Below, piece by piece: positions 1 to 40,621 of a stretch of DNA of 40,621 nt. Position 1 is the first letter of the stretch. The number at the start of each line of letters is the position of its first letter. Origin of the DNA: Anaerolineales bacterium (lineage in GTDB: Bacteria > Chloroflexota > Anaerolineae > Anaerolineales > Villigracilaceae); contig JACZJB010000028.1 of assembly GCA_014860805.1 (NCBI GenBank), forward strand, positions 1-40,621. Direction: 5' to 3'. Below the pieces are notes generated by a model. It ran no database searches, was not told the origin of the DNA, and saw nothing but the letters and a program-made list of their open reading frames with translations. Both the position numbers and the translations under genes were made by a program.

Positions 1-5
1 CTATA

Positions 6-11
6 TATAAT
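6..11 (+). promoter_or_regulatory. Possible -10 box of the first gene
   Basis: A TATAAT hexamer lies in an AT-rich stretch about 45 bases before the first start codon. The matching -35 region would be at or beyond the window edge, so only half the promoter can be judged. Confidence 0.35.
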
Positions 12-56
12 ATGTATTTAGTTTATTGAATAAAAATCAAAACAAGGAGATCGATC

Positions 57-434
57 ATGAAATTGAAAGTGTTATTACGAATCATTGGAGTTGTGCAATT
101 GGTATTGGGACTGATGTATCTGTTCTTCCCAATGAATTTTCTGGGGATGATGGGACATTCCATACCAGAACCAGATATCGCCTACCCACTCGGAATGCTG
201 GCCGCGCGCTTTTTGGCATATGGAGTGGGTATGTTATTCATTGCCAATGAACCTGAAAAACAACTATTTTGGATTAACAATATGATTCTGATTCAAGCTG
301 TGGATCTGGCAGTAGGAATTTTCTACACTGCAACTGGTATCGTAAGTCTCGGTCATTCTGCCTTTCCAATGTTCAACGCCTCTCTATTCTTAATTTTATT
401 GACATTATGGCGTCCTAAAACAACAAGCAGATAA
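57..434 (+). CDS. Small four-helix membrane protein, unknown function
   Basis: Encodes 125 residues, almost all hydrophobic. About four membrane segments can be seen, roughly at residues 5-27, 45-63, 72-92 and 98-118, with short polar links. The start is supported by AAGGAG at 44-49, seven bases before the ATG. The family was not recognised: length and helix count resemble small uncharacterised DUF-type integral membrane proteins, but no catalytic motif is visible. A strong hairpin directly downstream suggests a monocistronic transcript. Function is unknown. Confidence 0.7.
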   Translation: MKLKVLLRIIGVVQLVLGLMYLFFPMNFLGMMGHSIPEPDIAYPLGMLAARFLAYGVGMLFIANEPEKQLFWINNMILIQAVDLAVGIFYTATGIVSLGHSAFPMFNASLFLILLTLWRPKTTSR

Positions 435-443
435 ACAGACGGA

Positions 444-486
444 AAAGCGCGTGGAGAATGCAAGTCCTGTATTCTTCACGCGCTTT
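444..486 (+). terminator. Hairpin terminator
   Basis: Two 16-base arms (444-459 and 471-486) pair completely, with one G-U wobble, around an 11-base loop. The 3' arm ends in TTT, so the U tract is short. It separates the membrane protein gene from the methyltransferase gene and argues against the ATG at 458, which lies inside the stem, as a start. Confidence 0.65.
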
Positions 487-505
487 ATCAACAAAGAGAT
501 TTCGC

Positions 506-1123
506 ATGAACATGGCTCAGTTTTTCTATTATGTACAAAATGCTCCCTGGTATTTTCATTTCCTAAAACCTGTCTTACAAATATTGGAACCACTGCCAGA
601 TAATGCCAAAGTTTTGGATGTTGGAACAGGCGCGGGCAAGCTGCTTGAGTTGGGGAAGTCTCAAACCAGTTTCCATTGGGAAGGCGCAGATACAGACAAT
701 GAAATGTTATCCGAAGCGCGAAGGCGACCAACACTTCAGGATGTGCCGCTGCACCTACTAAGTCCTGACAGTCTGCCTTTTGAGAACGCTTCCTTCGATG
801 CGGCAACATTTTGCTCGGTGCTATTTCTGATACCCGATCCCCTGCCCCTACTGGAAGAGACTGTTCGCATCCTGCGCCCCAACGGACGGTTGGTTGCCCT
901 CACCCCAACAGGCGAAGGAAATATTTCACCAGAGCTTATTCGCCAAATCGGAATACACCCGCAAAACTGGACGTTCTTTCTTTGGCGGCAAATGACATCA
1001 GCCAGCGGACACGACTGGGCACGAAAAGGAATATTGGCAGAATTCGCCCGTCAAAAGAATGCAACGTACAACAAGCAAATCGTATTCAACGGGCTTGCAG
1101 CAGTTGAATGGATTCAATTTTGA
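506..1123 (+). CDS. Class I SAM-dependent methyltransferase
   Basis: Encodes 205 residues from the ATG at 506, preceded by an AAAGAG-type ribosome site. An in-frame ATG at 458 falls within the upstream hairpin and was rejected. Motif I, with VLDVGTGAGK, is at about residues 36-45 and binds S-adenosylmethionine. An acidic D-T-D stretch after the second strand fits the ribose-binding position, and the post-motif region with ILRPNGRLVALTP is typical of the Methyltransf_11 group. The methyl acceptor cannot be told from sequence: small molecules, quinones and lipids are all possible. The C-terminal third (roughly residues 140-205) is not recognisable and may form the substrate lid. No operon partner is evident. 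Confidence 0.8.
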   Translation: MNMAQFFYYVQNAPWYFHFLKPVLQILEPLPDNAKVLDVGTGAGKLLELGKSQTSFHWEGADTDNEMLSEARRRPTLQDVPLHLLSPDSLPFENASFDAATFCSVLFLIPDPLPLLEETVRILRPNGRLVALTPTGEGNISPELIRQIGIHPQNWTFFLWRQMTSASGHDWARKGILAEFARQKNATYNKQIVFNGLAAVEWIQF

Positions 1124-1335
1124 TGTAGTCGATAGCCACGGTCTGTCGTCCATCGTCCGTGGTCGTTTATTAAGTAGAATCAACCCACAGCTAGAATCCA
1201 CCCCGTTTCCCCGAATCAACTGTCAGCAAAAGACGAGGCGGATTGTCCTATTTCGTGTATGACCTCCATCACTGGCAGTTAAATCATCGAATGATATACT
1301 CCTTATTGTGAAATTTATCACCATAGAGGATTAAT
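1124..1335 (+). other. Intergenic region with weak hairpin and possible -10 box
   Basis: Contains a short inverted repeat, CCACGG at 1136-1141 and CCGTGG at 1157-1162, whose loop holds two near-copies of a seven-base unit (CGTCCAT, CGTCCGT). It has no U tract, so it is a poor terminator. TATACT at 1295-1300 could be the -10 box of the decarboxylase operon, but no convincing -35 box is seen. Confidence 0.3.
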
Positions 1336-2889
1336 ATGACAAACGAAGATCCCAGAATTTTGGAATTGAGGAAGATACGCGCCAAAGCATTGGAAGGCGG
1401 CGGCGAGGAACGCAACGCAAAGCAGCGAGCCAAAGGAAAATTGACGGCGCGCGAACGTGTGGAGCTGCTGCTGGACCCGGGCACGTTCAACGAGATCGAG
1501 CCATTCATCACACATCAAGGCGATGAGATGGATTTGTTGAAGGAAAAGTTTTATGGGGATGGGGTGATCACAGGCTACGGACAGATCAACGGGCGGACAG
1601 TGTATCTCTATTCACAGGATTTCACAATTTATGGCGGCACACTCAGCGAGATGCAGTCACACAAGATTTGCCGCGTGATGGATCTGGCTGTCCGCAACGG
1701 CGTGCCATTCATTTCGTTGATCGATTCGGGCGGCGCGCGCATTCAAGAAGGCGTGCGTTCGATGGGCGGCTATGCCGAAATTTTCAGACGCAATGCGCAG
1801 TACTCGGGCGTGGTTCCGCAAGTGAGCGTGATGCTTGGGCCATGCGCGGGCGGCGCAGCCTACTCCCCTGCTTTGACTGACATAGTCATCATGGTGGAAA
1901 AATCATCCTTCATGTTCCTGACGGGACCCGACGTGATCAAAGCCGTCACAGGTGAAGTGATCGACGCCGAATCATTGGGCGGCGCGAATGTGCATACTTC
2001 CGTCAGCGGCGTGGCGCATGTGAGCGTGCAAAACGAAAAAGCTGCGTTGGATATGGCGCGTCATTTCCTTTCTTATTTGCCATCCAACAACGTGGAAAAT
2101 CCGCCGTATGTTCAACCCACTGATTCTTTATCTCGCATGAATGAAGATTTGAATCACATGATTCCGCTCGAAGCCACCGAGCCGTATGTGATGCACCAGG
2201 TCATCGAAAAAATCATTGACACGGATTCCTTCCTTGAAATTCAACCCGATTGGGCGCGCAATGCCATCGTGGGTCTCGCGCGCATCGGCGGACACAGCGT
2301 TGGCATCGTCGGTCAGGAACCCGCCATCATGGCGGGCGTGATCGACATTGACGCCGCCGATAAAATGACTCGCTTCGTACGTATGTGTGACTGCTTCAAT
2401 ATTCCACTTGTCACCTTCGTTGACTCGCCCGGATTTTTACCCGGCATCGCACAGGAACATGGCGGCATTATTCGTCATGGCGCAAAACTTTTGTATGCCT
2501 ATTCCGAAGCCACTGTGCCTAAGATCTGCGTCATCACCCGCAAAGCCTATGGCGGCGCGTATGTAGTCATGTCCAGCAAGTACCTTGGAACGGATGTCAC
2601 CTACGCGTGGCCGTCCGCTGAGATCGCTGTCCTTGGCGCGGAAGGTGCGGCAAATATTTTGTTCAAGAAACAAATTGAAACTTCGAACGACCCTGCTGCC
2701 GAACGCAAAAAACTCGCAGCTGAATATCGCGAGAAATTCAACAATCCATATTACGCCGCTTCCACGGGTTATGTGGACGACATCATCGAGCCGCGCGAAT
2801 CAAGGCCGAAGATCATCGCGTCGCTGTCTGCACTCCGCGACAAGTACGCGCCTGCACCTCCGCGCAAGCATGGAAATATCCCTGTCTAG
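1336..2889 (+). CDS. mmdA: Methylmalonyl-CoA decarboxylase/carboxyltransferase alpha subunit
   Basis: Encodes 517 residues, the usual size for MmdA/PccB-type acyl-CoA carboxyltransferases and shorter than glutaconyl-CoA decarboxylase alpha (about 590). It transfers the carboxyl group of (S)-methylmalonyl-CoA to the biotin carrier. The N-terminal crotonase-like half has GGARIQEG at 132-139 and the oxyanion-hole stretch GPCAGGAAY at 168-176; the second half has VDSPGFLPG from residue 362 and AYGGAY at 404-409. The start follows an AGAGGA ribosome site. It is first of four genes in the order A-D-C-B, as known from Propionigenium modestum, which favours a sodium-pumping decarboxylase over a biosynthetic ATP-dependent carboxylase; no biotin carboxylase gene is adjacent. 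It could in principle serve propionyl-CoA carboxylation with a distant partner. Confidence 0.92.
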   Translation: MTNEDPRILELRKIRAKALEGGGEERNAKQRAKGKLTARERVELLLDPGTFNEIEPFITHQGDEMDLLKEKFYGDGVITGYGQINGRTVYLYSQDFTIYGGTLSEMQSHKICRVMDLAVRNGVPFISLIDSGGARIQEGVRSMGGYAEIFRRNAQYSGVVPQVSVMLGPCAGGAAYSPALTDIVIMVEKSSFMFLTGPDVIKAVTGEVIDAESLGGANVHTSVSGVAHVSVQNEKAALDMARHFLSYLPSNNVENPPYVQPTDSLSRMNEDLNHMIPLEATEPYVMHQVIEKIIDTDSFLEIQPDWARNAIVGLARIGGHSVGIVGQEPAIMAGVIDIDAADKMTRFVRMCDCFNIPLVTFVDSPGFLPGIAQEHGGIIRHGAKLLYAYSEATVPKICVITRKAYGGAYVVMSSKYLGTDVTYAWPSAEIAVLGAEGAANILFKKQIETSNDPAAERKKLAAEYREKFNNPYYAASTGYVDDIIEPRESRPKIIASLSALRDKYAPAPPRKHGNIPV

Positions 2890-2905
2890 TCAAAGAGAAA
2901 ATTTT

Positions 2906-3259
2906 ATGACAGACTTAATCCTCTCATTACAAATTACCGCCCTCGGCATGGGGCTTGTCTTTGGCGCGATTCTTTTGCTGTGGTTGATGATGGTGATCTT
3001 GACAGCACTGACTGCGGAAAAAGATGCTTCGACTACACTCAGCGTGGACAGCGCTTCTGACTCAGCCGCAACTGCTCCCGTTTCTGAAACAGACTACAAA
3101 CTGCAAGCTGCCGCAATCGCTGTGGCGGTGGCGCTTGCAGAGCAAGAGTTATCGTCCGCGCACCCGCTGCCTGACCCACCCACGGCAATTGTCTCTGCAT
3201 GGCAGTTGGGCATGCGGACCAGTCAACGCTCGCAAAAGGGCAATTTTAGAAGACATTAA
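2906..3259 (+). CDS. mmdD: OadG/MmdD-type small membrane subunit of sodium pump decarboxylase
   Basis: Encodes 117 residues from the ATG at 2906, 16 bases after mmdA. There is one membrane helix at about residues 8-35, then a linker rich in Ser, Thr and Ala, and an AAAIAVAVALAEQE segment followed by a basic C-terminus containing WQLGMRTSQRSQKG. One N-terminal helix plus an Ala-rich segment and a W-x(2)-G-R-like tail fits the OadG/MmdD family, which assembles the complex and joins the carboxyltransferase to the membrane beta subunit. Sequence similarity in this family is always weak, so the call leans on gene order. The ribosome site is poor, suggesting coupling to mmdA. Confidence 0.75.
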   Translation: MTDLILSLQITALGMGLVFGAILLLWLMMVILTALTAEKDASTTLSVDSASDSAATAPVSETDYKLQAAAIAVAVALAEQELSSAHPLPDPPTAIVSAWQLGMRTSQRSQKGNFRRH

Positions 3260-3264
3260 TAACC

Positions 3265-3298
3265 AGACTTCCAAGGTATTAAAAAACCTGGGAGGTCT
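3265..3298 (+). promoter_or_regulatory. Hairpin that could cover the ribosome site of the biotin carrier gene
   Basis: Arms 3265-3277 and 3286-3298 pair over 13 positions with one G-U wobble and one mismatch, enclosing an A-rich loop. The 3' arm contains GGAGGT (3291-3296), one of two possible ribosome sites for the gene starting at 3310; the other, GGAG at 3301, is outside the stem. The hairpin lacks a U tract, so regulation of translation or mRNA stability is more likely than termination. Confidence 0.4.
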
Positions 3299-3309
3299 CT
3301 GGAGACTCC

Positions 3310-3771
3310 ATGAAATATAAAATCACGGTCAAAAACAAATTATACGAAGTTGAGATCGAAAATATCAACGCGAGACCTGTCATTGCGCACGTGGATGGTG
3401 AACGGTTTGAGATTCTGCCCGGGGACGTGAATCAGGCTGAAACAAAGAAAGAAGCGAACAAACCAGCGGAGAAGAAATCCTTTAATCCGAATCCTGCCCC
3501 AGCAGTGACTATTTCTCCAAATCCTGCAATTAGCGGAAATAACTTAACCGCTCCCCTGCCTGGCACGGTAGTGGATGTGTTCGTGAAGCCTGGCGATAAA
3601 GTGGAAGCAGGGCAGGTTGTGCTGATCATCGAAGCCATGAAAATGAAGAACAGCATTCGCTCGGTGTTCAGCGGGACGATCAGTGAAGTGCTTGTCAGCG
3701 CGGGACAAAGCGTGGCGCACAAACAGGCATTGGTCAAATTCGCGGATTTGGGCGAGGCCTCATGGATGTAG
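3310..3771 (+). CDS. mmdC: Biotin carrier subunit of acyl-CoA decarboxylase
   Basis: Encodes 153 residues. The C-terminal biotinyl/lipoyl domain, about residues 78-147, carries the biotinylation motif EAMKMKN with the acceptor lysine at K111 and the flanking PGTVVDVFVKPGD and AGQ hairpin strands. An N-terminal segment (1-40) resembles the start of other MmdC/GcdC carriers, and residues 43-78 form a Pro/Ala/Asn-rich flexible linker that lets the biotin arm travel between subunits. It accepts the carboxyl group from MmdA and delivers it to MmdB. Its last ten bases overlap the start of mmdB, implying translational coupling. A biotin protein ligase must be supplied from elsewhere. Confidence 0.93.
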   Translation: MKYKITVKNKLYEVEIENINARPVIAHVDGERFEILPGDVNQAETKKEANKPAEKKSFNPNPAPAVTISPNPAISGNNLTAPLPGTVVDVFVKPGDKVEAGQVVLIIEAMKMKNSIRSVFSGTISEVLVSAGQSVAHKQALVKFADLGEASWM

Positions 3772-4898
3772 GTTCATTACTTCCTGATCTCATCAAAGGG
3801 TTTACCCATTTTACACTCGGCAATGCAGTGATGATCCTGGCTGCATTGATCTTGATCTATCTTGCTGTCTTTAAAGAGATCGAACCTGTGCTGTTGCTGC
3901 CCATCGGTTTTGGATGTTTGCTGGCGAATATTCCATTGGCAGGCATGACCGCCGCGGAAGGCATGACGAAGGTTCTGTACGATGCAGGGATCAAGACAGA
4001 ATTATTCCCATTGCTGATCTTTATCGGCGTCGGCGCGATGATCGACTTCTCGCCGCTGCTTGCACAGCCGCGATTGGTCTTGCTCGGCGCGGCAGGACAA
4101 TTTGGAATCTTCGGCACATTGATACTCGCAATTCTATTGGGCTTTCCACTAAATCAAGCCGCCTCCATCGGAGTGATCGGCGCAATTGACGGACCAACCT
4201 CCATTTTCGTGGCGACCAAACTCGCGCCTGAGTTGCTTGCTCCCATTGCAGTAGCCGCTTATTCATACATGAGTTTGATTCCGATCATCCAACCGCCCTT
4301 GATGAAGTTGCTGACCACAAAAAAAGAGCGCCTCATCCAAATGGAATATGCGCCCAAGCCCATTTCAAAAATGACGTTGATCCTTTTCCCCGTTGTGCTG
4401 ACTCTGGTTGTCGGCTTGCTCGTCCCGGAAGCCACGCCGCTCATCTCCATGCTCATGCTGGGAAATCTGCTCAAAATGTCTGGCGTAGTGGACAGACTTA
4501 GCAAAGCCGCAGAAAACGAGATCATCAACATCTCAACCTTGTTCCTCGGTCTGGCAATCGGCTCCACCATGAGCGCCGCCGCCTTCCTCAATTTGGATAC
4601 GGGCAAGATCATGGTGCTGGGATTGTTCGCCTTCGTGCTCGACACCGTCGCTGGATTGTTATTCGGAAAATTGATGTGTGTTATCTCAGGCGGCAAGATC
4701 AATCCACTCATTGGTGCGGCGGGCATCTCTGCCTTCCCAATGGCAGGACGTTTGGCTGCGAAAACTGCCAACGATGAAGACCCAAACAATTTCATCCTCA
4801 TGCACGCCATGGGAGCGAATACCGCAGGTCAACTGGGGAGCGTGATCGCAGGCGGCATTTTGCTTTCGGTGGTCAGTAAGATGTTGGGGATTTTGTAA
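3762..4898 (+). CDS. mmdB: Sodium ion-translocating decarboxylase beta subunit
   Basis: Encodes a 378-residue polytopic membrane protein of the OadB/MmdB/GcdB family. It decarboxylates carboxybiotin and uses the energy to export sodium. Residues known to be essential in Klebsiella OadB have equivalents with identical spacing: D143 (in GAIDGPTSIF) and Y169 are 26 apart, like D203 and Y229; N314, G318 and S323 match the N373-G377-S382 set. About nine to eleven hydrophobic segments are visible. It is last in the operon and is followed within five bases by a terminator. With the three upstream genes it forms a complete primary sodium pump, giving the cell a sodium gradient from methylmalonyl-CoA. 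Confidence 0.95.
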   Translation: MDVGSLLPDLIKGFTHFTLGNAVMILAALILIYLAVFKEIEPVLLLPIGFGCLLANIPLAGMTAAEGMTKVLYDAGIKTELFPLLIFIGVGAMIDFSPLLAQPRLVLLGAAGQFGIFGTLILAILLGFPLNQAASIGVIGAIDGPTSIFVATKLAPELLAPIAVAAYSYMSLIPIIQPPLMKLLTTKKERLIQMEYAPKPISKMTLILFPVVLTLVVGLLVPEATPLISMLMLGNLLKMSGVVDRLSKAAENEIINISTLFLGLAIGSTMSAAAFLNLDTGKIMVLGLFAFVLDTVAGLLFGKLMCVISGGKINPLIGAAGISAFPMAGRLAAKTANDEDPNNFILMHAMGANTAGQLGSVIAGGILLSVVSKMLGIL

Positions 4899-4903
4899 AA
4901 CAA

Positions 4904-4939
4904 AAAAAGAGGCGGATGGATAACCATCCGCCTCTTTTT
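4904..4939. terminator. Bidirectional terminator between convergent genes
   Basis: Perfect 16-base arms (4904-4919, 4924-4939) enclose a four-base loop ATAA. The stem is flanked by A5 on one side and T5 on the other, so it works as an intrinsic terminator in both directions, for the decarboxylase operon and for the leftward gene ending at 4939. Confidence 0.92.
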
Positions 4940-5379
4940 CAATTAACAGCATTCGTACGCGGCGTCCTCAACTTATTCAGAATCTTTGTCACCAGCATTC
5001 CACCAGGTACTGCAAATATAAAAGTCAATACTCCTGAAAGAATCAAACCGACCAAAGTCCAAATTCCGATCCAAATTAACGCGTACGAAAATGGATCCTC
5101 TTTAACTACAGTCCCGCTCGCATCCACGCAATGCAATTCGTATGCTGTTGTCGGCTGCTCAAAACCGTTCTGATCATGAGTGGTGGTTGAATACGAATAA
5201 CTTTCGGGCGTTGTCCCCTCGGGACATAACCAGCCACCCGTAGTTTGAATCGCAAAATTGCTAAATGAACTGACACTCCCTACAACAAAAAATACAGGCA
5301 TCACACAACTGCTTATTATGCAAATCAAAACGAACCAGATCACGCACCCAGAAACAGCCGTTGTTTTGGTATTGTTCAT
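4939..5379 (-). CDS. Hypothetical membrane protein with two helices
   Basis: Encodes 146 residues from the ATG whose complement is at 5377-5379, preceded by AAGGAGA. Longer upstream starts would run into the promoter of the opposite gene and were rejected. Helices lie at about residues 11-38 and 99-128; the loop between them (about 60 residues) is polar, has two cysteines (in LCPEG and LHCVD) that could form an extracytoplasmic disulfide, and repeats of Ser, Thr and Tyr. No family was recognised. The stop codon touches the terminator. Its upstream region is shared with the PLP enzyme gene on the other strand. Confidence 0.6.
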   Translation of the reverse strand: MNNTKTTAVSGCVIWFVLICIISSCVMPVFFVVGSVSSFSNFAIQTTGGWLCPEGTTPESYSYSTTTHDQNGFEQPTTAYELHCVDASGTVVKEDPFSYALIWIGIWTLVGLILSGVLTFIFAVPGGMLVTKILNKLRTPRTNAVN

Positions 5380-5460
5380 TTTCTCTCCTTCGTGGCTTAT
5401 TTGGACAACTATAGTAGTATTCAGAGCAAAAAGATATGACCAGTTTGTACCAATTTGCGC

Positions 5461-5483
5461 TATAATCAAAGTTGTCTGACAAC
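5461..5483 (+). promoter_or_regulatory. Promoter -10 box and overlapping palindromic operator candidate
   Basis: TATAAT at 5461-5466 is followed by GTTGTC-T-GACAAC (5471-5483), a perfect 6+1+6 palindrome covering the expected transcription start. A GACAAC half-site recurs at 5404-5409. The -35 region is poor. The arrangement fits a repressor site for the downstream PLP enzyme gene; the regulator is unknown. Confidence 0.45.
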
Positions 5484-5501
5484 TACAATCAGGAGTATAA
5501 A

Positions 5502-6968
5502 ATGACAACCATTGACCTGACTCTGCACAAAGATCGCCGCGCCCGCGCCATCCAACGCGCAAAAGAGCGCAACATCATCATCCCCACCTATGCCCAAATG
5601 AAAGACCCTTCCAAAATTCCTGCGAAAGTTAAAGAGGAATTGACGAAGATCGGACTTTGGGATATTCATCCCCGCAACCTTTTCCGCATCAATTGGCACA
5701 ACCAACCCACCGCTTCAGGCGGGACGTATGGCGGAGTCAATTTCATTGAGCTTCCCTCTTCGCTGACGGGTGTCAAAGCCCGCATCATTGCCCTCGTTGG
5801 CAAGTGGATGCCAACCGGGTCGCACAAGGTCGGCGCGGCGTTTTCCTGCCTGGTGCCGAGACTGGTCACAGGTCAATTTGACCCGACCACTCAAAAAGCA
5901 GTCTGGCCCTCCACAGGCAATTATTGCCGCGGCGGCGCGTATGACTCTGCCCTGCTCGCCTGCGAATCCATCGCCATCCTCCCCGAAGGCATGTCAAAAG
6001 AACGCTTTGAATGGCTTGCCAATGTAGCGGGTGAAACCATCAAAACCCCTGGCTCTGAATCCAACGTCAAAGAAATTTTCGACAAATGCTGGGAATTAAG
6101 AAATTCAGGTCAAGACCTGATGATCTTCGATCAATTCCAGGAATTCGGCAACTATCTTTGGCATTATGAAGTGACAGGCCACGCCATGGAAGAAGTTCTC
6201 AAACAGGTCATGGGCAAGAATGACCGCTTCCGCGGCATCGCTTCCGCCACAGGGTCGGCTGGCACCATTGCAAGCGGCGATTACATGAAGCAGCTTTTCC
6301 CCGAGAGCAAGATCGTGGCAAGCGAAGCCTTGCAATGCCCCACACTTCTGGAAAACGGCTTCGGCGCGCATCGCATCGAAGGCATCGGCGATAAGCACGT
6401 GCCCTGGGTTCACAACACCAAGAACACAGACATGGTCACCGCCATTGACGATAACGCTGTGGTCAATATATCGCGTCTCTTCAACGAAGAAAACGGACGT
6501 GCCTACCTTGCTGAAAAGGGCGTGCCCGAATCCGTCATCGCCAATCTCGACCTGCTCGGCTTCTCTGGCATTTCCAATGTTCTCTCTTGCATCAAAGCCG
6601 CCAAATATTACGAGATGGACGAGAACGACATCATGATCACCATGCTGACCGACTCGATGGAACTGTATCGCTCGCGCCTGCATGAAATGCACCAGGAATT
6701 CGGCGAATACAGCGAGAAGGACGCCGCCGCAGATTTCGCCCGCTACCTGCAAGGCGAATCCACTGACAACATGCTCGAGCTCACCTACCCCGAGCGCCGC
6801 AGAGTCCACAACCTGAAATACTACACATGGGTCGAACAGCAAGGCAAGACCTATGAAGAAATTCAGAATCAATGGTATCAACCTGACTACTGGACCAGCG
6901 TCCAAAAGCAGGCTGACCAGATTGACGAACTCATCGTGGAATTCAACAAGGAAGTTGGGTTGATGTAA
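5502..6968 (+). CDS. Fold-type II PLP-dependent enzyme, substrate unknown
   Basis: Encodes 488 residues from the ATG at 5502, preceded by AGGAG; an earlier in-frame ATG at 5472 lies inside the operator palindrome. Residue K109 in PTGSHKVGAAF is the likely Schiff-base lysine, STGNYCRGGA (N140) the part that contacts the cofactor ring, and ATGSAGTIASGD near residue 250 the phosphate-binding glycine loop. These mark the tryptophan synthase beta/threonine synthase/cysteine synthase superfamily. The N-terminus (1-75) and a C-terminal extension of about 100 residues with many charged residues are not typical of TrpB, ThrC or CysK, so a lyase, ammonia-lyase or synthase activity cannot be chosen. It is a single-gene unit between its own promoter and a terminator. 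Confidence 0.85.
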   Translation: MTTIDLTLHKDRRARAIQRAKERNIIIPTYAQMKDPSKIPAKVKEELTKIGLWDIHPRNLFRINWHNQPTASGGTYGGVNFIELPSSLTGVKARIIALVGKWMPTGSHKVGAAFSCLVPRLVTGQFDPTTQKAVWPSTGNYCRGGAYDSALLACESIAILPEGMSKERFEWLANVAGETIKTPGSESNVKEIFDKCWELRNSGQDLMIFDQFQEFGNYLWHYEVTGHAMEEVLKQVMGKNDRFRGIASATGSAGTIASGDYMKQLFPESKIVASEALQCPTLLENGFGAHRIEGIGDKHVPWVHNTKNTDMVTAIDDNAVVNISRLFNEENGRAYLAEKGVPESVIANLDLLGFSGISNVLSCIKAAKYYEMDENDIMITMLTDSMELYRSRLHEMHQEFGEYSEKDAAADFARYLQGESTDNMLELTYPERRRVHNLKYYTWVEQQGKTYEEIQNQWYQPDYWTSVQKQADQIDELIVEFNKEVGLM

Positions 6969-6972
6969 ATTG

Positions 6973-7003
6973 CAAGGGCGGGTCATATCCGCCCTTGTTT
7001 TAT
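6973..7003 (+). terminator. Intrinsic terminator
   Basis: CAAGGGCGG (6973-6981) pairs perfectly with CCGCCCTTG (6989-6997) around a seven-base loop and is followed by TTTTAT. It begins four bases after the PLP enzyme stop codon. Confidence 0.88.
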
Positions 7004-7006
7004 AAT
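7001..7006 (+). promoter_or_regulatory. -10 box for a probably leaderless transcript
   Basis: TATAAT overlaps the T tract of the terminator and ends seven bases before the ATG at 7013. Transcription would start at about the A of the start codon. No ribosome site lies between, which fits a leaderless mRNA. No good -35 box is visible. Confidence 0.5.
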
Positions 7007-7012
7007 AGCGGC

Positions 7013-7576
7013 ATGCTCAAACCTACGGATCTGATACTTGTCTGTCTGCTGCCTACCCCAAGAGATTTGGAAATTGCGCGGCTACTAGGATGGTATCGCA
7101 TCCCGCTTCGCACCGCGCCGAAAGTTGTTACCGTAGACTATCTGGCTTTTTACCAGCCTTCGGCATTTGGCGAGCACGGCGGAAAGATCGAATTCATCGC
7201 CCAGGTTAAAGGGCACGAACTCACCACCCGCGCTGAATTGCTCAAAGACGAAGCCGGCCACCCGCGAGCAAACGAGGAGTATTACAAGATCCAGCTTGGC
7301 GGGCTCGAAAGGTTGAAAGACCCTATCCGGGCGGAGAAATGGAAGCGTCTCACCTTCCTGTATTCCACTGGCGAGTATCTGGTCAACGCAAAATTATTGA
7401 ACGACCTGGTCGTGCAAAATCAGGAACGCGAGATTCTCTGGAAAAACCTGCGCGAACGAGCCGAAAATGAGCAGCTTTACAAAACGGAACTGCCAGAAAC
7501 AGATATTCCGCCTGAAATATTGATGGCTCTTCTGGGAATCAAAGACTTACAGGCAGATTACGACGTCCCCCAATAG
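7013..7576 (+). CDS. Conserved-looking protein of unknown function
   Basis: Encodes 187 residues from the ATG at 7013; an in-frame ATG at 6995 falls inside the terminator stem. The protein is soluble, charged and mixed alpha/beta in character, opening with a hydrophobic strand (LILVCLLPTPRDLE), followed by WYRIPLRTAPKVVTVDYLAFYQ and a Lys/Glu-rich helical C-terminal half. There is no signal peptide, membrane helix or recognisable catalytic motif. It lies 50 bases before the receiver/roadblock/transposase-like fusion gene on the same strand, but each has its own promoter-like sequence, so a joint function is only a guess. Confidence 0.65.
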   Translation: MLKPTDLILVCLLPTPRDLEIARLLGWYRIPLRTAPKVVTVDYLAFYQPSAFGEHGGKIEFIAQVKGHELTTRAELLKDEAGHPRANEEYYKIQLGGLERLKDPIRAEKWKRLTFLYSTGEYLVNAKLLNDLVVQNQEREILWKNLRERAENEQLYKTELPETDIPPEILMALLGIKDLQADYDVPQ

Positions 7577-7589
7577 TCCTCACGTGTCC

Positions 7590-7618
7590 TTGATTCCACC
7601 TCTACTAAGTGATAAACT
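7590..7618 (+). promoter_or_regulatory. Promoter candidate for the fusion gene
   Basis: TTGATT (7590-7595) and TAAACT (7613-7618) are 17 bases apart, each matching four of six consensus bases. The -10 box ends eight bases before the ATG at 7627, so the transcript would have almost no leader. Confidence 0.35.
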
Positions 7619-7626
7619 TCTTACAA

Positions 7627-9267
7627 ATGCCAGCTGACCTACTTATCGTCACTCCTTCAGCCAGCCTCGGCGAATCAATCCGCCGCACACTGGATGAGAC
7701 CAAGCTATATCGATGCCATGTTGTCAACAACAAAGCTTCTGCAATAGTACGCGCAGACGAAATTGGCGTACCTCTTGCTATGTTGGACGCGGCACTGGGT
7801 GAAGATTGGGTCCTTGAGATCGGCAATGCATTGCGAACCGTTCGTCCGGGCCTCAATCTCATCGTTCTTTGCGACGAAAATGGTACTCCACCCGCTTTTG
7901 ACGACTTGCGCCCCTGGATTCTCATCCGCAAACCATTTAAGATGTCAGGATTTATGACCGCAATTAGTCAACCACAACAACCCGCCGCATCTGCCCCGCA
8001 ACCGAGCGCAACTGCTCCCTTGCCGTGGCTTAGTGATCAAACAAAAGCGGCGCAGCATCTCACCCGCCTCACTTTGGAATCTTCCGCCCAGGCTGCATTA
8101 ATTACCCTGAAGAATGATTTGTGGGCATACGCAGGCGGACTTTCACAAAATGCAGCCAAGGAAGTAGCTCAGACCGTCACCCGCAATTGGGATGGGCAAA
8201 AAGGCTCCGACCTTCTTCGCTTCATCCGACTCGAAAGCACCAAAGCTGAACATATGCTGTACGCCACGCGCCTCACGTCCGAGACCGTGCTTGCATTCGT
8301 GTTCGACGCGGAAACTCCCTTCAGCACCATTCGCGCACAGGCAAGCCAACTCGTCAATGACTTTGGCAGCGACAGACCTGAGCCGCAAAAACCTGTCAAG
8401 TCTGCACCCAAACAGATCAACGATTTTCCCGATGATCTGGAAGAAAGCGACGCTCTGGATATCGCCCCGATTTCAAACATCCTCACCGATATTCCCACGC
8501 CAAACCCCGAACCCGCCTCTGCACGTGACCTTGGCATGCCGCGTCAAAAAGAAAAATTCGACCCCAACCAAACACGAATTTCCGAGTCGCTCTCAAACGC
8601 ATCGGTTTTCAACCGTGAGCCCTCTCCTTCCATTCAAATGGGGCACCGGATGATGGATCAGACTCAGGCTTCAAAAACGAGTTCCGAGACTCAAACCGCG
8701 TTTGACGATGTGGAAGTCACAGCGCCGTCACGATCACAGCCAAGGCCGGAAACGCCTGTTGCCAAACCCGCCAGTGAAACGGACACGACTCGCGAAAGTC
8801 CATCCACTGAAGCGGCACGGAAATTGGTTGTAGAACCGACCACTGCCGGTTTATATCACCTGACATATGCCTGTCTGCTCGTACCAAGATTTTCCTCTCA
8901 TTACATCACAGGCGATCTGGCTGACCATCTTGGCGAATGGCTTCCAAATATCTGCATTGCCTTTGGCTGGCGCTTGGAATATCTGGCGGTGAGACCTGAA
9001 TATTTGCAGTGGGTTGTGAATGTACAGCCAAACACCTCCCCTGGGTATCTCATGCGCATCATGCGCCAGCAAACTTCTGAAAAGATATTTAGCGAATTCA
9101 ACCGCTTCAAGAAAGAAAATCCATCCGGTGATTTCTGGGCGCCGGGGTATCTCATCATGGGCGGTACGCAGCCTCATCCGCCGCAACTGGTCCGGGATTA
9201 TATCCGCCAGACTCGCCAGCGTCAGGGACAGGAATCCGCTCCGCCCCCTCCGCGCGGACACCAATAA
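7627..9267 (+). CDS. Receiver-like / roadblock / degenerate IS200-type transposase domain fusion
   Basis: Encodes 546 residues from the ATG at 7627; a GTG at 7609 would add six. Three regions are visible. Residues 1-112 look like a response-regulator receiver (LLIVTPSASLGESIRRTL, a central MLDAALG where the phospho-acceptor region should be, a terminal IRKPF). Residues about 134-246 resemble a roadblock/LC7 domain, a dimer module often tied to small GTPases. A Pro/Ser/Thr-rich linker runs from 247 to about 400. Residues 407-534 resemble the Y1 (IS200/RAYT) transposase fold: YHLTYACLL, a helix, GWRLEYLAVRPEYLQWVVNV where HUH enzymes have MPDHVH, and VRDYIRQT where the catalytic tyrosine sits (Y525). 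The two HUH histidines are replaced by Tyr and Gln, so the domain is probably a nucleic-acid or protein binder without nuclease activity. Domain calls are by eye. Confidence 0.65.
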   Translation: MPADLLIVTPSASLGESIRRTLDETKLYRCHVVNNKASAIVRADEIGVPLAMLDAALGEDWVLEIGNALRTVRPGLNLIVLCDENGTPPAFDDLRPWILIRKPFKMSGFMTAISQPQQPAASAPQPSATAPLPWLSDQTKAAQHLTRLTLESSAQAALITLKNDLWAYAGGLSQNAAKEVAQTVTRNWDGQKGSDLLRFIRLESTKAEHMLYATRLTSETVLAFVFDAETPFSTIRAQASQLVNDFGSDRPEPQKPVKSAPKQINDFPDDLEESDALDIAPISNILTDIPTPNPEPASARDLGMPRQKEKFDPNQTRISESLSNASVFNREPSPSIQMGHRMMDQTQASKTSSETQTAFDDVEVTAPSRSQPRPETPVAKPASETDTTRESPSTEAARKLVVEPTTAGLYHLTYACLLVPRFSSHYITGDLADHLGEWLPNICIAFGWRLEYLAVRPEYLQWVVNVQPNTSPGYLMRIMRQQTSEKIFSEFNRFKKENPSGDFWAPGYLIMGGTQPHPPQLVRDYIRQTRQRQGQESAPPPPRGHQ

Positions 9268-9274
9268 AAAAATT

Positions 9275-9303
9275 AAGCGCAGAGTATAATCAACTCTGCG
9301 CTT
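9275..9303 (+). terminator. Hairpin terminator
   Basis: AAGCGCAGAGT (9275-9285) pairs perfectly with ACTCTGCGCTT (9293-9303) around a seven-base loop. The sequence after it (CTTGCTTT) is moderately T-rich. The loop side also contains TATAAT (9285-9290), which might serve polA as a -10 box about 50 bases before its start. Confidence 0.7.
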
Positions 9304-9342
9304 CTTGCTTTAAAACTCCAATTACCTATCAAAGAAGAAACC

Positions 9343-12147
9343 ATGCCCCCTACCCTTTATCTAATCGATGGACACGCACTTGCCTACCGCATGTATTTTG
9401 CCCTGACCGCAGGCGGAGGAAACAACTCCCGCTGGCAAACGTCAAAAGGCGAACCCACAGCAGGCGTGTATGGATTTGCGCGCGAACTCGTCCGCGTACT
9501 GGAACAGGAAAAGCCTGAATATCTCGCCGTAGCATTTGATGTGGGAAAAACTTTCCGCGATGATATCTTCCCCGAATATAAGGGTACTCGCGAAAAAATG
9601 CCTGATGACCTGCGCCCGCAGTTGGACCGCATCCGCGAGATGGTGGATGCTTTCAACATCCCGCGCCTTGAAATGGAAGGTTACGAAGCCGATGATGTTC
9701 TTGGAAGCGTGGCCAAAATCGCCGCAGAAAAAGGCTTGGGTGTAAAAATAATCACAGGCGACAGAGACCTGCTTCAGCTGGTCAATGAGCGAACGGCAGT
9801 TTATCTCGCAGGGGACGACCAGACTTACATCTCCGATGCGGATGTCATCAAAAAATTGGGCGTGCGCGCAAATCAAGTGGTGGACTACAAAGCCATCGTC
9901 GGCGACACCTCGGATAACATTCCCGGTGTGAAAGGCGTTGGAGAAAAAACAGCGATCGCATTGCTTGAAAAATTTCAAACGCTGGATGCGATCTATGCAA
10001 ATTTAGACCAAGTGGAGAATCGCTGGAAGGGAAAATTTGAGGCGAGCAAAGAAACAGCCTACATGAGTTACGATCTGGCAAAAATCAAAGTAGACCTCAA
10101 AATCAATTTTGATTTCGAACACGCTGCGGTTAAACCATTTGACCCGACCAAGCTCGAAACCTTCTTCAAGGAAATGGAGTTCAAAACCCTGCTGGCAAAA
10201 GTCCCTGTCATCAGCGGTGGAACTGCGGCTGTAACAGAAGTTCTTGCAAAGCCCAAAAAGGGAAAGGCCGGCGAGCAGATTTCCATGTTCCAAAACCAGC
10301 CGCAAGTCGTGACCTTTTCCCAGCCTTCGAACATTGAAGTCGTACTCGTGGATACGGATGAAAAACTCAATGCGTTGGTAAAAGAACTTGCGAAGGCAAA
10401 CGTTATTTCGTTTGACACGGAAACCACATCCACTGAAGAAATGAAAGCGGAAATCGTCGGCATATCCCTGGCGGTCAAAGACGGTCAGGGATATTACATT
10501 CCCGTTGGCCATTCAATTGGCAATAACCTGTCCATTGAAAAAGTCATCGAAGCGCTGACACCATCCATGACGGATGCAAAGATCGGCAAGGTGGCGCACA
10601 ATGCCAAATATGATTACATCGTTCTCGCAAAGTATGGATTGATCGTTTCGCCGCTCACCTTCGATACAATGCTGGCTGAATTTATCGTTGACCCATCTTC
10701 GCGAAACCTTGGTTTGAAAAACCTCGCATCTTTCCGCCTCGGGGAAGAGATGACCCACATCGAAGAACTGATCGGGAAAGGCAAAAAACAAATTAGCATG
10801 GCAGACGTTGCCGTTGAGTCCGCAGCCCCGTATGCCGCCGCAGATGCGGAAAATACCCTGCGTCTCATGCCGATCATGCAAAAAGAACTGGACCGCGTAA
10901 ACGGCACAAAACTTCTCGATGAAATCGACATGCCGCTGACCGCTGTTCTCGCAGATATGGAAATGACCGGCGCGCTGATCGATGTTAAATTCTTCGCTGA
11001 AATGTCGAAGGAATTGGAAAAACGACTGGCCGAAATCGAAAAAGAAATTTACGGACACGCGGGCAAGACCTTCAACATCAACTCGCCGCAGCAGCTTTCG
11101 GACGTGCTTTTCAACCACTTGCGCCTCGAACCACCCGACAAAGGACGAAAAACAGCAACAGGCTTTTACTCCACCTCAGCAGACGTGCTGGATGCGTTGC
11201 GCGATAAACATCCCATCCTCGAATGGATCCTTGAACAGCGTGAATTATCCAAGCTCAAATCCACCTATGTGGACGCCCTGCCCGCCCAAGTGGATGAAAA
11301 CACAGGCCGCGTACACACCTCCTACAGCCAGATCGGCGCGGTGACGGGACGCCTTTCATCGAACAACCCGAACTTGCAGAACATCCCAATCCGCACTGAA
11401 ACGGGACGGCGCGTGCGCAATGGTTTCATTGCTGACAAAGGCAATGCATTGCTTTCTGTGGATTACTCGCAAATCGAATTACGCATCGTCGCGCACATGG
11501 CACAGGATGAAGCCATGATCGCAGCCTTCCGCGCAGGAGAAGACATCCACGCCACGACCGCCGCCGCCATATATGACCTTGAATTGGATAAAGTGACCAA
11601 AGATATGCGCCGCCACGCCAAAGCCATCAACTTTGGACTGATCTATGGCATGTCGGCATTCGGGCTCACCCGCTCCACCGAATTGACCCTGGCTGAAGCT
11701 GAAGATTTCGTCAAAGCCTATTTCAGGAAATTCCCCGGCGTAAAAAAATATCTCGATGGCATGCGCAGACAAGCCGCCGAGATCGGCTATGTGGAAACAT
11801 TGCTTGGACGTAAACGCTATTTCCCTGCCTTGCAGGGCAAGGTCAATGTACAAATGAAGAACCGAGAAGAACGCGAAGCTATCAACGCACCCATTCAAGG
11901 TACGGCTGCGGACATTATGAAAATCGCCATGCTGAAGATTCCATCCGCGCTGAAAAATGCTGGATTAAAAGGCAAAATGCTTTTACAAGTGCACGATGAA
12001 CTTGTGCTCGAATGTCCAAAAAATGAAGTGCAAAAGACGGCGCAAGTCGTTCAGGAGACAATGGCAAATGCCTACCCGATAAGCGTCCCTCTCGAAACAG
12101 AAGCAAGAGCGGGCGCAAATTGGGGCGAGATGTCCGTATTAAAATAA
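9343..12147 (+). CDS. polA: DNA polymerase I
   Basis: Encodes 934 residues, full length for a three-domain PolA that fills repair gaps and removes Okazaki primers. The 5' nuclease domain occupies about residues 1-290 (YLIDGHALAYR; GDRDLLQLV; GVKGVGEKTA). The 3'-5' exonuclease domain (about 330-530) keeps its acidic residues: D358 and E360 in FDTET, the HNAKYDY segment, and YAAADAENT, so proofreading is predicted to be active. In the polymerase domain, motif A is VDYSQIELR with D707, motif B is RRHAKAINFGLIYG, and motif C is QVHDELV with D885. The ribosome site AAGAAG is modest. The gene seems to be transcribed alone, with a terminator before it and a new -10 box after it. Confidence 0.98.
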   Translation: MPPTLYLIDGHALAYRMYFALTAGGGNNSRWQTSKGEPTAGVYGFARELVRVLEQEKPEYLAVAFDVGKTFRDDIFPEYKGTREKMPDDLRPQLDRIREMVDAFNIPRLEMEGYEADDVLGSVAKIAAEKGLGVKIITGDRDLLQLVNERTAVYLAGDDQTYISDADVIKKLGVRANQVVDYKAIVGDTSDNIPGVKGVGEKTAIALLEKFQTLDAIYANLDQVENRWKGKFEASKETAYMSYDLAKIKVDLKINFDFEHAAVKPFDPTKLETFFKEMEFKTLLAKVPVISGGTAAVTEVLAKPKKGKAGEQISMFQNQPQVVTFSQPSNIEVVLVDTDEKLNALVKELAKANVISFDTETTSTEEMKAEIVGISLAVKDGQGYYIPVGHSIGNNLSIEKVIEALTPSMTDAKIGKVAHNAKYDYIVLAKYGLIVSPLTFDTMLAEFIVDPSSRNLGLKNLASFRLGEEMTHIEELIGKGKKQISMADVAVESAAPYAAADAENTLRLMPIMQKELDRVNGTKLLDEIDMPLTAVLADMEMTGALIDVKFFAEMSKELEKRLAEIEKEIYGHAGKTFNINSPQQLSDVLFNHLRLEPPDKGRKTATGFYSTSADVLDALRDKHPILEWILEQRELSKLKSTYVDALPAQVDENTGRVHTSYSQIGAVTGRLSSNNPNLQNIPIRTETGRRVRNGFIADKGNALLSVDYSQIELRIVAHMAQDEAMIAAFRAGEDIHATTAAAIYDLELDKVTKDMRRHAKAINFGLIYGMSAFGLTRSTELTLAEAEDFVKAYFRKFPGVKKYLDGMRRQAAEIGYVETLLGRKRYFPALQGKVNVQMKNREEREAINAPIQGTAADIMKIAMLKIPSALKNAGLKGKMLLQVHDELVLECPKNEVQKTAQVVQETMANAYPISVPLETEARAGANWGEMSVLK

Positions 12148-12216
12148 TCATGGAATTTAACGGTCCATATTACAAAATTGTCATGAAAAATCTGCAGGTA
12201 CTTTTCAAGACAAGGT

Positions 12217-12222
12217 TATAAT
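12217..12222 (+). promoter_or_regulatory. -10 box of the large TPR gene
   Basis: A perfect TATAAT in the 124-base gap after polA, 49 bases before the next start codon. The -35 region does not match consensus. Confidence 0.4.
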
Positions 12223-12271
12223 TCCTTATCCAATTAAGAATCCTCGCAACCGCGAAAGTAGAAAATCAACT

Positions 12272-14581
12272 ATGCCCGGAAGAGATGACGTTTTCCAAAA
12301 AGCAATGAACGAAGGCCACTCCGCCGCCTGGGACCAGGAATGGGCAAAGGCAGTGAGTGCGTATCGCCGCGCCTTGCAGGAAATGCCCGATAACCCAAAA
12401 GCGCTCAGCAGTTTGGGGCTTGCCTTATATCAGTCAGGCAACATCGAAGAAGCCCTGCAAATTTACATGAACGTGGCAAAACTTTCTCCGGACGACCCCG
12501 TGCCAATGGAAAAAGTGGCACAGCTTTCCGAAAGACTTGGCAATTTAAAAAACGCAATGGATGCGGCCATCCGCGCTGGCGATCTTTTTCTTCAACAGCG
12601 CGATGCTGACAAGGCACTCGAGAACTGGGTGCGGGTCACAAACTTAAATCCCGAACATGCGATTGCCCGTTCGCGCCTCGCGCAGGTACATGAAAAACTT
12701 GGGCATACTCAGCAAGCCGTAACGGAATATCTTGCACTGGCAAGTATTATCCAACGCGCGGGCAATGCTGAAAAATCAAAAGAAATGGTGGATAAAGCCC
12801 AATCCATTTCACCGAACAGCCAGGAAGTAAAACAAGCGCAGACCCTACTTAAAACGGGACAACTCCTTCCCAAACCAATTCGTGGCAAAGGCGGAACGGG
12901 ACCAATTCGCATGTCGCAAGTGAAGCAATTGCAGGAACCGCAAAAGACCGCCTCCGGTCTGGACCCGATTGCGGAAGCGCGCCAAAAAGCATTAACTCAA
13001 CTGGCTGAACTGCTCTTTGAATTCTCCGATGAAAGCCCAGCCGCACAGGAACGACGCGGTCTCTCCGCCATCATGAAAGGCACGGGCGGAATTTCCCTCC
13101 AGCAAGCGGAACAAACCAAAGTTGTACTTCATCTCGGCCAAGCCATTGATTCGCAAAGCAAAGGCAAAGAAGCCCAGGCCGCCGAGGAAATGGAAGCCGC
13201 GCTGGAGGCAAATTTCAAACATCCCGCCTTATATTTCAACCTGGGATTATTGCGCTTCAAGGGTGACCGTTATGAAAGCGCGCAACGCTTTTTACAGAAC
13301 GCTGTCAAGCATTCCGATTACGCGCTTGGAACCCGTCTGCTGCTGGGACAAATGCTCGTCAGGAAATCAGATTTTCACAATGCCTCGCTGGAATATCTTG
13401 AGGCATTAAAACTCGCCGACTCGATGACCGTCCCTGCCGACAAAATGGATGATATCCGCCAGCAATACGAGCCGATCATCGAAGCGCAAAAAAATCAAAA
13501 GGATGAAAATATCCTGCGAAAGGTCTGCGAGAACATCAACAGCCTGCTCACCCGTCCCGACTGGCGGGAACAACTACGCAAAACCCGCGACCAAATGCCG
13601 AAGCAGGATGGCGAAATGCCTTCTCCGCTTGCAGATGTGATCCTTCAGGCTCAATCCAGTTCCGTGCTTGAGTCGATGAATCGCATCAATCAACTGGCGC
13701 GCATGGGAACGCTGCGGTCCGCCATGGATGAAGCCTATGACGCCGTCATGCATGCCCCCACATATTTGCCCCTCCACACGCTCATGGGCGACCTCCTTGT
13801 GCAGGAAGGCCGCCCTGCAGAGGCCATTGCAAAATATATTGTAGTTGCGCAATCCTACAGCGCGCGCGGAGAGGTCTTACAAGCTACAAAATTATTGCGG
13901 CGTATCATCCAACTCTCGCCCATGGACCTTGGCGCGCGCAACCGTTTGATCGAACAACTAACCGCGCGCGGACAGGTTGATGATGCGATCCAGGAATATC
14001 TTGAACTGGCAGCCATTCATTATCGTCTTGCTGAACTCGATATGGCGCGTAAAACCTATACAACTGCCCTGCGACTCGTCCAGCAAGGCAACGCCAGCCG
14101 AGATTGGAACATACACATCCTTCAGCGCATGGCCGACATTGATCTGCAGCGATTGGACTGGAAACAAGCCCTGCGCGTGTACGAACAGATCCGCACCCTT
14201 GCCCCCGATGACGACTCAGCCCGCAAACAGATCATCGAACTTAACCTGCGCATGGCACAGCCCGACAAGGCTTTGAGCGAACTTGAGAATTACATCAATC
14301 ATCTTGAAAACCAAAATAAAAATGACCTGGCCGTCACCTTCCTGGAAGAACTTATCAAGGAACATGAAGATCAGCCCCTGCTCAAACGCACGCTTGCCGC
14401 CCAACTCCATCAAATGGGGCGCACCCCTGAAGCTGTCACTCTGCTCGATGTCCTTGGCGAAATACTTGTGGAAAAGGGAGACAGAGAAGGTGCAATCGAT
14501 GTCATCAACCAGATCGTGTTAATGAATCCACAAAACGTGGAAGACTACCGCCAGCTTCTGAAGCAACTAAGAGGCGGATAG
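12272..14581 (+). CDS. Large tetratricopeptide-repeat protein
   Basis: Encodes 769 residues without signal peptide or membrane helix. TPR units are clear in three clusters: about residues 15-190 (WDQEWAKAVSAYRRALQEMPDNPKALSSLGLALYQ and following units), about 290-400, and about 490-760. A basic, Gly-rich linker near 195-225 separates the first two. TPR arrays form superhelices that hold other proteins, and nothing points to enzymatic activity. The partner is unknown. It lies alone between polA and ctaA, with its own -10 box and a strong terminator, so genomic context gives no function. The ribosome site is weak. Confidence 0.88.
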   Translation: MPGRDDVFQKAMNEGHSAAWDQEWAKAVSAYRRALQEMPDNPKALSSLGLALYQSGNIEEALQIYMNVAKLSPDDPVPMEKVAQLSERLGNLKNAMDAAIRAGDLFLQQRDADKALENWVRVTNLNPEHAIARSRLAQVHEKLGHTQQAVTEYLALASIIQRAGNAEKSKEMVDKAQSISPNSQEVKQAQTLLKTGQLLPKPIRGKGGTGPIRMSQVKQLQEPQKTASGLDPIAEARQKALTQLAELLFEFSDESPAAQERRGLSAIMKGTGGISLQQAEQTKVVLHLGQAIDSQSKGKEAQAAEEMEAALEANFKHPALYFNLGLLRFKGDRYESAQRFLQNAVKHSDYALGTRLLLGQMLVRKSDFHNASLEYLEALKLADSMTVPADKMDDIRQQYEPIIEAQKNQKDENILRKVCENINSLLTRPDWREQLRKTRDQMPKQDGEMPSPLADVILQAQSSSVLESMNRINQLARMGTLRSAMDEAYDAVMHAPTYLPLHTLMGDLLVQEGRPAEAIAKYIVVAQSYSARGEVLQATKLLRRIIQLSPMDLGARNRLIEQLTARGQVDDAIQEYLELAAIHYRLAELDMARKTYTTALRLVQQGNASRDWNIHILQRMADIDLQRLDWKQALRVYEQIRTLAPDDDSARKQIIELNLRMAQPDKALSELENYINHLENQNKNDLAVTFLEELIKEHEDQPLLKRTLAAQLHQMGRTPEAVTLLDVLGEILVEKGDREGAIDVINQIVLMNPQNVEDYRQLLKQLRGG

Positions 14582-14602
14582 GTTAATTCTGCGAAGGAAA
14601 CC

Positions 14603-14635
14603 AAATGTCCATCGATGTATCGATGGACATTTTTT
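14603..14635 (+). terminator. Intrinsic terminator
   Basis: Arms 14603-14616 and 14619-14632 are perfectly complementary (AAATGTCCATCGAT and its reverse complement) and are followed by a T-rich tract. In RNA the central bases open to a tetraloop or larger. Confidence 0.9.
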
Positions 14636-14728
14636 ATTTCCCGCATCTGCCCTAATCTGATACTTGTCAGCATTCCATATAAATTTTCGCCATGCACAAA
14701 TTCCCGCAAAGACAAATCACCCGCATGC

Positions 14729-14734
14729 TATAAT
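14729..14734 (+). promoter_or_regulatory. -10 box of ctaA
   Basis: TATAAT lies 29 bases before the start codon, leaving room for a short leader with the GGAGA ribosome site. The -35 region is weak. Confidence 0.45.
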
Positions 14735-14763
14735 CCCAGCGATTTCAATACTGGAGAAACTCA

Positions 14764-15792
14764 ATGCCTAAAACCCAAAACAGCGCCGTAATGAAATGGC
14801 TTTTCATATTTGCCTTCATTGTGGCTTTTCTAGTCGTCTTCGGGGGATTTGTCCGTCTCACCCGCTCCGGGCTTTCCATCGTGGAGTGGAATCCCATCAG
14901 CGGGGCAATGCCTCCCATTGGTCAGCAGGCATGGGAGGAGGAATTTGCCAAATATCAACAGACCCCTGAATATCAACTGATCAACACTGGTATGACGCTG
15001 AACGAATATGAATTCATCTTCTACATGGAATGGTTCCACCGCAATATTGCCCGCCTTGCAGGTCTGTTCTATGCGATTCCCTTGTTCTATTTCCTCTTCA
15101 AAAAGAGCATTCCATTCAAGGAATTCGGCATCTACTTTGTGATGGGCATCCTGTTCATTTCGCAGGCTGTTGCAGGCTGGATCATGGTTGCCAGCGGACT
15201 CGTAGACCGTCCCGCCGTCAGCCATTTTAATTTGACCATTCACTTACTGCTGGCACTCACGCTATTCAGCCTGGCTATATGGACTGCTCTTGGGCACAAA
15301 TATGGCTTTCCTGATTCCAGAAAAAAGAACGGGTGGTCACTGCCATCCAAGCTTTCATTAATATCGCTTATTGTTCTCTTCATCCAGATCACCTACGGCG
15401 GTTTCACCGCTGGGCTGAAAGCAGGTCATGTTTCTGGTACATGGCCCTTGATGCTGGGAAGTCTCATCCCGCCCAATCTCTTCGCGTCGTGGGTCAATAT
15501 TTTTGAATCCCCACAGACAATTGTTTTCATCCACCGCTGGTTTGGCTGGCTGGGGATCATCCTCGTGCCTGTGGTATTTTATATTGTCAAAAAGCAAAAT
15601 TATCCAACCGATATTCAAAACGGAATGAAGTGGCTTATCGGCGTGGTAGCTTTGCAAATTACACTTGGTATTCTAACCATTCTCTCCTATGTGAACATTG
15701 TCATTGCGCTCATTCACCAGGCCAACGCCATCCTCTTACTCGGACTGGCTTTATATTTCATTCACCGCTTCCGCGCGTTGGACACAAAATAG
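14764..15792 (+). CDS. ctaA: Heme A synthase, COX15/CtaA family
   Basis: Encodes a 342-residue protein with about eight membrane helices that oxidises the C8 methyl of heme O to the formyl group of heme A, the cofactor of aa3-type oxidases. The four conserved heme-ligand histidines are H92 (YMEWFHRNIAR), H160 (TIHLL), H257 (IHRWFGW) and H318 (LIHQAN). The N-terminus with GGFVRLTRSGLSIVEW and the first external loop match the mitochondrial/alphaproteobacterial type (COX15), and there is no cysteine at all, unlike the Bacillus type with a disulfide pair. A GGAGA site precedes the start. No oxidase subunit, protoheme farnesyltransferase or assembly factor is adjacent. Its presence implies aerobic or microaerobic respiration. 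Confidence 0.93.
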   Translation: MPKTQNSAVMKWLFIFAFIVAFLVVFGGFVRLTRSGLSIVEWNPISGAMPPIGQQAWEEEFAKYQQTPEYQLINTGMTLNEYEFIFYMEWFHRNIARLAGLFYAIPLFYFLFKKSIPFKEFGIYFVMGILFISQAVAGWIMVASGLVDRPAVSHFNLTIHLLLALTLFSLAIWTALGHKYGFPDSRKKNGWSLPSKLSLISLIVLFIQITYGGFTAGLKAGHVSGTWPLMLGSLIPPNLFASWVNIFESPQTIVFIHRWFGWLGIILVPVVFYIVKKQNYPTDIQNGMKWLIGVVALQITLGILTILSYVNIVIALIHQANAILLLGLALYFIHRFRALDTK

Positions 15793-15807
15793 AAAGGTTG
15801 TTCAAAC

Positions 15808-15837
15808 AATAAAAAGCCTCTTTTGAGGCTTTTTATT
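15808..15837. terminator. Bidirectional terminator between convergent genes
   Basis: Arms 15808-15820 and 15825-15837 (AATAAAAAGCCTC and complement) with a TTTT loop. Both flanks give A/T tracts, so it can stop ctaA and the leftward operon. The stop codon of the leftward 63-residue gene lies inside the stem. Confidence 0.9.
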
Positions 15838-16024
15838 TATTCATCCAGCGGGTGAGCGCAAACCCCACCATTCCCATTGCCAGCCCCGATGAGGAAAGTC
15901 CCCATGAAAAAAAGTTCATAAAGAACGTGGATTCAATAACCTTGATGACCATCAAGAAGGGCAGGATAATGCCTGCGAACATCATAAGCAGGCCAAGGGT
16001 AAGGAGGAGGCGCGGATTCTTCAT
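15833..16024 (-). CDS. Small two-helix membrane protein at the end of the ABC operon
   Basis: Encodes 63 residues with helices at about 5-27 and 32-56. Its ATG overlaps the stop of the upstream ATPase gene by four bases, so it is translationally coupled to the importer operon, and its stop lies in the terminator stem. The tight packing makes it a real gene despite its size. Function unknown; it might help assemble or regulate the importer. The family was not recognised. Confidence 0.65.
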   Translation of the reverse strand: MKNPRLLLTLGLLMMFAGIILPFLMVIKVIESTFFMNFFSWGLSSSGLAMGMVGFALTRWMNK

Positions 16025-17067
16025 TTTGGTTGATACAGCCAGCAGGCGACAAAATGTTCAGGGACAGGTTCAAACTCCACGGGTTCTTTTTCATCACACA
16101 AACCATTAATAATCTTTGAACAACGCGGATGAAAACGACATCCCTTGGGCGGGTTTGCCAAACTCGGCGGTTCGCCCGGAGGCACCTCTTTATAAGAATC
16201 TGCATTGTGCGCGTCAGGATCGGATGTTGCAGCAAGCAATGCCGTTGTGTACGGATGCAGCGGATTATCAAGCAACTGGCGCGTATCCGCCTTTTCAATG
16301 AGATTGCCGGCATACATCACAAAAATACGCGCCGAAAAATATTTTACTGTTGAAAGATCGTGAGTGATGTAAATAACCGAAAGATGATATTTTTCCTGCA
16401 ATGCGCGCATGAGTTTTAGGATTTCAACACGCACGGAAGCATCAAGCATTGAGACGGGCTCATCCGCAACGATCAACCTCGGCTGAAGGATCATCGCGCG
16501 TGCAATTACAATACGCTGCTGTTGACCGCCGCTTAACATGTGCGGGAACTTCGGCAGGAAATCATCGGATGGGTGAAGTTTCACCTCATCCATCGCCTTG
16601 CGGATTCTCTCCAGCCGCTCTTCCTTATTCTTGACACCGCTGATAATGAGCGGCTCCTCCAGAATTTGCTGCACCGTCATGAATGGAGGCAGCGCGCCGT
16701 AGGGATCCTGTTGAACATAACCGATCTCAAAACGATAATCCCGCAATTCACTGGCTTTTAATTGGGCGAGATTCTTCCCATCAAAAACGACCTCGCCGCT
16801 GGTAGGAATATTAAGCCCGAGGATGGTCTTCATCAAGCTGGATTTCCCGCATCCGCTCTCGCCGACAACTGCCACTGTCTCCCCTTCCGCCAGTTCAAAG
16901 CTGACATTATCCACAGCTTTGACATAACCCGCGCGCCCAAAGCCAAATCGGCGCAATTCATACCAGACATGCAGATCACGAATGGATAGCAAGGTTTCCC
17001 TGGATTCTTTGATTTCAACCGTCATGTTGTTACCCTTTCTTAATTCAGTGATCATATCGGCATTCAT
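16021..17067 (-). CDS. Dipeptide/oligopeptide-type ABC importer ATPase (DppF/OppF-like)
   Basis: Encodes up to 348 residues. Walker A is GESGCGKSS, the Q-loop follows in YVQQDPYG, the signature is LSGGQQQR, Walker B is LIVADEP followed by the D-loop, and the switch histidine is in YITHDLS. The C-terminal Opp/Dpp extension carries the cysteine-rich motif around GCRFHPRCSKIINGLC, known in this family as a possible metal-binding site. An internal ATG at 17025, after AAGGGT, would shorten the protein by 14 residues and begins closer to the family's usual N-terminus; both starts are possible. It pairs with the second ATPase of this operon to power uptake. It is separated from that partner by a DinB-like gene, which is unusual. 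Confidence 0.92.
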   Translation of the reverse strand: MNADMITELRKGNNMTVEIKESRETLLSIRDLHVWYELRRFGFGRAGYVKAVDNVSFELAEGETVAVVGESGCGKSSLMKTILGLNIPTSGEVVFDGKNLAQLKASELRDYRFEIGYVQQDPYGALPPFMTVQQILEEPLIISGVKNKEERLERIRKAMDEVKLHPSDDFLPKFPHMLSGGQQQRIVIARAMILQPRLIVADEPVSMLDASVRVEILKLMRALQEKYHLSVIYITHDLSTVKYFSARIFVMYAGNLIEKADTRQLLDNPLHPYTTALLAATSDPDAHNADSYKEVPPGEPPSLANPPKGCRFHPRCSKIINGLCDEKEPVEFEPVPEHFVACWLYQPK

Positions 17068-17076
17068 GGTTTTCCA

Positions 17077-17658
17077 TCACTTTCTTTGCTCGGTGGCCGA
17101 GCCAAAACCTGTCTGCAAGCCTTTCAAGCATTCCATCATGCCGAGGTGGCGGCAATCATGAGACAGGAACACGAGCAAATTCAAACGTATATTTTCCAAT
17201 TTCTTTTTTAACTCATCATCGATATTTTCAAAGTCCGGATAATGCTCATCCAATCGTTCGACGAATTGCTCCACAGCGGCATAGGAGCGGCGTAAATAAT
17301 CGATTAACTCCTCTTTTTGAGGGATGGGCAGGGTTTGAGCCAATTCGTCACTCAAACCTGTTCCAACGGTGGCGTTTAATTCTGTGGGGAAGCCCCACTT
17401 TTGAGCAAGATTTTCCTTCGCCCAAATCTCATGCGGTTCACCAAATTCCGCGCCCAACTGCGGAGTGCGCTCCAAAATGATCGCTTTGAGAAAATCAGAT
17501 TCACGCGCCAAATGCCATAAGTGAAATCCAATCGAGGTACTGTATCCACGCGGACGCCAGCGAAGCTGGTCTTCATCGATCTCTGCTGCAAAATCCAAAA
17601 CTACCTTATGAATATCCTTGAACATGGTTAGAACATCGTAAAGAGCATGGGTCGGCAT
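17077..17658 (-). CDS. DinB-like four-helix bundle protein
   Basis: Encodes 193 residues, mostly helical. Histidines are placed as in the DinB/YfiT-type metal-binding bundle: H46 and H49 in GFHLWHLARESDF on the second helix, and H167 and H171 in LSHDCRHLGMMECL on the last. Members of this superfamily are metal-dependent thiol transferases or hydrolases, or are uncharacterised; the DNA-damage name is historical. The gene lies between the two ATPase genes of the importer operon, with gaps of 30 and 9 bases, on the same strand, so it is co-transcribed. Whether it acts on the imported substrate (for example with a low-molecular-weight thiol) is only a suggestion. Confidence 0.78.
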   Translation of the reverse strand: MPTHALYDVLTMFKDIHKVVLDFAAEIDEDQLRWRPRGYSTSIGFHLWHLARESDFLKAIILERTPQLGAEFGEPHEIWAKENLAQKWGFPTELNATVGTGLSDELAQTLPIPQKEELIDYLRRSYAAVEQFVERLDEHYPDFENIDDELKKKLENIRLNLLVFLSHDCRHLGMMECLKGLQTGFGSATEQRK

Positions 17659-17688
17659 AATAATTCCTCAACCTAAACAAAATCTGAT

Positions 17689-18651
17689 TTATTGATACAG
17701 CCAGCATTTAACCTTGCGGTTTCCTTTTTGGAATACAGGCGGTTCCTGGGAACATTTCTCAAATCGGAAAGGGCAGCGCGCCGCAAAACGACAACCTGCA
17801 GGCGGATTCATCAAACTGGGCGGTTGTCCCGTGATAAACATGGGATCTGAATCACTGCGCAGGCGTGGAACGCTTGCCATAAGCATTTGCGAATAGGGAT
17901 GCAAAGGCGCAGGGAAAAAATCCTTTGCATCTCCATTTTCCACGATCTGTCCTGCATACATGATTGCCACTTCATCTGCCAGTTCACTCGAGGTTGCAAT
18001 ATCATGCGTAATGAGAATGAACGATGTGCCAAGTTCATGTTTGATGCGCTTCAAGACATTCATGATGTTGGCTTGTGTAAGCAGATCCAGCGCAGAAGTG
18101 GGTTCATCCAAGACGATGAGGCTGGGCGAAGTGACCAATGCCATTGCCAAAGCCACGCGCTGGCGCATCCCGCCGCTCAATTCAAAGGGATAGCGGGCTA
18201 CAAAATCCGCCGGGACGCCGACATGCTGGAACATTTTGTAAACCAATCCATAGGCCTCAGCCTTGCTCAACCCCAAATGGATCATGGCAGGTTCCGCCAC
18301 CTGGTCACCCACTTTCAGGACAGGATTCAATGCATTCATGGCAGCTTGCGGCACTAGAGAGATTCCCACCCAACGTACATTTTGGCGGTATTCCTCATCG
18401 TTCAACAGCATGACGTCCTGATTCTGCAAGAACACCTTGCCGGAGTATTTATCCACATTGCGCGGAAGCAGGCGCAGCAGCGCTTTTGAAAGGGATGTTT
18501 TTCCACAACCCGATTCGCCAAGAATCACCACGGCACGGTTTGTGCCCAATTCAAAATCCACACCATCCACTGCCTGAACGGAGCCGCCGGATGTCTTGAA
18601 ATGCAAAACAAGATTCTCGATATTAAGAAGTTTCTCTGATGTTGTCGTCAT
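17689..18651 (-). CDS. Dipeptide/oligopeptide-type ABC importer ATPase (DppD/OppD-like)
   Basis: Encodes 320 residues. Walker A is GESGCGKTS, signature LSGGMRQRVALAMAL, Walker B LIVLDEPTSALDLL, with the switch histidine in LITHDIA. The C-terminal extension has GCRFAARCPFRFEKC, as in its partner ATPase. The start overlaps the stop of the upstream permease by four bases, so the two are translationally coupled. It forms a heterodimer with the product of 16021-17067 under the two permeases on the cytoplasmic face. Confidence 0.94.
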   Translation of the reverse strand: MTTTSEKLLNIENLVLHFKTSGGSVQAVDGVDFELGTNRAVVILGESGCGKTSLSKALLRLLPRNVDKYSGKVFLQNQDVMLLNDEEYRQNVRWVGISLVPQAAMNALNPVLKVGDQVAEPAMIHLGLSKAEAYGLVYKMFQHVGVPADFVARYPFELSGGMRQRVALAMALVTSPSLIVLDEPTSALDLLTQANIMNVLKRIKHELGTSFILITHDIATSSELADEVAIMYAGQIVENGDAKDFFPAPLHPYSQMLMASVPRLRSDSDPMFITGQPPSLMNPPAGCRFAARCPFRFEKCSQEPPVFQKGNRKVKCWLYQ

Positions 18652-19985
18652 ACATCCCTCAATCTAGGATTAAAAATACGGTCCAATGCAAAACCGAGGA
18701 CTGCAAAACCAAGCCCTGTAATCATCAACAAAATAGCAGGCTCCAAGACCCAGTAATAAAGTCCCTTGTAAAGCGCGCCATTGGAATTGGCATCCTGAAT
18801 GATCTTTCCCCACGTGGGGAGGACCGGATCACCCAAGCCGATAACTGCCAGCGACGCTTCCAGGAAAACAAACGCTGGGACAGCCTGAACCAGGCTTGGT
18901 ATCAACAGCGGGATCATGCGCGGGATAAGATACAGGAAAATAATGCGCGAGCTGCTTGCTCCATAGGCCTTCGCCGCCTCGATGTACATTGATTCTTTTA
19001 CCTGGATGAAAACAGCCCGATAGCCTTTGATGGCTCCTGTAAAAATGCTTAACAGGATCGTTGCACCTAAAATGACCCAGATACTGCGGGAATAAAAGGT
19101 ACCAATCATGATCAAAATCGCAAGGAAAGGCAATACCAGATTGATCTCAGTAATACGCTGGATCAGTTCATCCACCCAGCCTGCATACCATGCTCCAATT
19201 GCCGCAATGATCATGGTAAGGACAGATGTCCCAATTGAAGCCATCAACCCAAATGCCAAAGCCACAGGCACACCCCACAACAAGGGCAAAGTCAAATCAC
19301 GTCTGGCATGGTCAGTCCCAGCCAGCCCATACACTTGTCCATGGAATACAAATTCGACGTCCATGTTGGAATCGGGCTCGAAAGTAGTACCTGTCAAAAT
19401 GAGTTTATAAGTCCCTTTCAAAGGCTCTTCGCTGTCCGGCAGCGAGAACAAGGCCGGGATGGCTTCCTCTGCCCGTAGTTTGGTGCGCAGTTTCTGGTCT
19501 TGAGAGAAGCGGTATGTAAATTTATTCCCGATGGCATAGTTTGCGATCCGGATCGTCCTGTTATCCGGGGTCAGTAATTCAATCGAAACAAAGGGTTGTT
19601 TTTCCTTGAAGCTGGATGTGAAATAGAAAAGCATTTCCTGCGGATAGTAGTCATAGTTGAAATCAAATTCATAGGTCATTTCAACTGTAGAAATGCCGTC
19701 CTTTCCGGGGATAACCTGTTTGGTAATTCCACCATCTTTTGTGTTGACCGCAAACGACTCGGAATATTTTTTGCTTGAGAAAAGGTTGATCCATGCCGGC
19801 GGTGCGAACCGCGGGTTCTGATACCAGACCTCCTCCCCGCCGCGCCACAAAGTGATCGCTTCGGAATAAGGGATGGTGATCATGGTGTAGATGGCGACAA
19901 CAACCAGCGCAATAATAACGAGTACGCCAACCATCGCCGACGGATAGAGCATTAACTTGCGGAATGTGGTCCGTAAATTATTCAT
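18648..19985 (-). CDS. ABC importer permease (DppC/OppC-like) with a large external insertion
   Basis: Encodes 445 residues, about 150 more than a normal DppC. Residues 14-36 form the first membrane helix. Residues about 40-225 are a polar, strand-rich stretch predicted to be outside the membrane (FFTSSFKEKQPFVSIELLTPDNRTIRI, GTYKLILTGTTFEPDSNMDVEFVFHG). The MetI-type core follows, with the EAA loop EAAKAYGASSSRIIFLYLIPRM that contacts an ATPase, and ends with the usual RIFNPRLRD. The insertion sits where OppC/DppC proteins have a short loop after helix 1, and it may dock the unusually large binding protein of this operon. The next permease gene ends four bases upstream. Confidence 0.9.
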   Translation of the reverse strand: MNNLRTTFRKLMLYPSAMVGVLVIIALVVVAIYTMITIPYSEAITLWRGGEEVWYQNPRFAPPAWINLFSSKKYSESFAVNTKDGGITKQVIPGKDGISTVEMTYEFDFNYDYYPQEMLFYFTSSFKEKQPFVSIELLTPDNRTIRIANYAIGNKFTYRFSQDQKLRTKLRAEEAIPALFSLPDSEEPLKGTYKLILTGTTFEPDSNMDVEFVFHGQVYGLAGTDHARRDLTLPLLWGVPVALAFGLMASIGTSVLTMIIAAIGAWYAGWVDELIQRITEINLVLPFLAILIMIGTFYSRSIWVILGATILLSIFTGAIKGYRAVFIQVKESMYIEAAKAYGASSSRIIFLYLIPRMIPLLIPSLVQAVPAFVFLEASLAVIGLGDPVLPTWGKIIQDANSNGALYKGLYYWVLEPAILLMITGLGFAVLGFALDRIFNPRLRDV

Positions 19986-19989
19986 TGCA

Positions 19990-21111
19990 TTATTCGCCTA
20001 TCTTCACGCGGGGGTCAACCAACGCGTACACAAAATCAAGTATGAAGACGGTCAATGCCAGCATGTAGGCATAGATAATCGTGGATCCGACAATGATCGG
20101 AACATCATACAAGCCGATCGCCTGGAAAAGTGTTCTACCCAAACCAGGCCAGAGAAAAACGGTTTCTGTGAACAAAGCGCCTGTCCACAAGCCGATAATG
20201 AGCAGGGAAAAGTTTGTGATGATGTTGGGTAATGTGGGACGCAAAATATAAGTGCGTTCAACATCGCGGGTGGGCAGCCCTTTCGCTTTGGCCATCTCCA
20301 CATAATCCTCGCTGGAATAAATGAGGAAGAAAGTCCGATAGTTGTACACACTTAAGAAGAAGGAACTTAACACAAGGGAAAGTCCCGGCAACATAAGATG
20401 CTTCAAAACACTGACAGCATAATCAAAGGTATTTGGCGGCGGCGGAGAATCCACCATGCCGCCGAAGGGAAGTACGCGCAGCCCGGCGGCAAAAATGAGG
20501 ATAAGGAAGATGCCATAAAACCACGGTGGTACAGCGGAAGTTGGGGAAAGCGCAATCACCAGCTTGTCCCAAAAACTTCCATAGGAACGGGAAAGGGTAA
20601 GCGCAATGAACACGCTTGAAAAAAACAGGAACAACTGTGAAGTCCCCATTAACAGAAGAGTAGCAGGAAGTCTTTCAAGAATGATCAAACGGACTTGCTT
20701 TGAGCCCGCATCGCTTGTCAGGTTAATGGCGCGGCCAAGGTCCAGTTGAAGGGCGTTGACCAGATACCGGGCATTACGCACGGCAATTGGCGTGTCCAAC
20801 CCGCGGCGTTTTTCCTCTAAAGCGATTCGATCCGCAATCAATTTTTTTCGAACTTCGGGATCCATCTGCTGGGCGTTCGGGCTTGCCGCAACAGACTGTG
20901 TGACGCTGTCTCGAATCTGGTTCTTGATGATCTCATCCACATAGCCGCCCATATTGGCTATCATAATGGTCAGATAAATGCCAATGACCACTGTGATAAA
21001 CAAAGTCAGCAAGCGTACCCCCACATAGCGGGCGACTCGAAAAAATGTGTTGTTGGCGCTTGTTCTTCTAATTGCCAGTTTTTCAGAAGGGGTATGCGTG
21101 GTTACAGACAT
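19990..21111 (-). CDS. ABC importer permease (DppB/OppB-like)
   Basis: Encodes 373 residues from the ATG at 21111, which is preceded by GAGG at a good distance; a TTG at 21129 is less likely. Helix 1 is at about residues 30-54. An external loop of about 85 residues follows, rich in charged residues, longer than in common DppB proteins. The MetI core has GTSQLFLFFSSVFIALTLS, PWFYGIFLILIF and the EAA loop EMAKAKGLPTRDVERTYILRPTLPN, and ends DPRVKIG as usual. It forms the translocation pore with the 445-residue permease. Both permeases in this operon have enlarged outer regions. Confidence 0.93.
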   Translation of the reverse strand: MSVTTHTPSEKLAIRRTSANNTFFRVARYVGVRLLTLFITVVIGIYLTIMIANMGGYVDEIIKNQIRDSVTQSVAASPNAQQMDPEVRKKLIADRIALEEKRRGLDTPIAVRNARYLVNALQLDLGRAINLTSDAGSKQVRLIILERLPATLLLMGTSQLFLFFSSVFIALTLSRSYGSFWDKLVIALSPTSAVPPWFYGIFLILIFAAGLRVLPFGGMVDSPPPPNTFDYAVSVLKHLMLPGLSLVLSSFFLSVYNYRTFFLIYSSEDYVEMAKAKGLPTRDVERTYILRPTLPNIITNFSLLIIGLWTGALFTETVFLWPGLGRTLFQAIGLYDVPIIVGSTIIYAYMLALTVFILDFVYALVDPRVKIGE

Positions 21112-21136
21112 GTATGACCTCACAAACAATTTGTCT

Positions 21137-21165
21137 CAGGGCGGGGCACATTATGCCCCGCCCTG
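21137..21165 (-). other. GC-rich intercistronic hairpin between binding protein and permease genes
   Basis: Perfect 12-base arms (21137-21148, 21154-21165) with a five-base loop. There is no T tract in the leftward direction, so partial termination or protection of the upstream mRNA from 3' exonucleases is more likely than full termination. This is a common way to make more binding protein than permease. Confidence 0.6.
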
Positions 21166-21180
21166 ATTTCTAATCTTGCT

Positions 21181-23775
21181 TTACTTTACAACAACGAAAT
21201 CAATGGAAGTGAAGGCTGGGATGGCAACCGGGATCGGGACGATAGCCACTTCCAGTTTGGCAGAACCAGTTTCCAGTTTGGATGTGGAAGCCGCATCCAA
21301 CGTCACTGTATACTGTCCCTCGCCAACAGCAACTCCCTCACCGACAGCTACTGTAGCTCCAGTGGTATCGTAGAGGATGTATTTCACCTGCTTGATATCT
21401 TCGTTCAGGTATGCTTCATCCTTGAAGTTGACGATGACATCGAATACCGCTTCCTGCCCAGCTGTTACCTGGCCGGGACCATCAAGGGCAACGGTGGCGC
21501 GTTTCGGGTCACTGAACTCAGACCAGCGGTCGGCAAAGTCCACAAATTCTGTATTGTTCTTGAGAACAAGCGATTTCTCGGTGGTGAAAACCTGATCCAG
21601 ATAGTACGGACCAGTTCCGAGCCAGAAATGACCGTGATCCGCATACCACTTGGAGAGATTTTCATAGCGCTCTGCTACTTCACCATCGGCAAGGAACTGG
21701 CTCATGGTGGCTTCGTAAGGCACAAAGCTTTCCGCCTGAGCCTGGTCGAGATACTTCTTGAGGATCTCAAGGCTTGGGCCGCCGACCCAGCTCATCTGCT
21801 CGATCTGTTCGACATCAGCTTTATCAGAGGAGTAGGCAAGCTCGCCCGCAGCTTCAGCAAGGTTGGAAACAGCCAGAATATCCCAACTATTTTCACCAGA
21901 AAGACCGGTGGGAGAACCAGGCCAGAGCGGGAGAATGTTCAATTCAGCATCCGCATTGTAAGAATCTGAGTAGTATTCAATGGTCAATGGGTTTGTGGAG
22001 GTAATGCGCCACCCCTTGAAGGATGGAAGGAACGCATCCACTGCGGGAACGGCAGCTTCATCATAGACCGGGCTTGCTTCTTTTGCCCGGTCAAGGAAAA
22101 CGATGAAGGACATCACAAAATCTGCAGCAGAGATCGCGCTGCCATCATGCCATTTCACCGTATCGTATAAGTCTGAAGGGAAGATAACCGTGCTCTTTGT
22201 TTTGGCAGTGGTACCTTCAGGGAATTTGTCACCGGCGGTAATGAAAGTCTGAGTGGCAGCATCCCAATCCACCCAGGCATCGGCGGGTACGTCAATCTGG
22301 TCCACCTCTTCTACATCCAGCCAGTCCAGGTTGTGAACAATTGGCAAGCCGCTTTGATATTGTAATGAAGCGCTTTCAATGCGCTGGGGCCAGGCTAAAC
22401 CAGTGTATGGATCGCCCATCAGGCCTTGACTGCCGCCTACACCTGCAGCACCCATACTGGTGGCGCGCATTATATTTGAATCCCAAACCCAGTTGCTGCC
22501 TGCAATGGTATTCCACGGCTGGGTGAAGAGATCATTTGTACCGACGCGCATGGTACCGCCCTCTTCCCCAACAAAGCGGAGGTTGTAATTACCCATGAAG
22601 GCTGCTTCATATCCAGCCGCAAGATCATATGTGACTGAAACATTGGAGTTATAGGGCGCATAGACCAGTTGGTCAACAACCCACACAAAGAGGGAATCTT
22701 CCAGAGATAATTCAAGCGCTCTGGCCATCATGGCATCACGCTCTTCTTTGGTGGCGAAGTTCCCCTGAGCAAGATCATCACCAAGTTTCTGGAATTCAGG
22801 ATCCGCCACGTTGGAAAGGAAGGGCTGGGAAGCCTGAACGCTTGTCGGCAAATAATATTGCTGGAGCTGGCCGCGCTCATCGCGTGTGAGACCGGAAGGC
22901 AGATACCCGGCAGTATATAAGTTCCACTGACCATCCACAGGATCAGAACCAATCCAGATTGGGAAGGCTTCGGAAGAAGTCTTATATTGGCGGTCAACAG
23001 TAAAACCAACCGCCTCCAATTGATTGGAAACGTAATCGCCCATTGGCTGACGCGTACCATCACCATCAGAACGGATCAGGAAAATCAGGGTGACGGGAGC
23101 GCCGTTGTATTGCCACTTGCCGTCGCTGCCCATTGTGGCACCCATGGCTTCCATCTCAGCTGTAACCACTTCCTTTGCCTTTTCAAGGTTGTAGGCATAC
23201 TTGGTTTCAAGCGCGCGCGCAGTTTCGATCAGGTTGGTATATTCCACCAATTGGGTGGTGATCGGCAAAAGTTTCGGCAGAGAGCCGCCGCCATAGATTT
23301 CCTGGTTGATGTAGTTGCGGTCGATCATCCAGTTCATCGCCTCGCGGATCTTGCGATTCGAGAAGGGGTTGAGCACTTTTGTATCAGTCAACGTGGCAGG
23401 GTTCAAACTGATGCCATAATTTCCGCCAAAAGACTGGGTGTAGTTCAAGCCCGCAGCCTTGATATCCGGCAGAGTATTGGAAGACAGGTTAAAGGAATAA
23501 AAATCGATTGCTCCAGCCTGTAATTGGGAAACAGCCGAGTCAGATGAAATTACCGAGAATACAATTTCATCCAGCCAGCCGCCTTTCCGCTCAGTGGAAG
23601 CCATGGGCTCTTCCGTCATGGCGGGTTCTTCCGTCATAGGTGCTTCCGTCATAGCGGGTTCATCCGTCATGGCAGGCGCTTCCGTCGCTGCCGGAGCAGC
23701 AGGCGCACATGCCGCCAACACCATCCCAAGCACAACAAGCAAGCTGAAGGCTACATAAATCTTGTTTTGTTTCAT
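21181..23775 (-). CDS. Extracellular solute-binding lipoprotein of SBP_bac_5 type, blocks in swapped order
   Basis: Encodes 864 residues; ordinary members have about 530-600. A lipoprotein signal ends at C23 (LAAC). Residues 24-60 are a low-complexity linker of repeated TEEPAM-like units. Residues about 70-400 carry features normally found in the second half of the fold: a V-F-S-V-I strand with LQAGAIDFYSF at 84-95, and FSNRKIREAMNWMIDRNYI at 138-156. Residues about 405-755 carry features normally found first: VKWHDGSAISAADFVMSF at 540-557 and the GTGPY motif at 720-724 followed by a strand and NNTEF. Residues about 757-864 form an Ig-like beta domain (TAGQEAVFDVIVNF). Peptides or oligosaccharides are the likely ligands; the sequence cannot decide. 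It is first in the importer operon and has an AGGAG ribosome site. Confidence 0.9.
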   Translation of the reverse strand: MKQNKIYVAFSLLVVLGMVLAACAPAAPAATEAPAMTDEPAMTEAPMTEEPAMTEEPMASTERKGGWLDEIVFSVISSDSAVSQLQAGAIDFYSFNLSSNTLPDIKAAGLNYTQSFGGNYGISLNPATLTDTKVLNPFSNRKIREAMNWMIDRNYINQEIYGGGSLPKLLPITTQLVEYTNLIETARALETKYAYNLEKAKEVVTAEMEAMGATMGSDGKWQYNGAPVTLIFLIRSDGDGTRQPMGDYVSNQLEAVGFTVDRQYKTSSEAFPIWIGSDPVDGQWNLYTAGYLPSGLTRDERGQLQQYYLPTSVQASQPFLSNVADPEFQKLGDDLAQGNFATKEERDAMMARALELSLEDSLFVWVVDQLVYAPYNSNVSVTYDLAAGYEAAFMGNYNLRFVGEEGGTMRVGTNDLFTQPWNTIAGSNWVWDSNIMRATSMGAAGVGGSQGLMGDPYTGLAWPQRIESASLQYQSGLPIVHNLDWLDVEEVDQIDVPADAWVDWDAATQTFITAGDKFPEGTTAKTKSTVIFPSDLYDTVKWHDGSAISAADFVMSFIVFLDRAKEASPVYDEAAVPAVDAFLPSFKGWRITSTNPLTIEYYSDSYNADAELNILPLWPGSPTGLSGENSWDILAVSNLAEAAGELAYSSDKADVEQIEQMSWVGGPSLEILKKYLDQAQAESFVPYEATMSQFLADGEVAERYENLSKWYADHGHFWLGTGPYYLDQVFTTEKSLVLKNNTEFVDFADRWSEFSDPKRATVALDGPGQVTAGQEAVFDVIVNFKDEAYLNEDIKQVKYILYDTTGATVAVGEGVAVGEGQYTVTLDAASTSKLETGSAKLEVAIVPIPVAIPAFTSIDFVVVK

Positions 23776-23970
23776 TTCTCTATATCTCCTTTTTAGATTT
23801 GAGCAATAAAATCAAGGCACGTGTCTTAAATCTGCCAACCAATCACCTCCTTGTCATTCATCTCACAAGAAACAGCAGGCGGAAAGCCAGTTCATCAGTC
23901 TGGCATTCCGCCTCGCCAACCAAACGCGGCCTGTCTTCTTTGGAGGAGAAAATACATTCCATTCGTTTGT
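23776..23970 (-). promoter_or_regulatory. Long 5' leader of the importer operon
   Basis: From the promoter at 23977-24005, the leader would be about 195 bases. It holds a hairpin of 14-base arms with one mismatch (23877-23890, 23900-23913), a second stem (23825-23833 with 23795-23803, eight of nine paired) just before the binding-protein ribosome site, and an AAGGAGGTGAT element at 23842-23852 that matches the classic anti-Shine-Dalgarno of 16S rRNA over 11 bases. No known riboswitch class was recognised. This leader and the next 200 bases make up the 394-base gap with no long gene. Confidence 0.45.
23812..23838 (-). CDS. Possible eight-codon leader peptide
   Basis: A TTG codon at 23838-23836 stands seven bases after the very strong AAGGAGG site and opens eight codons (Met-Ala-Asp-Leu-Arg-His-Val-Pro) ending in TGA at 23814-23812. 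The strength of the ribosome site without a long gene behind it is the only evidence. It may instead be a binding site for stand-by ribosomes. Confidence 0.2.
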   Translation of the reverse strand: MADLRHVP

Positions 23971-23976
23971 GCCCTC

Positions 23977-24005
23977 ATCATATAGACCTTAAGGGAATTC
24001 GTCAT
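23977..24005 (-). promoter_or_regulatory. Promoter candidate of the importer operon
   Basis: Reading leftward, ATGACG (24005-24000) and TATGAT (23982-23977) are separated by exactly 17 bases. They match four and five of six consensus bases. Expected transcription start is near 23970. Confidence 0.5.
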
Positions 24006-24086
24006 GCGCCTGCTTGCGTGTTTTTAATACGGTACCTGAATGGTTTATTCCAACCCCTTAACCATGGGCGTTATAATTCCACCCAC

Positions 24087-24114
24087 GCAAAAAAACCCCT
24101 CTACAGGAGGGGGT
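24087..24114 (-). terminator. Leftward intrinsic terminator in the divergent intergenic region
   Basis: Read leftward, a C-rich arm and GAGGGGT close a short loop and are followed by seven T residues. One G bulge is needed. No leftward gene ends here, so it may insulate the importer promoter from transcription starting near the kinase gene, or attenuate a second upstream promoter. Confidence 0.6.
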
Positions 24115-24124
24115 AAAAATGAGC

Positions 24125-24161
24125 GTATAGTATGTAAACCTCGCTAAAAGTGCACTATACT
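24125..24161 (+). promoter_or_regulatory. Promoter of the sensor kinase with flanking inverted repeat
   Basis: TATACT at 24156-24161 ends eight bases before the kinase ATG at 24170, with no ribosome site between, which suggests a leaderless or near-leaderless mRNA. GTATAGT (24125-24131) and ACTATAC (24154-24160) form a perfect seven-base inverted repeat 22 bases apart, one arm covering the -10 box. A regulator dimer or DNA loop is possible. Confidence 0.45.
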
Positions 24162-24169
24162 AACCGTCC

Positions 24170-27100
24170 ATGAAATACAGTTCTGGTAAATTCTTTTTTC
24201 TTCTCTTTACTTTAGTCTTGTCCGCCTGCGTTTCCAGCACGCCTAGTGTCGCGCCGGAAACGCAAAACTCTCCAGCCTACACACAAGCCCCCCAACTTGG
24301 TTCCACCAACTTCAATCGTTCCATTCGCTTTGAACATATCAGCCTTGAACAAGGCTTGTCGCAAAGTGTAATCAACGTAATTTTTCAGGACAGCACAGGG
24401 TTTCTTTGGGTCGGCACAGAAGATGGATTGAACCGCTATGACGGTTACAGCTTCAAAGTCTACGAGCCGGAAGACGAAAATGAAGGCAGCCTCAGCAACC
24501 GCTGGATCACATCCATTGTGGAAGACAAAGATGGATTTGTTTGGATCGGCACCCGCCAGGGTGGATTAAACCGCTTCGACCCACGCTCGGGCCTGTTCAC
24601 TGTATTCAAGCATGATCCAGCCAACAAAAATTCGATCAGCAACAACCGCATTAATGCACTTTATGTCAGCGAAAACAACACCCTCTGGGTCGGCACAGAT
24701 TCGGACCTTGACCGATTCGACCGGGTTAGTCAAAACTTTGTCCACTACCTTGGTGATGAAGACGGTCTAAAAAATCCCATCACCACCCTCTTTCAAGACT
24801 CAAACAAGTTACTATGGATCGGCATCCGAGACAATGGTTTGTATCAATTGAACGAAAAAACAAATTCCATTAAGGCTTTTACAACAGGCGATAGCGTCAA
24901 TACCATAAGCGACAACAACATTACCTCGATCACCGAGGATGCGGAAAACAATTTATGGATCGCAACTGAAAACGGGCTGAACCGTTTCAAGTCGAATACC
25001 CAAACATTTGCGCGGTACAAACACCGTCCGGATAACCCGGAAAGCATTTCCAGCAATACCGTAAATCAGTTATATGTGGACCATAACAATGTCCTTTGGG
25101 TGGGAACCAACGAAGGTCTCGACATATATAACTCACAACTCAATCAATTCATTCATTACCGCCACGAGCCGGAAAACCCCGGCAGTGTCAGCAACAACCT
25201 CATCTTATCCATCTTTGAAGACCGCGGCAGCGTCATGTGGATCGGCACGAACGGCGGCGGCTTGAACAAGTACAACCGCAAACAGGATGAGTTCGCTTAT
25301 TATCGGGGAGATATCTCCAACCCAAAAAGTCTAAGTGGAAATTTGATCTCTGCTATTTTTGTCGCTCCCAACAGCACAGTGTGGATCGGCACGCTGGACA
25401 GCGGACTCAACCGCTTCAGCCCGGCTACAGGAAATTTCGATCAATATCATCACGATCCATTAATCCCAAACAGCCTGAGCAGCGACCAAATCTACTCCAT
25501 CCTGGTCGATCGGCATGGCTCCTTATGGGTGGGGACGGCAAAAGGACTCGATCTTTTCGATCCCAACACAGGCACATCGCGCCGCTTCGAACCGCAGCAA
25601 GACGGCAACAGCCTTTCGGGACTGCCCGTTTATACAATTTATGAAGATCGCAAAGGAAACATCTGGCTTGGTACCAGCGAAGGCCTCGATCAATTCAACC
25701 CTGCCACTGAAACTTTCATCAACTTCAACCATGATCCTTACGATCCAAACAGCCTGAGCGACTCTCAAGTGGTAGCGATAAAAGAAGATTTACAAGGCGA
25801 TCTTTGGGTCGGCACAATGGATGGAGGGTTGAACCGCCTCGAATATAGTACAGGGAATTTTATTCACTATCAAAACCGCCGCGGCGATCCCAAAAGCCTT
25901 GGCAACGACTCAATTCTTTCACTTTATGAAAGCAAAAACGGTACCTTGTGGGTCGGCACTGCAGGCGGCGGGCTGAATCGCTATGATGTAAAAACCGATT
26001 CATTTACCTCTTTCACCGAAAAAGACGGCCTCCCCAATAACGTGATCAACGGGATTCTTGAAGACAAGGAAAACAACTTATGGATCAGTACCAACTACGG
26101 GTTGTCCCGTTTCAATCCCTTTACGAACGAATTTCGCAATTACACCGTCAGTGACGGCTTACAAAGCAACGAATTCAACTCCAATGCGTATGCCATCACC
26201 ACTCGCGGCGAGATGTATTTCGGCGGCATCAACGGCATAAATTTTTTTGACCCGCTGACCATCTCAACAGATACATACGTGCCCCCTATTGTGCTAACCT
26301 CCCTCACTCAAAACGGCGAACCATTGGCCGCTGATACTCAGGTGGAAGCTCTGGAAGAATTTACCCTGCAATGGCCTAATAATTCCTTTGAATTTGAGTT
26401 TGCAGCTCTTTCCTACAGCCAGCCGAACAAGAATCAGTATGCTTATAAATTGGAAAATTTTGACAACAGCTGGAACAATCTCGGTTCAAAACATAACAGC
26501 CTTTACACCAACCTGCCCGGCGGAACATACACCCTGAAACTCCGCGGCTCCAATAGTGACGGTATTTGGAATGAAGTTGGGCGTTCGATTAATATTACCG
26601 TGATCCCTCCACTTTGGGAAACCTGGTGGTTCCGCAGCCTGTCCGTACTAATTCTTGGCACAGCGGTTGCGGCCGGGTATCGCTGGCGAATCACATCCAT
26701 TGAAAGCCGCAACCGCCAGTTGGAAAATCTTGTTCAACGGCGGACATCTGATCTCGAAAAACGAACCCGCGATATCGAAGCCTTATACGAAGCTGATGAA
26801 CGGATCATCCGAAATGTTACGTTGAATCAAGTCTTCCAAACACTCGTGGATGTATCTGTATCTGTGCTGAAAGCAGATCGAAGCGTGGTCTTCGTATGGA
26901 ACGAAGAAAAGAAAAAGATACTGCCGCGCGTTAGCCAGGGATTTAAATCCGAAACCTTGTACGCGCTCAATTTCGAAGACGGGGAAGGCATGATCGGTCA
27001 AGCAATGTCCAGCGGCGAGCCTGTTATTATTTCAGACTTGAAAATCAGCAAACTGCGCGGCGACCTTCAAACTGTCATCCGCAATGAAGGCATTCAATCC

Positions 27101-27877
27101 TACGCCCATTTCCCCATCGTTGTAGATGGCAGGGTCGTCGCCATCTTCAACGTGGCGTATACGCGGCCCAACGCGCTCAATGAGGACTCCATCCGCCTTT
27201 TCACTGCGCTGGCAAATCGTGCATCCCTCGCCATCGCCAATATGGAGTTGTTTGAACAGACCAAAGACCTCGCTGTGATGGAAGAACGCAACCGCCTCGC
27301 ACGTGACCTGCATGACAGCGCCAAACAAAAAGCATTCGCTGCGCTGGCACAGTTGGGGACCGCCAACGGCATCATCAAATCCAAGCCAGATGAAGTTATG
27401 CCCCACCTGAGCGAGGCGGAAACGCTCGTCTATGAGGTCATTCAGGAACTGACCTTCTTGATTCAAGAGATATATCCAATTGCCCTGCAAGAAAAGGGAT
27501 TACCGACCACTCTGCGAGAATATGTTTTCGAGTGGGAAAATCGCAACGACGCAGTGGTCAACCTTACGATCCAGAATGAGCGTTCTCTTCCGCTGGATGT
27601 GGAGCAGGCTGTGTATCGTTTCATTCAAGAAGCGCTTGCTAATGTGTCACGTCATAGCAAGGCGCAGCGGGTGGACATTTCATTGGTTTATAATCCCGAG
27701 TCGCTGCAAGTCGTCATCGCGGATGACGGCCACGGGTTTGACATGAACCAAAAAGCCAAGGGCATGGGGTTCCGTTCGATGCGCGAACGCATCAGCAGTA
27801 TTCGCGGCACCGTTCAAATTCAAAGCGCGCCCGGGCAGGGAACGCGCTTGATCGCACAATTACCTATCAAAGGTTAA
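24170..27877 (+). CDS. Lipidated two-component propeller sensor histidine kinase
   Basis: Encodes 1235 residues. The N-terminus is a lipoprotein signal with C20 in LVLSAC. Fourteen Reg_prop blades can be counted between about residues 75 and 700, each with a LWVGT-x-x-GL-x-RF-type core, enough for two seven-bladed propellers. A Y_Y_Y Ig-like domain (about 725-810) precedes one membrane helix at about 818-838. Inside the cell are a coiled coil, a GAF domain (about 880-1025), a HisKA_3 dimerisation helix with the phospho-acceptor H1048 in RLARDLHDS, and a HATPase_c domain with N box QEALANVSRHS and G box DDGHGFDM. The protein should sense an outer ligand, perhaps a carbohydrate, and phosphorylate the regulator encoded 18 bases downstream. 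It is divergent from the importer operon. Confidence 0.95.
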   Translation: MKYSSGKFFFLLFTLVLSACVSSTPSVAPETQNSPAYTQAPQLGSTNFNRSIRFEHISLEQGLSQSVINVIFQDSTGFLWVGTEDGLNRYDGYSFKVYEPEDENEGSLSNRWITSIVEDKDGFVWIGTRQGGLNRFDPRSGLFTVFKHDPANKNSISNNRINALYVSENNTLWVGTDSDLDRFDRVSQNFVHYLGDEDGLKNPITTLFQDSNKLLWIGIRDNGLYQLNEKTNSIKAFTTGDSVNTISDNNITSITEDAENNLWIATENGLNRFKSNTQTFARYKHRPDNPESISSNTVNQLYVDHNNVLWVGTNEGLDIYNSQLNQFIHYRHEPENPGSVSNNLILSIFEDRGSVMWIGTNGGGLNKYNRKQDEFAYYRGDISNPKSLSGNLISAIFVAPNSTVWIGTLDSGLNRFSPATGNFDQYHHDPLIPNSLSSDQIYSILVDRHGSLWVGTAKGLDLFDPNTGTSRRFEPQQDGNSLSGLPVYTIYEDRKGNIWLGTSEGLDQFNPATETFINFNHDPYDPNSLSDSQVVAIKEDLQGDLWVGTMDGGLNRLEYSTGNFIHYQNRRGDPKSLGNDSILSLYESKNGTLWVGTAGGGLNRYDVKTDSFTSFTEKDGLPNNVINGILEDKENNLWISTNYGLSRFNPFTNEFRNYTVSDGLQSNEFNSNAYAITTRGEMYFGGINGINFFDPLTISTDTYVPPIVLTSLTQNGEPLAADTQVEALEEFTLQWPNNSFEFEFAALSYSQPNKNQYAYKLENFDNSWNNLGSKHNSLYTNLPGGTYTLKLRGSNSDGIWNEVGRSINITVIPPLWETWWFRSLSVLILGTAVAAGYRWRITSIESRNRQLENLVQRRTSDLEKRTRDIEALYEADERIIRNVTLNQVFQTLVDVSVSVLKADRSVVFVWNEEKKKILPRVSQGFKSETLYALNFEDGEGMIGQAMSSGEPVIISDLKISKLRGDLQTVIRNEGIQSYAHFPIVVDGRVVAIFNVAYTRPNALNEDSIRLFTALANRASLAIANMELFEQTKDLAVMEERNRLARDLHDSAKQKAFAALAQLGTANGIIKSKPDEVMPHLSEAETLVYEVIQELTFLIQEIYPIALQEKGLPTTLREYVFEWENRNDAVVNLTIQNERSLPLDVEQAVYRFIQEALANVSRHSKAQRVDISLVYNPESLQVVIADDGHGFDMNQKAKGMGFRSMRERISSIRGTVQIQSAPGQGTRLIAQLPIKG

Positions 27878-27895
27878 TCGCAGGAGAATTAAATT

Positions 27896-28567
27896 ATGAA
27901 ACATCATCGTACAAGCATATTGATCGCAGACGACCACGAAGTTGTGAGGAATGGGATACGCGCCTATCTCGAGACGATCCCTGATTTCCAGGTGGTTGGA
28001 GAATCGGCTTCGGGAGAAGAGACTCTAAGCATGGTCTCGGAGCTAATCCCTGATATTGTTTTGCTGGATTTGATCATGCCGGGCATGGATGGCATCGAAA
28101 CCACCCGGCGGGTAAAACAGGTCAGCCCGCGTTCACAGGTGGTGGTACTCACCTCTTACCACGAAGATGTACATATTTTTCCGGCCCTCAAAGCAGGCGC
28201 AATTTCCTATATCCTCAAAGATATGAAAATGGAAAAGTTGGTGGAAGTCCTTCACCGCGCTGTTCAAGGGGAGGTGACACTGCACCCGCGAGTCGCTGCC
28301 AGGGTTCTGCAAAACATCCGCGGCGAAAACAGCGGTGAACAGCCGTTGTTCACCGAATTAACAGACCGTGAAACGGATGTTTTGAAATTGATCGCGGCGG
28401 GGTTAACCAACAGCCAGATCGCTGAAAAGCTTGTCATTAGTGAAAATACAGTAAAGGGACATGTCAGCAATATCCTCAGCAAACTTCACCTGGCAGATCG
28501 TACACAGGTGGCGGTCTATGCGTGGCAGCAAGGGATTGTCAACAGGAACAACACGACAAAAGAATAG
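27896..28567 (+). CDS. LuxR/NarL-type response regulator
   Basis: Encodes 223 residues. The receiver domain (about 6-122) has the acidic pair D12-D13, phospho-acceptor D58 in IVLLDLIMPGMDG, the conserved Thr in VVLTSY and Lys in ILKDM. The C-terminal helix-turn-helix (about 150-212) is ELTDRETDVLKLIAAG followed by SENTVKGHVSNILSKL. AGGAG precedes the start. It is the cognate partner of the upstream HisKA_3 kinase: same operon and the usual family pairing. Likely targets are its own promoter and the divergent importer; the inverted repeat at 24125-24160 is a candidate site. Confidence 0.95.
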   Translation: MKHHRTSILIADDHEVVRNGIRAYLETIPDFQVVGESASGEETLSMVSELIPDIVLLDLIMPGMDGIETTRRVKQVSPRSQVVVLTSYHEDVHIFPALKAGAISYILKDMKMEKLVEVLHRAVQGEVTLHPRVAARVLQNIRGENSGEQPLFTELTDRETDVLKLIAAGLTNSQIAEKLVISENTVKGHVSNILSKLHLADRTQVAVYAWQQGIVNRNNTTKE

Positions 28568-28581
28568 CAGTACGTTTAAAC

Positions 28582-28618
28582 AAAAAGGACACTGTCCCTG
28601 AGGGACAGTGTCCTTTTT
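28582..28618. terminator. Bidirectional terminator between convergent genes
   Basis: Seventeen-base arms (28582-28598, 28602-28618) are perfectly complementary, with A5 at the left end and T5 at the right end. It can stop both the response regulator transcript and the leftward thioredoxin-like gene ending at 28635. Confidence 0.93.
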
Positions 28619-28634
28619 GATGCGTTATCTAACT

Positions 28635-29384
28635 TTATTGACCCATTTCTGCAAGGGCTGCTTCGATCTGCTGTTGGAAAACATCAATCGACTGCGCGCC
28701 TTCAATCAGTGCGGTTTTTTCCTCGCCATTGACAGTATATGTCAAAATAAACGAAGGAGTGGCCGTAATACCGGCAGCAACGCCGTTTTTCATATCTTCT
28801 TGGATCAAGTCCTTATACTTGCTCGCGTCAAAACATGCATTGAATTCATCCATGTTCAAATCAAGCTTTTCCGCAAAGGCGACCAAGCGGCGGTCTGAAT
28901 ATGCGCCGACATTCTCACCCGTTTGATTGGCGAAAATGATATCGTGCATTTCCCAGAACTTTCCCTGATCTCCAGCACAATAAGCAGCTTCGGCTGCCTG
29001 CCCGGATTCTGTTCCAATGAAATCGCCGAAAGAGTTGTACACAAAATATACGGTCCCAGTAGCGACATATTTTTCGATCAAAGCCTCCTCTGTATTTTCA
29101 AAGAAAATACGGCAGAAAGGGCATTGGAAATCAGAATATTCATCGATTCGTATGGGGGCGTTTGGATCTCCAACGGCATTGAAATCCACAGACGGACGGA
29201 CGATCTCCGGCGCAGAGAATACTTCGCCAACCGGCTTGAGATTGGGGTATATGAAAAGAAACGCCACAAAAAGGGCGCCAATGGTGATCAGGCCAATTCC
29301 CAGAAGGCGCGATCTCTGTTCTTTACGCCTTAATTGTTCCTTGCGGGCCTGACGCTTACTCATCTCTTTATCCTTGTTACTCAT
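28635..29384 (-). CDS. Membrane-anchored DsbA-family thioredoxin-like protein
   Basis: Encodes 249 residues. A basic N-terminus (KRQARKEQLRRKEQR) precedes one membrane anchor at about 27-46, placing the rest outside the cytoplasm. The Thioredoxin_4/DsbA fold has the redox motif CPFC at C88-C91 and the cis-proline in TATPSF. Two more cysteines (in AAYCAG and NACFD) lie in the helical insertion and might form a second disulfide. It probably forms or isomerises disulfides in exported proteins; no VKOR or DsbB partner lies nearby. AGGAG precedes the start. It is transcribed separately from the lipase operon. Confidence 0.93.
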   Translation of the reverse strand: MSNKDKEMSKRQARKEQLRRKEQRSRLLGIGLITIGALFVAFLFIYPNLKPVGEVFSAPEIVRPSVDFNAVGDPNAPIRIDEYSDFQCPFCRIFFENTEEALIEKYVATGTVYFVYNSFGDFIGTESGQAAEAAYCAGDQGKFWEMHDIIFANQTGENVGAYSDRRLVAFAEKLDLNMDEFNACFDASKYKDLIQEDMKNGVAAGITATPSFILTYTVNGEEKTALIEGAQSIDVFQQQIEAALAEMGQ

Positions 29385-29470
29385 GCTAACTCCTGTATAT
29401 AAGGTGATTGACCGAAGATTGTCCCATGTGAAAATGGTTTTGTCCAGTAAAGGGTTAATATGTTCTTAAT

Positions 29471-30310
29471 TTATTCACGCAAACGGGCATCCATCCACAG
29501 GGTAATAGCTTTGAGCACTTCAGCCTGCTCCGGTTCATTGTGGAGTTCATGATAGCAGCCTTCCCACAACATCAAAGTGCATTTTCCCTGCAACGGGGCG
29601 GCAAATTCCGTGCTGCTGGACGGGAATGCAATCATATCTGCCTTGCCATGCATCAGCAACAAGGGCAGGGGAAATTCACCTGCGTGCATCAACGTCCATT
29701 TCGTAACACCCAGCATGACCTTCCCAAAGCCAAGTGAAACTTTATCGTGTACCAGCGGATCTTTCTGATAGGCGTCCACCACTTCCTTATTATGAGATAT
29801 TGCAGTGGCATCTAGTCCACTGGCAATGGTAGTTCGAGGCATTAATGCTCCCAGCACTTTTGCAGCCCAAACCTTTACAGGCTGTTTTTCAAGAGCAGTA
29901 TGCAGTCCCGAACTGGTTGCAATAACACCTTTCACATTCGGTTTGCGGAGCAGGCCGTAGTGCAAAACCTGAATGCCGCCAAGGCTGTGACCGTATAAAA
30001 AGAGCGGCAAGCCCGGGTAGCGTAAACGCGCCTGCTCAAACATCACATCAATGTCCTGCATAAAATCTTCAATGGACGAGATATGTCCGCGCAGACCGGC
30101 AGAACGCCCATGTCCGCGCAAGTCGTATGTGAACAGGATAAATCCTTCCTTTCCAAGTGCTTCAGCAACATGGGTATATCGAGAACTGTGTTCACCCAAA
30201 CCATGTACCAGACAAACAATGGCTTTTGGCACGATGGCGGATGGTTCCCAGGCTTGTGCAAAAATATCCAAGCCGTCACGGGTCTTCCAACTTAATTCCT
30301 GGTGTGTCAT
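29471..30310 (-). CDS. Alpha/beta hydrolase, monoacylglycerol lipase-like
   Basis: Encodes 279 residues from the ATG at 30310, preceded by GGAGG seven bases upstream; a longer reading frame to 30397 overlaps the neighbouring gene and was rejected. The oxyanion motif HGLGEHS is at 36-42, the nucleophile S109 in GHSLGG, the acid D225 in HGKADMIAF, and the catalytic histidine H254 in GCYHELHNEP. These and the length fit the Hydrolase_4 group (monoglyceride lipase/lysophospholipase), which cleaves acyl chains from glycerol esters. There is no signal peptide, so it is cytoplasmic. The gene follows the V4R gene by a single base and ends its operon. Confidence 0.92.
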   Translation of the reverse strand: MTHQELSWKTRDGLDIFAQAWEPSAIVPKAIVCLVHGLGEHSSRYTHVAEALGKEGFILFTYDLRGHGRSAGLRGHISSIEDFMQDIDVMFEQARLRYPGLPLFLYGHSLGGIQVLHYGLLRKPNVKGVIATSSGLHTALEKQPVKVWAAKVLGALMPRTTIASGLDATAISHNKEVVDAYQKDPLVHDKVSLGFGKVMLGVTKWTLMHAGEFPLPLLLMHGKADMIAFPSSSTEFAAPLQGKCTLMLWEGCYHELHNEPEQAEVLKAITLWMDARLRE

Positions 30311-30311
30311 T

Positions 30312-30917
30312 TCACCCTCCAATGGTGATTTTGAATTCGCATTGTTGAGCGCCCGTCGCATGGCAGGCGCGTTCTTCGATATCATGCTCCATCCCATCCG
30401 CCCAGTACAGGCACTCGCGTATCAAGCCGAAGGTCACAAAACAAATCGGGGTATCATCAGATTGATTCAAGGTGGCGGGGGATGTTTGGTCAACTAGGAG
30501 CAGGTCAAGGTCCAAAGTATGAACCGTTATTCTTCCATTCGCTGCATTTAGGATGCGCGCAAGTAATTCAAGCGCGGGCTTGCGTCGCATGGATTTTGGA
30601 AGTCCTTGAATCAAAGCAGCCTGCGCTTTGGTGCCGATGGGAGCATCATTCAGCAGGCGTTCCCAAAGTTTTGTTCCGATACGCATTAAGATCCCGCGCG
30701 CGCCGCGCCCGTAATAAACACGAATGGCTGCCTGCAAGGTCGAATATGATTGTGCAATACGCTCTTCGTCTAATGCTAAAAAGTTTTCTGAATGTGCCCA
30801 TTCTTGCGGCAGCCCTGCTTTTGAAAGCACGGCAGTAATCGTCTCATGGCCAATCTCTGTTGACAGGGTTTCAACAAATTTTTTCATGATGTGCGAAGGG
30901 AAAGCAATTCGGCTCAT
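30312..30917 (-). CDS. V4R-domain protein (small-ligand sensor or adaptor)
   Basis: Encodes 201 residues. The C-terminal part (about 140-200) has the hallmarks of the V4R fold: a helix with FGLIRECLYWADG, then HDIEERACHATGAQQCEFKI, where V4R proteins carry conserved cysteine-containing strands. The N-terminal part is helical (MKKFVETLSTEIG...) and resembles the helical start of related HNOB/V4R sensors. V4R domains bind small hydrophobic or aromatic ligands or act in chlorophyll-precursor reduction; here no photosynthesis gene is present, so a regulatory role is more likely. Its start overlaps the acetyltransferase stop by four bases, and it is followed one base later by the lipase. The ligand is unknown. 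Confidence 0.75.
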   Translation of the reverse strand: MSRIAFPSHIMKKFVETLSTEIGHETITAVLSKAGLPQEWAHSENFLALDEERIAQSYSTLQAAIRVYYGRGARGILMRIGTKLWERLLNDAPIGTKAQAALIQGLPKSMRRKPALELLARILNAANGRITVHTLDLDLLLVDQTSPATLNQSDDTPICFVTFGLIRECLYWADGMEHDIEERACHATGAQQCEFKITIGG

Positions 30918-31777
30918 GAGATACCATTTGGATAAACGAGCACGGGAAAATATTCCCCTGTGCGAACAAATCCGATCTTCTGATAAAGTGAAAGGGAGGC
31001 ATCATTATCCGACTGTGTGTTGACGGAAAGTTTACCTATTCGATTTTCGATAAGATATTGAGTAAGATCATCCACCAGAGATCTGCCAATTCCCCTGCCC
31101 TGCGCTTCAGGCCGCACCCCAAGCCTGGCAAGGTGTGCCCCAAACGGATTCCCCGTACTGATCTGATATCCGACCAAGCCTGAATCATCTTCCGCAACGG
31201 TTGCGTAAAGGGCCTGTGCATGTGCCCGTTCAATGGACTCGTAGGTGTTATGCCAAAACTCGCCAAATGCAGCCAGGTCCAACTTTGTTACGACAGGCAA
31301 ATCCGCCGCCTGCATGGAACGGATTTGCACCCCCGGCGGCAATGCCAAATGGGGGGCATTCTTAACATCCAATTGCAGTAATACAATGTCCTGCCTTAAT
31401 TCAAATCCGCTGGAAATTAATATATTTTGAAACCACTGTTTGGTCACAATCGCTGTCACTTGAACTTTTGGATCAGCGCGCAGAATTTCATTCCTGGCCG
31501 TTTCCCAAAGGACAGACCAGGTTTCAAAACCGGATAAATTCTGATGATAAGAAAATAGCCTGATCCAGGCTATTTGGCGCGGGTCTTCGGGACAAGCCAG
31601 GGCGGCGGCGATGCGTCCGTTATCCTCCAGCACCCAATAATTTCGCGAACCAATCCATTCCAGCGCAGAACGCCAATCCAAATGACGATGAGTGTTGGCT
31701 TCATAAAAAATGAGGTTCGCAATCTGATTGTGATCCTCAATGACCGCGCGCCGAACCTTTAAATTGAGGTTGATCAT
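30914..31777 (-). CDS. GNAT-family acetyltransferase, tandem domain
   Basis: Encodes 287 residues. The C-terminal GNAT domain (about 148-287) has the acetyl-CoA motif RPEAQGRGIGRSLVDDL and the final strand with SLYQKIGFVRTGEYFPVLVYP. The N-terminal half (about 7-140) has the same overall pattern of strands and helices but no clear acetyl-CoA loop, so it looks like a degenerate second copy. The acceptor is unknown. It overlaps its neighbours by four bases on both sides, so it is translated in step with the TPR and V4R genes. Confidence 0.88.
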   Translation of the reverse strand: MINLNLKVRRAVIEDHNQIANLIFYEANTHRHLDWRSALEWIGSRNYWVLEDNGRIAAALACPEDPRQIAWIRLFSYHQNLSGFETWSVLWETARNEILRADPKVQVTAIVTKQWFQNILISSGFELRQDIVLLQLDVKNAPHLALPPGVQIRSMQAADLPVVTKLDLAAFGEFWHNTYESIERAHAQALYATVAEDDSGLVGYQISTGNPFGAHLARLGVRPEAQGRGIGRSLVDDLTQYLIENRIGKLSVNTQSDNDASLSLYQKIGFVRTGEYFPVLVYPNGIS

Positions 31778-32295
31778 TTGATAAAACGAAGGAAGAATCT
31801 CAAAATGCGTTCAAAAAATCCAGGGGTTTTTTTGGCATCCAGCGATCCCATCATCTTAAATGCAGATTCTGTGACCTTGCCTGTTTTTAGTTTAATTGCA
31901 GCAGCAGATTTCATTACCATGGCACGCATGTCGCCTTCATCAACCTGCCTGAACAACTCGGCAGAACGCTCATACGCATCTATGGCTTCATCGTAACGGT
32001 TAAGACCTTCCAGCGCAGCGGCAATATTCCCCAGTGCCATTGCCTGTCGCTTGACATCCTTTGCCTCTTCAAACGTTTTCTCGGTTCCCAAAACAGCGGT
32101 CAGCGATTCCTGCGGCTTTCCCGCCTGTAACAGGGCAACACTAACATTGTTCATCATTTCAGCAGCCATCAGCCCCGCACGTCCAAGGCTGTATCCTTCG
32201 GCTGCCTGTTGGAACAATTCGGCAGCTTCATCAAATCTTTTATCAGCAAAAGCGCGCTTGCCTTGCGCTTCGAGTTGAGCAGGTTCATTCGTCAT
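31774..32295 (-). CDS. Small TPR protein
   Basis: Encodes 173 residues with three to four TPR units at about 5-130 (GKRAFADKRFDEAAELFQQAAEGY, MNNVSVALLQAGKPQESL, ALGNIAAALEGLNRYDEAIDAYERSAELF) and a basic, Phe-rich tail (FFERILRFFLRFIK) that could lie on the membrane. A binding partner, not an enzyme. It lies 31 bases after the XRE gene and is coupled to the acetyltransferase gene by a four-base overlap. Confidence 0.83.
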   Translation of the reverse strand: MTNEPAQLEAQGKRAFADKRFDEAAELFQQAAEGYSLGRAGLMAAEMMNNVSVALLQAGKPQESLTAVLGTEKTFEEAKDVKRQAMALGNIAAALEGLNRYDEAIDAYERSAELFRQVDEGDMRAMVMKSAAAIKLKTGKVTESAFKMMGSLDAKKTPGFFERILRFFLRFIK

Positions 32296-32326
32296 GGCAG
32301 TACCGTTGTGATTCTAGGGTGAATTT

Positions 32327-33001
32327 CTAAAGAGTGATATCGAGCAGACCTTCTGCAACGGAACGTAATTTTTCCCTTGAAAGGTCGCTTAGTTTCATTG
32401 CCAGTTCTATGTAGGGACGATTTACAGGCTGACAGACAAAGTTTTGCATCTCGGCAGATAGCTCAAGGAACTTCTGCATGGCGCGCTGGTTATTCAACCA
32501 TTGTCCCACCGGCCCGCTTTGGTCGAAGAACGTCTCAATGCGGCTGCCCATCACAGAAAGGATACTTTCAAGCTCGGGCACTGTGATAGCCCGCTCACCC
32601 AATTCATAGGACTTCAATTTCGATTGTGAAATTCCAGTCTCGGTTGAAATATGACGAATGGACATGTTCGCATTCGTGCGCTCCTGTCGCAGCAAGGCAC
32701 CTATCATGCGCTGGCGCAGCGCGATCAAACGCGTCATATCCACGGTTTCCATCGCAGAGGATGCATCCGATTTCGTCTCATTGCCCCAGAAATGCGAAAT
32801 CGGCAGTTTCAGAAAATAAACCAAAGTCTCAAGTTCAGGCAGGGACGGAGCGCGGCGTCCTTCTTCGTACGCGCGAAATAAACCGGGCTTGATGCCAATC
32901 GCATCTGCGCATTCCTTGACGCTGCGTCGTTCCGCCATGCGGGCATCGCGAATCAACAAACCAAGTTTCTTTTCTCGTATGGTGATCTGGGCATTATTCA
33001 T
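32327..33001 (-). CDS. XRE-type regulator with two helix-turn-helix domains
   Basis: Encodes 224 residues. The first HTH is at about 12-70 (SVKECADAIGIKPGLFRAYEEGRRAPSLPELETL) and the second at about 95-155 (SIRHISTETGISQSKLKSYELGERAITVPELESI); both have the XRE recognition helix pattern. The C-terminal helices (160-224) may dimerise. With two DNA-binding units in one chain it may read two half-sites without dimerising. It begins an operon from the -10 box at 33031-33036 and is preceded by GAGG; self-regulation is likely but no operator could be fixed. Confidence 0.87.
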   Translation of the reverse strand: MNNAQITIREKKLGLLIRDARMAERRSVKECADAIGIKPGLFRAYEEGRRAPSLPELETLVYFLKLPISHFWGNETKSDASSAMETVDMTRLIALRQRMIGALLRQERTNANMSIRHISTETGISQSKLKSYELGERAITVPELESILSVMGSRIETFFDQSGPVGQWLNNQRAMQKFLELSAEMQNFVCQPVNRPYIELAMKLSDLSREKLRSVAEGLLDITL

Positions 33002-33030
33002 AAATTCCTCGTGGATGTTTAGATGACTAG

Positions 33031-33036
33031 ATTATA
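33031..33036 (-). promoter_or_regulatory. -10 box of the XRE-TPR-GNAT-V4R-lipase operon
   Basis: TATAAT read leftward, 29 bases before the XRE start, in the 45-base gap after cpaF. No clear -35 box. Confidence 0.45.
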
Positions 33037-33046
33037 GCAGAGTGTT

Positions 33047-34366
33047 TCAGCGACGAGTATTCTGGGCGGAAGCCTTCGGCGCGAAGATGTCTGCGCTGAG
33101 TTTGAAGCCAGCCGCTTCAAGCCGCGGCGTGAAGTTGGGGCGAATGCCTGTGGCATTTACCTCGCCTAATACTTTTCCATCCTCAGTCACGCCCGTCTGA
33201 TTGAATTTGAATATGTCCGTCAGGACGATAATATCACCTTCCATGCCTGCAACTTCCGTCACGGCTGTTACTTTACGCTGACCATCCTTCAAGCGTGTCT
33301 GCTGGACGATCAGGTCAACCGCAGAGGAGATTTGCTGGCGAACCACTTTGAGAGGCAAATCCATGCCAGCCATCAACACCAAAGTTTCAATACGTGACAT
33401 TGCATCCCGCGGCGTATTCGCATGCACGGTGGTCAGGGAGCCGTCATGTCCGGTATTCATGGCTTGCAGCATGTCCAAAGCTTCGCCGCCACGCACCTCA
33501 CCCACCACAATGCGGTCAGGCCTCATGCGAAGCGAATTCTTGACGAGATCGCGAATCGTGACAGAATGTTGTCCATCCGTATTGGCGGGTTTCGTTTCCA
33601 TCCGCATGACATGATCCTGTTGAAGCTGTAGTTCCGCCGCATCTTCGATGGTGATGATGCGCTCATTCTCTGGAATAAAACCGGACATGACATTTAACAA
33701 GGTTGTCTTGCCTGAACCCGTTCCCCCGGAAATAATGATATTAAAACGGGCCTTTACACAAGCCTGCAAAAAATCCGCCATTTGACGGGTGAGTGACCCA
33801 AAGTTGATCAAATCCTCCGCCTGCAGTTTATCCTTGCGGAATTTGCGGATAGTGATGGAAGGTCCATCAATGGCAACTGGCCGTACCACAGCATTGACAC
33901 GCGAGCCGTCCGGCAGGCGCGCATCCACAGTTGGTGAATCAAAATCCACGCGGCGCCCGAGCGGCAGAATAATACGTTCGATCACACGAATGACATGGTC
34001 ATCATCGTCAAAAGTTACACTGGACTTGCTGAGCTTTCCATTCTTTTCAACGAAAATTTTCTTTGGGCCATTTACCATGATCTCCGAAACTTCGGGGTCA
34101 TCAAGCAAAGACTGGATCGGTCCATAACCAAGAAGATCATCCAAAACCTGATCGAATATCTGCTTTCGAAGATCATCCGGGAGGCGCAGTTTTGTCTGCT
34201 CATAAATTTGAATGATATTCTTCCTGACAAAAGCGCTGCGATCTCCAGCAGGGACTCCCTCCATTTCAAGGGCGCGCAACAGATTATCTGAAAGATACTT
34301 TTTCAGGCGCGCAAGGTCTTGGTGCGTAAAACTTTTCGACGCAGGTGACGGGTTGGGGGATGTCAT
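33047..34366 (-). CDS. cpaF: CpaF/TadA-type secretion and pilus ATPase
   Basis: Encodes 439 residues of the type II/IV secretion ATPase family, which as a hexamer powers Flp/Tad pilus assembly. The N-terminal part (1-130) includes YGPIQSLLDDPEVSEIMVNGP. Walker A is GGTGSGKT at 214-221, the Asp box EDAAELQL from 241, the Walker B region with GEVRGGEALD at 289-298, and the His box TGHDGSLTTVHAN at 305-317. All are intact. It overlaps the upstream 98-residue gene by four bases. No tadB, tadC, prepilin peptidase or pilin gene follows in this window; the next gene is a separate operon. Confidence 0.96.
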   Translation of the reverse strand: MTSPNPSPASKSFTHQDLARLKKYLSDNLLRALEMEGVPAGDRSAFVRKNIIQIYEQTKLRLPDDLRKQIFDQVLDDLLGYGPIQSLLDDPEVSEIMVNGPKKIFVEKNGKLSKSSVTFDDDDHVIRVIERIILPLGRRVDFDSPTVDARLPDGSRVNAVVRPVAIDGPSITIRKFRKDKLQAEDLINFGSLTRQMADFLQACVKARFNIIISGGTGSGKTTLLNVMSGFIPENERIITIEDAAELQLQQDHVMRMETKPANTDGQHSVTIRDLVKNSLRMRPDRIVVGEVRGGEALDMLQAMNTGHDGSLTTVHANTPRDAMSRIETLVLMAGMDLPLKVVRQQISSAVDLIVQQTRLKDGQRKVTAVTEVAGMEGDIIVLTDIFKFNQTGVTEDGKVLGEVNATGIRPNFTPRLEAAGFKLSADIFAPKASAQNTRR

Positions 34367-34659
34367 TCCTGTGATGCCTCGTGGTTATTGCCTGCAGGCA
34401 TGACCCAAACGATCTGGGAACGTCGAACTGCTATAAAGGGAGAAGTGTATAGAACCTGTTCATCCGCGCCAAGGATACTGACATTGGTAATCGCAAGAAA
34501 GGTTTCCTCCCGCTCCAGTTCATTTTTAAAACGCTCCCCCTGACGCACATGTACAGACCCGCGCATCAAATGAGTTGTTGTCTGAACCAGGCAGGAAACA
34601 GGCAGTTTCGTAACAACATCGGTATAGAATTTACCCTTCTCATCATATTCAATTGTCAT
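34363..34659 (-). CDS. Hypothetical 98-residue protein between cpaE and cpaF
   Basis: Encodes 98 residues with a strand-rich pattern: VVTKLPVSCLVQTTTHLMRG, an acidic middle, and VLYTSPFIAVRRSQIVWVMPAG. There is no signal or membrane segment, and the profile suggests a small beta-barrel similar to PilZ-like or regulatory domains, but no motif was recognised. It has a GGAG ribosome site and its own -10 box, and its stop overlaps cpaF by four bases. The coupling implies a role beside CpaF. Confidence 0.7.
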   Translation of the reverse strand: MTIEYDEKGKFYTDVVTKLPVSCLVQTTTHLMRGSVHVRQGERFKNELEREETFLAITNVSILGADEQVLYTSPFIAVRRSQIVWVMPAGNNHEASQE

Positions 34660-34670
34660 AGCAATTCTCC

Positions 34671-34676
34671 ATTATA
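34671..34676 (-). promoter_or_regulatory. -10 box before the 98-residue gene and cpaF
   Basis: TATAAT read leftward ends 11 bases before the start codon; GGAG lies between. It could give cpaF a promoter independent of cpaE. No clear -35 box. Confidence 0.4.
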
Positions 34677-34706
34677 GGGTTGGTAAAAATAGCTTCCAGA
34701 CTAGAT

Positions 34707-35858
34707 TCATCCCAACCTGACTTTTTGAGCCAATATGGCCATCTCTTTCGCGGTATCCTGAAAGATAATGGAAGCCGTATCCTTCGGGAACTTCAAAGAA
34801 AATGGTTGGTGATGGCTGTTCGCAAAGGCAAAATTTGTACCGAGATACGGCATGGACATATTGATCTTGATCCCCAACTGGTTTTCCGCATCCGTCTTAC
34901 TCAAGCCTTCCAGACCAACTGCGCGATTCAATATCGTGAAAAGTGAGTTTGGCGGAACCCCCTTACCTTTCAAATAATCCCATAATGTCTTTGTCAGAGA
35001 TATGGTGCTGACATCCGTGCTCACAATCAAGGTAACAAGGTCAGCGTGCTGGATGAGCGGCAGAGTGATCTTCGAAAGGGAACGCCCTATATCGATCAAA
35101 ACATAATCGTAGGATGCTTTTAATGCGGTCACAACATCCCAAATACGCCCCACCTTCAATTGATTGCTGCTCTCAGGATCCGGCGAACCAGCCAGCAGAT
35201 TGAATTGCCAGACACCCATCTGCGGCAGCTCACGGTGAAAAAAGTCAGGAGTGGTTTTGGCAGGCGGCATGTCTGTGATCGTGACAATATTTTGACCTCC
35301 TTCATATCCGACAATGGGTGCGATGGAGCCAATCGGAAGCACCAAATCCAATACTGCCACATTTGCTTCAGGCTGGTAATGTGCAATGTTCATGGCAAGA
35401 TTCGCGCACATTGAAGACGTCCCCGTCCCCCCCTTTGCACTTATAAAGATAATCGATAAACCACCCTGTTTCATCTCATCCACAGTCAAGCCAAACAATC
35501 TGCTAATGGTATCGTTTAGAGTGGCCACAGCCTGCCCGGATTTAGTGATGTATTCATTGAAACCTGCATCCAGGCAGGATTTGATCCTGCCATGAGTTTG
35601 ATCCCCGCTTAGAGCGATCAGCGGCACATCTTGCGTACGAGGATCCTGCTTTAGCCTTGCCGCGATTTCCTCCCCTGCAACATCTGCCAATACCGGGTCA
35701 ACAATTATCAGGTCCGGGTGATCGCGCCACGCAAAAATTAATCCCTCTTTGCCAGAACCTGCCTGCATCACATCATACTTCTGTTCCAGCAATTTTCGTG
35801 CTATGAAGTTTCGACTGGCGACATCAGCATCAACAATAAGGACTTTTTTTCTTGACAT
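34707..35858 (-). CDS. cpaE: CpaE/TadZ-like protein with N-terminal receiver domain
   Basis: Encodes 383 residues from the ATG at 35858; a GTG at 35900 that overlaps the upstream stop is the alternative. Residues 3-122 are a receiver domain with D54 in LIIVDPVL and K106 in YITKSG, so phosphorylation is possible. Residues 134-383 are a MinD/ParA-type ATPase. Its P-loop is AKGGTGTSS (141-149): the first lysine is present but the usual GKT lysine is Thr, a kind of change known in CpaE/TadZ proteins, which mark the pilus site rather than pump. The SIGRSLSK segment follows the expected Walker B strand (YVLIDIG). Next to CpaF, it likely positions the pilus machine. Confidence 0.92.
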   Translation of the reverse strand: MSRKKVLIVDADVASRNFIARKLLEQKYDVMQAGSGKEGLIFAWRDHPDLIIVDPVLADVAGEEIAARLKQDPRTQDVPLIALSGDQTHGRIKSCLDAGFNEYITKSGQAVATLNDTISRLFGLTVDEMKQGGLSIIFISAKGGTGTSSMCANLAMNIAHYQPEANVAVLDLVLPIGSIAPIVGYEGGQNIVTITDMPPAKTTPDFFHRELPQMGVWQFNLLAGSPDPESSNQLKVGRIWDVVTALKASYDYVLIDIGRSLSKITLPLIQHADLVTLIVSTDVSTISLTKTLWDYLKGKGVPPNSLFTILNRAVGLEGLSKTDAENQLGIKINMSMPYLGTNFAFANSHHQPFSLKFPKDTASIIFQDTAKEMAILAQKVRLG

Positions 35859-35890
35859 GGAATTAATTCCCGCGCATGTTTGCACATGCG
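35859..35890 (-). other. Intergenic hairpin with GCAA loop and adjoining palindrome
   Basis: Read leftward, CGCATGT and ACATGCG (35890-35884, 35879-35873) pair perfectly around a GCAA tetraloop. Directly before the cpaE ATG lies the palindrome GGAATTAATTCC (35870-35859). It may modulate cpaE translation; no T tract is present. Confidence 0.4.
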
Positions 35891-35896
35891 ATCCTG

Positions 35897-36592
35897 TCAC
35901 GTTTCAATTGGAGGCATCAAGTATCCCAAACCAGACCGCGTGACAATATGGTGAGGACTGTGAGCATCCTCTTCAAGTTTTTGGCGAAGACGGGCAATGC
36001 TCACCCACAGAATTTCCTTATCCGTTTTATATTCTGCGCCCCATACGCTCGTTAGCAACTCCTCCGAGGTAAGGATCTTGCCAATGTTGTGCGCAAACTG
36101 GAGCAGGAGGCGGTACTCTGTTGCAGAAAGGGAAATGGCTTCCTCACCGCGCCATACTTCCGCACGGGCGAAGTCGATCTTGAGGTCATCATGAGTGAAA
36201 AAGCGCGCCTGCCCCGGCTCAGCAGGGGGCTGGGCACGACGCAAAACTGCCCGCACACGTGCCAATAACTCTGTTGCTGAAAACGGTTTGACCAGGTAAT
36301 CATCAGCTCCCAGGTCCAATCCGCGGACGCGGTCCTGCTCTTCCCCGCGCGCTGTCAGGATCACGATGGGCACATTCGAGAATTCACGCAAACGCTGGCA
36401 GGTTCCAAAACCGTCCAAACGCGGCATCATCACATCCAACAATACCAGGTCAATCGGCTGCGCCGAAAATACATCCAGCGCCTGCACACCATCCTGAGCA
36501 GTTGCCACTTCGTAACCTTCCGTTCGCAGGTTTGCCTCCAAAAGGCGAAGGTAACGGGGTTCATCGTCTACGATCAAAATACGCTTTGCCAT
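35897..36592 (-). CDS. OmpR-type response regulator
   Basis: Encodes 231 residues. The receiver (about 4-118) has D9-D10, phospho-acceptor D53 in LVLLDVMMPRLDG, Thr in VILTARG and Lys in YLVKPFS. The winged-helix domain (about 130-228) ends with SIARLRQKLEEDAHSPHHIVTRSGLGYLM, typical of the family. AAGGAGATC precedes the start. It lies between two histidine kinases upstream and cpaE downstream, so it may control the pilus-type genes or be the output of either kinase. Confidence 0.95.
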   Translation of the reverse strand: MAKRILIVDDEPRYLRLLEANLRTEGYEVATAQDGVQALDVFSAQPIDLVLLDVMMPRLDGFGTCQRLREFSNVPIVILTARGEEQDRVRGLDLGADDYLVKPFSATELLARVRAVLRRAQPPAEPGQARFFTHDDLKIDFARAEVWRGEEAISLSATEYRLLLQFAHNIGKILTSEELLTSVWGAEYKTDKEILWVSIARLRQKLEEDAHSPHHIVTRSGLGYLMPPIET

Positions 36593-36625
36593 AATGATCT
36601 CCTTGATGAAAAATAATGATAACGG

Positions 36626-37807
36626 TCAAAGCGTTGGATCTGCGGGCAGTTCAATAAAAAAAGTTGTACCCTCATCCAACACCGACTCTACCCAAATCTT
36701 ACCATGATGTGCCATAACAATTTGCTTGCAAATATACAATCCAAGCCCTGTTCCTGTAACAGTACGCTCGCCCGGGACACGGTAAAAACGTTCAAATAAG
36801 AATGGCAGAAAGTCTTCTGGAATCCCCTCGCCCTCATCAGCAAAGGAAAGAAGCACGCGCTTGCCAAGGGATTTGGTTGTAATTTGCAGCTTCGAGCCGG
36901 GGGCGTACTTAATCGCATTGCTGAAAAGATTTTCAAAGACCTGCGAAAGACGGACGCCATCACCCAGTACCGGGGGCAGGGTTTCCAGGTTGAACTCGAT
37001 CTTTAGTTCCGGGTGGTGTGTATTGACCCGTGTGGCAACATCACGCACCAACGCGTCAATTCGGACGGGTGAGAATTTAAATTGCAAAGTCTTGCTTTGC
37101 AAACGGGCTGACTCAAGCATGTCTTCGATCAATCTTGTCAAACGGTCAGCCTCCTCGTCAATAATATTGAGGAACTCGCGTTGTGTAGCCTCATCCCAGG
37201 TCGTATCCTGCCGCAAGAGGCTGGTACTGTACCCTTTAATAAAACCAAGCGGCGTGCGAAGCTCATGCGAGATCGTGGATACAAAATCATCCTGCAGCCG
37301 CATTTGGCGCTGTACAGAATCGAGTTCAGCGCGCGCCTCCAGTAAATCCCTGCGTTCGATCAACGCCGCCGACCAAAAAGCCTGCAAGGATGCGATTTGA
37401 ATATGCAGATCGGAATACTCCGGTCCTCCAAACCGAATAAAGACGAGAGCCCCGCGAAATTTCGAGCCGATATTTAATGGCATCCCCAATAAATACGGCT
37501 GGGCCATGCGGTCTCGTCCCTTGCTCTTTGGCTCCTTCAATACCAATTTTTTTTTCGCCAACACTTCCGTTGCTACAAGCTCCCCCCAGGCGGCATCTGC
37601 TTCCGCTGTTTTTCCACGCCCCATGGCACGCGCATACGCAATATCCATGCTTTTGGTGCGCGAGTCTTCAAGAAAGATGGCTACGTTATCGTAAACAAAA
37701 GAACCACGCAATGATGTAAACAAAGCATCCAGAGACGCCTTCCAGTCGTGCTTGCTCTGGACCTCATTAAGAACAGTATGCAAAAACGATAACGTTAAAT
37801 TATCCAT
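36626..37807 (-). CDS. Soluble GAF-domain histidine kinase
   Basis: Encodes 393 residues without membrane helices. A GAF-like sensor domain covers about 10-155. The HisKA region has H181 in TISHELRTPLGF. HATPase_c follows with N box VFENLFSNAIKYAP, G1 DEGEGIPE, F box FLFERFYRV and G2 GTGLGLYI. It probably phosphorylates the OmpR-type regulator 33 bases downstream. The upstream kinase gene ends two bases before its start, so both are in one transcript. Confidence 0.95.
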   Translation of the reverse strand: MDNLTLSFLHTVLNEVQSKHDWKASLDALFTSLRGSFVYDNVAIFLEDSRTKSMDIAYARAMGRGKTAEADAAWGELVATEVLAKKKLVLKEPKSKGRDRMAQPYLLGMPLNIGSKFRGALVFIRFGGPEYSDLHIQIASLQAFWSAALIERRDLLEARAELDSVQRQMRLQDDFVSTISHELRTPLGFIKGYSTSLLRQDTTWDEATQREFLNIIDEEADRLTRLIEDMLESARLQSKTLQFKFSPVRIDALVRDVATRVNTHHPELKIEFNLETLPPVLGDGVRLSQVFENLFSNAIKYAPGSKLQITTKSLGKRVLLSFADEGEGIPEDFLPFLFERFYRVPGERTVTGTGLGLYICKQIVMAHHGKIWVESVLDEGTTFFIELPADPTL

Positions 37808-37809
37808 GA

Positions 37810-38832
37810 TTATTCCCGCACTGCCAGCAAGGGAAACTTGAAAATGGAGCCTTTGCCTTCCACAGATTGTACATCCAACAAAGAACCGTGTGCTTCGATG
37901 ATCTGGCGGACAAGGGAAAGCCCAAGCCCCGTGCCCCCAAAATGCCTTGTAGATGAGCCATCCAATTGATGGAAGGGTTCGAAAATTTCCTTCAATCGAC
38001 TCGGCGGAATCCCAATACCTGTATCCGTGATGGAAACCTGGACAAGATTATTTCCCTCTTCTTTAAGACTAATGACCACGCTTCCGCCCGACGGGGTGAA
38101 CTTGATCCCGTTATCAATAAGTTGATTCATCACCCAGCCGATTTTTTCAGAGTCTGCCTGCACGGCAGGGATGCTGTCAAGCGCGCTCGCGAGGACCTTC
38201 ACCCCGCGTTCCTCCGCCTTGTTCAAAGCTGATTTCACCGCGAGCGAGACCAGCCGTCGAATATCCATCTTCTCCATTTTCATGCTCATCTCTCCGCGTG
38301 AAGCGAGCGAGAACATGATCAGGTCTTCGATCATGCCTTCCAATTTTGTGGCAGCACGCTGACTGACCTGCAAGGCGTGGCGTTGATCGTCTGAAATTTT
38401 CCCCAAAGAATCGGTGACCAAAAGTTCGAGGTAGCCTTTAATATGCGTTAATGGAGTACGCAACTCATGCGAAATATTCGCTATAAAATTTGCCTTCATT
38501 TGGCTAAGCTCAGAAAGCCTCGTCAGAGCTTCGTTCAAATCTGCGGTGCGATCTTTTACCCTTTGCTCAAGGTTGCGGTTCGATGCCTGCAAAGCGGAAC
38601 GCAGTTGAATGATCTGTTCGGTAACCACCTGGTCAAGAGCATCACGGTTAAGCAGGCCCAAATCCATCAACGCCTGACCTATCAGACAGGGAATCTCTTT
38701 TGAGATCTGTTCCTGTTGATAGGCAAGCGCCTTTTGCAAATCTGCTTCGCTGATCAATCCCTTTTGGACGATGTATTCGCCCATGCGGGGAATCAGCATT
38801 TCGGGGGTGAGTTTTGGGAGATTTTGTGACAT
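37810..38832 (-). CDS. Histidine kinase with MshE/GspE-N-type N-terminal domain
   Basis: Encodes 340 residues from the ATG at 38832 (AGG six bases upstream; a GTG at 38838 adds two). The N-terminal 75 residues hold two 24-residue units, R16-M-G ... GLIS ... Q39 and L50-I-G ... GLLN ... Q73, matching the tandem motif of MshEN domains, which in pilus ATPases bind cyclic di-GMP; the second unit has Leu in place of the usual Arg. A coiled coil (about 78-112) leads to HisKA with H122 (NISHELRTPLTH) and HATPase_c with N box MNQLIDNGIKFTP and G box GTGLGLSL. It lacks a membrane helix. Its place at the head of a kinase-regulator-cpaE-cpaF run links a pilus-ATPase-type sensor domain to pilus genes. 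Confidence 0.9.
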   Translation of the reverse strand: MSQNLPKLTPEMLIPRMGEYIVQKGLISEADLQKALAYQQEQISKEIPCLIGQALMDLGLLNRDALDQVVTEQIIQLRSALQASNRNLEQRVKDRTADLNEALTRLSELSQMKANFIANISHELRTPLTHIKGYLELLVTDSLGKISDDQRHALQVSQRAATKLEGMIEDLIMFSLASRGEMSMKMEKMDIRRLVSLAVKSALNKAEERGVKVLASALDSIPAVQADSEKIGWVMNQLIDNGIKFTPSGGSVVISLKEEGNNLVQVSITDTGIGIPPSRLKEIFEPFHQLDGSSTRHFGGTGLGLSLVRQIIEAHGSLLDVQSVEGKGSIFKFPLLAVRE

Positions 38833-38847
38833 GGTCACCTGCTATCC

Positions 38848-38853
38848 ATCATA
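38848..38853 (-). promoter_or_regulatory. Possible -10 box of the kinase-regulator-cpaE operon
   Basis: TATGAT read leftward, 15 bases before the kinase start, with AGG between. A perfect palindrome TTTCGCGAAA (38860-38869) lies just upstream and may bind a regulator. The -35 region is poor. Confidence 0.3.
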
Positions 38854-38904
38854 CAACTGTTTCGCGAAAAGCGTCTTTTGGCAAAGCCAAATGGGCGGCT
38901 TCGC

Positions 38905-40515
38905 TCAGGATGAAGTATAGACCCATTCTCCGTTTATCATCGTTGCAGTTGCTGTTAATTGCAACAGGTCGTTGGGGGGGATTAGGAAAGGGTCTTGATC
39001 CAATACGATGAGGTCAGCCAGATAATTTTCTGTGAGTTTGCCAAGACGATTCTCGGCGTTGGCGGCATAGGCGGCGCCGAGGGTGTAGGCTGATAATGCC
39101 TCAGCCAACGTCAATTTTTGTTCGGGGTACCAACCTTCGGCGGAAGGTGAGCCGTCCGCTCGCTGCCGCGTCACTGCTGCATGCAATCCTAAAAATGGAT
39201 TGGGTGATTCGACGGGCGCATCTGATCCAAAAGCGATGGACGCGCCGTGATTCAGTTGAGTCCGCCACGCGTAGGAAAATTTGGAGCGCTCGCCCCAAAA
39301 GCGATCTGCGGCAAACATGTCCGAAGTGGCGTGGATGGGCTGCATGGAAGCGATGATGTTGAGCTTGGCAAGGCGCGGCGCATCGTCGGGATGAATGATC
39401 TGCACATGCTCAATGCGGTGGCGCAAATGCGGCAGTCCTTTTTCGGTTTCGTATTTGCGAAGCTGTTCGTAGGCGTTGAGGACTTCATGATTGGCGCGGT
39501 CACCAATGGCGTGGACGGTCATGCTCAATCCCACATCGGCGGCTTTACGGCAATGCTCAAAAAGTTCCTCGCCATCCATGTTGAGAATGCCTTTGTTCTC
39601 AGGTTCGTTTTCATACGGTTGGAACATGGCGGCAGTGTGCGGACCGAGCGCGCCATCCATAAAGGCTTTGACGGAACCGATCCACAACCACTCATCGCCG
39701 AAGCCGGTGCGCAGCCCAAGCGCGTTTGCCTGTTCAACACTTTCAACGGGAATATTTTTATTGACGCGCAATTTCAATTTATTGCTGGCGCGCAATGATT
39801 GCAACGCCATGAACGAATCACGGCGGTCAAAATCATGCACGCCTGTGATCCCCATCTTCCATAAAATGGATTGGGCATTTTGAATGGCTTGTTCAATATC
39901 TTTGATGGTCGGCTCGGGAATTACGCTTCCGACCAAGCCCATAGCTGTTTCCAGCAAAATACCAGTTGCCTGTCCTTTGGCATCTCGTTGGATTGCTCCA
40001 TCTTTCGGGTTGGGAGTATCCGTAGTGATGCCCGCCAAATTCAACGCAGCAGTATTTGCCCACGCAGCATGCAGTGACTTGGCTGTCAGATAAACGGGGT
40101 TGTTTGGGGCAGCGGCATCAAGTTCGCTTGCTGTGGGCCAATCGCCGCCCACCACTCGTCCAGATGACGAGTGCCATTCATTTTGATTCCAACCATGTCC
40201 GAGTACCCATTCGCCAGGCTTGGAATTTCTGGCACGCTCCGCTACGCGGCTCAGGCATTCGTCTTTCGTTTTTGTTTCACAATCCACTTTGGATAAGCCG
40301 AGCGAATAATACTGCAAGTGGATATGTGCATCGGTCAATCCAGGCAGAATAGTCTTGCCTTTCATATCCTGCTTTTCGAGTTTACCATGCGCGAGACTTT
40401 CAAGTTTATCCCTATCCCCTACAGCGATAATGCGTCCGCCTGCGATCAGAATCGCAGAAGCGGAGGGATGATTTGAATCAAGAGTGTGAATGTTGGCGTT
40501 GTAGAGAAGTTTCAT
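38905..40515 (-). CDS. Metal-dependent amidohydrolase, YtcJ-like (Amidohydro_3)
   Basis: Encodes 536 residues, normal for this family. The N- and C-terminal beta sandwich frames a TIM barrel. H64 and H66 in TDAHIHLQ are the first metal ligands; a lysine in VKAFMDGALG fits the bridging carboxylated lysine, and HAIGD, HRIEHVQ and FGSDAPVE supply the later ligands and the catalytic aspartate. Family members hydrolyse amides, formamides or ureas of unknown physiological substrate. There is no signal peptide. The gene runs toward the signalling block but has a 72-base gap after it with no strong terminator. The only site before its start is a weak GGGAT. Confidence 0.93.
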   Translation of the reverse strand: MKLLYNANIHTLDSNHPSASAILIAGGRIIAVGDRDKLESLAHGKLEKQDMKGKTILPGLTDAHIHLQYYSLGLSKVDCETKTKDECLSRVAERARNSKPGEWVLGHGWNQNEWHSSSGRVVGGDWPTASELDAAAPNNPVYLTAKSLHAAWANTAALNLAGITTDTPNPKDGAIQRDAKGQATGILLETAMGLVGSVIPEPTIKDIEQAIQNAQSILWKMGITGVHDFDRRDSFMALQSLRASNKLKLRVNKNIPVESVEQANALGLRTGFGDEWLWIGSVKAFMDGALGPHTAAMFQPYENEPENKGILNMDGEELFEHCRKAADVGLSMTVHAIGDRANHEVLNAYEQLRKYETEKGLPHLRHRIEHVQIIHPDDAPRLAKLNIIASMQPIHATSDMFAADRFWGERSKFSYAWRTQLNHGASIAFGSDAPVESPNPFLGLHAAVTRQRADGSPSAEGWYPEQKLTLAEALSAYTLGAAYAANAENRLGKLTENYLADLIVLDQDPFLIPPNDLLQLTATATMINGEWVYTSS

Positions 40516-40531
40516 GCTTTATCCCAAGAAC

Positions 40532-40560
40532 GTAGGGACACGGCGACGCCGTGTCCCTAC
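40532..40560. repeat. REP-like perfect palindrome
   Basis: Fourteen-base arms (40532-40545, 40547-40560, beginning GTAGGGACACGGCG) are perfectly complementary around one base. Such GTAGGG...CCCTAC palindromes resemble REP-type elements that recur between genes in many bacteria. It could also act as a terminator for the gene ending at 40570, though it has no T tract. Confidence 0.55.
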
Positions 40561-40569
40561 AAAATTATG

Positions 40570-40621
40570 CTATGTTAATTTATTCAGCAGGGAATCCAGT
40601 TCTTCATTCGAATAATAATAG
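40570..40621 (-). CDS. C-terminal end of a gene cut by the window edge
   Basis: Sixteen codons in one leftward frame (Tyr-Tyr-Tyr-Ser-Asn-Glu-Glu-Leu-Asp-Ser-Leu-Leu-Asn-Lys-Leu-Thr) end in TAG at 40572-40570. The amphipathic pattern looks like a helical C-terminus, but this is too short to identify or prove. Confidence 0.35.
   Translation of the reverse strand, partial: YYYSNEELDSLLNKLT

Follow-up and report, generated by a model that had tools for sequence, protein, structure and literature searches.

The window analysed here, that is, the whole stretch of 40,621 nucleotides from a draft genome of 274 contigs rated 96.8% complete, encodes, next to the gene for DNA polymerase I, a protein of unusual composition (Table 1). 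We could confirm that its open reading frame corresponds to a real three-domain protein, which consists of a receiver, a roadblock domain, about 155 mostly disordered residues, and a Y1 domain. The start given in Table 1 is supported by the invariance of the first methionine in a 48-row alignment, in which the homologue starts are those closest to the aligned start; an alternative GTG start is possible at position 7609. The AlphaFold2 model of the whole protein contains three confident blocks, with ten-residue pLDDT means mostly above 90, along with a linker, approximately residues 249-408, where pLDDT is mostly below 50, and the pTM of 0.34 implies that the mutual arrangement of the domains is not predicted. 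Two alignments underlie most of the counts below: one of 92 rows, comprising the window protein and 91 open reading frames (L001 repeats the window protein, and some species enter from both of two collections), and the 48-row subset of the window protein with 47 of those 91, picked for diversity and full length, with the frameshifted L022 omitted. In the larger alignment, the entropy of the linker is lower around residues 286-300, 316-330, and 361-405.

Table 1. Features of the locus (positions in the window; residues of the 546-amino-acid protein)
Feature	Position	Strand	Basis
Receiver-roadblock-pseudoY1 gene, 546 aa	7627..9267	+	ORF list, homologues
Receiver-like domain, residues 1-118; Asp54 (phospho-acceptor) and Lys102-Pro103 kept; positions 9-10 are Thr-Pro, non-acidic	7627..7980	+	PDB profile, VIA
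MglB-like roadblock/LC7 domain (predicted fold), residues 132-248	8020..8370	+	AF2 topology, Foldseek, MglB profile
Linker, residues 249-405, mostly disordered with lower-entropy stretches	8371..8841	+	pLDDT, alignment entropy
Degenerate Y1 (IS200 TnpA-type HUH) domain, residues 406-535	8842..9231	+	Pfam, NCBIfam, PDB, fold
HUH-motif position: Tyr459-Leu460-Gln461 instead of His-x-His	9001..9009	+	92-row alignment; alignment with 16 motif-picked His-x-His proteins
Tyr525, catalytic-tyrosine position (Tyr 84, Phe 7, gap 1 of 92 rows)	9199..9201	+	Alignment
C-terminal R-x-R-Q-G motif, near-invariant (Arg530 and Gln533 in 91/92 rows)	9214..9228	+	Alignment
Hairpin AAGCGCAGAGTATAATCAACTCTGCGCTT, TATAAT in loop; terminator-like, possibly polA promoter element too	9275..9303		
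polA, DNA polymerase I, conserved neighbour	9343..12147	+	NCBIfam DNA polymerase I above cut-off; synteny
TPR-repeat protein, frequent next gene	12272..14581	+	Found in 56/80 database loci

The first-pass annotation of this DNA had read the C-terminal part of the protein as following the plan of Y1 transposases, with both histidines of the HUH motif replaced and the tyrosine kept. The Y1 plan is borne out by several lines of evidence. The Pfam family Y1_Tnp (PF01797) matches residues 410-528 with an E-value of 3.6e-12, over model positions 3-120 of 121, and the NCBIfam IS200/IS605 model matches residues 409-527 at 6.6e-14, with a score of 52.2 bits where the cut-off is 55 (56 bits when the C-terminal piece is searched alone). 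A profile of the 48 homologues retrieved eight distinct sequences from the PDB at E <= 1, every one labelled as a transposase, the best at 2.1e-20. Given such E-values from independent libraries, namely, Pfam, NCBIfam, and the PDB, a match by chance or composition can be rejected. At the level of the predicted structure, the C-terminal part adopts an HUH fold: VIA aligned the Y1 block with 2ec2 (Z 16.6, rmsd 2.5, 113 residues aligned, spanning 401-514) and with 2fyx (Z 16.5, rmsd 2.8, 128 aligned, spanning 402-534), and ranks 1 to 27 of a Foldseek search with the whole model are all TnpA chains.

The replacement of both histidines extends far beyond the window protein. Among the 92 rows, 87 carry Tyr and 2 carry His at the first HUH position (Tyr459 in the window protein), 86 carry Gln and 2 carry His at the second (Gln461), and 88 carry Trp at the one that follows (Trp462). 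Of 136 distinct Y1-type domains, transposases and paralogues included, 102 read YxQ and three read HxH, namely, the stand-alone, transposase-like L128 and L129, and L119. Judging from these alignments, the histidine pair is lost, and the residues that replace it are fixed, in the lineage of Anaerolineales-type proteins, which suggests a new use of the old pocket rather than decay. The claim on the tyrosine stands for the window protein, which has Tyr525, but not as a uniform feature of the family: Phe takes this place in 7 of the 92 rows, and the column reads Tyr 99 times and Phe 31 times in the 136 domains, with His in L129 and Phe in L119. Because relatives so often have Phe, retention of Tyr525 means little. 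The domain is therefore a domesticated, very probably non-cleaving HUH module and no working transposase.

The remainder of the chain had been described as a receiver-like domain and a roadblock/LC7 domain joined by a disordered linker, and all three parts were recovered. The receiver profile hits response regulators in the PDB at 1.9e-14, VIA superimposes the N-terminal block on the YycF receiver (Z 17.1, rmsd 2.1, 116 aligned), and Pfam Response_reg is found at E <= 0.1 in 27 of the 48 homologues, the window protein itself not being among them. Fold and profile thus agree with a receiver, but not with one of typical form. Asp54 is present in 82 of 83 ungapped rows and Lys102 in 81 of 85; the end of beta-1 (positions 9-10), however, carries no acid in 83 of 84 Anaerolineales-type Y1 proteins, compared with an acid in all 23 two-domain relatives and in 9 of 21 other Y1 proteins. 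The receiver thus turned atypical within the lineage of the Anaerolineales-type Y1 proteins, which may have been one event.

The middle block, when predicted alone with AlphaFold2, shows the order helix-b-b-helix-b-b-b-helix that is characteristic of roadblock domains, at a pLDDT of 86, and produced 84 Foldseek matches at E <= 0.001; among the 50 listed are MglB, p14/LAMTOR2, chains of the Ragulator complex, and a Roadblock/LC7 domain from Streptomyces. By profile, MglB is reached in the PDB at 0.0014 and accounts for 8 of the 12 matches at E <= 10, with an unrelated topoisomerase at 0.012, whereas Pfam Robl_LC7 is touched by only 2 of the 48 homologues (best E 0.082) and not by the window protein. 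The predicted fold, accordingly, argues for a roadblock domain more strongly than the sequence does. Neither of the outcomes named beforehand as counter-evidence, a C-terminal region that is not HUH-like or a middle region that is not roadblock-like, was obtained in these predictions. Roadblock chains are absent among the 50 VIA matches listed for the full-length model, a list filled by receivers and TnpA, so that their absence is no argument against the assignment.

The same architecture occurs in many genomes of Chloroflexota. A query with the full protein matches 37 of 41 relatives, in some cases only in parts or in stand-alone copies; 24 of the 25 members of the genus, the source genome counted, carry the fused gene, with only a partial one in G013. 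Public genomes contributed 88 loci; the 80 that were retained are mostly titled as Anaerolineales, Chloroflexi, or similar bins. With the roadblock profile, matches were obtained in 74 of 298 genomes of the class and in 32 of 400 genomes of a phylum sample, all 32 from the same class (the share of the 400 that falls outside the class is not given). Of all the neighbours, polA is the steadiest, although such linkage alone is no proof of function. It follows the gene immediately, in the same orientation, in 71 of the 80 database loci and in 68 of the 73 that have at least 2 kb of downstream sequence, the five exceptions being L093, L094, L101, L107, and L110. Among order-level loci, polA follows directly in 10 of 13 and is within 3.6 kb in the other three; among 40 class-level loci, drawn from the 74 genomes with matches (two belong to the order itself, and in 35 the downstream sequence extends for 2 kb or more), it follows directly in 16, and 4 of the 24 without it have less than 2 kb of sequence there. 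Other neighbours from the window recur less often in the 80 loci: 28 have the PALP gene, 30 the gene for a 193-aa protein, and 56 the TPR gene, as raw counts that include contigs ending early. The linkage with polA could also be a matter of slow drift of gene order, and polA may own a promoter in the genus.

The synteny points to vertical inheritance of the fused gene. A single Y1_Tnp domain was found in the source genome; 72,556 plasmid records yielded 7 partial matches, none of which covers 80% of the protein, the 5 rows shown being annotated tnpA, and 50,697 phage records yielded no match to the protein. With one Y1 domain found in the source genome, conserved synteny, and plasmid and phage records that lack a full match, the gene being part of a mobile element is unsupported. 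PADLOC, which looks for known antiphage systems, reported nothing for the window protein.

The codons indicate that the degenerate domain is held by purifying selection. We used our own Nei-Gojobori count of dN/dS on 41 of 62 close pairs, those with at least 40 codons and a dS of 0.05-2 in every region; the pairs share sequences and so are not independent. The median dN/dS over the 41 pairs rises from 0.025 (Y1) and 0.033 (roadblock domain) to 0.089 (receiver) and 0.146 (linker). The three highest values for Y1 (0.284, 0.401, and 0.546) all come from pairs with the frameshifted L022, and the next are 0.075 and 0.060. The Y1 domain is under strong purifying selection and is constrained at least like the rest of the protein.

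Across several families of the class, the gene comes in two forms, receiver-roadblock alone and receiver-roadblock-Y1, some of the latter with about 150 to 750 residues separating the receiver from the roadblock domain. Pfam recognizes Y1 in all eight distant versions tested, from L131 (8.6e-16) and L187 (1.7e-11) to L195 (1.4e-4) and L200 (7.1e-4), the last two being under the curated cut-off. In an unrooted tree of the receiver-roadblock part (rows dropped at 72% identity, along with short rows and the cut copies of re-fetched loci), a clade of 14 rows without Y1 is fully supported, and the presence of Y1 requires at least 4 changes of label, so one single gain of the domain is not borne out.

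Stand-alone degenerate copies of the domain, in open frames of 144-286 aa, occur in genomes of the genus. In the Y1 tree (rows dropped at 80% identity, together with short rows, and rooted at the midpoint only), they form one clade of 18 rows (98/95) nested in the fused group, where they share a fork (94/93) with fused proteins within a wider one (95/85), with the transposases set apart (100/97). The label for stand-alone copies on this tree also took in L137, whose fused gene is truncated at a contig end, as well as L230 and L244, which group with transposases. We considered derivation of the fused domain from the stand-alone copies, but the nesting makes the reverse direction more likely, given a root placed only at the midpoint. 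Eight of the 18 stand-alone loci (L112-L116, L124, L126, and L127) adjoin a Mrr_cat-like gene, each with a further related gene beyond; the assignment comes from Pfam for the L112 protein and from similarity to it for the other seven. Four more (L117, L119, L120, and L123; Pfam was run on three) have a DUF1521-type gene, and the remaining six have neither type within the fetched stretch.

On the strength of these observations, we consider it probable that the protein is a single-copy chromosomal adaptor. A receiver-roadblock protein, whose gene neighbours polA in much of the class, would have acquired a Y1 transposase domain, and this domain, once its metal site was lost, would have turned into a binding module. 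The roadblock domain would form a dimer and a platform for a partner, either an NTPase or another roadblock protein, and the receiver would serve as an input or docking domain, probably without ordinary phosphorylation in this lineage. The flexible linker could then let paired pseudo-Y1 domains reach a target that they would bind without cutting. TnpA is dimeric. MglB is homodimeric as well, according to the accessible part of PMC10329633. Together, the two imply that one homodimer could show two roadblock and two Y1 faces, with flexible linkers between them. A candidate for the partner would be a MglA-like GTPase, named from its Arf matches and found in 34 of the 41 relatives. It was not found, however, in G000, G003, G010, G011, and G019, all of which carry the gene, so that it is not established as a partner and can hardly be an obligatory one, even if several of the genomes are incomplete; the source genome gave no match to it. 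The Arf search itself returned mostly other GTPases.

With regard to what the pseudo-Y1 domain binds, structured or single-stranded DNA, such as a hairpin, flap, or fork, has in our estimate about an even chance, with a protein alone the less likely but still quite plausible target. We lean towards DNA because of the neighbouring polA and Mrr_cat-like genes and the basic surface of Y1. The mean net charge of the domain is +2.8 in the 48 fused proteins, compared with +3.0 in 16 motif-picked HxH proteins, and Arg421, 449, 456, 477, 480, 493, and 530 are conserved, with Arg480 at a place where 15 of the 16 have Lys. A point against DNA is that position 423, which is Arg or Lys in all 16, is Ser, Pro, or Thr in 44 of the 48 fused domains. 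In a bolder version of this scheme, which we consider speculative and rather unlikely to hold as a whole, the dead, hairpin-reading Y1 domain would sense DNA on behalf of a receiver-roadblock switch acting together with DNA polymerase I: it would read hairpins, flaps, or stalled forks, the roadblock platform would relay this state to a partner, and the domain would later have been copied out into pairs with Mrr_cat-like and DUF1521 proteins.

The principal competitor of the adaptor reading, less probable than it but a serious possibility, holds that the pseudo-Y1 domain is purely a module for protein-protein contacts or dimerization that lost nucleic-acid binding along with cleavage. The fixed residues at the former active site (Tyr459, Gln461, and Trp462) are what a new ligand or protein surface would lead one to expect, and roadblock proteins act with proteins, according to the accessible text of PMC10329633. 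Furthermore, 11 of 17 class-level rows of Y1 have a net charge of -4 or lower, and the mean for the 21 stand-alone rows is only +0.2; domains that are acidic or near neutral argue against a general DNA-binding role. Such a module, on the other hand, would leave it less readily explained that the Anaerolineales-type domains stay basic, with several near-invariant arginines, and that polA and, for the stand-alone copies, a Mrr_cat-like gene adjoin.

The intergenic hairpin between the gene and polA is relevant to a more specific proposal, namely, an arrangement of the TnpAREP type in which this conserved hairpin (9275-9303) would be the target of the domain. Y1 proteins bind hairpins, and the full hairpin with its TATAAT loop occurs once per genome, beside the gene, in 19 of the 25 genomes of the genus and in 0 of the 16 other relatives. 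The full pattern is present in 44 of the 80 database loci, with 9 more that have the stem and a different loop, 13 looser matches, and 14 loci with none; shuffling produced the strict stem in 3 of 4000 stretches, and an outer stem pair changes on both sides, as judged by eye. Among 9 loci without polA in view, 8 have no hairpin, two of these with little sequence left. These observations make the hairpin an attractive target, but the case is weakened by loci that lack it and by the recurrence of its terminator-like stem elsewhere. The hairpin scans as a terminator, and its stem resembles one in common use: allowing loops of 2-30 bases, each of the 41 relatives has 0 to 21 copies on one strand (0 to 5 in a reversed control), and the source genome has two, whereas the full hairpin is in single copy there. 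L052 and L065 keep GTATAAT and have lost most of the stem; the stem is absent from L051, L067, L081, L085, and L108, where polA and an intact Y1 domain are both present, and none of the 11 order-level loci examined has the hairpin. Because proteins with an intact Y1 domain thus do without it, the hairpin is unlikely to be an obligatory target, although the domain may still bind it, and we regard the REP-like arrangement as improbable. The plain reading is that this element would be a terminator combined with a promoter element of polA.

Even less probable is that the protein still cleaves or joins DNA via Tyr525 with a rebuilt metal site. Tyrosine at this position in 84 of 92 rows and the few relatives with HxQ, YxH, or HxH are what one could expect of a persisting enzyme. 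Nevertheless, hardly any row retains the metal histidines, the 31 of 136 distinct domains in which Tyr gave way to Phe include fused proteins of this very family, and L119, the sole HxH protein among the degenerate stand-alone copies, has Phe for Tyr. A fusion created by assembly error, or a decaying transposase remnant that is read through, might be suspected in a draft of 274 contigs when the L022 homologue is frameshifted and the matches in G013 and G020 are cut or bear stops, but is refuted by the homologues, with the same fusion in many independent genomes, a dN/dS of 0.025, and conserved synteny, and can be put aside with near certainty.

The adaptor reading, with its repurposed Y1 domain, offers a testable example of a mobile-element enzyme turning into a component of the cell and draws attention to an unstudied protein of Anaerolineae that is encoded beside polA and perhaps acts with its product. 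To our knowledge, there is no bacterial chromosomal case of a Y1 protein that combines fusion to signalling domains, maintenance under strong selection in several families of a class, and redistribution in stand-alone form; among the titles and abstract openings listed by our literature searches, none concerned a Y1 fusion with roadblock and receiver domains. The closest comparison is with TnpA of IS200/IS605 (Y1, PF01797), to which the domain is homologous over almost the full length and with which it shares the fold. In contrast to TnpA, the HUH pair is replaced, the domain is part of a three-domain protein in a syntenic position, and it is the only Y1 domain found in its genome. Of the traits of Y1 transposases, the catalytic tyrosine is present here as Tyr525, but is Phe in 7 of 92 rows, and mobility is not in evidence: one Y1 domain stands in place of several copies, synteny is conserved, and the search for IS ends covered the hairpin of 9275-9303. 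The TnpAREP/RAYT proteins, like the protein described here, are chromosomal Y1 proteins regarded as domesticated, as stated in the accessible parts of PMC6006769 and PMC8266576. According to the former, again as far as its accessible text goes, all members share the HuH/Y core for cleavage of single-stranded DNA, five subclasses are flanked by REP sequences, and a few unexpectedly long proteins were set aside as gene fusions or annotation errors. Here, the HuH/Y core is lost, and no REP-like repeat was seen beside the gene, where the full hairpin is in single copy and its stem occurs twice in the genome.

Loss of the signature motifs from an HUH fold has a precedent in small DNA viruses, in the origin-binding domains of the polyoma- and papillomavirus initiators, in which, as described in the accessible part of PMC6668415, the domain switched from an enzymatic to a structural role. 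Those proteins are viral, of the Rep type, and combined with an SF3 helicase, whereas the present one is bacterial, of the Y1 type, and combined with signalling-type domains; no helicase (SF3) domain is present in the window protein, for which Pfam at E <= 10 gives only Y1_Tnp. The signalling half of the protein resembles the polarity module of Myxococcus in its MglB-like roadblock fold, and RomR, too, begins with a receiver and contains a disordered region, but ends in a Glu-rich helix (accessible part of PMC10329633). By the same source, MglB, MglC, and RomR are separate proteins, whereas here the domains are joined in one chain, with Y1 in the place of the Glu-rich tail. The domesticated, inactivated HUH domain described here, part of a bacterial signalling-type protein, is distinct both from TnpAREP and from the polyoma- and papillomavirus initiators.

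The hairpin between the main gene, which encodes the receiver-roadblock-degenerate Y1 fusion, and polA is present, with its TATAAT loop, in 19 of the 25 genomes of the genus, in each of which it occurs only once and adjoins the main gene. It is terminator-like in appearance, and perhaps serves as a promoter element for polA as well.

Within the main protein, the disordered linker between the roadblock and Y1 domains contains conserved short motifs, for example, TRxSPxTEAA in a 48-row consensus, that are possible phosphorylation or binding sites. Some homologues are shorter: those of loci L082, L088, and L095-L097 (419-431 aa) appear to start just before the roadblock domain and to have no receiver within their own open reading frames (ORFs). 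In the class-level loci L217, L222, and L223, ORFs of 152-191 aa, each immediately upstream of polA, yield a roadblock match and neither a receiver nor a Y1 match.

The ORF upstream of the main gene, for which Pfam, NCBIfam, and PADLOC gave no match, is present at 30 of 80 homologous loci. An MglA-like GTPase, so named by us from its Arf matches, occurs in 34 of the 41 relatives and was not found in genomes G000, G003, G010, G011, G014, G019, and G038.

Coordinates of the features discussed
Feature	Locus	Position	Remark
193-aa ORF	window	6995-7576	upstream of main gene
Linker	window	8371-8841	disordered
Hairpin	window	9275-9303	intergenic; TATAAT inside loop
Y1 cassette	L112	1947-3861	stand-alone degenerate Y1 gene, then Mrr_cat-like gene and further related gene
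Y1 pair	L119	2141-3862	degenerate Y1 gene, likewise stand-alone but of another kind, with DUF1521-type gene
MglA-like small GTPase	L264	1900-2436	179 aa; Arf matches

Several of the stand-alone degenerate Y1 genes, paralogues of the fused domain, have recurrent partners. The pair with a DUF1521-type gene is found at L119 and also at L117, L120, and L123, and the three-gene cassette at L112, L113-L116, L124, L126, and L127. The Mrr_cat-like protein of L112 matches Pfam Mrr_cat (E 2.4e-8) and the PADLOC candidate PDC-S02 (1.1e-20), and the recurrent cassette might function as a unit in defence or repair.
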